From an uncultured Alphaproteobacteria bacterium (GTDB lineage: Bacteria > Pseudomonadota > Alphaproteobacteria > Caulobacterales > Parvularculaceae), in contig CADEDN010000024.1 in NCBI GenBank assembly GCA_902826095.1, positions 1 to 47,484 of the forward strand: a DNA stretch of 47,484 nucleotides, given 5' to 3'. Shown one piece after another: positions 1 through 47,484 of this stretch. Numbering within the stretch: the stretch's first letter is position 1; each line of letters begins with the position of its first letter. Below the pieces are notes generated by a model. It saw nothing but the letters and a program-made list of their open reading frames with translations. It was not told the origin of the DNA and made no database searches. Both the position numbers and the translations under genes were made by a program.

Positions 1-90
1 CACCTTCAGCCGCTTCGCCAAATTTGACTCGCGACTTTCTGACTCAGTAAGACTAGCTCAAAGAAATCAAGGTCGAAACCAGCGATACCG

Positions 91-1626
91 AGCGCCGTCA
101 TCTATGCGCGGGTGTCGTCCAAGGAGCAAGAGAAGGAAGGATTTTCGATCCCCGCTCAGCTAAAGCTTCTCAATGAATATGCAGCCAGCAACGGAATCCG
201 CGTCGCAGAAAAATTCGTCGATGTCGAAACGGCGAAGAGAAGTGGGCGTACGAATTTCAACAAGATGATTGCGCATTTGCGACGTCATTCGACGATCAAG
301 GCGCTGCTCGTCGAAAAGACGGACCGCCTATATCGCAATCTCAAAGACTGGGTGACGATCGACGATCTCGGCGTCGAAATTCATTTCGTCAAGGAAGGGA
401 CCGTTCTTTCTACCGAGTCTCGCTCCTCAGAGAAGTTCATGCACGGCATCAAGGTATTGATGGCGAAAAATTACATCGACAACCTCTCGGAGGAGACACG
501 AAAGGGAATGCTTGAGAAGGCGGAGCAGGGAATATGGCCGTCCTGCGCGCCTCTTGGGTACGAGAATGTTGAAGGGCCGAGCGGCAAGAGGATCATCGAG
601 GTCGATCCGGTTTCGGGACCGCTGATTGTCAAATTGTTCGAGTGGTACGCGACGGGCCGATATTCATTGAGAGAGATTGGCGTATAGGCCCGCGCTGAAG
701 GGCTGGCGTTCCGAAAAAGCGGCCAACCGGTCACCAACAGCACAATTCACAAGATATTGCGAAACCGCATTTACACCGGCGAGTTCGACTGGAAGGGGAA
801 GCGATATCTTGGGAGCCATGAGCCGCTCGTAACCACAGAGCTATGGGCGCGCGTCCAGGGCGTTTTGGATGCTCGGTTCACGTCCAAGCTGCGCGGATCA
901 TCTGCGCATGACTTCGCGTTTACGGGACTTGTGGCATGCGGCCATTGCGGATGCGCCATGGTCGGCGAGCTCAAGAAGCAGAAATACGTCTACTACCACT
1001 GCACGGGCTACAAGGGGAAATGTAACGAGCCCTATACCCGTGAGGAACTGCTGGAAGATCAGTTTGCCTCGTTTCTGCGCAAGCTGCGGTTCGATGATGA
1101 AGTCTTCGATTGGGTGAGCCGCGCCCTCAAGGACAGCTGCGCGGCCGAAAAGCGCGAGCACGCTGAGGCGATCGCAAGGCTTGAGATGGAGCGGACCCGG
1201 CTCCAGCAGCGGATCGATACGATGTACATCGACAAGCTCGACGGTCGGGTTTCCGAAGAATTCTACGACCGGATGAGAGCCCAGTGGCGAGGTGAACAGG
1301 CACGGTGCGCTAGGGACATCGAGCGGCACGAAATGGCCGACGATTCCTACATGGATGAGGGCATTGAACTGCTAAAATTGGCCAAAGACGCACACCGGCT
1401 TTTCGAAAAACAGCCGGCGAAAGAGAAATCGCGGATGCTCAATTTCTTACTTTCGAACTGCATATGGGCCAATGGCCAACTGAACGCAGATTTCAAGCAA
1501 CCATTTGATTCTCTTGCTGAAACTGCGATGCTCGCTGACCGGGCCAAAGCTTCCCAAACAGGCGAATCAGGGCGTTTTGACAAATGGCTCCCCGAGCTGG
1601 ACTCGAACCAGCGACCATTCGATTAA
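91..1626 (+). pseudogene. Large serine recombinase, broken by an in-frame amber stop
   Basis: The frame reads as a large serine recombinase (site-specific DNA integrase/resolvase). The catalytic N-terminal part contains YARVSSKEQ from about 103, where the first Ser after RV is the expected nucleophile. Next come the Recombinase domain (LRNRIYTGEF near 760) and a zinc-ribbon-like segment, CGHCGCAM near 940 and YYHCTGYKGKC near 995. A coiled-coil region follows. A TAG at 685-687 interrupts the frame, and the same frame continues to 1626 with sensible recombinase sequence, so this is one gene with a nonsense mutation. No ATG, GTG or TTG lies between the upstream stop (40-42) and the catalytic motif. 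The GTG at 112 would remove the first strand and leave the nucleophile at residue 2. The last residues (WLPELDSNQRPFD) are only antisense tRNA-Asn. The gene is probably inactive unless the amber codon is suppressed. Confidence 0.85.
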
Positions 1627-1660
1627 CAGTCGAATGCTCTACCAACTGAGCTATCGGGGA
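1585..1660 (-). tRNA. tRNA-Asn (GTT), CCA encoded
   Basis: The minus strand folds as a 76-nt tRNA. The acceptor strands TCCCCGA (1660-1654) and TCGGGGA pair perfectly, the discriminator is G, and CCA is encoded at 1587-1585. The anticodon loop CTGTTAA gives GTT (Asn), and the T arm is GGTTCGAGTCC. Its 3' end touches the 3' end of the recombinase frame, the usual geometry of an element integrated at a tRNA 3' end. Confidence 0.97.
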
Positions 1661-1733
1661 ATAGCCTGAGCGGCCCGCCCTATAGCGCAGCGCTGGCGCC
1701 GAATCCACCCGAAATTTCGCCCCGAAAGCGAGA

Positions 1734-1761
1734 CGGCCCCGCCTTGGGGGGAACGGGGCCG
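1734..1761 (-). terminator. Possible terminator hairpin after the RND operon
   Basis: A perfect 8-bp stem, CGGCCCCG (1734-1741) with CGGGGCCG (1754-1761), lies downstream of the minus-strand efflux operon, which stops at 1871. No clear T run follows on either strand, so intrinsic termination is uncertain. Confidence 0.35.
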
Positions 1762-1773
1762 GTACTCACTATC

Positions 1774-1807
1774 GTGGGGTATGGTGGGGTATCTTCTCGG
1801 GAGAAGA
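1774..1807. repeat. Short tandem repeat next to a hairpin
   Basis: GTGGGGTAT occurs twice with a 10-base period (1774 and 1784), followed by a perfect inverted repeat TCTTCTC-GG-GAGAAGA (1792-1807). Both lie between tRNA-Asn and the end of the RND operon. Their function is unknown; they could be part of tRNA promoter upstream DNA or RNA processing signals. Confidence 0.5.
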
Positions 1808-1870
1808 CAAGGCTGAGAATGCGCTGCAGATATTAACGTAAGGTTAACAGGCTAAAGAAAATTCTCGGCT

Positions 1871-4800
1871 CTATTCGGCGGGACGAAGGACCGGCGGCGG
1901 GCCCTTTCGCGGTCCAGTCGCCGATGCGGCAAAGTCCTGCTCGGCCGATTTGCCGAAACCGACAGGCGGCTGTTTCACGCCTGTCCACGCCCATCGATAG
2001 AAGCGGGCGATGTCGGCGCCGACGCAATACATCGCCGGGACGAAGAACAGCGTGACAAAAAGGGCGAAGAAAACGCCCCAGGCGAGCGCGACGACGGTCG
2101 GCATCAAAAACTGCGCATCCGTCGAGTGCTCAAGCATGATCGGCGCAAGACCGAAAAAGGTCGTGACGGATGTCAGAAGGATCGGACGAAATCGCTCGGT
2201 GCTGGCTTTTGTGAGCGCGGAAACGGCTCCCATGCCCTCGGCCCGCAACCGGTTGACGTAGTCGATGAGGACGAGATTGTCGTTGATGACGACGCCCGCC
2301 GCCGTGCCGACCCCGAAGAAAGAGAAGATCCCGAAATCAAGGCCGAGCAGGAAATGCCCGAACATCGCGCCCATGAAGCCGAACGGTATCGCCGACATGA
2401 TCAGCAGCGGCTGCCAGTAGGAGCCGAAGGCGATCGCGATCAGCATATACATCGCGATCATCGCCGAAAGGAACAGCAAGGAGATATCCTTCACGAACTC
2501 CGCCTGGAATTCGGCGTCGCCGCGCGCGGCAAGATCGGCTCCCGGATGGCGGTTGCGCCATTCCGGTACAAATTCTTCCTGAAACGCCTTCTGGATGGCG
2601 GCGCGATCGACGCCATCGCGCAATTCGGCTGAGACCTGCGCCGATCGCTTGCGGTCGCGGCGATCGATACGTTTAAAACTCGGCGCGAAGGTCGCATCGG
2701 CGACGGCGGTCAGCGGCACTTCTCGCCCGTCCGCCGTCCGCACGCGCATTGTGTCGATCGTAACGAGGGTCCGCCGCGCCTCTTCAGGATAGCGAACCAT
2801 CACTCTTACGTCTTCGCCGTCTCGCGGCAGGCGCTGCGCTTCCTCGCCATAGAACGCCTGGCGGACCTGGCGCGTCACTTCGCCGAGCGTCAGGCCGAAA
2901 CGCTCGGCGCCGGGTTTTAGAGATATCCGCAGTTCGGGCGTTTCCGACTGAAGGCTGTTGCGGACGTCATAGACGCCCGGCAGGCTTCGCAGATAATTCT
3001 GCATGTCGACGGTCGAGAGCCTTAGATCGTCAAGGTCGTTTGATTCGATTCCAAAGGAAAAGTCCGGCCCGCCGTCATTGATCGTGTAGCCGACATTAAC
3101 TTCCTCGGCGTCTGGAATGTCGCCGAGCCGTTCGCGGAAGAGTTCCGCGATGTCCTTCGTCGACTGTTTGCGCTTTTCGCCGTCGATGATCGTCATGTAG
3201 GAGATGACGCCGCTTTCGCTGGCGCTGACGTAAAGCGATCGCACAAAGTCCTCGCCATCGACTTTGCCGAGTTCCTTTTTCAGCGCATCGCCGGCGCGCG
3301 TCACGTCGTCGAAAATTTCGAGGCTTCGGGAATAGGGGGCCCCTTCCGGCAGGCGAACGTTCAAGGACACGAATGTTCCTTGCACTTCGGGCTCGAACTT
3401 GAACGCAACCCAGCCCTGCTGGAGCAAGGCGAATGAGAACATGAAAGCGACGATGAAGATCGCCGCCGTGAAATAACGAAGTCGCAGCGCGAGACCGATC
3501 AGCGGCTTCACGGTCGACTGGGCGAAGCTCAACAGGCCGTCGGCGAAAAAGCTCTGCATCCGGTGCAGATGGCCTGACTTGTCTTCCTCTTTCAGGTGCG
3601 CGAGGTGCGACGGCAGGATGAAAAACGCCTCAACCAGCGAGAACGCCAGCGCGAAGATGACGGTGAATGAAATGTGCTTGGTGAATTGCGAGGCTCCGCC
3701 GCCGACGAAGAGCCAGGGCAGAAAGGCGATGATCGTCGTCAACACCGCGTAGAGGACAGGCTTTGCGACGAGCTGCGTTCCGAGAATCGCGCCGTCGATC
3801 CCGCCGCGCCCTTCCTCGGCTTGGGAATGGATGCTTTCGCCGACGACGATCGCATCGTCGACAACGATGCCGACGACGAGGAGAAAACCGAATAGGGAGA
3901 GGATGTTCAGCGAAACGCCCGAAGCCGGCATGAAGATGAACGCGCCGGCGAGCGCGACCGGGATGCCGATCGTCGCCCAGAACGCGACAGCGGGCCGGAG
4001 GAACAAGACGAGAATGATCAGCACTAGCACGAGGCCGGAAATCGCATTCCCGCCGACAAGGTCCATGCGGCCGAAATAAATGTCCGCCGTATTGAACCAG
4101 ATGTAGATTTCGGCTTTGCCGGCGAGTTCGGTGTTTTTCTTTTCAACCCACTCGGTCACCGCCTTTGAAAGCTCGACAATGTTGAGCGTTTCGGGCGCTT
4201 GCACCGCAATCGAGATGCTGGGTTTGCCGTTGAACTCGCGCTTTTGTTTGCGATCCTCAAAGCCATCGACCACGGTCGCGACGTCGCGAACCCGGATGAC
4301 CGAGCCGTCGGCGAGCTGGCGAACGATGATCTCGCTGAATTCTTCTTCGCTGTCGGCGAGCGCGCGCGCTGCGACCTGAATGTTGCCGGTGTCGGTCTTG
4401 ACCTGGCCGGCCGCCAGGTTAAGCGAGGAACCGCGAATGGCGCGCGCCACATCGTCAAAGGTGAGGCCGTACCGGCGAAGCGCCTCTTCCGAAATCTCCA
4501 CCGAGACTTCTTCCTGGCGTGCGCCCCACAAATCGACGAGCGGCGAACCGTTCGGCAATTGGGCCAGTTCGTCCTTTATGTCGCGGGCGAGCCTTGTGAG
4601 CTCGCGCTCTTCCATGTCGCCGTAAAGCGCCATGAAGACGGCGCCGTTCTGATTGCGCCACTGCGAGACGACGGGCGGAAACGAGTCGCGCGGCAAGGTC
4701 GAGATGCCGTCGACGCGGTTTTTGACGTCATTGAGAAGTTTCGTCGCATCGCCCTCATCAAGCCCTTCGATATTGATCGAGGCGCTGTTTTCCTGAGCAG

Positions 4801-5050
4801 TCGACTCAATATGCTTGATGCCGTCGATGCCGGAGATCGCTTCTTCGATGCGAAGGATGATCTGTTCCTCGATCTCCTGCGGCGATGCGCCAGGCCATGC
4901 GACCGAAACCGTTGCGCCGTTAAAGTCCGCTGATGGAAAGACTTCCCGCTCAATCTGGAAATACGCCATGGCGCCGGCGATAATGATCGCCAGCAACAAG
5001 AGATTGGCGGCGATCGGATTTCGCGCCCACCAGGCGATCGAGCCGTTCAC
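1871..5050 (-). CDS. RND efflux pump permease (HAE1/AcrB-like)
   Basis: This 1059-residue inner-membrane RND transporter is the length expected for the AcrB superfamily. A first membrane helix lies at about 10-30 (NPIAANLLLLAII), followed by two large periplasmic loops and two blocks of five further helices. The TM4 proton-relay pair is present as VVDDAIVV at about residue 398. In TM10, where AcrB has a Lys (SAKNA), this protein reads VVINDNLVLIDY at about 918-930, with Asn/Asp at the Lys-Asn positions, so it belongs to a divergent subgroup. The start is GTG at 5050, overlapping the TGA of the fusion-protein gene (GTGA), so the two are translationally coupled. It should expel hydrophobic or toxic compounds using the proton gradient; the substrate cannot be told from sequence. 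Confidence 0.95.
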   Translation of the reverse strand: MNGSIAWWARNPIAANLLLLAIIIAGAMAYFQIEREVFPSADFNGATVSVAWPGASPQEIEEQIILRIEEAISGIDGIKHIESTAQENSASINIEGLDEGDATKLLNDVKNRVDGISTLPRDSFPPVVSQWRNQNGAVFMALYGDMEERELTRLARDIKDELAQLPNGSPLVDLWGARQEEVSVEISEEALRRYGLTFDDVARAIRGSSLNLAAGQVKTDTGNIQVAARALADSEEEFSEIIVRQLADGSVIRVRDVATVVDGFEDRKQKREFNGKPSISIAVQAPETLNIVELSKAVTEWVEKKNTELAGKAEIYIWFNTADIYFGRMDLVGGNAISGLVLVLIILVLFLRPAVAFWATIGIPVALAGAFIFMPASGVSLNILSLFGFLLVVGIVVDDAIVVGESIHSQAEEGRGGIDGAILGTQLVAKPVLYAVLTTIIAFLPWLFVGGGASQFTKHISFTVIFALAFSLVEAFFILPSHLAHLKEEDKSGHLHRMQSFFADGLLSFAQSTVKPLIGLALRLRYFTAAIFIVAFMFSFALLQQGWVAFKFEPEVQGTFVSLNVRLPEGAPYSRSLEIFDDVTRAGDALKKELGKVDGEDFVRSLYVSASESGVISYMTIIDGEKRKQSTKDIAELFRERLGDIPDAEEVNVGYTINDGGPDFSFGIESNDLDDLRLSTVDMQNYLRSLPGVYDVRNSLQSETPELRISLKPGAERFGLTLGEVTRQVRQAFYGEEAQRLPRDGEDVRVMVRYPEEARRTLVTIDTMRVRTADGREVPLTAVADATFAPSFKRIDRRDRKRSAQVSAELRDGVDRAAIQKAFQEEFVPEWRNRHPGADLAARGDAEFQAEFVKDISLLFLSAMIAMYMLIAIAFGSYWQPLLIMSAIPFGFMGAMFGHFLLGLDFGIFSFFGVGTAAGVVINDNLVLIDYVNRLRAEGMGAVSALTKASTERFRPILLTSVTTFFGLAPIMLEHSTDAQFLMPTVVALAWGVFFALFVTLFFVPAMYCVGADIARFYRWAWTGVKQPPVGFGKSAEQDFAASATGPRKGPPPVLRPAE

Positions 5051-6291
5051 TGAACGGCTCCCTCACGGACGGCCTCGGCGACGGCCGCGCCTTCATTGTC
5101 GCTGTCGCGCGTCGCGCCGGGGATGGCGGTCGTTTCGGTCGGTGAGACCTTGTCGCCAGCCTTGGCGCCGCGCAGCGGCGACGTCACGATGCGCTCGCCG
5201 GCTTCGACGCCGCCCGCTAGCGTAATCGCATCCTTGTCGGCGGAGACAACCGAAACGTTTCGTTCGACCAGCGTGTCGTCATCGGCGATCACGTAGACAA
5301 TATCGCGGCCGTAAAGGGCGGCGCGCGGCAGGACGACAGCGTTATCGAGCGGTTTCCCCTGTATCCGCGCATCGACAAACAGCCCGATCGCGAGCGGCGC
5401 GCCGTCTTTGGCGCCGGCGCCATAGGGATCTTCAACGACCGCGATAGCGGAGAGCTGGCGGGTCGAAGGGTCGATGGCGCCGTCCGTGCGCGCAAGGCGC
5501 GCGTTCCATTCGTGATATTGCCCGGCGATCGTCGCGGAGAGCGTCACTGGCGGTCCCGGCGTCTCCGGCGTTTCGTTAAACGCGATCGAGAGCCCGAGCT
5601 TGGCGAGGTCGGCGTCGGTCATCGGCAGCCGGATTTCAGCGACGTCCGTCGAGAAGATGCGTCCGATCGGCGCGCCCGGCGAAATGAACTGACCGACGCC
5701 GGCGCTTCTTTCGCGGACTCGGCCCTCGAAAGGCGCCTTGATTTCCGTGCGGCCAAGATCGAGCTGCGCCGAACTCAGGTCCGCTTTCGCCGCATCGAAA
5801 GCGGCGCGCGCCTGCGCGAGCTGGGGCATGCGCAAGGTGAGGGCGCTTGGATCTTCATTACGGCCGAGCGCCTCGTAGTCCTTGCGGGCGAGGTCGGACT
5901 CGGCTTCCTCGCGCCGAAGCTGTTCTTCGGCCTGCGCGACCCGCGCCTTCGCGCCGGTGACAGCGACGCGATAATCGGCGTCCTCGATTTTGACGAGAAG
6001 ATCGCCCTCGTTGAAGGCGCCGCCAACGACGAATTCGTCGGAGGTCCTGATAATTCTTCCCGCGACTTCCGCCGTAAGATTGATGTCGGTGCGCGGCCTA
6101 ACCTCGCCTTGCGCCGTCACGTCAAGCGTAACGGCGCGCGGCTCGGCGACGGTGAAGAAGACCGCCGGCGGCGCGAGCGCGACTTCCTTTGGCGTGATTT
6201 TCGGGCGCATCGCGCCCATGACGCTGATCAGCGCCACGCCGCCCGCGACAATCCCGACCGTCCCAACAATCGTTACAATCTTGCGCAACAT
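5047..6291 (-). CDS. RND efflux periplasmic adaptor (membrane fusion protein)
   Basis: HlyD/AcrA-type fusion protein of 414 residues linking the RND pump to the outer-membrane channel. A single N-terminal membrane anchor (LRKIVTIVGTVGIVAGGVAL) is followed by the first half of a lipoyl-like domain (AQGEVRPRTDINLTAEVAGR), a helical hairpin (about residues 90-160), the second lipoyl half (APFEGRVRERSAGVGQ) and beta-barrel domains. I chose ATG 6291: GAGGG stands 9-13 bases before it, while longer in-frame starts read a low-complexity Arg-rich peptide inside the upstream gene. The gap from the outer-membrane gene is 16 bases, and the 3' end overlaps the pump start. Confidence 0.93.
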   Translation of the reverse strand: MLRKIVTIVGTVGIVAGGVALISVMGAMRPKITPKEVALAPPAVFFTVAEPRAVTLDVTAQGEVRPRTDINLTAEVAGRIIRTSDEFVVGGAFNEGDLLVKIEDADYRVAVTGAKARVAQAEEQLRREEAESDLARKDYEALGRNEDPSALTLRMPQLAQARAAFDAAKADLSSAQLDLGRTEIKAPFEGRVRERSAGVGQFISPGAPIGRIFSTDVAEIRLPMTDADLAKLGLSIAFNETPETPGPPVTLSATIAGQYHEWNARLARTDGAIDPSTRQLSAIAVVEDPYGAGAKDGAPLAIGLFVDARIQGKPLDNAVVLPRAALYGRDIVYVIADDDTLVERNVSVVSADKDAITLAGGVEAGERIVTSPLRGAKAGDKVSPTETTAIPGATRDSDNEGAAVAEAVREGAVQ

Positions 6292-6307
6292 CGCGCTTGT
6301 GCCCTCG

Positions 6308-7894
6308 TTACTCGTTCGACGCCGCCGCAACCGTCGTCGCCTCTGTGATGAAGTCCCCGCCAATGGCGAGATAAAGCGCCACGCGATTGGCTACGCGCTG
6401 GCGCTGCGTTTGGATGTAGGCGCTTTCAGCGGAAATGCGACGGGTCTGCGCATTGAGCAGGTCGAAAATTGTCGCGGTGCCGCTGGCGTATCGCCGTTCG
6501 GTCAGCTCCTCGGCGGCGGCGGCTTCCTCATAAGCGAATTTCAGCGCGGTTTCGCCTGCCGCGAGATAGGTCTCGGCCGCGATCGCGTTTTCCGCCTCCT
6601 CGTAAGCCTGCAGGGCCGTTTGCGCGTAGGAAAGCAGCGAAGCCTCCGCGATCGCGCGCTGGCGCTTGGCGTTCGCGCGCACCCGCCCGCCCTGGAAGAG
6701 CGGCTGGAAAAGCCCAGCCGCGATGTTGCCGGCGAGGCGTTCGGGATCGAGAATATCGGAGAGATCCGGCCCGCTGGTTCCGATCTGTGACGACAATGTG
6801 AGGCGCGGGAGGAGCGCCTTTCGCGCCGCTCTGGCGCGAAGTCCGTTCGCTTCCATACGCGCTTCGGCGGCGATGAGATCCGGGCGACGGGCAAGGATGT
6901 CGCCTGGCGCGCCGGCGCCGGCGAGGCCGGGAAGCTCCGGCAATTTCGCCGCGGCTTCAAGTTCCGCGGCCGGGTAACGGCCAAGAAGGATTTCGAGGCG
7001 TCGCGCCGATTCCTTTTCCGCCCGCTGGCGGAGTGCGAGATTGGCCTGGCTTGAGCCGAGCGCCGACCTTGAAAGTCGGACATCAAGGCTCGACGCGACG
7101 CCGCGCTCATAGCGCCGTTCCGTGACGCGCAGATTGCTCTCGCGCGCGGTGACGTCCCGCTCGGCGAGTTCGCGCTGCTGGCGCGCTTCAATCAGTCCGA
7201 ACCAGGACTGCGTCACCGCGCCCGCAATCGAAAGCCGCGCGCCTTCGAATTCGGCGAGGCTCGCGCCAGCGTCCTTGTAGGCCGCGCGCGTTTCATCGGT
7301 GATGCGGCCCCAAAGGTCGATTTCCCAGGTGAATTGCGCCCCCAGCGAATAGTTATTGATGTACACGCGACGGTTGGGGAGCGGACTTTCCGCGATGCCG
7401 TCCTGGCCGGGCGTGCCGCCGACGGCGCCGATAAATAGATCGAGCCCGTCGAGCTTGCCGTCATTGTCCGCGTCGACGCCGAACTGGCGCTCAAGGTCTT
7501 TCGCGCTGAGGCCGCTGGCAGCGGACGAACCGCCCGCCTGCGCGGCGAGCGAGGGATCCGAGACGATCGCGTTTCGGCTGGCGCCGCCTTGTGCGTTGAG
7601 AGTCGGCAAGAGGTTGGCGCGGGCGATCTTCGCCGTCGCGCGCGCCGCATCGAGATTGGCCGCCGCCGCCAGCAGGCTGTTGTTATGAAGCATCGCCTCA
7701 TTGACAAGGCCGTACAGCGCCTGATCGCCAAACGGCGCGAGCCAGTCGCCGACCGGCGGATCGACGAGTTCTTCCGCTTCCGCCGCCGCCCATTTGGCTG
7801 GCGGCTCGGGAAGCTGCGTGTTGAGAAGCTCCTCGTCGACGCTGGCGCAGGAGGCCGCGAACAAAGCGAGCAGCGAAACGCTGCATCTCAACAT
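6308..7894 (-). CDS. Outer-membrane efflux lipoprotein (NodT/OprM family)
   Basis: A 528-residue TolC-like outer-membrane factor, first gene of the tripartite operon. The N-terminus MLRCSVSLLALFAASCASV has a lipobox-like AASC, predicting a lipidated Cys. Two OEP repeats follow, with long helical barrel stretches rich in Ala and Glu (for example LAAAANLDAARATAKIARAN and EEAAAAEELTERRYASGTAT). ATG 7894 is preferred because GGAGGA stands 5-10 bases before it; an in-frame TTG at 7906 would place the start ahead of the ribosome-binding site. One oddity is a poorly conserved segment near residues 120-175 with an Asp-rich stretch (DADNDGKLDGLD) resembling a calcium-binding loop. Confidence 0.92.
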   Translation of the reverse strand: MLRCSVSLLALFAASCASVDEELLNTQLPEPPAKWAAAEAEELVDPPVGDWLAPFGDQALYGLVNEAMLHNNSLLAAAANLDAARATAKIARANLLPTLNAQGGASRNAIVSDPSLAAQAGGSSAASGLSAKDLERQFGVDADNDGKLDGLDLFIGAVGGTPGQDGIAESPLPNRRVYINNYSLGAQFTWEIDLWGRITDETRAAYKDAGASLAEFEGARLSIAGAVTQSWFGLIEARQQRELAERDVTARESNLRVTERRYERGVASSLDVRLSRSALGSSQANLALRQRAEKESARRLEILLGRYPAAELEAAAKLPELPGLAGAGAPGDILARRPDLIAAEARMEANGLRARAARKALLPRLTLSSQIGTSGPDLSDILDPERLAGNIAAGLFQPLFQGGRVRANAKRQRAIAEASLLSYAQTALQAYEEAENAIAAETYLAAGETALKFAYEEAAAAEELTERRYASGTATIFDLLNAQTRRISAESAYIQTQRQRVANRVALYLAIGGDFITEATTVAAASNE

Positions 7895-8123
7895 GTAGTC
7901 CTCCAATCACTGTCGCGCGTTGGCGCCGTTCCCTCGGGAAAGACGCGTTTCCAACGCCGATCTCAAGGCTCGAGCGGCAGAAAGAGGCGACCTTGCGACC
8001 AGCCGGTCGCCCGGTCCGCCGTCGACGCTTTCCTCATATATTCGGATGGTTAACCTTTTTCGCTCCCCCAAAGTCCCCGCGCCGCGAAAGTGCGGGGGGT
8101 GTGGGCTTGCGGTCACGGAAATA

Positions 8124-8145
8124 CGGCCCGCCGGGGGGCGGGCCG
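8124..8145 (-). terminator. Terminator-like hairpin after the CsgG-like gene
   Basis: A perfect 9-bp GC stem with a 4-base loop (CGGCCCGCC, GGGG, GGCGGGCCG) lies 40 bases past the stop of the minus-strand CsgG-like gene and is followed on that strand by TATTTCC. The stem is strong and the T tract short. A second, weaker GC hairpin lies at about 8075-8098. The rest of 7895-8184 presumably holds the efflux operon promoter, which I could not place. Confidence 0.55.
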
Positions 8146-8184
8146 CACAGGGAATACAATCCTCGACCGCCGGAAACGAGCGGT

Positions 8185-9132
8185 TTATTCGATCGGCTTC
8201 AGGTTCGGGTTCTCGATCCAGCCGACATTGCCGTTTTCATCCTCAACTTCCCACCACATGTCTTCCTTGGCGCCGGTCGGATAGACCATGTCGCCTTTCT
8301 GGAGCGAGCGAACCGCGCTCGACGAGGCGGACGGCGACCGCTTCAAATCGACCTTGCTGACGGCGACCTTGAAAGCTTCCCTCGGCGCTTCCGCTGCGGC
8401 GCTCGCAGGAAGGCCGCCGAGTTCGCCGACAATCTGCCGATAAGCGTCAAGGAAGGCGAAGGTGACGACCTTTCCGACTTCGGTGTCGTCATAACCGCCG
8501 CCGACCGCGCCGCCCCAGCCATAACCGCCGCCGGCGAGGAAGCCGATGTCTTTCTTCGAAGCGGAGCCTTCCGCCGTCGCCTGGATCTCCGACGTCCGGA
8601 CATTCATCAGGGTAAGGACGGTCTGCGCTTCGACGCGCTTCGACTTGATGCCGCCGATAAGCCCGCCGACGCGGCCGCCGATGATTGCGCCCGCGGCGCC
8701 GCCGACCGCGCTGCCGCCGGCGTTTGAATCCGTGTTGGCGATGTCGGCGACAAGAACATAGTCAGCGGCCTTGACCTGGCCCGCGCCCATGTTCGAGCCT
8801 TTCTGCAGCTGGCCGCCGCCCGCGAGCGCGCGCTCGCGCTCGAGCGCCGACATGCCGGCGCCGCGATCGACAAGCGTGAAGCATTTCGACTTGCTGACGA
8901 AAGCCTTCAGCAGCACTGACGGCGCGCCGAGGTTGTAATATGTCCAGCCCTGGCCTTCGCCGTCGACGAGCGCCACGGAGCCGAGATTCTTGGTGCAAAC
9001 CGGTATTTCTGCGTTCTTGGTCGAACCGCGCTCATTGTCGACGCCTTCGTCCGTGCCTTTTTTCTTGGCGAAGGCGGGAGCGGAAAGCGCAAGCGCTGCT
9101 GCGCTCAAGACAAGCAAGGCCTTCAACGTCAT
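8185..9132 (-). CDS. CsgG-like exported protein with C-terminal SH3 domain
   Basis: A 315-residue secreted protein: signal peptide MTLKALLVLSAAALALSAPAFA, then a CsgG/HfaB-type domain (about residues 45-225), then a bacterial SH3 domain (about 255-315, DMWWEVEDENGNVGWIEN). CsgG-family proteins form or assist outer-membrane secretion pores, usually as lipoproteins. This one has no lipobox Cys. At the two places where CsgG has membrane hairpins it carries Gly-rich stretches (GGAAGAIIGGRVGGLIGG and LAGGGYGWGGAVGGG). ATG 9132 is chosen because GGGGGG precedes it and a signal peptide follows; the frame upstream only reads through tRNA-Cys. It stands alone, so its partner is unknown. Confidence 0.75.
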   Translation of the reverse strand: MTLKALLVLSAAALALSAPAFAKKKGTDEGVDNERGSTKNAEIPVCTKNLGSVALVDGEGQGWTYYNLGAPSVLLKAFVSKSKCFTLVDRGAGMSALERERALAGGGQLQKGSNMGAGQVKAADYVLVADIANTDSNAGGSAVGGAAGAIIGGRVGGLIGGIKSKRVEAQTVLTLMNVRTSEIQATAEGSASKKDIGFLAGGGYGWGGAVGGGYDDTEVGKVVTFAFLDAYRQIVGELGGLPASAAAEAPREAFKVAVSKVDLKRSPSASSSAVRSLQKGDMVYPTGAKEDMWWEVEDENGNVGWIENPNLKPIE

Positions 9133-9234
9133 GGGAACCCCCCGTTTGAGTGAAAAGAGAAACGGCCCCGAGGATGCCACTCGTCGCCGATCACCGCAAT
9201 CGTTGTCTGGCGAAGGCTCGGCAAAGGAAGCGCA

Positions 9235-9308
9235 TGGAGGCCACGCCCGGAATTGAACCGGGGTACGAGGTTTTGCAGACCTCTGCGTCACCACTCCGCC
9301 ACGTGGCC
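9235..9308 (-). tRNA. tRNA-Cys (GCA), CCA encoded
   Basis: A 74-nt cloverleaf on the minus strand. Acceptor GGCCACG pairs with CGTGGCC, the discriminator is U as in Cys tRNAs, and CCA is encoded at 9237-9235. The anticodon loop contains TGCAA, giving GCA. The T arm is CCGGTTCAATTCCGG. Confidence 0.97.
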
Positions 9309-9436
9309 GTCCTGACGCCCCTTTGCGAGGGAGGCGACCTCATAGCCCGGCGCTTCGAAGCGGTCAAAAGGGATGTTGCAGCGCGGCGCGGCGCCCTGTA
9401 ATCCCGGCTTTCGACGGAAAAACCCGAGAACCGCCA

Positions 9437-10090
9437 ATGGATTTTGAAGCCGCGCGCAAACATCTGGTCGACAGCCAGATCCGGACGAGTGACGTGACGG
9501 ACCTGCGCATCCAGCGGGCGTTCGAGGCCGTCGAGCGCGAAAGATTCCTGCCCGCAGAAGTTCGCGCCCAGGCCTATGTCGACCGCGAACTCGTCTACGC
9601 GCCGGGCCGCTCGCTGATCACGGCGCGCGATTTCGCCAAACTTCTCGATGCGCTCGATATCAAAGCGTCGGATCTGATCCTCGATGTTGGATGCGGCGCC
9701 GGCTATTCAAGCGCCATCCTGGCGCAGCTCGGGGAGATGATCGTCGCAATCGAGCCTGACCCTGTTCTTGCGGCGAAAGCGCAGGAGAACTGGGCGGCCG
9801 CCGGCGTCGTCAATGCGGCGATCGTCGCGGCTGATCCGGCGGCGGGGGCGGCCAAACAGGGGCCCTTCGACGTCATCGTCATCGCCGGCGCGATCGAAGT
9901 CGAGCCGACAGACCTTCTTAAACAGTTGAAGGACGGCGGCCGGCTTGGCGCGATCGTCAGGCGCGGCGCCCTCGCCAAGGCGACGATCTGGCGCCGTTCC
10001 GGCGCGGCGATCGCCTCGCACGAGATTTTCGACGCGGCGGCGAAAACAGTGCTGCCGGGCTTTACGCGGCCGAAAGCGTTTGTGTTCTAG
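9437..10090 (+). CDS. pcm: Protein-L-isoaspartate O-methyltransferase family protein
   Basis: A 217-residue SAM-dependent methyltransferase of the PCMT family, which repairs isoaspartyl residues in aged proteins. The SAM-binding motif I reads LILDVGCGAGYSSAIL (about residues 80-95). The N-terminal MDFEAARKHLVDSQIRTSDVTD is typical of the alphaproteobacterial pcm found before tolC. ATG 9437 starts this conserved segment; the frame upstream is unconserved. The 45-base gap to tolC suggests cotranscription. Members of this subgroup are not all proven isoaspartate enzymes, so exact activity is inferred. Confidence 0.9.
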   Translation: MDFEAARKHLVDSQIRTSDVTDLRIQRAFEAVERERFLPAEVRAQAYVDRELVYAPGRSLITARDFAKLLDALDIKASDLILDVGCGAGYSSAILAQLGEMIVAIEPDPVLAAKAQENWAAAGVVNAAIVAADPAAGAAKQGPFDVIVIAGAIEVEPTDLLKQLKDGGRLGAIVRRGALAKATIWRRSGAAIASHEIFDAAAKTVLPGFTRPKAFVF

Positions 10091-10135
10091 GGATGGGAGC
10101 GGCGCCGGCGCCGTCCCGGGCCTTAAAGGTGAGCG

Positions 10136-11443
10136 ATGCGGCGTATTGGCATATTGTTGGTTGGCGCAGCGACGTTCGCCGGGGCCGCGTCCGCCCAGAC
10201 ACTCGAACAGGCGCTGACGACCGCCTATGAGAGCAATCCAACGATCGCCGCCGAGCGCGCGCGTCAGGATGCGACCAAACAGCAGAAATATCAGGCGATC
10301 TCGCAGGCGCTGCCGCAAGTGCAGGCGAATGCGTCGTACTCGAAAATCGATGATGACCAGACGGTCAATCAGACGCTGTTTGGCCAGACGATTGTCGAAG
10401 AACGAAATTTCAAGCTAAATTCGAAATCTTATGGCGCAACTGCCGAACAGCCGCTGTTCACCGGCCTTCGCAATTTCAACGCCATTCGAGCGGCCAAGGC
10501 GCGGGTGAAGGCCGGCAATGCACAATTGGCTCTCGTCGAACAGGACGTCCTGCAACGCGCCGCGCAATCCTATTTCGATGTCGTCCGCGACATGGAAGTT
10601 TACGGTGCGACCAAGAACAACGTCGACGTATTGGTGCGGCAGAAGCGCGAGGCTGAATTGCGTTTTGAAGTCGGCGAAGTCACGAGGACCGATGTCGCGC
10701 AGGCCGACGCTCGCCTGGCGCAATCGCGCGCGCAATTGACGACGGCGCAGGCGCGACTTGCGGTCAGTCGCGCGTCTTTCGCCGAGATCATCGGTTCGGC
10801 GCCGGAATCACTCGAAGAAAATCCGGCATTGCCGCCGACCCCGGTTTCACTTGACGACGCGCTGACCATCGCCGCGACGGCCGCGCCGACGATCGTTCGC
10901 GCCAGGATGGCGGAAGAGGCTTCGCGCCGCGACTTTGCCGTCGCAAAGGGCGCATTCGCGCCAACAGTTTCCGCGACCGCCAGCTATCAATACTCCGATG
11001 AGCCGTCGAGCTTTATCGTCAGGGACGAACAATTCGCCTACGGCGTACGCGCATCGATGCCGATCTTCCTTGGCGGGCTCAATATCAGCCGCGCGCGCGA
11101 GGCGCAGGCGCTGAACGAAGCCGACCGCCGGCGCATCGATGAAGCAACGCGTCGTTCGACGGCGGCGGTTACGCAGGCGTGGGAGCAGCTGTCGGCCGCG
11201 CGCGCCAACATTGTGTCGGCGATTTCGCAGGTTCAGGCGAACGAACTCGCGCTGAACGGCGTCCGCCGCGAGGCGCAGCTTGGAGTCCGGACGACGCTCG
11301 ATGTTCTCGACGCCGAACAGGAATATCTCAACGCCCAGGTCGCTCTCGCCAACGCCGAGCGCGACGCGCGAACGGCGACCTTCCTCTTGCTGGCGGCGAT
11401 GGGGGTCCTCGGGCCGGACTCGCCTGATGAAGAATCCCGTTAA
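10136..11443 (+). CDS. tolC: TolC-family outer-membrane channel protein
   Basis: A 435-residue TolC-type outer-membrane protein, used as exit duct by type I secretion and efflux systems. The signal peptide ends at SAQ (about residue 21), followed by two OEP repeats (about 22-205 and 225-425) with motifs such as QPLFTGLRNFNAI and ASMPIFLGGLNISRA. The C-terminal helix LLLAAMGVLGPDSPDEESR matches alphaproteobacterial TolC ends. ATG 10136 has AGGTGA 4-9 bases upstream. It is the second outer-membrane duct in the window, but unlike the NodT-type lipoprotein it is not lipidated. Its neighbours pcm and popZ are positional, not functional, partners. Confidence 0.92.
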   Translation: MRRIGILLVGAATFAGAASAQTLEQALTTAYESNPTIAAERARQDATKQQKYQAISQALPQVQANASYSKIDDDQTVNQTLFGQTIVEERNFKLNSKSYGATAEQPLFTGLRNFNAIRAAKARVKAGNAQLALVEQDVLQRAAQSYFDVVRDMEVYGATKNNVDVLVRQKREAELRFEVGEVTRTDVAQADARLAQSRAQLTTAQARLAVSRASFAEIIGSAPESLEENPALPPTPVSLDDALTIAATAAPTIVRARMAEEASRRDFAVAKGAFAPTVSATASYQYSDEPSSFIVRDEQFAYGVRASMPIFLGGLNISRAREAQALNEADRRRIDEATRRSTAAVTQAWEQLSAARANIVSAISQVQANELALNGVRREAQLGVRTTLDVLDAEQEYLNAQVALANAERDARTATFLLLAAMGVLGPDSPDEESR

Positions 11444-11537
11444 CCTTCAGGCAACCTCAGGGTTGCACCTTTGCGCGAACCGGCGGAGAAGAGTCGCCGA
11501 TCTGCGGCTCGCCGCACAAAGCAAGGGCTCCATTTCC

Positions 11538-12026
11538 ATGAGCAACGCACAGCCAGAACCGAGCATGGAGGAAATCCTCGCCTCGATCCGGCGCATCATT
11601 TCCGAAGACGAAGAAGAACCGGCCCAAAAGCCAGCAATGGCCCGCGTCGCCGAGATTCGCCCCGCTGAACCGCCGCCGCGCCCCGCCGGCGCCATCCGCC
11701 CGCCGCAGCCCGCGCCGGCGCCGATCGAACCCGAACAGAAGTTTGCAACGGAAGATGTTGAAATGATTAGGAAAAACGTAAGCGAGGCGTTTGCGGACGA
11801 AGATGACGGAATCATCGAAGCGACGACCGCGGCGGCGGCGTCAAAAGCGTTCATGAGCCTGTCGCAGACCGTGCAAGTGACGGATGGGCAAGGCCGCACG
11901 CTCGAGGACCTCGTCGTCGAGATGCTCCGCCCGATGATCAAGGATTGGCTCGACACCAATCTCGCGCAGATCGTCGAGGAAAAAGTAGAAGAGGAAGTCC
12001 AGCGTGTCGCCCGCCGCCGACGGTAA
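11538..12026 (+). CDS. popZ: PopZ family polar organizing protein (DUF2497)
   Basis: A 162-residue protein with the PopZ plan: a conserved N-terminal helix (SMEEILASIRRIISEDEEE, about residues 9-27) that in Caulobacter binds partner proteins, a Pro- and Glu-rich disordered linker (about 40-70), and C-terminal oligomerising helices (LEDLVVEMLRPMIKDWLD and an acidic/basic final helix ending RRRR). PopZ forms condensates at the cell pole that anchor ParB-bound centromeres. Length and the popZ-valS order match alphaproteobacteria. The start ATG 11538 precedes the conserved helix; the SD is weak. Transcription ends at the hairpin at 12050. Confidence 0.88.
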   Translation: MSNAQPEPSMEEILASIRRIISEDEEEPAQKPAMARVAEIRPAEPPPRPAGAIRPPQPAPAPIEPEQKFATEDVEMIRKNVSEAFADEDDGIIEATTAAAASKAFMSLSQTVQVTDGQGRTLEDLVVEMLRPMIKDWLDTNLAQIVEEKVEEEVQRVARRRR

Positions 12027-12049
12027 GCGCTCCCTTAAGGGAATTCCAG

Positions 12050-12075
12050 AAGCCGGCGGAAACGCCGGCTTTTTT
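12050..12075 (+). terminator. Rho-independent terminator after popZ
   Basis: A 9-bp perfect stem (AAGCCGGCG with CGCCGGCTT) closes a GAAA tetraloop at 12059-12062 and runs into a T tract (12070-12075). It ends the pcm-tolC-popZ unit, so valS needs its own promoter. A separate 12-base palindrome TCCCTTAAGGGA lies just before it (12031-12042). Confidence 0.92.
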
Positions 12076-12095
12076 GTTGCCCGCGCACGGTTCTT

Positions 12096-12123
12096 TTGCA
12101 CTGCGGAAAGTTCACGCTAGAAA
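12096..12123 (+). promoter_or_regulatory. Candidate sigma-70-type promoter for valS
   Basis: TTGCAC (12096-12101), a 16-base spacer and TAGAAA (12118-12123) lie between the popZ terminator and the valS start at 12155. This is a pattern match only. Confidence 0.4.
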
Positions 12124-12154
12124 CGCCGACCATTCGAACGAGAACGGCCAGACC

Positions 12155-15043
12155 ATGCTCGACAAAGCCTTCGACCCAGCCTCCGCCGAACCCCGGCTAT
12201 ACGCCGCCTGGGAAAAATCCGGCGCGTTCCAGCCGTCCGGAAAGGGCGAGCCGTTTACGATCGTCATTCCGCCGCCAAATGTCACCGGTTCGCTCCATAT
12301 GGGGCATGCGCTCAATAATACGCTTCAGGACATCCTTTGCCGGTTCGAGCGGATGCGTGGGCGCGCCGTCCTCTGGCAGCCGGGAACGGACCATGCCGGC
12401 ATCGCGACGCAAATGGTCGTTGAGCGCGAGATGGCGAAACGCCAGGAGCCGCGCCGCACTGAAATCGGGCGCGAGAAGTTTCTCGAAAAGGTCTGGGCGT
12501 GGAAAGCCGAAAGCGGCGGCGCGATCATATCGCAGCTAAAGCGCCTCGGCGCCTCCTGCGACTGGAGCCGCGAGCGCTTCACGATGGACGAGGGGCTGTC
12601 AGAAGCCGTGAAAAAGGTCTTCGTGCAGCTCTATCGCGAGGGGCTCATCTATCGCGACAAGCGCCTTGTGAACTGGGACCCGAAATTGCGGACCGCGATT
12701 TCCGATCTCGAAGTCGAGAACACCGAAGTCGCGGGGCATTTCTGGCACTTCAAATATCCGCTTGAAGGCGGCGAGACCTATCAGTTCCCGATCGCGCATG
12801 ACGAAATCGGAAATCCGACCGAGTGGGAAACGCGCGATTATATTTCGATCGCGACGACAAGGCCGGAAACAATGCTCGGCGACGGCGCCGTCGCGGTTCA
12901 CCCTTCCGACAAGAGATACGCGCCGATCGTCGGCAAGAAATGCCTGTTGCCGCTCGCGGATCGCTATATTCCGATCATCACCGACGAATATCCCGATCCC
13001 GATTTCGGTTCGGGCGCGGTGAAGATCACCGGCGCGCACGACTTCAATGATTACAAGGTCGCGATTCGGAACGACATTAAGCTTTATGTCCTGATGGACG
13101 AACAGGCGCGGATGCTCGACGCGGACTATATCCCGGAAAAATATCGCGGGCTTGATCGCTTCGAGGCGCGCAAGGAAATCGTCGCCGACATCGACGCGCG
13201 CGGGCTTTTGATCAAAGTCGAAGACAAGAAGATCATGCAGCCCTTCGGCGACCGCTCCGGCGTCGTCATCGAGCCGATGCTGACCGACCAATGGTATGTC
13301 GACGCGGCGACGCTCTCAGTCAAAGCGATCAGGGCGGTCGAGGCGGGCGAGACGAAGTTCGTTCCTGAAAACTGGACGAAGACCTATTACCAGTGGATGC
13401 GCAACATTGAGCCGTGGTGCGTGTCGCGCCAGCTCTGGTGGGGCCATCAGATCCCGGCGTGGTACGGGCCGGACGGCCATGTCTACGTCGCCGAAACCGA
13501 AGAAGAAGCGACAAAAGAAGCGATCGCGCGGCTGACCGCCGAAGGCTATTCGCTTGAGGACATCAACAACATGCGCCGTCACGAAGGCGGTGAGGGGCCG
13601 CTCCTCGTGCGCGACGAAGATGTGCTCGACACATGGTTCTCGTCGGCCCTGTGGCCGTTCTCGACATTGGGCTGGCCGGAAAGCGAGGGCGGTCCGCGCG
13701 ACGCATCCTTCGCGACGCGGCCTTCGGCCGCTCCTCAGGATGAGGCCGTGACAAGAACCGAGCCTCATCCTGAGGAGCCGCGAAGCGGCGTCGCGAAGGA
13801 TGATCGCGAGCGCCGCTCGATGCTTCGCACGCACTACCCGACCAACGTCCTCGTCACCGCGCATGACATCATCTTTTTCTGGGTCGCGCGGATGATGATG
13901 ATGGGTTGCCACTTCATGAAGGAAGTTCCGTTCAGGGACGTTTACATCCACGCCCTCGTTCTCGACGAGAAGGGGCAGAAGATGTCGAAGTCAAAGGGGA
14001 ACGTCATCGATCCCCTGATCCTGATCGACAAATACGGCGCCGACGCCTTGCGCTTCACGCTCGCGGCGCAGGCCGCGCAGGGGCGCAACATCCGCCTCTC
14101 TGAAGCGCGCGTCGAAGGCTACCGGAATTTCGGCACGAAACTGTGGAACGCCGCGCGATTTTGCGAAATGAACGGTTGCGTCTTCGATCCCGCCTTCGAT
14201 CCGACTTCGGCGAAGGAAACCCTGAATCAGTGGATCATCCACGAAGCAGGCCTTGCCGCGGCCGAGGCGACGGCGGCGCTCGAGACCTACCGCTTCAATG
14301 ACGCCGCCGGCGCGCTTTACAAATTCCTGTGGAACGTCTTTTGCGACTGGCACCTTGAACTGACCAAGCCGATCCTGATGGGGCCGGACAACGCCGCGAA
14401 GACGGAAACACAAAAGGCGACGGCGTGGGTTCTCTCAGAAGCGCTCAAGCTGCTTCATCCGTTCATGCCGTTCGTCACCGAAGAACTCTGGTCCGGGACC
14501 GCGAAACGCGACGGCGCGCTCATCGTCTCGGCCTGGCCCAAGCCGGGCGAGTTTCCCGCGAACGAAAAAGCCGCCGACGAAATCAATTGGATGATCGGCC
14601 TCATCACCGCGATCCGTTCGGCGCGCGCCGAGATGAACGTGCCCGCGGGCGCGAAGGTTCCGATGCTTGCGGTCGCGCCGGGGCCGGCAGTCTCGCTGCG
14701 GATTGATCTTTATCGCGAACTGATTGCGCGCCTCGCGCGTCTTGAGAAAATCAGCGTCGCTTCTGCGGCGCCCAAAGGCGCCGTGCAGGTCGTGCATGAT
14801 GGCGGTGTCTACGCGCTGCCCCTCGCCGGGATCATCGACATCGCGGCGGAGAAAGCGCGGCTCGCCAAGGAAATCGACAAATGCGTCAAAGAGATCGAGG
14901 GGATCGACAAGAAGATGTCGAATTCGAATTTCGTCGAAAAGGCGCCGGCGGAAATCGTCGAGGAGAACCGCGAGCGGCGGATCGCGTTTGTCGAGCGCCG
15001 CGAAAAGCTCGACGCGGCGCTGCGGCAGTTGTCGGAGGCGTGA
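12155..15043 (+). CDS. valS: Valyl-tRNA synthetase, with an in-frame repeat insertion
   Basis: A 962-residue class I synthetase charging tRNA-Val. The HIGH-type motif is in PPPNVTGSLHMGHALN (HMGH near residue 47), the CP1 editing domain lies at about 190-345, and the second catalytic motif is KMSKSKGN near 609. A C-terminal coiled coil (about 890-962, AEKARLAKEIDKCVKEIEG) ends the protein. Between STLGWPE and the conserved HYPTNVLVTAHDIIFFW segment there are about 35 extra residues (517-550) encoded by a palindromic repeat, see the separate entry. ATG 12155 begins the family N-terminus MLDKAFDPA. All catalytic motifs are intact and the frame is kept, so the enzyme should be active. Confidence 0.96.
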   Translation: MLDKAFDPASAEPRLYAAWEKSGAFQPSGKGEPFTIVIPPPNVTGSLHMGHALNNTLQDILCRFERMRGRAVLWQPGTDHAGIATQMVVEREMAKRQEPRRTEIGREKFLEKVWAWKAESGGAIISQLKRLGASCDWSRERFTMDEGLSEAVKKVFVQLYREGLIYRDKRLVNWDPKLRTAISDLEVENTEVAGHFWHFKYPLEGGETYQFPIAHDEIGNPTEWETRDYISIATTRPETMLGDGAVAVHPSDKRYAPIVGKKCLLPLADRYIPIITDEYPDPDFGSGAVKITGAHDFNDYKVAIRNDIKLYVLMDEQARMLDADYIPEKYRGLDRFEARKEIVADIDARGLLIKVEDKKIMQPFGDRSGVVIEPMLTDQWYVDAATLSVKAIRAVEAGETKFVPENWTKTYYQWMRNIEPWCVSRQLWWGHQIPAWYGPDGHVYVAETEEEATKEAIARLTAEGYSLEDINNMRRHEGGEGPLLVRDEDVLDTWFSSALWPFSTLGWPESEGGPRDASFATRPSAAPQDEAVTRTEPHPEEPRSGVAKDDRERRSMLRTHYPTNVLVTAHDIIFFWVARMMMMGCHFMKEVPFRDVYIHALVLDEKGQKMSKSKGNVIDPLILIDKYGADALRFTLAAQAAQGRNIRLSEARVEGYRNFGTKLWNAARFCEMNGCVFDPAFDPTSAKETLNQWIIHEAGLAAAEATAALETYRFNDAAGALYKFLWNVFCDWHLELTKPILMGPDNAAKTETQKATAWVLSEALKLLHPFMPFVTEELWSGTAKRDGALIVSAWPKPGEFPANEKAADEINWMIGLITAIRSARAEMNVPAGAKVPMLAVAPGPAVSLRIDLYRELIARLARLEKISVASAAPKGAVQVVHDGGVYALPLAGIIDIAAEKARLAKEIDKCVKEIEGIDKKMSNSNFVEKAPAEIVEENRERRIAFVERREKLDAALRQLSEA
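13704..13802. repeat. Palindromic repeat element inserted in frame within valS
   Basis: Two inverted arms, 13704-13746 and 13762-13802, flank a 15-base spacer. The arms share GCCTCATCCTGAGGAG at the inner end and CGTCGCGAAGGATG at the outer end, and each has its own small hairpin in the middle (GCGGCCTTCGGCCGC; CCGCGAAGCGG). This arm type is a familiar dispersed repeat of alphaproteobacterial genomes, normally intergenic. Here it is read in frame as a charged, Pro-rich peptide (PSAAPQDEAVTRTEPHPEEP) between the active-site halves of valS. Confidence 0.9.
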
Positions 15044-15113
15044 ACCGATCATATGGCCGCGCCGGACTGCTTGGCGGATGGTTCGTGTAGGGAGCAAGAG
15101 GCGAAACCAGGAG

Positions 15114-15235
15114 TCCCTCTCCGTGGAAGGGGAGGGGCGGGGCGGGGGCTTGCGCCTATTCTGGAAGGCCCATCGCTTTGGCGCCGACGGCTCTCGCGGC
15201 GCCAATCCCCCCGCCCCCCTTTCCAAGGGGGGTGA
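15114..15235. repeat. REP-like inverted repeat pair between valS and lepA
   Basis: Two GC-rich arms face each other. The left arm (about 15114-15150) is a hairpin of CCCTCTCC with GGAAGGGGAGG followed by GGGGCGGGGCGGGGG. The right arm (about 15204-15235) is CCCCCCGCCCCCC followed by TTTCCAAGGGGGG. They are imperfect inverted copies separated by about 50 bases. The remaining intergenic sequence (15044-15304) shows no gene. The element may act as an RNA 3' end or simply be a dispersed repeat. Confidence 0.7.
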
Positions 15236-15304
15236 AGGCGTGCGCGGGAGGACGCCTGTCCGCAGCTTGTCCCCACCCGCAATCGCCCCTATAGCCCCGC
15301 GACC

Positions 15305-17104
15305 ATGATTCCGCTGAAGAACATCCGCAATTTCTCGATCGTCGCCCATATCGACCATGGGAAGTCGACGCTCGCCGACCGCCTCATTCAAAAGACAGGC
15401 GGGCTCGCCGCGCGCGAGATGAAAGAGCAGGTCCTCGACTCGATGGAGCTGGAGCGTGAGCGCGGCATCACCATCAAGGCGCAGACCGTTCGCCTCGACT
15501 ACAAGGCGAAGGACGGCGAGCCCTATGTGCTCAATCTCATCGATACGCCAGGCCATGTCGATTTCGGTTATGAAGTCAGCCGCTCGCTGTCAGCCTGCGA
15601 AGGCGCCCTCCTTGTCGTTGACGCGTCGCAGGGCGTCGAGGCGCAAACGCTCGCAAATGTTTATCAGGCGATCGACGTCAATCTCGAGATCGTGCCGATC
15701 CTCAACAAGATCGATCTTCCCGCAGCCGAGCCGGATCGCGTGCGCGCGCAAATCGAGGATGTGATCGGCATCGACGCGTCGAACGCGCTCGAAATTTCAG
15801 CAAAGACCGGCATCGGCATTGACGACGTGCTCGAAGCGATCGTGACGCGGCTTCCCGCGCCGAAGGGCGATGCGGCGGCGTCCCTGAAAGCGCTTCTCGT
15901 CGACAGCTGGTATGACAGCTATCTCGGCGTCGTCGTACTCGTGCGCGTCTTCGACGGCGTGCTGAAAAAAGGAATGCGCATTCGCCTGATGGGCACGGGC
16001 GCGACCTACAGCGTCGAAATGGTCGGCGTGCAGACGCCGAAAAAGATTCCTGTCGCCGAACTCGGACCCGGCGAAATCGGCTACATCACCGCCTCGATCA
16101 AGGAGGTCGCGGACACCCGTGTCGGCGACACCATTACAGACGACCGGGCTCCGACGGCGCACATGCTTCCCGGATTCAAGCCGTCGCAGCCGGTCGTCTT
16201 CTGCGGGATGTTCCCGGTCGACGCCGCGGAGTTTGAGGATCTGCGCGAGGCGATGGGCAAACTTCGCCTCAATGATGCGAGTTTCCATTACGAAATGGAG
16301 ACGTCAGCCGCGCTTGGCTTCGGCTTCCGATGCGGCTTTCTGGGGCTCCTGCATCTTGAGATCATCCGCGAGCGGCTTGAGCGCGAATTCAACATCGACC
16401 TCATCACGACAGCGCCGAGCGTCAATTACCGCATCTTCATGACGGACGCGTCGATGCGGGAGCTGCACAATCCCGCCGACCTTCCCGATGTCGCCAGAAT
16501 CGATCGCATGGAAGAGCCATGGATCCGCGCGACGATCATGACGCCGGACGACTATCTCGGCGGAATTTTGAAACTCTGCGAAGAGCGTCGCGGAATCCAG
16601 AAGGAGCTCACCTACGCCGGCAGCCGGGCGATGCTGGTATACGAGCTGCCGTTGAACGAGGTTGTCTTCGATTTTTACGACCGCCTGAAGTCGATCTCGA
16701 AGGGCTATGCGAGCTTTGACTATGCGATCATCGATTATCGCGTCAGCGACCTTGTGAAGATGCAAATCCTCGTCAATGACGAGCCGGTTGACGCGCTCTC
16801 GATCATCGTTCACCGCGAGAAAGCGGAAATGCGCGGGCGCGCGATGTGCGAGAAGCTGAAAGACTTGATCCCCCGCCACCAGTTCAAGATACCGATCCAG
16901 GCCGCGATCGGCGGGCGCGTCATCGCGCGCGAGACGATTTCGGCGCTCAGAAAAGACGTCACCGCGAAATGCTATGGCGGCGACGCAAGCCGCAAACGCA
17001 AGCTCCTCGACAAGCAGAAAGAGGGGAAGAAAAAGATGCGCCAGTTCGGCCGGGTCGAAATCCCGCAGGAAGCCTTCATCAAGGCGCTGAAAATCGACGC
17101 TTGA
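15305..17104 (+). CDS. lepA: Elongation factor 4, ribosomal back-translocase GTPase
   Basis: A 599-residue LepA, the usual length for this conserved translational GTPase. G motifs are AHIDHGKST (P loop, about residues 14-22), DTPGHVDF (from residue 80) and NKIDLP (from 134). Domains II, III and V follow, and the C-terminus specific to LepA is rich in Lys ([26 protein letters not shown]). ATG 15305 gives the standard N-terminus [20 protein letters not shown]. No good SD is visible, and the leader is GC-rich with a repeat. It does not form an operon with the convergent cobalamin gene 3 bases downstream. Confidence 0.98.
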
Positions 17105-17107
17105 GTT

Positions 17108-17644
17108 TCAGCCGCGATATGCCTCCTCGCGGCCTCCCGCCTCAAGGTCCGCCTCGCGCGCGATGACGAAGAGGAGGTCGCTCAGCCGGTTGATGAACGG
17201 AATGGCGGCGTTGCGCTTTTCGTCGGGAAGCAGCGCAAGCCCGCGTTCAGTCCGGCGCGCGACGACCCGCGCCTGGTGAAGCCTGCATCCAGATTCCGTT
17301 TTGCCGGGATAGATGAATTCCTTGAGCGGGGGCAGGCGGGCCTCGATGTCGTCGATCAACGTTTCGAGCGCGTCGACGGCGCCGGCTTCCAGTTGAAAGC
17401 GTTCATGCGGCTTGTCGCCGGCGAAACTGATCATCGCGCTCAACTGGTAGAGCTTTTGCTGGATGTCCTTGAGCGCGTCCACGCGCTTTGGATGAGCGAG
17501 CCGCGCAAAGCCGATGGCGACAGAGAGTTCGTCAAGATCGCCGACCGCGGCGATATGCGGATCGGCCTTGCTGACCCGCTCGCCCGACAGCATGGAAGTC
17601 TCGCCGGCGTCGCCGCCCTTCGTGTAGATTTTCACCGCGCCCAT
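17108..17644 (-). CDS. ATP:cob(I)alamin adenosyltransferase (PduO type)
   Basis: A 178-residue PduO-type enzyme that transfers the adenosyl group of ATP to cob(I)alamin, making the coenzyme needed by B12 mutases. Signatures are the N-terminal KIYTKGGDAGETSML (ATP loop, residues 5-19), VGDLDELSVAIG, and the C-terminal VARRTERGLALLP and PFINRLSDLLFVIAR. ATG 17644 is preceded by GGAGGAACTG; the in-frame TTG at 17656 would lie before that SD. It sits about 3 kb from the B12-dependent IcmF, which fits local supply of adenosylcobalamin. Its 3' end is 3 bases from the lepA stop, convergent. Confidence 0.93.
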   Translation of the reverse strand: MGAVKIYTKGGDAGETSMLSGERVSKADPHIAAVGDLDELSVAIGFARLAHPKRVDALKDIQQKLYQLSAMISFAGDKPHERFQLEAGAVDALETLIDDIEARLPPLKEFIYPGKTESGCRLHQARVVARRTERGLALLPDEKRNAAIPFINRLSDLLFVIAREADLEAGGREEAYRG

Positions 17645-17684
17645 CAGTTCCTCCAATCGTCGCCGGCCAGCCCTTATGCCGGAT

Positions 17685-18581
17685 TCAGGCGGCCGGCGGA
17701 AATTCTTTCAGCGCCGTCTGCAAGGCGCGCATCGCCGCGGTCGGCATGAAGCGCTTGCGGACAGCGTAGCCGACCGGCAGGTTCTCGAAAAAATCGACGT
17801 CAAGCAGCGCGAAGCGCCGCATGAATGTTTTCGACTCCGCATATTCAGCGCTGACGACGCCGATCGCGTCGCTCGCCGCGACAATGTCGGCGATCAGCGG
17901 GAAATACTCGATGACATGCATGCGCCGCGCCGCATCGCCCCCCAATGAGGCGAACAGCGTTCGCAGCTGATCGGCGTGCCAGCTCATGCGATCGGGCGCG
18001 ACGACAGGGTAAGCGACGATTTCAGAGGTCCTGATGTTCTTCTTGCGCGCGAGCGGGTGCGCTTTTCGCGCGAACAAATGCGTCTTCAGCTCGCCAAGCG
18101 CCTCGAAGACGAAATCGCCTTCGCCGCCCATGGCGTCCTGCGGGCCGACGAGGATGTCGACATCGCCGCGCAGCAGCGCGCGCACGCCGCCGCCGACTGA
18201 CGTCGCTTCGAGATGCACGCGCAACTCGGGGCGGCGCAGAACGAGCTGCTTGATCGCTTTATTGACGAGACCCTGCATCGACGCCGGACAGACGCCGACG
18301 CGGATCAGCGTTTCTTCGGCGAAGCGATAGAGACGGGAATCCTCTGACAATTGTTCAAGGTCGGAAATGATCCGTGTCGCGCGCGTCAGAAATGTCCGGC
18401 CGCGCTCGGTGGCGACCACGTCGCGCGCGCGCCGTTCAAAGATCGCGTAGCCGGTCTCGCGCTCGATATCGGCGAGGCTGCGGCTCACGGACGATTGGGT
18501 GAGATTGAGCGCGCGCGCTGCCGCGCTGATCGATCCGCAACGGTCGACCGCAATGACATGTTTCAGCTTGATTGCGTTCAT
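17685..18581 (-). CDS. LysR-family transcriptional regulator
   Basis: A 298-residue LysR regulator. The winged helix-turn-helix is at about residues 5-65 (GSISAAARALNLTQSSVSRSLADIERETG), followed by a periplasmic-binding-protein-like effector domain (about 95-295). It lies divergent to the acyl-CoA dehydrogenase gene with about 215 bases between them, so it probably controls that operon; the effector is unknown. ATG 18581 gives the standard N-terminus MNAIKLKHV. Upstream in-frame starts at 18602 and earlier exist, and no SD marks any of them. The stop lies 40 bases before the PduO start, so the two minus-strand genes may be cotranscribed. Confidence 0.9.
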   Translation of the reverse strand: MNAIKLKHVIAVDRCGSISAAARALNLTQSSVSRSLADIERETGYAIFERRARDVVATERGRTFLTRATRIISDLEQLSEDSRLYRFAEETLIRVGVCPASMQGLVNKAIKQLVLRRPELRVHLEATSVGGGVRALLRGDVDILVGPQDAMGGEGDFVFEALGELKTHLFARKAHPLARKKNIRTSEIVAYPVVAPDRMSWHADQLRTLFASLGGDAARRMHVIEYFPLIADIVAASDAIGVVSAEYAESKTFMRRFALLDVDFFENLPVGYAVRKRFMPTAAMRALQTALKEFPPAA

Positions 18582-18596
18582 TGAGCCATGCAATAG

Positions 18597-18622
18597 ATGC
18601 ATATCTTGCACATAGTATGCAT
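18597..18622. promoter_or_regulatory. Candidate LysR operator
   Basis: A perfect inverted repeat ATGCATA (18597-18603) and TATGCAT (18616-18622) with a 12-base gap lies just upstream of the LysR gene and upstream of the divergent acyl-CoA dehydrogenase gene. Size and position suit a LysR recognition site. A TTGACA (18623-18628) abuts it on the plus strand, but no good -10 follows. Confidence 0.5.
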
Positions 18623-18798
18623 TTGACAAATGGCTTTGTCGAGCTGAGAAAGGTGCGGCGGCGCGGCGGCCTTCTCCCGGCGCCGTGTCCGTGCGTCTTG
18701 CGAAAATTTGTCGGCCGGGCGATTGCGCTTTGGGGGGCGCCAGCCCGAAATGGCGCGCCCCTCCGCCGCGGCCGAAGCCTCGAAGGAAAGACGACGAA

Positions 18799-20589
18799 AT
18801 GAGCGACTACGCCGCCCCGATCGCCGACATGCGCTTTGCAGCGACAAAACTGGCGGGCTTTGGCGAAATCGCAGTGCTTGCGGGCGGCGACGATCTCAAC
18901 GAGGACCTGCTGCGGTCGATTTTCGAAGAAGGCGGAAAATTCGCCGGCGGGGTGCTCGCCCCGCTCAATCGCGTCGGCGACCGGCAAGGCTCGAAACTTG
19001 TCAACGGGGCCGTGAAAACGCCTGACGGCTGGCGCAGCGCCTATCGGCAATTCGTCGACGGCGGATGGAACGCGGTTCCGTTCGATCCGGATTTCGGCGG
19101 TCAGGGATTGCCCTTTCTGATTGCGACCGCGCTGTTCGACATGTGGCACGCTTCGAACATGGCGTTTGCGCTCTGCCCGATGCTGACGCAGGCGGCGGTC
19201 GAGGCGGTCTCGCGTTACGGAACGCTGGAACAGAAGCGGACCTATCTTTCGAAAATGGTGTCGGGCGAATGGACCGGCACGATGCAGTTGACGGAGCCGC
19301 AGGCGGGGTCCGATCTTGCCCGCGTCCGCACCCGGGCGGTGAGGGACGGCGACCATTACCGCATCTTCGGCCAGAAGATTTTCATCACCTATGGCGACCA
19401 CGATCTCACGGAAAACATCATCCATATGGTGCTGGCGCGCACGGCGGACGCGCCGGAAGGCGTCAAGGGAATTTCGCTCTTCATCGTGCCGAAATTCATG
19501 GTGAAGCCGGACGGGACGGCCGGCGATCGTAACGATGTGCGCTGCGTGTCGATCGAAGAAAAGATGGGCATCCACGCGAGCCCGACCGCGATTATGCAAT
19601 ATGGCGAAGACAGGGGCGCCGTCGGCTATCTGATTGGCGAGGAGACCAAAGGCCTCGCCTACATGTTCACGATGATGAACAATGCGCGCCTCTCCGTCGG
19701 TCTTGAAGGCGTTGCGATTTGCGAACGCGCCTATCAGAAGGCCGCATCTTTCGCGCGCGAGCGCATCCAGAGCCGCGACATCATTGGCGATCATCCAGAC
19801 AGCGTCGCGATCATCCGTCATCCTGACGTTCGCCGCATGCTGATGACGATGCGGGCGCTGGCGGAAGCCGGACGCGCGCTCGCCTATTACGCGGCGGGAA
19901 AGCTCGATCTCGCGCATCGGCATCCCAATCCGGCGGCGCGTTCGGCGGCGCAGTCGCGCGTCGATTTTCTGATCCCGATCGTTAAGGGCTGGTGCACCGA
20001 AAACGGGTCTGAAGCCGCATGGAACGGCGTTCAGATCCATGGCGGCATGGGCTATGTCGAGGAGACGGGCGCCGCGCAGTTCATGCGCGACGCCAAGATC
20101 GCCGAAATCTACGAAGGCGCGAACGGCATTCAGGCGAACGATCTTATCGGGCGAAAACTCGCTCGCGACGGCGGCGCGGAGGCGAAAAAGATAATCGCCG
20201 CGATGCGCGAACTCGACGGCGCGCTCGCCGACGCCGGCGAGGCGTTTTCCGGCCTTCGCCAGGCGCTGGCGAAGTCGGTCGCCTCGCTTGACCGCGCGAC
20301 GGACTGGATGCTGGAAAAATACCGGAGCGACATTCGCGACGCGGCGGCCGGCGCGATGCCGTATCTGCGGCTCTGGGGCGTGACGCTTGGCGGCTTCATG
20401 ATGGCGCGGGCGGCGCTGGCGGCGGAGTCCGATCTTGCGGGCCGCGCCGGCGACGCGCAATTTTTGCGAAACAAACTCGCGACCGCCAGATTTTACGGCG
20501 AACGCATCCTGCCGCGCGCCGCGTCCTATGAAGCCGAAGCGTCGGCGGGCGCCAGCAGTCTGATGGCGATCGCCGACGCCGCGATGTGA
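18799..20589 (+). CDS. Acyl-CoA dehydrogenase, DmdC-like long form
   Basis: A 596-residue flavoprotein of the extended acyl-CoA dehydrogenase group, which has an extra C-terminal domain and includes methylmercaptopropionyl-CoA dehydrogenases (DmdC) and fatty acyl-CoA dehydrogenases. Family motifs include WTGTMQLTEPQAGSDLARVRT (FAD/substrate site, about residues 155-175), GVEGVAICERAYQKA-type helices and QIHGGMGYVEETGAAQFMRDAKI (about 412-434). ATG 18799 is preceded by AAGGAAAG. It is followed after 37 bases by icmF, so they likely form one operon; the substrate (branched, straight or DMSP-derived acyl-CoA) cannot be fixed from sequence alone. Confidence 0.9.
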   Translation: MSDYAAPIADMRFAATKLAGFGEIAVLAGGDDLNEDLLRSIFEEGGKFAGGVLAPLNRVGDRQGSKLVNGAVKTPDGWRSAYRQFVDGGWNAVPFDPDFGGQGLPFLIATALFDMWHASNMAFALCPMLTQAAVEAVSRYGTLEQKRTYLSKMVSGEWTGTMQLTEPQAGSDLARVRTRAVRDGDHYRIFGQKIFITYGDHDLTENIIHMVLARTADAPEGVKGISLFIVPKFMVKPDGTAGDRNDVRCVSIEEKMGIHASPTAIMQYGEDRGAVGYLIGEETKGLAYMFTMMNNARLSVGLEGVAICERAYQKAASFARERIQSRDIIGDHPDSVAIIRHPDVRRMLMTMRALAEAGRALAYYAAGKLDLAHRHPNPAARSAAQSRVDFLIPIVKGWCTENGSEAAWNGVQIHGGMGYVEETGAAQFMRDAKIAEIYEGANGIQANDLIGRKLARDGGAEAKKIIAAMRELDGALADAGEAFSGLRQALAKSVASLDRATDWMLEKYRSDIRDAAAGAMPYLRLWGVTLGGFMMARAALAAESDLAGRAGDAQFLRNKLATARFYGERILPRAASYEAEASAGASSLMAIADAAM

Positions 20590-20626
20590 TTTTCGCCAGT
20601 CAGAAATTCGTCCAGGGAGAACCAAG

Positions 20627-23600
20627 ATGCCTGACGACGTCAAAGTGATGGAAAAGCCCTCGTCCGGCGCGGCGGCGTCCGGGCCTCGCAACAACAAGGT
20701 CCGCTTCGTCACCGCGACAAGCCTTTTCGACGGCCACGACGCGGCGATCAACATCATGCGCCGGATCCTTCAGTCGTCGGGCGCGGAGGTCATTCATCTC
20801 GGCCATAACAGATCGGTCGCCGAGATCGTCAGCGCCGCGATCGAGGAGGACGTGCAGGGCGTCGCGATCAGCTCCTATCAGGGCGGGCACATCGAATATT
20901 TCAAATACATGGTCGATCTCCTGAAGGAGCGCGGCGCCGGCCATATCAAGGTGTTCGGCGGCGGCGGCGGCGTTATCTCGCGCGAGGAGATCAAGGAACT
21001 GCACGGTTACGGCGTCGAGCGCATTTACGCCCCGGAGGACGGCCAGAAGATGGGCCTTCAGGGAATGATCGATGACATGATCGCGCGGGCCGACTTCAAC
21101 CCGCTGTCGAAAGGCCGGTCCGACATCGCGCGTCTTGGCGAGGCCGGCTGGGGCGCGCTTTCGCGTTTCCTGACCGAGCTCGAACAAGGCGAGGCCGATG
21201 CGAAAACGCTCGCGGCGCTGAAGAAGGCGGCCGCCGGCCAGGCGAAGGCGCCGGTGCTTGGCGTCACCGGCACGGGCGGATCGGGAAAATCGTCGCTCTC
21301 GGACGAAATCATCACGCGCTTCAAGATGGATAGCGCCGACTTCAAGATCGCCGTTCTCGCGATCGATCCGTCGAGGAGAAAGAGCGGCGGCGCGCTTCTC
21401 GGCGACCGCATCCGGATGAATTCGATCAACGCGCCGCAAATCTATTTCCGCTCGATCGCGACGCGCGAGAGCGCCAAGGAAGTGCCTGCTTTCGTGCATC
21501 AGGCGGTAGACGCCTGCCGCGCCGCCGGTTTCAACCTCGTCATCGTCGAGACGCCGGGGATCGGACAGGGCAACGCCGCTATCGCCGATATCGCGGACAT
21601 ATCGCTCTATGTGATGACGCCGGAATTCGGCGCCTCATCGCAGCTTGAAAAGATCGACATGCTCGATTTCGCCGACGTCGTCGCGATTAACAAATTCGAC
21701 CGCAAGGGCGCCGAGGACGCGCTTCGGGACGTCCGCAAGCAGGTTCAGCGGAACCGTCAGGAGTTTACAAAGCCGCCGGAAGAAATGCCGGTCTATGGCG
21801 CGATCGCCGCGCGCTATCAGGATGACGGCGTCACCGGGCTCTATATCGGCCTTCGCGAGGCGATCGCGAAAAAGAATTTCACGGTTCCAAAGACCCGTTT
21901 CGCGCCGAACCCAATGCGCATGCCGAGTCCCCGCGACGCGATCGTGCCGCCTGCGCGCCAGCGCTACCTCGCCGAAATCGCCTCGGACGTTCGCGGCTAT
22001 CATGAAAAAACGCGAAAGCAGTCCGTGCTTGCGCGCGAAATCCAGCAATTGAAGCGCTCGAAGGAGATGCTCGAGAAGGCCGGCGGCGACGGCAAGACGC
22101 TGGCGCCGCTCATCAAGGAGCGCGAGGATCGTCAGGATTGGCGCGCGCGCCATCTCATCGAAAACTGGCCGGAGGTGAAGCAGAGCTATTCTGGCGATGA
22201 GTACGTCGTCAAAATCCGCGACCGGGAAGTTCGAACGAGCCTCGTGCGCACGACAATGTCCGGCACCAAGATCCGAAAGGTCGTGCTGCCGCGCTATGAA
22301 GATCACGGCGAGCTTTTGAAATGGATGCTGCTCGAAAATCTGCCCGGCTCATTCCCCTATACGGCGGGCGTTTTCGCCTTCAAACGCGAGGGTGAGGACC
22401 CGACGCGGATGTTCGCAGGCGAGGGCGATCCGTTCCGCACCAATGCGCGCTTCAAGTTTTTGTCGAAGGATTCGGACGCCAAGCGTCTCTCAACCGCTTT
22501 CGACTCGGTGACGCTCTACGGCTTCGATCCGAATGAGCGCCCCGACATCTACGGCAAGATCGGAAATTCCGGCGTTTCGGTCGCCACGCTCGACGACATG
22601 AAGGCGCTTTTTGACGGGTTTGATCTTTGCTCGCCGGCGACTTCCGTTTCGATGACGATCAATGGGCCGGCGCCGACGATCCTCGCCATGTTCTTGAACA
22701 CCGCGATTGACCAGCAGCTCGCGAAATTCGAGCGGGAGAACAAGCGCCATCCGACCGAAGATGAAGCGAACAAGATCCGCTGCTGGGCGCTCGAAACCGT
22801 CCGCGGCACAGTGCAGGCGGACATCCTCAAAGAAGATCAGGGCCAGAACACCTGCATTTTTTCGACTGAGTTCTCGCTGAAGGTGATGGGCGACATCCAG
22901 GAATATTTCGTCGAAAACCGCGTCAGGAATTTCTACTCGGTGTCGATTTCCGGCTATCACATCGCTGAAGCGGGCGCGAACCCGATTTCTCAGCTCGCCT
23001 TCACCTTGTCGAACGGCTTCACCTTCGTCGAATCCTATCTTGCGCGCGGGATGAAGATCGACGATTTCGCGCCGAACCTCTCCTATTTCTTCTCGAACGG
23101 CATGGACCCGGAATATTCCGTGCTCGGCCGCGTCGCGCGCCGAATCTGGGCGATCGCCATGCGGGAGAATTACGGCGCCAACGAACGCTCGCAAAAGCTC
23201 AAATACCACGTCCAGACGTCCGGGCGCTCGCTCCACGCGCAAGAAATGGATTTCAACGACATCCGAACGACGTTGCAGGCGCTGATCGCGATCTATGACA
23301 ATTGCAACTCGCTGCACACCAACGCCTATGACGAGGCCTACACGACGCCGACGGAGCATTCGGTGCGTCGCGCGATGGCGATCCAGATGATCATCAACCG
23401 CGAGTGGGGCCTTGCGCAGAACGAAAACCCGAACCAGGGCGCCTTCATCATCGACGAGCTGACTGATCTCGTCGAAGAGGCGGTGTTGAAGGAGTTCGAG
23501 CGCATCGCCGAGCGCGGCGGCGTCCTCGGCGCGATGGAGACCGGCTATCAGCGCGGAAAAATTCAGGAAGAAAGCCTCTATTACGAGCACAAGAAGCATG

Positions 23601-23899
23601 ACGGGTCGTTGCCGATTATCGGCGTCAACACTTTCGTCAACCCCGCCGCCAAGGAGCCGCCGACGCCGCCGCTTCAGCGCTCGACGACAAAGGAAAAAGA
23701 CAGCCAGATCGCCCGTCTTCGCGAATTTCAGAAGCGAAATCCCGAAATGTCGAATGAAGCGCGCCAGCGCCTCAAGGACGCCGTCGTCCGCGACGAGAAT
23801 GTCTTCGCCGTGCTGATGGACGCCGTCCGATATTGTTCTCTCGGCCAGATCTCCGACACGCTGTTTGAAGTCGGCGGCAAGTACCGGCGGAATATGTGA
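20627..23899 (+). CDS. icmF: Fused isobutyryl-CoA mutase (IcmF)
   Basis: A 1090-residue fusion with the IcmF order: B12-binding domain (about residues 25-160, with D35-G-H37, His being the expected cobalt ligand), MeaB-like GTPase chaperone (P loop GVTGTGGSGKS near 212-222, NKFD at 355), linker, and radical mutase barrel (about 560-1090). It interconverts isobutyryl-CoA and butyryl-CoA with adenosylcobalamin. Two residues separate this enzyme from methylmalonyl-CoA mutase: a Phe in the GVFAFKREG segment (583/585) where the latter has Tyr, and Gln at about 740 (EDQGQNTCIF) where it has Arg. Both favour the isobutyryl/pivalyl type. AGGGAG precedes ATG 20627. The stop overlaps the next start (TGATG region). 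Confidence 0.95.
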   Translation: MPDDVKVMEKPSSGAAASGPRNNKVRFVTATSLFDGHDAAINIMRRILQSSGAEVIHLGHNRSVAEIVSAAIEEDVQGVAISSYQGGHIEYFKYMVDLLKERGAGHIKVFGGGGGVISREEIKELHGYGVERIYAPEDGQKMGLQGMIDDMIARADFNPLSKGRSDIARLGEAGWGALSRFLTELEQGEADAKTLAALKKAAAGQAKAPVLGVTGTGGSGKSSLSDEIITRFKMDSADFKIAVLAIDPSRRKSGGALLGDRIRMNSINAPQIYFRSIATRESAKEVPAFVHQAVDACRAAGFNLVIVETPGIGQGNAAIADIADISLYVMTPEFGASSQLEKIDMLDFADVVAINKFDRKGAEDALRDVRKQVQRNRQEFTKPPEEMPVYGAIAARYQDDGVTGLYIGLREAIAKKNFTVPKTRFAPNPMRMPSPRDAIVPPARQRYLAEIASDVRGYHEKTRKQSVLAREIQQLKRSKEMLEKAGGDGKTLAPLIKEREDRQDWRARHLIENWPEVKQSYSGDEYVVKIRDREVRTSLVRTTMSGTKIRKVVLPRYEDHGELLKWMLLENLPGSFPYTAGVFAFKREGEDPTRMFAGEGDPFRTNARFKFLSKDSDAKRLSTAFDSVTLYGFDPNERPDIYGKIGNSGVSVATLDDMKALFDGFDLCSPATSVSMTINGPAPTILAMFLNTAIDQQLAKFERENKRHPTEDEANKIRCWALETVRGTVQADILKEDQGQNTCIFSTEFSLKVMGDIQEYFVENRVRNFYSVSISGYHIAEAGANPISQLAFTLSNGFTFVESYLARGMKIDDFAPNLSYFFSNGMDPEYSVLGRVARRIWAIAMRENYGANERSQKLKYHVQTSGRSLHAQEMDFNDIRTTLQALIAIYDNCNSLHTNAYDEAYTTPTEHSVRRAMAIQMIINREWGLAQNENPNQGAFIIDELTDLVEEAVLKEFERIAERGGVLGAMETGYQRGKIQEESLYYEHKKHDGSLPIIGVNTFVNPAAKEPPTPPLQRSTTKEKDSQIARLREFQKRNPEMSNEARQRLKDAVVRDENVFAVLMDAVRYCSLGQISDTLFEVGGKYRRNM

Positions 23900-24564
23900 T
23901 GCTGGGGCGCGTCAAGGCGGCGGCGCAGGACGCCGGCCTCGCCTTTCGCGGCGCCTTTCATCCGGAGGCGGAGGATTTGCCTGCGGGCCATTCCGCCGGG
24001 ACGATCGTCATGCTCGGCTTCATCGGCGCGGCGCAATGGAACGGTTTCGCCGCGTCGCCGGAGTATAACGACGGGCGCGCGCACCCGCTTGACCGCTGGT
24101 CCTTGCGGGTCATTGGCGCGCTCGCCCGCGATCTTGGCGCGGCGCCGCTGTTCCCGTTCGTCGGCCCGCCCTTCATGCCGTTCATTCGCTGGGCGCGGAA
24201 GGCGGAGCCGGTTCACCGATCGGCGATCGGCATGCTGATCCATCCCGAATACGGCCTCTGGCACGCATGGCGCGGCGCGCTCGCCTTTCGCGACAGGCTC
24301 GACCCGCCGCCGAGAGACGAGCGGCCGAGCCCTTGCGACGCCTGCGCCGAAAAACCCTGCCTTGCCGCCTGCCCCGTCAGCGCCTTCGACGGAACGGGCG
24401 CCTTCGACGCCCGCACTTGCAGCGCCCATATCCTGCGCGCCGAGGGCGCTACATGCATGTCAGGCTGCTTGTCGCGCCGCGCCTGCCCCGTCGGCGCGGC
24501 GCATCGCTATTCGCCTGAGCAAGCGAAATTTCATATGCGAAGTTTCAGGGGCGATTCTCGCTGA
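23899..24564 (+). CDS. 4Fe-4S protein translationally coupled to icmF
   Basis: A 221-residue Fe-S protein. A Cys-rich region starts near residue 138: CDACAEKPCLAACPVSAF is a classical CxxCxxxxCxxxCP cluster motif, and a second set follows (C near 174, then CMSGC and ACPVG). The N-terminal 130 residues have no motif I recognise. The layout resembles the Fe-S part of epoxyqueuosine-reductase/corrinoid-reductase proteins, but it is shorter and a B12 domain is not evident. ATG 23899 overlaps the icmF stop by one base, so it is made together with IcmF. A role in electron transfer to the B12 mutase or to the dehydrogenase is inference. Confidence 0.7.
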   Translation: MLGRVKAAAQDAGLAFRGAFHPEAEDLPAGHSAGTIVMLGFIGAAQWNGFAASPEYNDGRAHPLDRWSLRVIGALARDLGAAPLFPFVGPPFMPFIRWARKAEPVHRSAIGMLIHPEYGLWHAWRGALAFRDRLDPPPRDERPSPCDACAEKPCLAACPVSAFDGTGAFDARTCSAHILRAEGATCMSGCLSRRACPVGAAHRYSPEQAKFHMRSFRGDSR

Positions 24565-25344
24565 TCATCGAGCGCTTGCGACGATTGCCCGCAATTCCTC
24601 CAACCCTTCCGTCAGCGCCGCCGGGCCCGGCTGCAGGATGATCGAGGATTTGATTTCGTAGAGCCGGCCGTTCTTCACCGCAGGAATGGCGTCGAAGCCA
24701 GAACGCGCGGTCACCGCTCCCTTTTTGAATCCCTTCCCGCACCAGGAGCCGATGATGATATCGGGCGCGGCGTTGATCACTTCAGCCGCCGTGACGAATC
24801 GATCTTTCGCCGCCTGACCCATGGCGCGGTCGGCGAAGACGTTCTCCCCGCCGGCGATCTCGATCAGTTCCGAGACCCAGCCGATGGCGGAAATCATCGG
24901 CTCGTCCCATTCCTCGAAATAGACGCGCGGGCGGTTTTTCAGCGCCGCCGAATTCTCGCGCACGCGGTCGATTCCGGCTTGCAAGTCCGCCACAAGCGCT
25001 TCGGCCTTCGCCGGTTCGCCGATGAGGGCGCCGACCGTGCGGATCATCGAGAAAATGCCGGCGACGGTCCGGTGATTGAACGCGTGCACCTCAAGCCCCG
25101 CGCGCATCAGATTGGCCGTGATATCCGCCTGAATGTCGGAAAAAGTGAAAACGAGATCAGGCTTCAGGGCGAGAATTTCGTCGATCTTCGCATCCGTAAA
25201 AGTCGAAACCTTCGGCTTTCGACGCGCCTGCGGCGGGCGAACGACGAATCCCGACACGCCGACGATCCGATCGCCTTCGCCTAGAAGATAAAGCGTTTCG
25301 ACGGTTTCTTCGGTGAGGCAGACGATGCGGGTCGGATAGGGCAT
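24565..25344 (-). CDS. BtuF-like cobalamin/siderophore binding protein without signal peptide
   Basis: A 259-residue class III periplasmic-binding-protein fold, related to BtuF: RIVCLTEETVETLYLLGEGDRIVGVSGF at the start, DEILALKPDLVFTF near residues 53-66, and a C-terminal lobe with PAVKNGRLYEI. BtuF delivers B12 to an ABC importer, but no hydrophobic export signal precedes the domain here (it starts MPYPTRIVCLTEE), so the protein would be cytoplasmic unless the true start is elsewhere. No permease or ATPase gene is adjacent. The neighbours use adenosylcobalamin, so a corrinoid ligand is plausible. Its TGA abuts the TGA of the convergent Fe-S gene with no gap. Confidence 0.8.
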   Translation of the reverse strand: MPYPTRIVCLTEETVETLYLLGEGDRIVGVSGFVVRPPQARRKPKVSTFTDAKIDEILALKPDLVFTFSDIQADITANLMRAGLEVHAFNHRTVAGIFSMIRTVGALIGEPAKAEALVADLQAGIDRVRENSAALKNRPRVYFEEWDEPMISAIGWVSELIEIAGGENVFADRAMGQAAKDRFVTAAEVINAAPDIIIGSWCGKGFKKGAVTARSGFDAIPAVKNGRLYEIKSSIILQPGPAALTEGLEELRAIVASAR

Positions 25345-25449
25345 CGCTATCCCTATCTTGATCCCCGCCTTTCCTGAAGCATGAAGCGAAAAAACCGGGC
25401 TTTCGCGGGCGATGACGGAATTGTCGCACGGAAACGTCGTTGGAAAAAA

Positions 25450-25542
25450 TGGCGGAGAGGAAGGGATTCGAACCCTCGATACCGTTTAACGGGTATACGC
25501 CCTTAGCAGGGGCGCGCCTTCGACCAGCTCGGCCACCTCTCC
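25450..25542 (-). tRNA. tRNA-Ser (GCT), CCA encoded
   Basis: A 93-nt class II tRNA with a long variable arm on the minus strand. Acceptor GGAGAGG pairs with CCTCTCC, the discriminator is G, and CCA is encoded at 25452-25450. The anticodon loop CTGCTAA gives GCT. The variable-arm stem is GTATACCCGTTAAACGGTATC, and the T arm GGGTTCGAATCCC. Confidence 0.97.
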
Positions 25543-25633
25543 GGAGGGGCGGAAAATGTCCGCATTCCGCTGCCCATGCAAGGCAAAAGGCTTGCGCTTC
25601 TGGAAAAATCGCAGCGCTTGGCTTTGCGCCTCG

Positions 25634-28273
25634 TCACTCAACCTGACAGGCCGCGCCGCCGCCCTTGAGTTCGGCGAGCGCGCCAGCGTTGAGATCGTCG
25701 GCGGAGGCTTCTTCCTTGCCGGTTTCGGCGATGAAATCGCTGTAGGTGACGCAGTCTTCTTCCGCCGCGTCGGTCAAGCCGGGGTCCGCGACGATCGCTG
25801 TCTCGCCGAGCGGCGCGTCGGCGGGCGCGATCAGCGCTTCGCTTGCATAGGCGGCCTCGGATTCCGCGCTCGCTGCGGCGGCGCCGTCGACAGGCTCCAT
25901 CGTCAGCGGCGCGAGCGCCGGGGCGCTTTCGGCGATCGGCGAGGCGGGCGTCGCCGTGGCAGGCGGCGGGTCGACCGGCGCTGGTTCGTCATGGCTGCCT
26001 TCCGGCGGCGGCGCAGATTTCTTGGGCCGAAAGCTCGGGCGCCGGAAGCTGCGGGTCGGCGTCTTCGCGGGGGGCGAGGCGGCTTCGGCCTGCGCCGCCG
26101 TTTTCGGTCGCGGCTTCACGCGGAGATGCGAGAGCGCTCCGGGATTGGCGACCAACGGGTTGAGGATCGGGTCGGCGATGGCGGCGATGCGCGTTTCTAC
26201 GTCTGGAATCAATCCCGGCGCGCTGATCGCGGCGATTGACGCAACGCGGTTTGACGCGCCGCCGCGCTCGATGTCGGCGGCGAGCTTTCCTGCGATTGCT
26301 GTCTGATTGAGGCGGCTGCGGTAGATCTGGCTGTTCTCAAGGACGCGCTGCACGTAATTGCGTGTTTCCTCGAAGGGAATCTGCTCGATCCAGTCGAGCG
26401 GATCGACGCCGGGCCCTCGCGGATCGCCGTAAGACTCGACCCACTGCGTCACGCGATTGACGCCCGCATTATAGGCAGCGAACGTCATGATCCATGATCC
26501 GCCGTAACGATCGATGAGATGCGACAGATGCGCGGAGCCGAGCGTCATGTTGTAATGTGGATCGTCGAGCAACGCCGATTGCCGGTAGGCGATCCGCTCT
26601 TTTCGCGCGGTCGCCTGCGCGGTTGACGGGATGAGCTGCATCATGCCGCGCGCGCCCGCCCGGCTGTAGGCGCGGGGATTGAATTCGCTTTCCTGGCGCG
26701 AGAGGCCGAGAATGACCTCGGCCGGCGCGAATTTCGTCGCGGCGTTCGGCACGACGATCTCGGGATAGGCGATATCCGCCGCGAGCGCGCCGGTCCTGAC
26801 GGCGACTTTGCCGGCGCGCACCGCGACATGGGGCGCGTTCATGCGGATGGCGTAATCGGCAAGCTCCCGGAATTCGCCGCGCGACTGCAGATGATCGTCG
26901 ATATGGTAAGCAAAGACCAGAAAAGCGCGGTCATCGCGCAAATCCGTCAGCATGCGCATCGCCGCGACGCCGGGGCGCGATCCGAAGCGCGCCTTCTCCT
27001 CGGGGGTCGCCGGCGCGCCCGTTTCGAACGTCCGGTTGAGCGCCGCGCCGCCGACCTTCTCCGCCGCGAGCTGGCCATAGAACGTGTAAATCTGTTCGGC
27101 GGCTTTTTCGTAGCGGACCTTGGCGATGTCGGCTTCCTGTTTCGCCTCCGCCGCGCGGGCGAGCCAGTACCAGCCGCGCGACACGGAGATCGGCGCGGAG
27201 ACATTGGCGATCAGCGCTGCGAAATGCACTTCAGCGCGCGCCGGATCGTTGAGAAAACGCAAGGCGATCCAGCCGGCGTTGAACTCGGCTTCGGCGAAAT
27301 CGGCGCTGCCGGTTTCGACGCCGTGATGGGCCGCCATCGCATAGGCGTCGGCGTATTGGCGATTTTTCAGCGCCCATCGCATCAGCAATTGCTGTTCATC
27401 CCACCAGCGCGAGGGGTCGCGCAGCGCGGCGGGATCGGTCGGCGCGCCGCGCACGATCGAGATGGCGCGCGGCTCTTCCTCGGCGCGGCGGAAATAGCGG
27501 ACCGCGGCGAGCATGACGCCGGGATCGGCGCGGTCGTCGGCGCTGAGGCGGTCATAGAGTTTCGGCCCGTCGGCGCCGCCGAGAAGCAGCGCCGCGCGCG
27601 CCTCCGCCCGCCGGCGATCATCGGCGCGAAGGCGCGAGAAGACGCGCTTGGCCGTCGACACTTCGCGCGACCAGAGCAGGCGATCGACCCGCGCCGCATG
27701 ATCGTCCGCCGAGAGATGTCCGCCGTAATTGGCGAGCAGGCGCTGTTCGTCGGCGAGCACAAAATTGTTCTTCGCCCAGGCGTCCTTGACATGAAGGGCG
27801 GCGGCGTCCGGCGCGCCGGTTGCAAACTGCGCGCGGGCGAGCTGCAGCTTGCCTTCGCCGGTGAGCGGATCGCGTGACTTGAAGAAATCGAGAATGACGG
27901 CGGGCGATGTCGTCCAAAGCATGCGTTTTTCGGCATGGCTCTGGATTTTCCCGGCGGAGGGCCATTCGGGGTGGGCGTCGAGGAATGCGTCAGCTTCGGT
28001 GACGGAGACCAGAGGGTCCTCGGCGTCGAAATAGTACCAGTCGGCGAGGCTCTTCGCCGTCGGGTCTTCAACATCGGCCGATGCGGCGCGCGCGGCTGAA
28101 TATTGGCGCCGCGAAATAAGGTCCTTAACGGTCCTCAGCCGTTCAAGGTCCGTTTGCGCAAGATATTGGGGGCCGGGCGCCGCCGGTTTGGCGCTTGGCG
28201 CTTGCGTCGAATGCGCCGGCGTCGCCATGGCGAGCGCCGCCGCAAGGATTAGGCGATGAAAAATGCCCCTCAT
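25634..28273 (-). CDS. Soluble lytic murein transglycosylase
   Basis: An 879-residue periplasmic enzyme that cleaves peptidoglycan glycan strands and forms 1,6-anhydro-muramic acid. A signal peptide (RGIFHRLILAAALAMATPAHS) precedes a long helical solenoid typical of Slt70 (about residues 40-490) and the SLT catalytic domain: LSRQESEFNPRAYS with catalytic Glu528, GARGMMQLIPSTAQ, and TFAAYNAGVNRV. The last ~180 residues after the SLT domain are Pro/Ala/Ser-rich and low complexity, an unusual extension over Slt70. ATG 28273 gives a compact signal peptide; an in-frame ATG at 28324 adds 17 charged residues. Neither has a clear SD. Confidence 0.9.
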   Translation of the reverse strand: MRGIFHRLILAAALAMATPAHSTQAPSAKPAAPGPQYLAQTDLERLRTVKDLISRRQYSAARAASADVEDPTAKSLADWYYFDAEDPLVSVTEADAFLDAHPEWPSAGKIQSHAEKRMLWTTSPAVILDFFKSRDPLTGEGKLQLARAQFATGAPDAAALHVKDAWAKNNFVLADEQRLLANYGGHLSADDHAARVDRLLWSREVSTAKRVFSRLRADDRRRAEARAALLLGGADGPKLYDRLSADDRADPGVMLAAVRYFRRAEEEPRAISIVRGAPTDPAALRDPSRWWDEQQLLMRWALKNRQYADAYAMAAHHGVETGSADFAEAEFNAGWIALRFLNDPARAEVHFAALIANVSAPISVSRGWYWLARAAEAKQEADIAKVRYEKAAEQIYTFYGQLAAEKVGGAALNRTFETGAPATPEEKARFGSRPGVAAMRMLTDLRDDRAFLVFAYHIDDHLQSRGEFRELADYAIRMNAPHVAVRAGKVAVRTGALAADIAYPEIVVPNAATKFAPAEVILGLSRQESEFNPRAYSRAGARGMMQLIPSTAQATARKERIAYRQSALLDDPHYNMTLGSAHLSHLIDRYGGSWIMTFAAYNAGVNRVTQWVESYGDPRGPGVDPLDWIEQIPFEETRNYVQRVLENSQIYRSRLNQTAIAGKLAADIERGGASNRVASIAAISAPGLIPDVETRIAAIADPILNPLVANPGALSHLRVKPRPKTAAQAEAASPPAKTPTRSFRRPSFRPKKSAPPPEGSHDEPAPVDPPPATATPASPIAESAPALAPLTMEPVDGAAAASAESEAAYASEALIAPADAPLGETAIVADPGLTDAAEEDCVTYSDFIAETGKEEASADDLNAGALAELKGGGAACQVE

Positions 28274-28376
28274 GGTCCGGTCGTTCAGCTTCAATCTTTC
28301 CTTGCCCCCTTGGCCCTCGTTCATGGTAGCCGATTTCAGGCCAATTGCATGTCTTTCACCTTAAAAGACCGAAAAC

Positions 28377-28405
28377 TTGCCGGTTTTTACGGCTAGCTGT
28401 ATCGG
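28377..28405 (+). promoter_or_regulatory. Candidate promoter for the dapA operon
   Basis: TTGCCG (28377-28382), a 17-base spacer and TATCGG (28400-28405) precede dapA (ATG 28434). The -10 is a weak match. Confidence 0.35.
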
Positions 28406-28433
28406 AACGGCCAGCAAAGGACCCCCGAAACCC

Positions 28434-29315
28434 ATGAAAATTCCACAAGGCTCGCTTACGGCCCTGGTGACGCCGTTCAGGAATGGGGCCGTCGACGCGG
28501 ACGCTTATCAGCGCCTCATCGACCGTCAGATCAAGGCGGGAACGAAAGGGATCATCCCCGCGGGATCGACCGGGGAATCGGCGACCCTCGGCTATGATGA
28601 ACATTTTCGCGTGGTCGAGCTTGCCGTCGAGGCGGCGGGGGGCCGTGTTCCGGTGTTCGGCGGGGCGGGGTCAAACGTCACGTCGCGGGCGATTGAAATT
28701 GCGTGTTTCGCCGAGAAAGCCGGCGCCGACGGCGTCCTCGCGCTTTGCGGCTATTACAACAAGCCGACGCAGCGAGGCCTCATCGCGCATTTCACCGCCC
28801 TGCACGACGCGACAGGGTTGCCGATCATTCTTTATAACGTGCCGGCGCGAACGGTCGTCGATTTGTCGATCGAGACGATCGCAACCCTGTCGCGATTGCC
28901 GCGCATCATCGGCGTCAAGGACGCGACAGGTGATCTCGCGCGCGTCGCGCTGCAGCGGCTCGCCTGCGACAAGGACTTCGTCCAGCTTTCCGGCGAAGAC
29001 ATGACGGCGGTCGGCTTCAATGCGATGGGCGGCAGCGGCTGCATCAGCGTCACAGCGAATGTTGCGCCCGCGCTTTGCGCCGACATGCAGAACGCCTGCC
29101 TTGCCGACGATTATGTGACGGCGCTTGCAATCCAGGACCGTCTTGCGCCGCTGCATGACGTCCTCTTCGCTGAGACCAATCCCGGGCCCGTCAAATATGC
29201 GCTGTCGCTGATGGGGCTGATGAGCGAGGAGGTGCGCCTGCCGCTCGTTGCTCCGACTGACGAGACGAAGGCGCGCGTTCGCGCGGTGTTGCTCGCCATG
29301 GGATTGATATCCTGA
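28434..29315 (+). CDS. dapA: 4-hydroxy-tetrahydrodipicolinate synthase
   Basis: A 293-residue TIM-barrel lyase condensing pyruvate with aspartate semialdehyde, the first step of the lysine/diaminopimelate branch. Catalytic residues are visible: GSTGES (Thr46), Tyr134 in ILYNVPART, and the Schiff-base Lys162 in GVKDATGD. Length matches E. coli DapA (292). ATG 28434 begins the family start [15 protein letters not shown]. The stop TGA shares its A with the ATG of smpB, so the two are coupled. Diaminopimelate also feeds peptidoglycan synthesis, and a lytic transglycosylase lies divergent. Confidence 0.97.
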
Positions 29316-29788
29316 TGGCGGAAAAGAAAGAGGGCGCCTACAAGCTCATCGCCGACAACAAGCGCGCGCGTTACGACTATTTCATCGAGGACGTGATCGA
29401 GGCCGGCATCATGCTGACCGGCACCGAGGTGAAGGCGCTGCGCGAGGGGCGGGCGACGATCAAGGAAGCTTACGCGACGCCCGAAAAAGGTGCGATCTGG
29501 CTGATCAACGCCAACATTCCGGAATATTCCGCCGGCAATCGCGAGAATCACGAGCCCAAGCGCCCGAGGAAGCTGCTCCTTCACGCGCGCCAGATCGTAA
29601 AACTCGCGCAGGCGGTCGAGCGCAAGGGGTATACGATCGCGCCCTTGAAGCTCTATTTTAACGATCGCGGCATCGCGAAACTCGAAATAGGATTGGCGCT
29701 CGGAAAGAAAGCGCCCGACAAGCGCGACACCGAAAAGCAGCGCGACTGGCAGCGGCAAAAGGGCCGACTGCTTCGCGAGAGAGGCTGA
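29315..29788 (+). CDS. smpB: SsrA-binding protein
   Basis: A 157-residue tmRNA partner needed for ribosome rescue by trans-translation. The OB-fold core has the diagnostic [38 protein letters not shown] and [10 protein letters not shown] segments (residues 8-95). The basic C-terminal tail ([22 protein letters not shown]) is the part that enters the mRNA channel. It overlaps dapA by one base and ends one base before the next ATG, so the operon is tightly packed. The dapA-smpB order is common in alphaproteobacteria. Confidence 0.97.
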
Positions 29789-29789
29789 C

Positions 29790-30293
29790 ATGGTCGAAGA
29801 ATTCGCGCCGGACCCGACGGCGGCCAGGGACGAGGGCGACCGGCCGTCCGTGACGCTGCATCCGCCGACGACGCTTTTTGCCGCCCTCGTCGCCGGCTAT
29901 GTGATCAGATTATTCGTCGGCGGACGATTGCCGCTGCCGCGCGCCTTCGCGGAGGGCATCGGCGGCCTCCTCATCATCGTCGCCCTCGGCCTTGCGATTT
30001 CCGCGATCTCGATTTTCGCGCAAGGAGGACAGGCGCTGAAACCCGCAACCCCTGCGAAAGAGCTTTTCCTCAAAGGCCCCTACAAGTTCACGCGCAACCC
30101 GATCTATCTCGCGATGATGCTGTTCGGCGCGGGGTTCGGCGTCGCGACGTCGAATGTCTGGATCATCATCACGACGGCGATCGCCGGGTTGTTATTCCAC
30201 TTCATGGTGATCCTGCCCGAGGAAGCGTACCTCGAACGCCGCTTCGGCGCGGAATATGCGGCGTACAAGGCGAAGGTGAGACGGTGGGCGTAG
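29790..30293 (+). CDS. Isoprenylcysteine carboxyl methyltransferase family membrane protein
   Basis: A 167-residue inner-membrane protein with about four hydrophobic helices (near 27-45, 55-78, 108-125 and 128-142). The C-terminal half has the ICMT/PEMT signature: GPYKFTRNPIYLAMML and EEAYLERRFGAEYAAYKAKVRRW. Such bacterial proteins bind SAM and are thought to methylate small molecules or lipids; no substrate is known here and bacteria lack prenylated Cys targets. ATG 29790 follows the smpB stop by one base, and the last ten bases overlap the next gene. Confidence 0.82.
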   Translation: MVEEFAPDPTAARDEGDRPSVTLHPPTTLFAALVAGYVIRLFVGGRLPLPRAFAEGIGGLLIIVALGLAISAISIFAQGGQALKPATPAKELFLKGPYKFTRNPIYLAMMLFGAGFGVATSNVWIIITTAIAGLLFHFMVILPEEAYLERRFGAEYAAYKAKVRRWA

Positions 30294-31363
30294 GGGGCGA
30301 CGGCGACCCGTCGAAGGCGGCCGGGCGCCCGAGCGAGGCTCGAAGCGGCGTTCTGAAGGATGTGCTGTCGCGACTCGTCGGAAGACAAGCGCCGGACCAA
30401 GAGCCGGCTCCCAGGCTGGAGCTCTATTCTTCTCACCGCATCCGCGACAATCCAGAACTGGTTCAGCGTGTTCGCCGGTCCGTCGTCGAGCACCGGTTCT
30501 CCAAGCTGAGCGGATGGTCTGATGGCGGCGAGGCCCGCTACGCCAAAGCGATCGATCAGCACGCCTTCGGGCGACATGATCATACGATTGAGTACATCGT
30601 GCCGTGGGTCAATCAGTCTGTTCCGCTCGCCGGAAAGTCTGTCGTCGAAATCGGATGCGGCACGGGCTCAAGCACTGCGGCTTTCGCAGAGTTCACCGGG
30701 CAGATTCGCGGTTACGACATTTCGCAAAATTCCATCAATGGCGCGCGCTCGCGCCTTGACGCGCACGGCTTGTCGAAAAAGGCGACTGTCACCTGCGTCG
30801 AGCCGGAGGCGCTTTGGCCGACGATCCGGGCCGATCATGACGGCGGGCAGTGCGATATCGTTCTTCTCTTCGCATTGCTTGAGCATCAAACGCTTGAAGA
30901 GCGTCTTGAGACGCTGCGGCTGTCGCAAGAGATCGTAAGGCCAGGCGGCGTTATCGTCATTTGCGAGACGCCGAACAGGCTTACCTATGTCGATCATCAC
31001 ACCTCGCAACTGCCGTTCTTTCACATGTTGCCGATCGAGCTTCAGATGAAAGTCGCCAAAGACTCTCCGCGTTTCGATTTTCGAGACAATGTCGAGCGGT
31101 TCGTCAAAAAAGGCGCCAAACCGCGACGGATGCGCGAGCTTTTATCAAGATGGGGTCAAAGCGTCAGCTTTCATGAGTTTGATCTGACCTTCAACGACGT
31201 CGACTCGCGGATATTATCCTGCGGCACGCATCCCAACCTGCTCACGCTGCGTCCGCCAACGCCGGAGGAGGCGGCGCTTGCGTCATTCATGCAGGCGGCG
31301 GGGTTGAAGCGGCACGAAGGATTCATGCGCTACTATCTTGATCTGATCATTCGGGTCGGCTGA
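30284..31363 (+). CDS. Class I SAM-dependent methyltransferase
   Basis: A 359-residue methyltransferase. SAM motif I is SVVEIGCGTGSSTAAFAEF (about residues 119-137), then GYDISQNSI and the acidic motif near CDIVLLFALLEH (about 191-202), followed by RPGGVIVICETPNRL. The last 130 residues are a family-specific extension. The reaction is unknown. It starts at GTG 30284, ten bases inside the previous gene, so it belongs to the dapA operon. The first 30 residues are poorly conserved and include a piece derived from a dispersed repeat (ARSGVLKD, see the repeat entry), so the functional start may lie later. Confidence 0.8.
   Translation: MGVGGDGDPSKAAGRPSEARSGVLKDVLSRLVGRQAPDQEPAPRLELYSSHRIRDNPELVQRVRRSVVEHRFSKLSGWSDGGEARYAKAIDQHAFGRHDHTIEYIVPWVNQSVPLAGKSVVEIGCGTGSSTAAFAEFTGQIRGYDISQNSINGARSRLDAHGLSKKATVTCVEPEALWPTIRADHDGGQCDIVLLFALLEHQTLEERLETLRLSQEIVRPGGVIVICETPNRLTYVDHHTSQLPFFHMLPIELQMKVAKDSPRFDFRDNVERFVKKGAKPRRMRELLSRWGQSVSFHEFDLTFNDVDSRILSCGTHPNLLTLRPPTPEEAALASFMQAAGLKRHEGFMRYYLDLIIRVG
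30341..30362. repeat. Half copy of the palindromic repeat inside a methyltransferase gene
   Basis: CGAAGCGGCGT then three differing bases then GAAGGATG matches the outer half of the valS repeat arm at 19 of 22 positions. It is read in the same frame as in valS (RSGVxKD), near the N-terminus of the methyltransferase. Confidence 0.6.
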
Positions 31364-31412
31364 TCGCCGGCGCTTGCGGTCGACGGCGATGAAATTCGTC
31401 AGAGTTGATTTG

Positions 31413-31461
31413 GCGCGCTTTTGCGCGCGAAACCGGTTTCCACTTTCGCGCCCCGGGGCGC
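31413..31461. repeat. Cluster of dyads between convergent genes
   Basis: GCGCGC-TTTT-GCGCGC (31413-31428), the palindrome AAACCGGTTT (31430-31439) and a 14-base palindrome GCGCCCCGGGGCGC (31448-31461) fill the 97-base gap between the methyltransferase stop and the ABC permease stop. This may be a bidirectional terminator or a decayed dispersed repeat; no T tract is seen. Confidence 0.5.
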
Positions 31462-32588
31462 TAATCAAGCGTCCGTCTGAACCTTGCGAGCGAGGCGAGG
31501 GCGAGCATGGTCAATATGACCGCGATCGGCCAGATGTCGCCGCGGATTTCCGCGAATCCTGCGCCTTTCAGCATCACTTCGCGGACGATTCTCAGGAAAT
31601 GCGTGATCGGCAGCGCCTCGCCGATCGCCTTCGCCCAGCCTGGCATCGCCGCGAACGGAAACATGAAGCCAGAGAGCAGGATCGACGGCAGGAAGATGAA
31701 GAATGTCATCTGCATCGCTTGCATCTGCGTCTTGGCGACAGTCGAGATGAGATAGCCGAGCATCAGATTGGTGAAAATGAAGAGGACCATCGCAAGAAGA
31801 AACGGCCACGCCTCGCCGGCGAACGGAATGTGAAAGATCAGCCGGCCGGCGACGAGCACGATCGTCGCCTGGATGACGCCGACCAGGATATAGGGCGTTG
31901 TCTTGCCGATCATGATTTCACTGGCGCGCACCGGAGTCGACAGAAGCGCCTCGATCGTGCCGCGCTCGACTTCGCGGGTCAGCGCGATCGCCGTGATCAT
32001 GATCATGGTCATGGTGAGGATGACGCCAAGGAGGCCCGGCACGATGTTCATCGAGGTCTCGCCCGCCGGGTTATACTGGCGATGAATGACCGCCTCATAG
32101 GGCGGCAGTCCGCCGCGCAGCCTCCGCGGCAATCGCTCGAGTTCCGGCGCGAAGGCGCGGCGCGCGATTTCGTTCGCCGCGGCGATCGGGCCGGACGCGG
32201 CGACAGGATCTGAGGCGTCGGCGGCGAACAGGATTTGAGGGCGCTCGCCGCGCACGAAGTCGCGTTCGAAATGTTCCGGGATGACGATGAGATAGGAGAC
32301 TTCGCCCGCCTGCAGCAGGCTCTCGCCTTCGTCCAGCGAATGAACGCGTTTCACGATGCGGAAATACTCGGATTGCACAAGCGAGGCGAGAAAGCTGCGC
32401 GTCAGCGGTCCGTCGTCGCGCAGTTCGACGGCGGTCGGCATGTTGCGCGGGTCGGTGTCGATGGCGAATCCGAACAGCGTCAATTGCATGATCGGCACCA
32501 TGATCATGATGGCGAAGGTCGGCCGATCGCGCCGCATCTGCACCAGTTCCTTGAGGAACACCGCCCGGATGCGCGCGAGCGAGATCAT
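31461..32588 (-). CDS. ABC-2 type transporter permease (YbhR/YbhS-like)
   Basis: A 375-residue ABC-2 permease: one N-terminal membrane helix after MISLARIRAVFLKELVQMRRDRPTF, a large external domain (about residues 45-170), then five membrane helices (about 175-370) with the family segment LLSTPVRASEIMIGKTTPY. It is the channel of an exporter whose ATPase and periplasmic adaptor are the two upstream genes, overlapping by ATGA junctions. The similar E. coli Ybh system has two permeases; only one is encoded here, so a homodimer is likely. Substrate unknown (drugs in related systems). Confidence 0.92.
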   Translation of the reverse strand: MISLARIRAVFLKELVQMRRDRPTFAIMIMVPIMQLTLFGFAIDTDPRNMPTAVELRDDGPLTRSFLASLVQSEYFRIVKRVHSLDEGESLLQAGEVSYLIVIPEHFERDFVRGERPQILFAADASDPVAASGPIAAANEIARRAFAPELERLPRRLRGGLPPYEAVIHRQYNPAGETSMNIVPGLLGVILTMTMIMITAIALTREVERGTIEALLSTPVRASEIMIGKTTPYILVGVIQATIVLVAGRLIFHIPFAGEAWPFLLAMVLFIFTNLMLGYLISTVAKTQMQAMQMTFFIFLPSILLSGFMFPFAAMPGWAKAIGEALPITHFLRIVREVMLKGAGFAEIRGDIWPIAVILTMLALASLARFRRTLD

Positions 32589-33538
32589 TGGCCGACCCGC
32601 GCTTCGAGGCCGTTCGCGAAATTGTCCTGCGCGCCGGTCATCAGATAGATGAACGCTTCTTCGAGCCCCGCGTCGATCGACTCGATCTTGATGTCGGGTA
32701 GGTCTTCCAGCGATCGCGCAGCGGCGATGATCGCCTCGGGATCTCGGCCCGCGACATGGATCGCGGCGCCGAACCGCGCGAGCACGTCGAAACCGCCCGC
32801 CGCCTTCAGCCGCCGCGTCGCCTCGTCAAGCGCCGAAGTCTCAATGCGCCGTGCAAAAAGGCCGACTTTGCGCGGAATGTCGGCGGTCGGCGCGTCAATG
32901 AGTTTTTTGCCGTAGGCGATGAAGGCGATGCGGTCGCACTGCACCGCCTCGTCCATGTAATGCGTCGAGACCAGGGTCGTCACGCCTTGCGCCGAATAGT
33001 CGCGAATGGCGTCCCAGAAATCGCGCCGCGCCTTCGGGTCGACGCCGGCGGTCGGCTCGTCCAGCAGCAACAATTCCGGTTCGTGGATCATGCAGGCGGC
33101 GAGGGCGAGGCGCTGTTTCCATCCGCCCGATAGCGTTCCAGCGAGCTGCCTGGCGCGATCCGCGAGTCCGAGCGATTTCAGCGACGCGTCGACGCGGTCC
33201 TTGAGATGGTCGAGACTGTAGAGGCGCCCGACAAATTCGAGATTTTCGCGGATCGACAAATCTCCATAGAGCGAGAAGCGCTGCGTCATGTAGCCGACGC
33301 GCTCCTTGATCTTGTCGCTCTGTTTCAAAACATCGAGGCCGAGCACGGCGCCGGAACCGCCGTCGGGCTTCAAAAGGCCGCAAACCATGCGGATGGTCGT
33401 CGTCTTGCCGGAGCCGTTCGGCCCGAGAAATCCGTAAATTGCGCCTTTCGGCACCGAGATGTCGAAGCGATCGACGACCGTCTTGTCGCCGAATTTCTTC
33501 GTCAGGCCTTTGACGTCGATGACAAGGTCGCCGTTCAT
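32585..33538 (-). CDS. ABC transporter ATP-binding protein
   Basis: A 317-residue ABC ATPase powering the exporter. Walker A GPNGSGKTTT is at about residues 39-48, the signature LSGGWKQRLALA at about 137-148, and Walker B LLLLDEPTAGVDP at about 158-170. The last 90 residues are the accessory domain typical of ABC-2 drug exporters (CcmA/YbhF type). Related YbhF proteins carry two ATPase domains; this one has a single domain. ATG 33538 overlaps the adaptor stop, and its own stop overlaps the permease start, so the three are translated together. Confidence 0.95.
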   Translation of the reverse strand: MNGDLVIDVKGLTKKFGDKTVVDRFDISVPKGAIYGFLGPNGSGKTTTIRMVCGLLKPDGGSGAVLGLDVLKQSDKIKERVGYMTQRFSLYGDLSIRENLEFVGRLYSLDHLKDRVDASLKSLGLADRARQLAGTLSGGWKQRLALAACMIHEPELLLLDEPTAGVDPKARRDFWDAIRDYSAQGVTTLVSTHYMDEAVQCDRIAFIAYGKKLIDAPTADIPRKVGLFARRIETSALDEATRRLKAAGGFDVLARFGAAIHVAGRDPEAIIAAARSLEDLPDIKIESIDAGLEEAFIYLMTGAQDNFANGLEARVGQ

Positions 33539-34407
33539 GGCAGAGCGATCGTCACCGGCAGGCCAGGCCGAAGGCCGGAAGAATCGTCCGGCCGCGCCTC
33601 GACGAGGAAGACCAGCTTCTCGCGTTCGTCGAGCGAATAGATGACGGGCGGCGTAAATTGCGGCTCACTGGCGACGTAGGATATCCGCGCGCTCTGGGGC
33701 GATGGACAGCCGTCGCATGAAAACGCCAGCGAAGATCCGATCTGCATTTTGGCGAGTAGCCCCTCGGGCGCGAAGAAACGCAATTTTAAATTCTCCGGCG
33801 GCAGGAGCGCGACGACAGGATCGCCGACGGCGACGACTTCGCCCGGCCGGCGGTAGATGCGCTCGATCGATCCGCCCGCAGGCGACGCCGTTTCAAGATC
33901 GGCGAGGCGTCGTTCGGCGAGCCGCGTCGCGGCGTTCATGGAATCCCAGTCGCGCAGCATTGCGGCGCGTTCGGCCTTGGCGCGGTCAAGGCGCGCTTTC
34001 GCGGCGGCGAGGCCGGATGCGTCCGCGTCGTATTTCTCGCGCGCCACCGCGCCATCTTTCACAAGATCGCGCGAGCGGCGGAAGGTCTGCTCGGCGAGAA
34101 CGAGCGCCGCCTCGGCCTCGGCGACTTGTTTGGCGAGCGCGCCGTCATCTTGCGCGCGCGCCGCCATGCCTTGCGCGGCGGCGGTCGCCTGCTCGGCGGC
34201 GAGCGACAGGCGGGTCGGGTCGAGCGTGAAGATGATGTCGCCCGCCTTCACGCGGTCGCCTTCGCGCACATTCAGCGTCTTGACGATTCCGCCGTCCTGC
34301 GGCGCGAGGTAGACAAGCTCCGCCTCGACATAGCCGGCGAGCGTCGCCGGCGACTTCTCGGCGCAGGCAGCGAGCAGAATGAAGAGGCCGGAGATCAGAA
34401 TTCTCAT
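33535..34407 (-). CDS. HlyD-family periplasmic adaptor, predicted lipoprotein
   Basis: A 290-residue fusion protein of the ABC exporter. MRILISGLFILLAACAEKS has a clear lipobox (LAAC), so the adaptor should be anchored by lipid rather than by a membrane helix. It shows lipoyl-like segments (APQDGGIVKTLNVREGDRVKAGD and ASPAGGSIERIYRRPGEVVAVGD) flanking a long helical hairpin (about residues 65-155), then a beta-barrel. ATG 34407 overlaps the tetR stop (ATGA). A partner outer-membrane channel is not in the operon; the TolC at 10.1 kb could serve. Confidence 0.9.
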   Translation of the reverse strand: MRILISGLFILLAACAEKSPATLAGYVEAELVYLAPQDGGIVKTLNVREGDRVKAGDIIFTLDPTRLSLAAEQATAAAQGMAARAQDDGALAKQVAEAEAALVLAEQTFRRSRDLVKDGAVAREKYDADASGLAAAKARLDRAKAERAAMLRDWDSMNAATRLAERRLADLETASPAGGSIERIYRRPGEVVAVGDPVVALLPPENLKLRFFAPEGLLAKMQIGSSLAFSCDGCPSPQSARISYVASEPQFTPPVIYSLDEREKLVFLVEARPDDSSGLRPGLPVTIALP

Positions 34408-35027
34408 CGCACGACAAGTCCTTCAAACAAAATGTCGATATGCGCATCGATGCGGCGCTCGGGCGATGCGGTCTCCTCCGCGCCGAGCACATGCTTGCGC
34501 ATCGCCTGGATGAAGAGCGGGCCCATGATCATGCGCGCGACCGCTTCGGAATCGATGTCGCGAAAGACGCCGCCGGCGACGCCGGCGCGGTGCAGCACCG
34601 AGATCGCGCCGATCGCCTCATCGACGACGCGCCGGCGATAGAACGCGGCGATCTCCTTGAAACGCGGCGCGACGGAAAGAACCAGTCTTGGCGTTGCAAA
34701 GATCCGCGGATTGTCGAGCAGCTGCGTCGCCGTCGAAATGATCAGTCGCACGGCCGCCTTCGGGTCGGCGGTTCCCGCATTCGCGAGCGCGGCGAGACGC
34801 GACGCGATCGGCGCGATCTCGCGTTCGATCAGTCCACGGAGCAATTCTTCCTTGCTGTCGAAATAGAGATAGACGGCGCCCTTGGAGAGCTTCGCCGCCG
34901 CCGCGATGTCCTCGACCCGCGCAACCTCAAATCCCTTGTCGGTGAAAACGGCGAGCGCGGCGTCGAGAATCTCGTCAGGCCGCGCCCCGGCGCGCCGGCG
35001 AAATTTTGGTCCAAGTGCTGGGCGCAT
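34404..35027 (-). CDS. TetR-family repressor of the ABC exporter operon
   Basis: A 207-residue TetR regulator, first gene of the exporter operon. The HTH is at about residues 13-58 (ILDAALAVFTDKGFEVARVEDIAAAAKLSKGAVYLYFDSKEELL reads as the standard TetR helix set), followed by a ligand-binding helical domain resembling the TetR_C group (IFATPRLVLSVAPRFKEIAAFYRR). I chose ATG 35027: a TTG two codons earlier would lie beside the -10 hexamer. No SD is present, and the predicted transcription start coincides with the ATG, so the message is probably leaderless. It likely represses itself through the palindrome in its promoter. Confidence 0.92.
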   Translation of the reverse strand: MRPALGPKFRRRAGARPDEILDAALAVFTDKGFEVARVEDIAAAAKLSKGAVYLYFDSKEELLRGLIEREIAPIASRLAALANAGTADPKAAVRLIISTATQLLDNPRIFATPRLVLSVAPRFKEIAAFYRRRVVDEAIGAISVLHRAGVAGGVFRDIDSEAVARMIMGPLFIQAMRKHVLGAEETASPERRIDAHIDILFEGLVVR

Positions 35028-35033
35028 GCTCAA

Positions 35034-35062
35034 TATATAACTGACCAGTCAGTTATTTTCAA
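35034..35062 (-). promoter_or_regulatory. Promoter with embedded TetR operator
   Basis: On the minus strand TTGAAA (35062-35057), exactly 17 bases, then TATATA (35039-35034) form a near-consensus sigma-70 promoter. The spacer holds a palindrome, ATAACTGA-CCAG-TCAGTTAT (35037-35056, perfect 8-base arms), that a bound repressor would use to block polymerase. The -10 ends 6 bases before ATG 35027. Confidence 0.8.
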
Positions 35063-35176
35063 GAGCATGACCAAACCCGGATTGGGGTGAAAATATAACA
35101 TACTATCAATAAGTTAGTTGATGATGATGGAAGGGCCAGCCAGCCCATCGCACAACTGGCTGCGGAATTCTGGCGC

Positions 35177-35803
35177 TCAAATGGACGAGCGCCGAAGGCG
35201 GAAACCTCGCTCCGCCTGGCGCCACGCGAGGAAGGCAGCCAGCCCATATCCGGCGCCAAGCGCCATGGCCGCGCCTGGCGCGCCGCCCTGAAAGGCGTTA
35301 ATCGCCATGGCGCCGAACCAAAATGCGAGACACGCGCTGGAAATCGTAGCCGCTGTCGCCGCAAGCCGACTTGTCCAAATCGCCGGCTGGTCGGCGCCCC
35401 TTGACGGGAAAAATTGAATCGAAAGCCACATCGCGGCGCCAATGACGCCGCCGATAATTCCTGAGACGCCGGGCGCCGGCGACGCGTAGGCTGAAAGCGC
35501 GCCGCCGACGAAGAATCCGGAGGCCATCAAGCTGATGCGCGACAATAGCCGACCTGATCGCGCCGAACGGGGATGCGCGCTCAGCCATTCAAAAATGCTG
35601 GAGATGAAGAGGACGCAAAATGTCGCCGCGCCAGCCCATCTGTCAGAAGATGACCATGTCCAATCGAGGAGATGAAACAGCGCGATCGAGGCGGCTGTTA
35701 TCTGGAGGCACGCAAATAGCGCCGTAACCGCGAACGCAATGGGCGCCATGCGAATTCGCGACAGAGGATTCGACCCTACGTTGTGCGCCAATCCGTCACC
35801 CAT
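35177..35803 (-). CDS. Hypothetical membrane protein
   Basis: A 208-residue protein I do not recognise, with about six hydrophobic segments: near 20-42, 57-75, 90-108, 112-130, 143-165 and 170-190. The sequence ends RQAERGFRLRRSSI, suggesting a cytoplasmic basic tail. It is divergent from a phosphodiester glycosidase gene, and the two proposed 5' ends nearly touch. An internal ATG at 35749 would give 190 residues and free the intergenic space; no SD distinguishes the starts. The 114 bases between this gene and the TetR promoter are AT-rich without an evident gene. Confidence 0.55.
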   Translation of the reverse strand: MGDGLAHNVGSNPLSRIRMAPIAFAVTALFACLQITAASIALFHLLDWTWSSSDRWAGAATFCVLFISSIFEWLSAHPRSARSGRLLSRISLMASGFFVGGALSAYASPAPGVSGIIGGVIGAAMWLSIQFFPSRGADQPAIWTSRLAATAATISSACLAFWFGAMAINAFQGGAPGAAMALGAGYGLAAFLAWRQAERGFRLRRSSI

Positions 35804-35806
35804 GCT

Positions 35807-36736
35807 ATGGTCGCCGCTATTGCTTACGACGGAATTTGCGTGCGATCGACTGTTTTGACGCTTTTGGGCCGGATCGGGCTGGGGCTTTTGCTCCTTGGTC
35901 CGATCGCCCTATATGGGCGCAAAAGCTCGAACAGGCCGGACATCAGCGCGGCGCCAGAAAAGGCGCTGTTTCACGGCATTGCCTATCAACGCGGACGAAT
36001 TGTCGATCCGACGCCTGCGACATATCACATTGTGACCATCGACCTCAAAGCCGCGGGCGTTCGGCCGATCGTGACGCGCCCCTGCGACGAGACGCCCCCG
36101 CGGTTTTGCGCAATGACCGCAAGCGCGTTCATGCGCGCAACCGGCGTGCAAATCGCCGTCAATGCGAATTTCTTCTATCCGTTTTCGGAGAAATCATTTT
36201 TGAATTTCCGCCCGAGGGCGGACGAGGCCGTCAATCCCCTCGGCGTCGTCATCAGCGAAGGCGTTGAAGCGTCGCCGCCGCGCGACGCTTTTCCGTCTTT
36301 GTGTTTTGTCGGCAATCATGCGTCAATAATTGAACGAGGCGGGTGTCCGAAAGGGACGCATAGCGCAATCGCCGGACGAACAATCGTCAGGAGCGGTGAT
36401 GTTAGCGCGCGAAAGACCCGTTTCGCGAAGAGATACCCGATGACTCTGGCCGGCGTCGACGCGGCAGGGGCAAGACTTTTCCTGCTCGTTGTTGACGGGA
36501 AGCAGCCGTTTTTCAGTGAGGGCATGTTCCTGCGCGACGGCGCGGACTTGCTGTTCCGCCTTGGCGCCGACAAGGCGTTGGAACTTGACGGCGGCGGATC
36601 GTCAACCCTTGTCGCCGCCGGCGCATCCGGCCCGCAAGTCCTGAACGCGGTCATTCACACCAAGATTCCAGGACGCGAACGGCCGGTCGCGACTCATCTC
36701 GGATTCTTTGCGGCGGCGACCGGCGGCGAATCCTGA
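35807..36736 (+). CDS. Phosphodiester glycosidase family protein (NAGPA-like)
   Basis: A 309-residue exported or membrane-anchored protein: one N-terminal hydrophobic helix (LLGRIGLGLLLLGPIALY, about residues 19-36), then a NAGPA/DUF2233 domain. Diagnostic segments are QIAVNANFFYPF (about 115-126), YPMTLAGVD and ALELDGGGSSTLVAAG (about 255-270), the last being the family hallmark. Relatives remove sugar-phosphate caps or act on exopolysaccharide. The start is uncertain: GTG 35783, ATG 35807 or a later GTG are all in frame and none has a good SD. No operon partner is seen. Confidence 0.8.
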   Translation: MVAAIAYDGICVRSTVLTLLGRIGLGLLLLGPIALYGRKSSNRPDISAAPEKALFHGIAYQRGRIVDPTPATYHIVTIDLKAAGVRPIVTRPCDETPPRFCAMTASAFMRATGVQIAVNANFFYPFSEKSFLNFRPRADEAVNPLGVVISEGVEASPPRDAFPSLCFVGNHASIIERGGCPKGTHSAIAGRTIVRSGDVSARKTRFAKRYPMTLAGVDAAGARLFLLVVDGKQPFFSEGMFLRDGADLLFRLGADKALELDGGGSSTLVAAGASGPQVLNAVIHTKIPGRERPVATHLGFFAAATGGES

Positions 36737-36778
36737 AGTTGACCCATATTTGGCGTTTGCGGCCAGCCGCGCCCGCGC

Positions 36779-38875
36779 TCAAAGCTTCGCCGACAATGAC
36801 ACGCGGATGGCGCGGGGGCTTCCCGGCGTGATGTTGTTGTTATTGTGGGCAGTCGGGAAATAGGTCTTGTCGAAGAGGTTTTCGACATTCGCCTGCGCCT
36901 CGATCCGCTCATTCAGCGTGTAATAGAGCGCCGCATCGACGCGCGTGAAGTCGGGGAGCGTGACGCTGTTGGACAGCGCCGCGAACTGATCGGTTTGGTG
37001 AATGACGCCGACGCTCGCGCGCCAATGGTCGGAAAATCGGTAGGCATTCCAGACGGCGAACGCATGTTTGGGCACAAGCGGGATTTGCGCGCCTGTCACG
37101 GCGGCCGTCGTCGCCTTTGTGACCTCCGCGTCCTGCAGCGTATAGCCCGCGAGAATCTCCCAGCGATCCGTCACCGAACCCGCGAGCGAGAGTTCAAAGC
37201 CTTTGCTGCGCGAGGCGCCGGTGAGAATGATAGAGCCCGCCGTCGGTCCCGGCGCCGCCGAATTTTCGCGGTCGAGCCGGTAGAGCGCCGCTGAAAGCGA
37301 CAGGCCCGCGCGCGGCTCCCATTTGACGCCGGCCTCGATGTTCTCGAAAGTCTCAGGCTCCAGCGCCGCCGTCGACGGCGTCAGCGATCCGAACTGATCG
37401 CCCGATTGCGGCAGGAACGACTTCGAATAGCTCGCATAGATCGTCGCGGTTTTGATCGGCTTGACGATGACGCCGCCGCGCGGGCTCCATTCATCATCCG
37501 TCCGGCCGACTTTCGCGCCGGTGAGCGAATTGGCGACGTCGATGTTGAAGCGGTCAAAGCGGACGCCGGCGATCAGCTGGAGAAACGGCGCAAGCTCGAT
37601 CTGGTCCTGCAGATAGACGGAGGCGGTCGTCAGGTCGACATGGTTGTCCGTCAGCAGGCCGAGGAAAACCGGCGGCGCGCTCGTCGTCGGGCTGGCGATC
37701 GTGACGAATCCCGCGCCGTCATTGTTGGTCGATCGAAGATTATCCGTATCCTGAACGCCGAATTCTCCGCCGAACAGAATCTCATGGGCGATCCCGGCCG
37801 TTTTCGCCTTCCAGATCAGATCCGTCTGGTTGAAGAAGTTCCGGCGATCCGTCGCGCTGAAATAAGCCTGCAGCGGAACCTCGCCATTCGCGCCGACGGC
37901 GCCGTTCGCATGAACATTCTGGTAGTATTTGTCGTAATCGGCCAGGCGCAGATGATTGCGCAAGGCGAAAGCGTCGCTGAATTCGTGCGCGAAGGCGAAA
38001 TCGCCGGCGTGCACGACGACGTCGCTGAACGAAGCGTCCGGATTGCCGAAGAACGCGCGGCGGTCGCCGGAATAGGGAAGGCCGTTCTCGGAAGGGACGC
38101 CGCGGTCGACGGTGCGCTCGTCGTCGAGAAATTCATAGGCGACGTCGATCGTCGTCGCGTCGCCGCGCGCAAAGCGCAGGGTCGGATTGACGCCGAAGCG
38201 CTCAATGCCGGTGAAATCGCGATAGCTGTCCGAATTTTCGTAAAACGCGTTGAGCCGCCCCGCGGCTGTTTCGGAAAACGCGGCGCCGAGATCGACCGCG
38301 CCGCGCGCGAAGCCGAATGAGCCGCCCTGCAAGGTCAGCGCGCGTTCGGGCTCAAATCCGGCGGTCTTCGTCACGCGGTTGATGACGCCGCCCGCGCCGC
38401 CGCGCCCGAAGATCATCGCATTCGGGCCTTTGAGGATTTCGATGCGCTCGGCGTTATACAGATCGCGGAAATATTGAACGTCGTCGCGGACACCGTCGAC
38501 ATAGAAATCCGCGGTCGAGGCGTTGCCGCGCAGCACCGGCGCGTCGCGATGGCCTTCGCCCTGCGCCATTGAGACGCCTGGCACATAGCGAACGACATCC
38601 GCCATCGAGCGCATCATCTGGTCGTCGATGAGATCGCGCGTGATCAGCGACAGCGATTGCGGGATGTCGATGAGCGCGGTGTCGGTCTTCGTCGCCGTCG
38701 CCGTATGCTCCTTCGCGTAATCGACGCGCTCTCCAGTGACGACCATCTGATCGGCGATCATCGCGTAACGCGCCGCATCCGTCTCATCGGCTCCGGCAGG
38801 GGCGACACTTGCGAGCGCCAAGCCGGCAAGAAGCAGCGATTTGCGGATCGGGGGGATTGCGCGGGACGCCATCAT
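36779..38875 (-). CDS. TonB-dependent siderophore receptor
   Basis: A 698-residue outer-membrane receptor of the ferric-siderophore class. Signal peptide to about residue 29 (SLLLAGLALASVAPAGA); then the plug domain (about 60-170: IPQSLSLITRDLIDDQ, VLRGNASTADFYVDGVRDD, IEILKGPNAMIFGRGGAGGVIN); then a 22-strand barrel ending VNVxNLFDKTYF-like (about 650-675) and the terminal aromatic-poor RVSLSAKL. Import needs TonB-ExbBD, which are not in the window. ATG 38875 follows GGAAGAA. A Fur-like site lies 70 bases upstream, so iron repression is likely. The siderophore cannot be named. Confidence 0.93.
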   Translation of the reverse strand: MMASRAIPPIRKSLLLAGLALASVAPAGADETDAARYAMIADQMVVTGERVDYAKEHTATATKTDTALIDIPQSLSLITRDLIDDQMMRSMADVVRYVPGVSMAQGEGHRDAPVLRGNASTADFYVDGVRDDVQYFRDLYNAERIEILKGPNAMIFGRGGAGGVINRVTKTAGFEPERALTLQGGSFGFARGAVDLGAAFSETAAGRLNAFYENSDSYRDFTGIERFGVNPTLRFARGDATTIDVAYEFLDDERTVDRGVPSENGLPYSGDRRAFFGNPDASFSDVVVHAGDFAFAHEFSDAFALRNHLRLADYDKYYQNVHANGAVGANGEVPLQAYFSATDRRNFFNQTDLIWKAKTAGIAHEILFGGEFGVQDTDNLRSTNNDGAGFVTIASPTTSAPPVFLGLLTDNHVDLTTASVYLQDQIELAPFLQLIAGVRFDRFNIDVANSLTGAKVGRTDDEWSPRGGVIVKPIKTATIYASYSKSFLPQSGDQFGSLTPSTAALEPETFENIEAGVKWEPRAGLSLSAALYRLDRENSAAPGPTAGSIILTGASRSKGFELSLAGSVTDRWEILAGYTLQDAEVTKATTAAVTGAQIPLVPKHAFAVWNAYRFSDHWRASVGVIHQTDQFAALSNSVTLPDFTRVDAALYYTLNERIEAQANVENLFDKTYFPTAHNNNNITPGSPRAIRVSLSAKL

Positions 38876-38944
38876 GGAATTTGTTCTTCCACTTGCGAGT
38901 CATTCTTAACTGTCGGCGACCCCTAACAAGCCGTCGCCCATATT

Positions 38945-38963
38945 GCAAGTGATTATCAATTAC
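38945..38963. promoter_or_regulatory. Candidate Fur box
   Basis: A 19-base dyad centred on 38954, GCAAGTGAT-T-ATCAATTAC, has 7 of 9 matching pairs and the core TGATTATCA typical of Fur sites. It lies 70 bases upstream of the TonB receptor start and about 135 bases upstream of the divergent DUF2807 gene. Confidence 0.6.
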
Positions 38964-39098
38964 AGAGCTGCGGCGCTTTGGCGGCGCCCTAATCGCCGAT
39001 CCGACGCCGGCGCGCGCCGGGGCGGATGGAAGGTTGGTCGCCGCAGCCCTAGCTTCAAACAGCGGCGCCGTTGTTTGCGACGCGAGCTGGAGTTTTCG

Positions 39099-39740
39099 AT
39101 GCGGATTGCAACTATCGGCGTGTTTCTCTTGGCGATTTCAGGCGTTGCTTGGGCTGGCGCTCCCGAGGAGCGCACGATCGGGCTCAAGGATTTCACGGCG
39201 ATTGAAATCAGCGGCGCCTATGATCTCGATGTCGAGGTCGGCGGCGATTATTCGATCCGGCTTTCGGGACCCGCGGAGGACATGGCCCGCGCTGAAGCGA
39301 GCGTTGAAAATGGCGCGCTGTTGCTCGGCGCGAAAAAACGCCTGCGCGGAATCAAGCATCATGGCGATCGCGATGGATTGCGCGCGGTCGTGACAATGCC
39401 GACGCTCGACCGCCTGTCGGTCTCCGGCGTGACGGATGCGGATATTCGCGGCGTCGACGCCGGTTTGTTCGAGGTCCATCTGTCGGGCGTCGGCGAGGTG
39501 ACGATCGCCGGGCGCTGCGGCAATCTGGAAGCGCGCGTTTCCGGCGTCGGCGAACTTAACGCCGAAGATCTTCGCTGCGCGGTCGCCGACGTATCGCTTT
39601 CCGGCATGGGTGAGGCTAGCATCTACGCGCGCGAGGCGGCGAGCGCGGAAGTCTCCGGCATGGGCGAAATCAACGTCTACGGATCGCCGAAGAAAGTCGA
39701 CAAGCGCGGCGGATTTTTCGCGGAAATAACGGTTCACTAG
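39099..39740 (+). CDS. DUF2807 exported protein, first of a tandem pair
   Basis: A 213-residue secreted protein: signal peptide RIATIGVFLLAISGVAWAGA, then a head GIN/DUF2807 domain that folds as a right-handed beta-helix. Repeating units are visible as LSGVGEVTIAG, VSGVGELNAED, LSGMGEASIYA and VSGMGEINVYG, spaced about 20 residues (about 125-205). The function of this family is unknown; adhesion or self-association has been proposed from the fold. ATG 39099 has GGAG 8 bases upstream. A paralogue follows after 31 bases, so both are probably cotranscribed. Confidence 0.85.
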   Translation: MRIATIGVFLLAISGVAWAGAPEERTIGLKDFTAIEISGAYDLDVEVGGDYSIRLSGPAEDMARAEASVENGALLLGAKKRLRGIKHHGDRDGLRAVVTMPTLDRLSVSGVTDADIRGVDAGLFEVHLSGVGEVTIAGRCGNLEARVSGVGELNAEDLRCAVADVSLSGMGEASIYAREAASAEVSGMGEINVYGSPKKVDKRGGFFAEITVH

Positions 39741-39771
39741 CAATGATCAATCATAATGACGGAGGGCGGCC

Positions 39772-40470
39772 ATGAGACTGTTTTTGGGATTCGTCATCGG
39801 GCTGGTTCTCGCTGCGGCGATCGCGGCGACAGCGCTGAAAGTCGCCTGGGGCGATCTGTCGGACATCGGCGAGCGCGATCGCGGCGAGGATGTGACGAAG
39901 ACGGTGGAGATCGCCGATTTCGACCGCATCAAGGCGGCCGGCGTTTTTGAGCTCGACGTGACCGTCGGCGGCGACGCTTACGCGCTCACTCTCTCCGGCA
40001 AGGAAGACGATCTCGCGCGGACGACGGCGAGCGTCCTGAACGGCGCGCTCCTTCTCGACACGAATGAACGCGACCGCGACGGCAGGCGGCGTCTGGTGAA
40101 GCATGGCGTGACCGCGACAATTTCAGCGCCCGCGCTCGTCGGCGTCGACGCGTCGGGCGTCGTTGAAGGAAAGATTGTCGGCGTCAACGCCGAAAACTTC
40201 GAAGCGGACATTTCCGGCGTCGGCGAACTTGACATCGCCGGAACCTGCGGCGCGCTCGACGCGGACGTCTCGGGCGTCGGCGAACTTGACGCTGAGGATC
40301 TCAAATGCCGCACCGTGAAGATCGACGTCTCCGGCGTCGGCGAGGCGAGCGTCTACGCCAGCGAAAGCGTCGACGCCGACATCGCGGGCGTCGGCAAGAT
40401 CGAGATCGCCGGCTCGCCCGCGAAGGTCACAAAGTCCGCGACGCCGTTCGGACGGATCAGCGTGAAATAG
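39772..40470 (+). CDS. DUF2807 protein, second of a tandem pair
   Basis: A 232-residue paralogue of the preceding gene. The N-terminal hydrophobic segment (LFLGFVIGLVLAAAIAATAL) is a signal or membrane anchor. The GIN domain has the same ladder of units (ISGVGELDIAG, VSGVGELDAED, VSGVGEASVYA, IAGVGKIEIAG). The two proteins align along the whole GIN domain, so the pair arose by duplication. GGAGG stands 7-11 bases before ATG 39772. It has no catalytic motif I can recognise. Confidence 0.85.
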   Translation: MRLFLGFVIGLVLAAAIAATALKVAWGDLSDIGERDRGEDVTKTVEIADFDRIKAAGVFELDVTVGGDAYALTLSGKEDDLARTTASVLNGALLLDTNERDRDGRRRLVKHGVTATISAPALVGVDASGVVEGKIVGVNAENFEADISGVGELDIAGTCGALDADVSGVGELDAEDLKCRTVKIDVSGVGEASVYASESVDADIAGVGKIEIAGSPAKVTKSATPFGRISVK

Positions 40471-40580
40471 GGGCCTTCGGCTCCTGCGCAAATGGGAAGG
40501 GCCGGCGCCGCCGGACACGCGGCGATTGTAAACATGCCCGCACCTGCTACTGTCGCAGCCGCGACATTGTAGTGTGATCC

Positions 40581-41273
40581 ATGACGCGCCCGCAGGATTA
40601 TGACTGGATTGGCGCATTGCCGGAGAAAGCCCGCGACGCTGTGCTCGCCGGCTGCGTCAGGGTCGAATTGCCCGCCGGCGCCATGCTCTATCAACGCGAC
40701 GCCACGCCGAACGGGACCTACCGTCTGACATCGGGCCGAGCGCGGATGTTCTTCTTGAGCCCCGCCGGGCGCGAGCGCATCGTCAAGATTTCAGAGCCGA
40801 CGGAGACGATCGGCGATCTCGCGATGATCGACGGCAAGCCCAGAACGCTATTTTCCGAAACGATCACGCCGTGCGTGTTTGACTTTCTGCCCCGCGACAA
40901 GTTCCTCAATCTCCGCCGCACCTACCCGGAAATCGAGCCGGTGCTGGTCGCTTATCTCGCCTTTTCCTTGCGTCAGACGTTGCAATTCATTGAGGAGTTG
41001 ACCATCCACGAATTGCCGGGCCGGGTCGCCTTGCGCATTCATTGGCTGGCGGCCGGTGCGGCGGCGGAAAAAGGCCTTCCGGTCGAGATTCCGGTCGCGC
41101 AGGCCGATCTTGCGCTGATGGTCGGGGCGTCGCGGCAGTCGATCAACAAAGTGCTCGGCGATCTTGAAACTTTCGGGGCGATCGAGGCGCGTTATGGGAC
41201 GATCGCCGTCAAGTCGCTGGAAAAACTAAGGGATTTCGCCGCCGAGACAGAGCGATTGCCAGGACGCTTGTGA
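40581..41273 (+). CDS. Crp/Fnr-family transcriptional regulator
   Basis: A 230-residue regulator with an N-terminal cyclic-nucleotide-binding-like beta-roll (about residues 18-120), a dimerisation helix (about 122-150) and a winged HTH (VAQADLALMVGASRQSINKVLGDLETFG, about 175-202). The Cys spacing needed for the Fnr iron-sulfur cluster is absent (only two scattered Cys), and the Arg/Ser pocket for cAMP is not clear, so the signal is unknown. ATG 40581 opens the conserved frame. It follows the DUF2807 pair by 110 bases and lies next to the P460/hemoglobin genes, so it might regulate either; I found no TTGAT-N4-ATCAA site nearby. Confidence 0.9.
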   Translation: MTRPQDYDWIGALPEKARDAVLAGCVRVELPAGAMLYQRDATPNGTYRLTSGRARMFFLSPAGRERIVKISEPTETIGDLAMIDGKPRTLFSETITPCVFDFLPRDKFLNLRRTYPEIEPVLVAYLAFSLRQTLQFIEELTIHELPGRVALRIHWLAAGAAAEKGLPVEIPVAQADLALMVGASRQSINKVLGDLETFGAIEARYGTIAVKSLEKLRDFAAETERLPGRL

Positions 41274-41374
41274 TCCCTTGCCGCTGACTGACCAAGACTT
41301 TTTGACGGATTGTCGTCGCGCCGACACTGACTCTGCCGCAATTGCTTTAGGCTGATCAAACGAAATCCATTGGG

Positions 41375-41474
41375 CTAGGGCGTATCCTCGGCCTTTTAGG
41401 AAATGCTTAGTCGTCTCTCTCCCCGACGGCGGCGCATTAGCCTCCCGGAGCGATCCGGGAGGCTTTTCTTTTTT
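41375..41474 (+). ncRNA. Candidate small RNA ending in a strong terminator
   Basis: Between the Crp/Fnr stop (41273) and the P460 gene, the plus strand has a small hairpin TCCT...AGGA (41384-41400), a stem GTCG/CGAC (41410-41427) with the pyrimidine loop TCTCTCTCCC, and then the terminator at 41440. The C/U-rich loop could pair with Shine-Dalgarno sequences. No promoter was found and the 5' end is a guess; a long 3' UTR of the regulator gene is the alternative. Confidence 0.35.
41440..41474 (+). terminator. Rho-independent terminator
   Basis: A perfect 9-bp stem GCCTCCCGG (41440-41448) and CCGGGAGGC (41455-41463) with loop AGCGAT is followed by a T-rich run TTTTCTTTTTT. It is oriented to stop plus-strand transcripts, 167 bases after the Crp/Fnr stop. 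Confidence 0.93.
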
Positions 41475-41500
41475 CGGTCGCCGAAGAGGCCCGCTGCGCA

Positions 41501-42145
41501 TCAGCGCTTCAGCCTTGCGTAAAACTGCGTGAACACCATGTCGGTCGCGGCGTTCGCCTGATGGCATGCGGCGCAGGCCTCGGCCGGCATCGCGGCGGCG
41601 CTTTCTTCGTAAGGCGGCGCATGATGGCCGAAATTGTAATAGCACCAATTGTTGGTTTCGGCGCAGCGCGCGCTGTCTTTGACTGAAACGTCGACGCCGT
41701 GTCGTTCGCCGGGGAAATATCCGCGTCCGGATGATTCGACGCGCGAGCCGTCCGGAAACTGCCGTTCAAGCGTCAATTGCAGCTCCTTGAACAGGATCGT
41801 CCCTTCCGGGAACGCGCCGGCGCTCAAGAAGGCGTCGTAGGCCTCGGGCTGGATGTAGACGTTGTGAAACTCAGGAAACGGCGCCTGTTCGTTGTTGAGC
41901 CCCTGCGGCGTCAACGGCGAACCGAGATAGACCCAGCGCTCAAAACCTTCCGGCAACAAAAGCTCGCCCTCTTTCGAATATTTCGGCTTCCAATCGTCGT
42001 GCGCGCCGGCTGCGGCGGCGCTGACGGCGCCATCCGCGGTCGGCGCCGAATTTTTTCCGCCGCAGGACGCGATCAGCGCCGCCGCGATCGAGCACGCGCA
42101 TATCGCCGCGAAACGGACGGCCAGCTTTGGGCTTGAATTCGTCAT
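41501..42145 (-). CDS. Cytochrome P460 family lipoprotein
   Basis: A 214-residue cytochrome P460-type protein. MTNSSPKLAVRFAAICACSIAAALIASC ends in a lipobox (IASC), so it should be lipid-anchored on the periplasmic side. The P460 domain spans about residues 55-212 (PEGFERWVYLGSPL, FHNVYIQPEAY, FKELQLTLERQFPDGS), with the heme c motif CAACH near 193. P460 enzymes oxidise hydroxylamine, via a heme-Lys cross-link, to nitrous oxide or nitric oxide; members without the Lys are ordinary c-type cytochromes. AGAGGT stands just before ATG 42145. It is divergent from an exported hemoglobin. Confidence 0.88.
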   Translation of the reverse strand: MTNSSPKLAVRFAAICACSIAAALIASCGGKNSAPTADGAVSAAAAGAHDDWKPKYSKEGELLLPEGFERWVYLGSPLTPQGLNNEQAPFPEFHNVYIQPEAYDAFLSAGAFPEGTILFKELQLTLERQFPDGSRVESSGRGYFPGERHGVDVSVKDSARCAETNNWCYYNFGHHAPPYEESAAAMPAEACAACHQANAATDMVFTQFYARLKR

Positions 42146-42247
42146 TTCGACCTCTTTCCAAAGTTTTTGAAAATTGCTGAACGCGCGACATCGAGGAACA
42201 TATCCTCCAATAGAATCGTTCGTCGGCTCGGCCTTGGCTCCCCGGTC

Positions 42248-42272
42248 GGAATTGTTGTCCTCGCGTCCGCAA
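42248..42272. promoter_or_regulatory. Shared 25-base site upstream of the hemoglobin gene
   Basis: A site beginning GGAATTGTT and ending CGCGTCCG-CAA recurs at 44952-44976 with 21 of 25 identities. It lies 77-101 bases before the hemoglobin ATG and 103-127 bases before the divergent P460 ATG. The two conserved blocks, about one helical turn apart, suit an AraC-type activator; the araC/cupin gene at 43988 is the obvious candidate. Confidence 0.65.
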
Positions 42273-42348
42273 ATCGGACTGAAGCCGCGCTGCGCGGCAA
42301 TGGCGTGCTACGCACTCACCGCAGTCGTTCGAGCGGAGAGATAATATC

Positions 42349-42864
42349 ATGAAGATGAAACTGTCGGACGCGCGTTTATCGCTTCTCATCGCCGTTTTAG
42401 CCCTTGCGATCGCCGTTCCTCCCGCAGCCGCGGCTGCTGAAGCTGAGGCCGTCGCGGAAAAATCGCTGTATGAGCGCCTCGGCGGCTATGAAGGCGTTTC
42501 CGCGGTTGTCGATGAATTCGCTGACCGGCTTTTCCATGACAAGCGGATCAGTCAGTTCTTCATCGGCATGGGCGACGACACGCGCGCGTCGTTCAAGCAG
42601 AAGAACAAGAACCTTGTGTGCAACGTCACCGGCGGCCCGTGCAAGATCATCAGCCGCAGCGCCAATGACGCTCATGACGGCCTCGGCATCACCGCGGCGG
42701 ATTTTGATGTTGTCGCCGGACACCTCAAGGACGTCTTGAACGAATTCAAAGTGCCGGAACGCGAGCAGGGCGAGTTGTTCGAGATCATTCTCGGCCTGCG
42801 CCCGGCGATCGTCGATCGGCCGGACGAAACGAAGCTCAGCAAGGACGCGCCGACGCGTCGCTAG
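42349..42864 (+). CDS. Exported group 1 truncated hemoglobin
   Basis: A 171-residue protein: signal peptide (LSLLIAVLALAIAVPPAAAAA, about residues 10-30), then a group 1 truncated hemoglobin domain (about 38-160). SLYERLGGYEGVSAVVDEFADRLFHD is the usual start; NVTGGPCKI and SANDAHDGLGI follow, with the proximal His in the latter. Truncated hemoglobins bind O2 and NO; most are cytoplasmic, so export to the periplasm is uncommon. GGAGAG stands before ATG 42349. It is divergent from cytochrome P460 and carries an upstream 25-base site shared with the ferritin-like operon. Confidence 0.9.
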   Translation: MKMKLSDARLSLLIAVLALAIAVPPAAAAAEAEAVAEKSLYERLGGYEGVSAVVDEFADRLFHDKRISQFFIGMGDDTRASFKQKNKNLVCNVTGGPCKIISRSANDAHDGLGITAADFDVVAGHLKDVLNEFKVPEREQGELFEIILGLRPAIVDRPDETKLSKDAPTRR

Positions 42865-42938
42865 CGCGCCTGCGCCCGCCGCACCCGTCGCGCAGGCGAG
42901 CGCAATCCGCTTTGCCGATCGGCGCGCCGGTCACGGGC

Positions 42939-42965
42939 CGGAATTGGAGCCCTTAGCGGACGTCC
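42939..42965. promoter_or_regulatory. Partial third copy of the shared site
   Basis: GGAATTG, AGCC, GCG and CGTCCG occur in order as in the two strict copies, but the outer blocks are five bases further apart (GGAAT-N16-CGTCC). It precedes the NTF2-like gene by about 116 bases. The spacing also resembles an ECF-sigma promoter; the match may be chance. Confidence 0.3.
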
Positions 42966-43080
42966 GCCCGCCAAATTTGACGGCGAGCGGTCCGCCGGAG
43001 CGCCGCGCGCCGTTCGCCCCTACGATCCGGCGATGAGAATCGCCAGACGCCCGCCCCAGCAATGTTGAAAGGAAAACATA

Positions 43081-43446
43081 ATGAAAGACGACACAGCGAT
43101 GGACATCAAGAACCTCGAGATGCAGGTCAACAAGCTCACGCGCGAAGGAAAGATGATTGAGTCGATCGACGCCTATTTCGCCGACGATTGCGTCTTTGAA
43201 GAGCCTGACGGGACGAAACGCAATTCCCGCAAGGCCGAGCGCGATCACCTCACCAAATTTTTCTCGACGCTGAAAAGCTTCGACGGCGCGACGCTTCACG
43301 CCCAGAGCGTCGGCGATAAAGTCTCGATGAGCGAGTGGACCTTCAAGATGACGAGCGGCGAGGGCAAGCCGATCGTCTGGAACGAAGTGCTGGTCCGCAA
43401 TTGGGACAACGGCAAAATCGTTTCAGAAAAATATTACGCCGCCTGA
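43081..43446 (+). CDS. NTF2-like/SnoaL-like small protein
   Basis: A 121-residue protein with an NTF2-like cone fold: an N-terminal helix (LEMQVNKLTREGKMIESIDAYFADDCVFEEPDG), central strands, and C-terminal strands (PIVWNEVLVRNWDNGKIVSEKYYAA). The family covers ketosteroid-isomerase-like enzymes, polyketide cyclases and many unknowns; no catalytic residue set identifies a reaction. No signal peptide. GAAAGGAAAA precedes ATG 43081. It is convergent with DUF488, 4 bases apart. Confidence 0.78.
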   Translation: MKDDTAMDIKNLEMQVNKLTREGKMIESIDAYFADDCVFEEPDGTKRNSRKAERDHLTKFFSTLKSFDGATLHAQSVGDKVSMSEWTFKMTSGEGKPIVWNEVLVRNWDNGKIVSEKYYAA

Positions 43447-43450
43447 CGCT

Positions 43451-43804
43451 TCAACGAATGGCGCGATCGAGAAACGCTTTGAGAACGGTCGCGCTGTTTT
43501 TCTCTTCGTCCTTCGCGGCGTAGACGAAAGTGACAATCTTGCCGGCGCTCTTGGACTTCAGCGCGGCGACCGCCTCGCCATTGGCCTCAAGTTCGGCGCG
43601 GTAGCGGCGCTGGAATTCGGGCCATTTGTCCGGATCATGCGCGTACCACTGCCGAAGCGCCGCGGAGGGCGCGACCGCCTTCATCCATTGGTCGATGACG
43701 GCCGCTTCCTTGGTCAGGCCGCGCGGCCAAAGCCGCTCGACAAGAATGCGAAGGCCGTCGGATTTCGCCGGCGGTTCATAGACGCGCTTCAATCGGATGG
43801 GCAT
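43451..43804 (-). CDS. DUF488 family protein
   Basis: A 117-residue cytoplasmic protein of the DUF488 (MarR-like/YeaO) family: IRLKRVYEPPAKSDGLRILVERLWPRGLTKE at the start, WMKAVAPSAALRQWYAHDPDKW in the middle, and VTFVYAAKDEEKN near the end. The biochemical role is unknown. ATG 43804 lacks an SD. It is transcribed away from the AraC gene, with 183 bases between their starts. Confidence 0.9.
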   Translation of the reverse strand: MPIRLKRVYEPPAKSDGLRILVERLWPRGLTKEAAVIDQWMKAVAPSAALRQWYAHDPDKWPEFQRRYRAELEANGEAVAALKSKSAGKIVTFVYAAKDEEKNSATVLKAFLDRAIR

Positions 43805-43987
43805 GGCGAAACAATAGGCCGTCCGGCCAGTAAGTGAAGATCGATTTCAGGGCGAGAAGACGCGCCCGCATCGGCTCCAATCGGCGCGCGCCTGACCGAA
43901 ACGCCGAAACTATTGATTGAACGTCCAAGGCCATTGGCGCTATTTTTCGAGTCAGCCAATTTGTCGCCGCCCGCGAAGGAGGGCGAA

Positions 43988-44935
43988 TTGGACGTTCTCA
44001 GCGACATTCTCGACGCCGTCCGGCTTAAAGGGACGCTCTATTTCCGCACGGAATTCACGCCGCCATGGGCGGTGAAGGTTCCCCAATTCTCGAACGTCGC
44101 GCGATTTCATTTGGTCGTGCGCGGCGCCTGCTTTGTCGAAGTTGAGGGCGAGGCGAGCCCGATTCGGCTGGATGTCGGCGACCTCGTGGTCATTCCCGGC
44201 GGGAGAGCGCATGTTCTCGCCGACGCGCTCGGTCGCGAGCCGGTCGTCGTCGACGAAGTAGTGAGCCGCTCAGGGTTCAAAGGCGTTGGCGCGCTCGTTT
44301 ACGGCGGCGAAAACCGGTCCGCGCCGACGCGGCTCGTCTGCGGTCATTTCGCTTTCGCGGAGCATGGCGGGCGGATGCTGCTGAGCGCGCTGCCGCGAAT
44401 CATCCATGTGCGGCGCAGCGGCGCCTTCGGCGACGCTCTGCTTGAGGAGGGAATGAAATTCATCGCCGCCGAGACGGCGGAAGGCGCTCTTGGCGGCGCG
44501 GCCATCGTGAACCGGCTCGCCGAGATTCTTTTCATCCAGACGATCCGTCATGTGGCGGCGACGCAAGGGTCTGGCGTTCTTGCCGGCGTTCGCGACGGAC
44601 ATGTCGGAAGGGCGATCGGGGCGATCCACCGCGAGCCGGAGCGGGAATGGACCGTTGACGACCTTGCGCGCGAAGCGGGACTTTCTCGGACGGTGTTCGC
44701 CGAGCGGATGCGCGATCTCGTCGGCGTCGCGCCGATGCAATATCTGACCGAGTGGCGCATGGAATGCGCATTGCGGCTGCTGTCGGAATCGGCGCTGCCG
44801 ATCGCCGAGATCGCCAAACGATCCGGCTACAATTCGGATGCGTCGTTCAATCGGGCGTTCAAACGGCATTTCGGCGTCGGGCCGGGCAAGTTCCACAAAT
44901 CCGCCGTCGAGCCCGACGACCGCGATTGCGAGTAA
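43988..44935 (+). CDS. AraC-family regulator with cupin sensor domain
   Basis: A 315-residue regulator: N-terminal cupin (cupin_6, about residues 15-180, with LDVGDLVVIPGGRAHVLAD as a cupin motif) and two HTH motifs in the C-terminus (WTVDDLAREAGLSRTVFAERMRDLVG near 225-250 and IAEIAKRSGYNSDASFNRAFKRHFG near 272-296). I chose the TTG at 43988 because AAGGAGG stands 5-12 bases before it; the frame is open back to a TTG at 43913 without an SD. It lies 139 bases from the ferritin-like gene, and a 25-base site in that gap is repeated before the hemoglobin gene, so this is the likely regulator of both. Confidence 0.9.
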   Translation: MDVLSDILDAVRLKGTLYFRTEFTPPWAVKVPQFSNVARFHLVVRGACFVEVEGEASPIRLDVGDLVVIPGGRAHVLADALGREPVVVDEVVSRSGFKGVGALVYGGENRSAPTRLVCGHFAFAEHGGRMLLSALPRIIHVRRSGAFGDALLEEGMKFIAAETAEGALGGAAIVNRLAEILFIQTIRHVAATQGSGVLAGVRDGHVGRAIGAIHREPEREWTVDDLAREAGLSRTVFAERMRDLVGVAPMQYLTEWRMECALRLLSESALPIAEIAKRSGYNSDASFNRAFKRHFGVGPGKFHKSAVEPDDRDCE

Positions 44936-44951
44936 TCCTGTCCTGATCGCC

Positions 44952-44976
44952 GGAATTGTTAGCCGCGCGTCCGGAA
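44952..44976. promoter_or_regulatory. Shared 25-base site upstream of the ferritin-like operon
   Basis: GGAATTGTT, CC and CGCGTCCG-GAA match the site at 42248-42272 (21 of 25). It lies 99-123 bases before the ferritin-like ATG and 16 bases after the araC stop. The near equal distance to the two downstream start codons supports a functional role. Confidence 0.65.
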
Positions 44977-45074
44977 GGCCGCCAGATTCGAGACAAATGA
45001 TCTGACAGCAAGCCATTGTCGTATCGTCGAGAGTCGCGATTCGCGATTTCAACCAGATCAAGGGAAATAAGAAG

Positions 45075-45677
45075 ATGACCTTTCACCAATCGCCCGCCGA
45101 CCGCGCGCTCAGCCGTCGCAAGGCGCTCGCCGCCGGCGGCGTTTTGTCCGTAGCAGGAATATCTGTTCTCGCCGGATCGGCGTCGGCGGGCCTGTTCGGG
45201 GGAAAGAACAAGAAAACAAAGGGCGACCCGGAAGCCGACGCGGCGCTCATCAATACGGCGATCTCGCTTGAGCATGAAGGGATCGCCGCCTACCAGATCG
45301 CGGCGGAAAGCGGCCTTCTTGAGCCGGCGGTTCTGGAGGTCGGGGTTCTCTTTCAAAGCCATCACAAGGCGCATCGCGACGAGCTCGCCCGGATCGTGAC
45401 GACGCTTGGCGGGACGCCCGTCGAAGCCGACTCGCAGGCCGCCTACGCCGAGCAAATTGAAGCCGGCAATCTCAAGAATCAGGCGGACATCCTGCAACTC
45501 GCGATCCGCCTCGAATTGGGCGCGGCGAACGCCTATCTCGGCGTGCTGCCCGGACTGATGGATCCGGATTATCACCACCTGTTCGCGCGGCTCGCCGCAG
45601 ACGAGGCGATGCATTGGGCCGCGCTAAAGGGCGCCGTCGGCGAGGCTTTGCCGCAAAACGCGCTCAGCTTTGGTTGA
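45075..45677 (+). CDS. Tat-exported ferritin-like domain protein
   Basis: A 200-residue protein with a twin-arginine signal (LSRRKALAAGGVLSVAGISVLAGSASA, about residues 13-39), followed by a four-helix ferritin-like domain. Metal-ligand-type residues recur: SLEHEGIAAYQ (helix 1), SHHKAHRDEL (helix 2), IRLELGAANAYL (helix 3) and ADEAMHWAAL (helix 4). Tat export implies the metal site is filled in the cytoplasm. GGGAAATAAG precedes ATG 45075. The cytochrome c gene follows after 5 bases in one operon. It could be an iron store, a diiron enzyme or a peroxide sink. Confidence 0.85.
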   Translation: MTFHQSPADRALSRRKALAAGGVLSVAGISVLAGSASAGLFGGKNKKTKGDPEADAALINTAISLEHEGIAAYQIAAESGLLEPAVLEVGVLFQSHHKAHRDELARIVTTLGGTPVEADSQAAYAEQIEAGNLKNQADILQLAIRLELGAANAYLGVLPGLMDPDYHHLFARLAADEAMHWAALKGAVGEALPQNALSFG

Positions 45678-45682
45678 TCCGG

Positions 45683-46087
45683 ATGCGGAAAATACTCGGC
45701 GGAACGCTTTGTTCGGCGGCGGCCCTGGCGGCGCTCGGGTCCGCCGCCCTCGCGCAATCGCCCGCGACGGGCGACGCCGCGGGGGGCGAAAAGCTCTACC
45801 AGACGAAATGCGGCGGATGCCATTCGCTCGACATGAACCGCGTCGGCCCCGCCCATCGCGGGGTCGTCGGCCGCAAGGCGGGCTCGGCGCCCAATTACGC
45901 CTATTCGCCGGCGCTGAAAGCGGCCGACATCGCCTGGGATGAGAAGACGCTCGATCTCTGGCTGCAAAATCCGATGGCGATGGTCAAAGGGACGCGGATG
46001 GGGTTCCGTCTCAGCGACGCGCAACAACGCGCAGAAATCATCGCCTATCTGACGGCGATGTCCGCGAAGGCGGCTGGCGGCTCCTGA
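45683..46087 (+). CDS. Class I cytochrome c
   Basis: A 134-residue periplasmic cytochrome c: signal peptide to about residue 25 (LCSAAALAALGSAALAQ), heme-binding CGGCH near 43-47, and a distal Met in GTRMGF near 106-109. KTLDLWLQNP and IIAYL are typical cytochrome c2/c552 segments. ATG 45683 lies 5 bases after the ferritin-like stop. It may carry electrons for the ferritin-like protein, the P460 lipoprotein or the respiratory chain; it also lies beside nuoH, but separated by 76 bases. Confidence 0.93.
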   Translation: MRKILGGTLCSAAALAALGSAALAQSPATGDAAGGEKLYQTKCGGCHSLDMNRVGPAHRGVVGRKAGSAPNYAYSPALKAADIAWDEKTLDLWLQNPMAMVKGTRMGFRLSDAQQRAEIIAYLTAMSAKAAGGS

Positions 46088-46163
46088 CCGCCGGCGATTT
46101 GGCCTTGCGGGCGATCTCCCACGCCTTCCCTCGCGCCCGCAACCGCATTAAGACGCGGGCCCC

Positions 46164-47237
46164 ATGGAACAGTTCTGGACCTTCTTGACTTCGCGGCCGA
46201 CCGATCAGGGTTGGCTCTGGTGGCTCGTGCCGACGACACTTCAGGCGCTCGCCCTCATTGTGGCGCTGCTCCTCGCGCAGGCGTTCCTGATGTATTTCGA
46301 CCGCAAGGTCTGGGCGGCGGTGCAGATGAGAAAGGGGCCGAACGTCGTCGGCCCGTTCGGATTGCTGCAGTCTTTCGCCGACCTTTTCAAATTCGTCTTC
46401 AAAGAAATCGTCATCCCGGCGGGGGCGAACAAGGCGCTCTTCCTGCTGGCGCCGATTATCACCTTCGTTCTGGCGCTGGTCGGATGGGCGGTCATTCCGG
46501 TCGGGCCGGGCATGGTCGGCGCCGACATCAATGTCGGCATTCTCTATCTCTTCGCGATTTCATCGCTGGGCGTTTACGGCATCATCATCGGCGGCTGGGC
46601 GTCGAACTCGAAATATCCGTTTTTGGGATCGCTTCGCTCGGCGGCGCAGATGGTCTCCTACGAAGTCTCGATCGGCTTCGTCATCATCACGGTGTTGCTG
46701 CTCGTCGGGTCGCTCAATCTTTCCGACATCGTCAACAGCCAGGCGCGGGCCGGGGGCGGCTTTTGGAACTGGAACTTCATCCCGCTCTTCCCGATGTTCG
46801 TCGTCTTCTTCATCTCGGCGCTCGCCGAGACGAACCGGCCGCCTTTCGACTTGCCGGAAGCCGAAAGCGAACTCGTCGCCGGCTATCAGGTCGAATATTC
46901 CTCGACCCTCTTCCTGATGTTCATGATCGGCGAACTCGCGAACATCGTCCTCATGTGCGCGATGCTGACCTTGCTCTTCTTCGGCGGCTGGCATTCGCCG
47001 ATCCCGTGGGCGCCGCTCGAAACAATTCCGGTTTTCTGGTTCATGCTGAAGACGTTCTTCTTCTTCTTCATGTTCGCGATGGTGAAGGCGATCGTGCCGC
47101 GCTATCGCTATGACCAGCTGATGCGGATCGGCTGGAAGATTTTCCTGCCGCTGTCGCTCGTCTGGGTGTTGCTTGTCGCCGGCGTCATGCTTGCCTTCCC
47201 TGACCTTGCCGCCTATTTCCAGAGCTGGAGGTTATAG
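46164..47237 (+). CDS. nuoH: NADH-quinone oxidoreductase subunit H
   Basis: A 357-residue complex I membrane subunit that forms the quinone-entry channel. Eight helices are apparent. Conserved segments include [23 protein letters not shown] (about 39-61), the loop [27 protein letters not shown] (about 217-243, the acidic quinone-site loop) and [13 protein letters not shown] near 312-324. ATG 46164 matches the family start. It is followed by nuoI after 2 bases. In many alphaproteobacteria nuoG comes directly before nuoH; here a cytochrome c gene does, so the nuo cluster is split at this point. Confidence 0.97.
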
Positions 47238-47239
47238 AG

Positions 47240-47484
47240 ATGTCGCGCATCGTGCAGGCGTTGAACGGCCTCATGCTGAAGGACTTCGTCGGCGCGTTCT
47301 TCCTCGCGATGAAGTATTATTTCCGCCCGAAGGCGACGATCAATTACCCGTTCGAGAAGGGGCCGCTGTCGCCGCGGTTTCGCGGAGAGCATGCGCTGCG
47401 CCGCTATCCGAACGGCGAGGAACGCTGCATCGCCTGCAAGCTCTGCGAGGCGATCTGCCCGGCGCAGGCGATCACGATCGAGGC
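47240..47484 (+). CDS. nuoI: NADH-quinone oxidoreductase subunit I (partial)
   Basis: The first 81 codons of a ferredoxin-like complex I subunit; the gene runs off the window. [38 protein letters not shown] and the first cluster motif [12 protein letters not shown] are diagnostic. GGAGG stands before ATG 47240, overlapping the end of nuoH. Confidence 0.95.

Follow-up and report, generated by a model that had tools for sequence, protein, structure and literature searches.

A tandem repeat at two promoters is probably the operator for an AraC/Cupin_6 regulator whose gene lies between them

A sequence shared by the cytochrome P460/globin promoter and the ferritin/cytochrome c promoter of an uncultured bacterium is probably the operator of the AraC/Cupin_6 regulator that is encoded between the two promoters, and comparison to related genomes points to a small local regulon, which is probably activated. 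The DNA that we analyzed (the window) is 47,484 nt from an uncultured Alphaproteobacteria bacterium (Caulobacterales; Parvularculaceae in GTDB): assembly GCA_902826095.1, contig CADEDN010000024.1, positions 1-47,484 of the forward strand. Table 1 lists the genes of the cluster and the candidate operators.

Table 1. Genes and candidate operators in the window.
Feature	Positions	Strand	Description
Crp/Fnr-type protein	40581-41273		Beside P460
Cytochrome P460	41501-42145	-	PF16694 4.6e-27; CxxCH (CAACH); signal- or lipoprotein-like N-terminus (by eye)
Operator 1 (putative)	42233-42276	+	Tandem half-sites between divergent P460 and globin; rank 1 in window, 14.4 bits; cores CGGTC (42243-42247) and CGTCC (42264-42268), 21 bp apart
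Truncated hemoglobin	42349-42864	+	Group 1 (HbN-like); PF01152 2.1e-10; signal-like N-terminal segment (by eye)
SnoaL-like protein	43081-43446	+	PF12680 6.5e-10; neighbors in relatives 62-69% identical
DUF488 protein	43451-43804	-	PF22752 2.4e-37; divergent from AraC
Candidate operator 3	43891-43934	+	Weak tandem half-sites in DUF488/AraC divergent intergenic region; rank 4, 7.1 bits; second core CGTCC (43922-43926)
AraC-family regulator	43988-44935	+	315 aa; Cupin_6 PF12852 5.1e-50; AraC HTH PF12833 1.9e-22
Operator 2 (putative)	44937-44980	+	Half-sites upstream of ferritin; rank 6 in window at 21 bp, 6.5 bits; second core CGTCC (44968-44972)
Ferritin-like protein (Ferritin_2)	45075-45677	+	PF13668 4.4e-20; Tat-like signal with SRRK motif (by eye)
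Cytochrome c	45683-46087	+	PF00034 3.1e-9; signal-like N-terminus; ferritin neighbor in many relatives

A preliminary description of this DNA had proposed that a 25-base site, present at 42248-42272 (site 1, GGAATTGTTGTCCTCGCGTCCGCAA) and at 44952-44976 (site 2, GGAATTGTTAGCCGCGCGTCCGGAA), brings both promoters under one activator, probably the AraC-type protein. The two sites do agree at 21 of 25 bases, and this exceeds chance: 21/25 is the best ungapped 25-mer match between the two promoter regions, while in 1,000 pairs of simulated sequences (first-order Markov, with the same lengths as the two regions), the best was 20 and none reached 21. Site 1 begins 101 bp before the globin's ATG (42349), and site 2 begins 123 bp before the ferritin's ATG (45075). 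The araC-type open reading frame ends at 44935, which is 16 bases ahead of site 2, as had been described. Nor is the 25-mer scattered across unrelated intergenic regions: with up to 3 mismatches at the 21 fixed bases of the consensus, sites 1 and 2 are the only matches in the bacterium's own 3.79 Mb genome, and the only matches in the window (the mean was 0 in 100 shuffles). A shorter pattern of 21 bases gave 8 matches in the genome with up to 3 mismatches, as compared to 5 for a reversed control, and only sites 1 and 2 had fewer than 3 mismatches.

The shared sequence is thus real, but the 25-mer is not the right unit. Relaxed scans of the relatives with the 25-mer gave only background until we noticed a CGTCC core in their promoters. 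Reading promoters by eye, we found CGTCC-NAA repeatedly in the relatives' intergenic regions. Beside related AraC/Cupin_6 genes of the order, there is a direct repeat of TTGC-N4-CGTCC with a period of 21 bp, and the 25-mer corresponds to the second half-site together with the tail of the first. The ferritin promoter has CCGGAA at 44950 and again at 44971, exactly 21 bp apart.

The spacing stands out in the 350-nt flanks of 28 related AraC loci (including the window). Counting exact pairs of CGTCC on the same strand, we found 11 at 21 bp and a single pair at each of 18, 31, and 40 bp (we considered spacings of 8-44 bp, that is, 36 other spacings). After removing 6 near-duplicate flanks, 9 pairs remain at 21 bp, versus a total of 10 at all other spacings from 6 to 100 bp and at most 3 at any one of them. 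Among 19 more distant Cupin_6 loci (one of which duplicates a site from the closer loci), there is no exact pair at 21 bp; if one mismatch is allowed, there are 14 pairs at 21 bp, and no other spacing has more than 6.

We also searched 398 genomes of the order for the full tandem with at most one mismatch. There were 17 matches, versus 11 for a reversed control. Twelve of the matches (in 9 genomes) were beside an AraC/Cupin_6 relative, with 11 of these within about 300 bp and one at 2.3 kb, but this is partly circular, as 11 of the 12 are the loci that the motif came from or near-copies of them. The independent content of the scan is that the pattern is no more common elsewhere (5 matches) than the control is, and that the twelfth match, in G056, lies outside the motif's source loci and is new. 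The strict tandem consensus has no match in the bacterium's own genome, so members of the regulon outside the cluster cannot be listed, and the genome's paralogous Cupin_6 gene (L066) has no convincing tandem. The top match for L051, which is the only AraC locus that came from a genome-contig search, is near its AraC gene and scores 17.7 bits, but it is AT-rich and unlike the consensus, and was not used.

We then scored the window with a matrix built from 16 sites from relatives, which were selected for their 21-bp spacing and which did not include the sites in the window or in the related locus L061. In all 4 of the loci that contributed no training site (the window, L061, L065, and L119), the matrix's top match lies in a promoter of the module, given regions for these promoters that were written down after the matches had been seen. 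None of 400 column-permuted matrices did as well, and just 1 of 400 equaled the window's three of six.

In the relatives, direct half-sites with a spacing of about 21 bp lie near the gene for the regulator and near its targets. Operator 1 has such half-sites too, and its score is high enough that 0.09 such matches are expected in random sequence of the window's length. Operator 3 is weak: about 4 matches with its score are expected in the window by chance, or 0.04 if only the three promoter regions are considered. At 21 bp, about 5 matches as good as operator 2 are expected in the window by chance, and its fit improves at 20 bp. More precisely, the ferritin region scores 13.4 bits at a spacing of 20 bp, 11.2 bits at 14 bp, and 6.5 bits at 21 bp, so operator 2 is degenerate and its register is uncertain. 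Perhaps only site 1 is a true operator for AraC, and site 2 is a decayed or convergent match without a function. The low score at 21 bp and the alternative fit at 14 bp would be expected if so, but it would leave unexplained why site 2 is nearly the same as site 1, why its second half alone scores 11.1 bits, and why a related site is similarly placed before the orthologous ferritin in G064. We consider it unlikely that site 2 lacks a function.

If both sites are operators for AraC, then related sites should be conserved in relatives, and they are, in a diverged form. In G064 (L061), the site before ferritin starts 123 bp before the first in-frame start codon (TTG) and 135 bp before the ATG, and it differs from the consensus at 7 of the 21 fixed bases. 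G283 (L121) also has a related site before ferritin, and G047 (L090/L110) has one between AraC and P460, which was part of the matrix's training set.

These ferritins also allow a contrast between genes with and without a nearby AraC, for which we allowed a spacing of either 20 or 21 bp. Four of the 5 AraC-linked ferritins have a fitting site, with scores of 11.8-27.3 bits: 27.3 in L121, 15.3 in L061, 13.4 in the window (at 20 bp; 6.5 at 21 bp), and 11.8 in L119. The exception, in L120 (-1.2), has no site of its own; the SnoaL gene ahead of it has a 23.3-bit site (which was in the training set). By contrast, none of 13 ferritins without an adjacent AraC (meaning that none of the genes called in the retrieved stretch matched AraC, although some of these genomes carry an AraC relative elsewhere) has a fitting site, with scores from -3.9 to 8.9. 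Operator 2 at 21 bp falls inside this range. L061 holds ferritins of both kinds, with scores of 15.3 and -0.1, as its second ferritin lies about 5 kb away from AraC and is one of the 13. The site appears to follow AraC rather than ferritin.

This contrast bears on another explanation for the 25-bp block, namely that an ECF sigma factor uses it as a -35/-10 promoter (GGAATT ... CGTCC). Its length is about right for an ECF promoter, the bacterium's own genome has a ChrR-like gene, and in several relatives, the ferritin/cytochrome c pair adjoins genes for ECF sigma factors or ChrR-like anti-sigma factors (Pfam identifies ECF sigma factors in L052, L056, and L061 and the ChrR cupin in L054 and L061; the others were identified by eye). 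In L055, we noticed neither an ECF sigma factor nor ChrR (by eye). However, where AraC is not adjacent to the ferritin, the repeat's score is below 9 bits in all 13 cases. Also, there is no site within 12 kb at the bacterium's own ChrR/ECF locus (ECF identified by eye), where the best match has 6 mismatches out of 21 and lies inside a called gene. Known ECF promoters have a spacing of about 16 bp, as compared to 11 bp from GGAAT to CGTC here, and an ECF promoter would not account for half-sites that recur at 21 bp beside AraC genes. Because of the ferritin contrast and the lack of a site at the ECF/ChrR locus, we disfavor an ECF promoter and consider it very improbable.

It also seems very unlikely that some other regulator binds the site, such as the Crp/Fnr-type protein whose gene adjoins P460. 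FNR-like boxes with 2 mismatches do lie in the ferritin's leader (45048-45061) and at 41346-41359, and the window has more of these boxes than expected (23 vs. 12.4). But with up to 2 mismatches, the box (TTGAT-N4-ATCAA) is absent from 42146-42348 and from inside either 25-mer. Crp/Fnr proteins bind a dyad, while the site is a direct repeat, and the repeat is found beside AraC in genomes where the other neighbors differ. Overall, the comparison supports the AraC/Cupin_6 protein as the binder at both promoters; as to whether it is an activator, this is inferred from the habits of the AraC family.

The regulator has an AraC-type HTH by a second Pfam model as well (PF00165, 9.8e-14), and TTG 43988, after AGGAGG (43977-43982), is the better choice for its start codon, because many relatives begin with MDVLSDIL or something similar there. 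Its best relatives are from G007 (56% identity), G064 (54%), and G187 (49%), and the AraC/Cupin_6 group is present in 52 of 398 genomes of the order (E ≤ 1e-40). The surrounding module is conserved in part, judging from gene order. In G064, the order is DUF488, AraC, an extra cytochrome c, ferritin, and cytochrome c; in G283, it is DUF488, AraC, SnoaL, ferritin, and cytochrome c; and in G084, it is AraC, SnoaL, ferritin, and cytochrome c. G187 has SnoaL, AraC, cytochrome c, and ferritin together. Thus, SnoaL relatives adjoin AraC in G187, G084, and G283, and DUF488 adjoins AraC in G064 and G283. In G047, AraC is followed by P460 (62% identical to the window's) and by a fusion of P460 and cytochrome c. 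G007, which has the closest AraC, has a glyoxalase-like gene next to it and no match to ferritin. Other neighbors of related AraC genes include YHS, glyoxalase-like, and MAPEG proteins (identified by Pfam for L067 and by BLAST for the rest), or DUF4142 with a cupredoxin. Among the called genes of the relatives' AraC clusters, we did not notice an exported globin.

The predicted regulon looks local, with P460, the truncated globin, ferritin, cytochrome c, and perhaps AraC itself; by synteny, it may include SnoaL and DUF488 as well. The window's P460 is similar to P460s of known structure (phmmer, 3.5e-38), and, with positions counted by hand, its K120 aligns to Lys106 of NsP460 and its D152 aligns to position 131. 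The aligned cross-linking lysine and the CxxCH heme motif suggest a P460 and not a cytochrome c'-beta. The roles of the cross-link lysine and of the distal carboxylate in P460 are described in PMC11928373. The globin's best match among solved structures is HbN (5.7e-14). A role in handling nitrogen oxides or hydroxylamine is plausible because P460 keeps the cross-link lysine and the distal Asp, and because the globin is closest to HbN.

In the mechanism that we propose, the AraC/Cupin_6 protein, probably as a dimer, would bind a pair of direct half-sites separated by about two turns of the helix. It would do so at the promoters of P460/globin and of ferritin/cytochrome c, and would bind the promoter of its own gene more weakly. 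The protein would probably activate a small local regulon that deals with iron and with reactive small molecules in the periplasm: hydroxylamine and NO would be handled by P460 and the globin, and iron and electrons by ferritin and cytochrome c. The signal may be an oxidant or an electrophile, by analogy to a distant relative, RclR. Comparing genomes shows the tandem repeat, how its halves are spaced, and that it accompanies AraC genes of this group; from these findings and from the analogies, we infer binding, activation, and the signal.

If this is correct, then the repeat is a candidate operator consensus for the AraC/Cupin_6 group, so that targets can be predicted, and P460, a truncated globin, and a Tat-type ferritin are tied to one predicted regulator. 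Also, the ferritin/cytochrome c pair is beside either ECF/ChrR or AraC, depending on the genome, which is an apparent replacement of the regulator. A more ambitious scenario, which we view as speculative and rather doubtful, is that an RclR-like AraC/cupin branch took over the control of periplasmic pairs of a ferritin and an electron carrier from ECF/ChrR, using a thiol pair (C48/C118) or another cupin-borne signal, and added P460 and the exported globin here, to give a single AraC regulon for periplasmic reactive nitrogen or chlorine stress. Neither the half-site (TTGC-N4-CGTCC) nor this gene set was found in the CC-licensed papers that we searched (the motif itself is not searchable). The type of control is one that is already known.

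Several known systems resemble parts of this one. The P460s of Nitrosomonas and Methylococcus have the same aligned cross-link lysine and distal carboxylate as the window's P460 appears to have. Unlike those P460s as described, the window's P460 has a putative intergenic operator in common with a globin; the main text of the review PMC11928373 does not contain the words AraC or operon. The ferritin and cytochrome c pairs that are linked to ECF sigma factors or ChrR are of the same kind as the pair in the window, but their neighbors are ECF/ChrR and the AraC repeat was not seen.

The best named NCBIfam model for the window's AraC is E. coli's RclR (9.7e-30), which senses HOCl using Cys21 and Cys89 (PMC7464077). 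The window's AraC is 27% identical to RclR (over residues 1-302) and is well below the model's curated cut-off (103.8 bits vs. 400), so it is a distant relative of RclR and not an RclR. Cys89 of RclR corresponds to C118, which is present in 7 of 8 aligned relatives, but Cys21 is replaced by threonine, so RclR's redox pair is not conserved. Another cysteine, C48, is present in 6 of the 8 relatives. The P460-linked AraC of G047 lacks both C48 and C118, which speaks against a thiol switch that is common to the whole group. RclR's targets (rclABC) are not adjacent here; instead, the neighbors are P460, the globin, SnoaL, DUF488, ferritin, and cytochrome c. Near a CGTC in the rclA-rclR intergenic region of E. 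coli, there is a direct repeat with a spacing of 20 bp that matches at 12 of 14 bases, which is suggestive only.

The arrangement of the putative operator is most similar to the tandem direct-repeat operators of the AraC/XylS family (the araI1-I2 type), which likewise have two direct half-sites about 21 bp apart, with two short blocks each. A spacing of 21 bp is two helical turns of DNA. Few regulators bind direct repeats, and proteins of the AraC family are some of those that do (PMC9723621).

The same tandem operator that we predict for the window's AraC/Cupin_6 regulator (direct half-sites TTGC-N4-CGTCC, about 21 bp apart) also precedes genes for a DUF4142 protein and a cupredoxin in two loci of related genomes. 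As in the cluster, a small signal-bearing protein is paired with an electron carrier.

The cluster's P460 gene is adjoined by a gene for a Crp/Fnr-type protein, which is a possible second regulator of the cluster. Across the window (1-47484), there are 23 FNR-like boxes (TTGAT-N4-ATCAA with up to 2 mismatches), as compared to 12.4 expected, and none of 100 shuffles reached 23.

By eye, we also identified genes near both contig ends and a TonB-type receptor gene, which adjoins a pair of ORFs with similar-looking translations. Immediately 3' of the cytochrome c gene are an apparent nuoH and the start of an apparent nuoI, within which the contig ends. We saw neither nuoG nor further nuo genes upstream within the window; this point may mark a split in the nuo operon or a misjoin in the contig.

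Coordinates of the features (window positions unless a locus is given)
Feature	Position	Detail
Recombinase-like ORFs	112-1626	left contig end
TonB-type receptor gene	36779-38875	
ORF pair	38943-40470	265 aa and 232 aa, adjacent
Crp/Fnr-type regulator gene	40581-41273	
nuoH and start of nuoI	46164-47484	
DUF4142 and cupredoxin genes	L098:224-1370	related genome
DUF4142 and cupredoxin genes	L135:379-1534	related genome
rclA-rclR intergenic region	L141:3503-3727	E. coli

In E. coli, whose HOCl sensor RclR is a distant relative of the AraC/Cupin_6 regulator, the rclA-rclR intergenic region contains a direct repeat, TGATATTTT, with 20-bp spacing and near CGTC, which is a candidate for the RclR operator.
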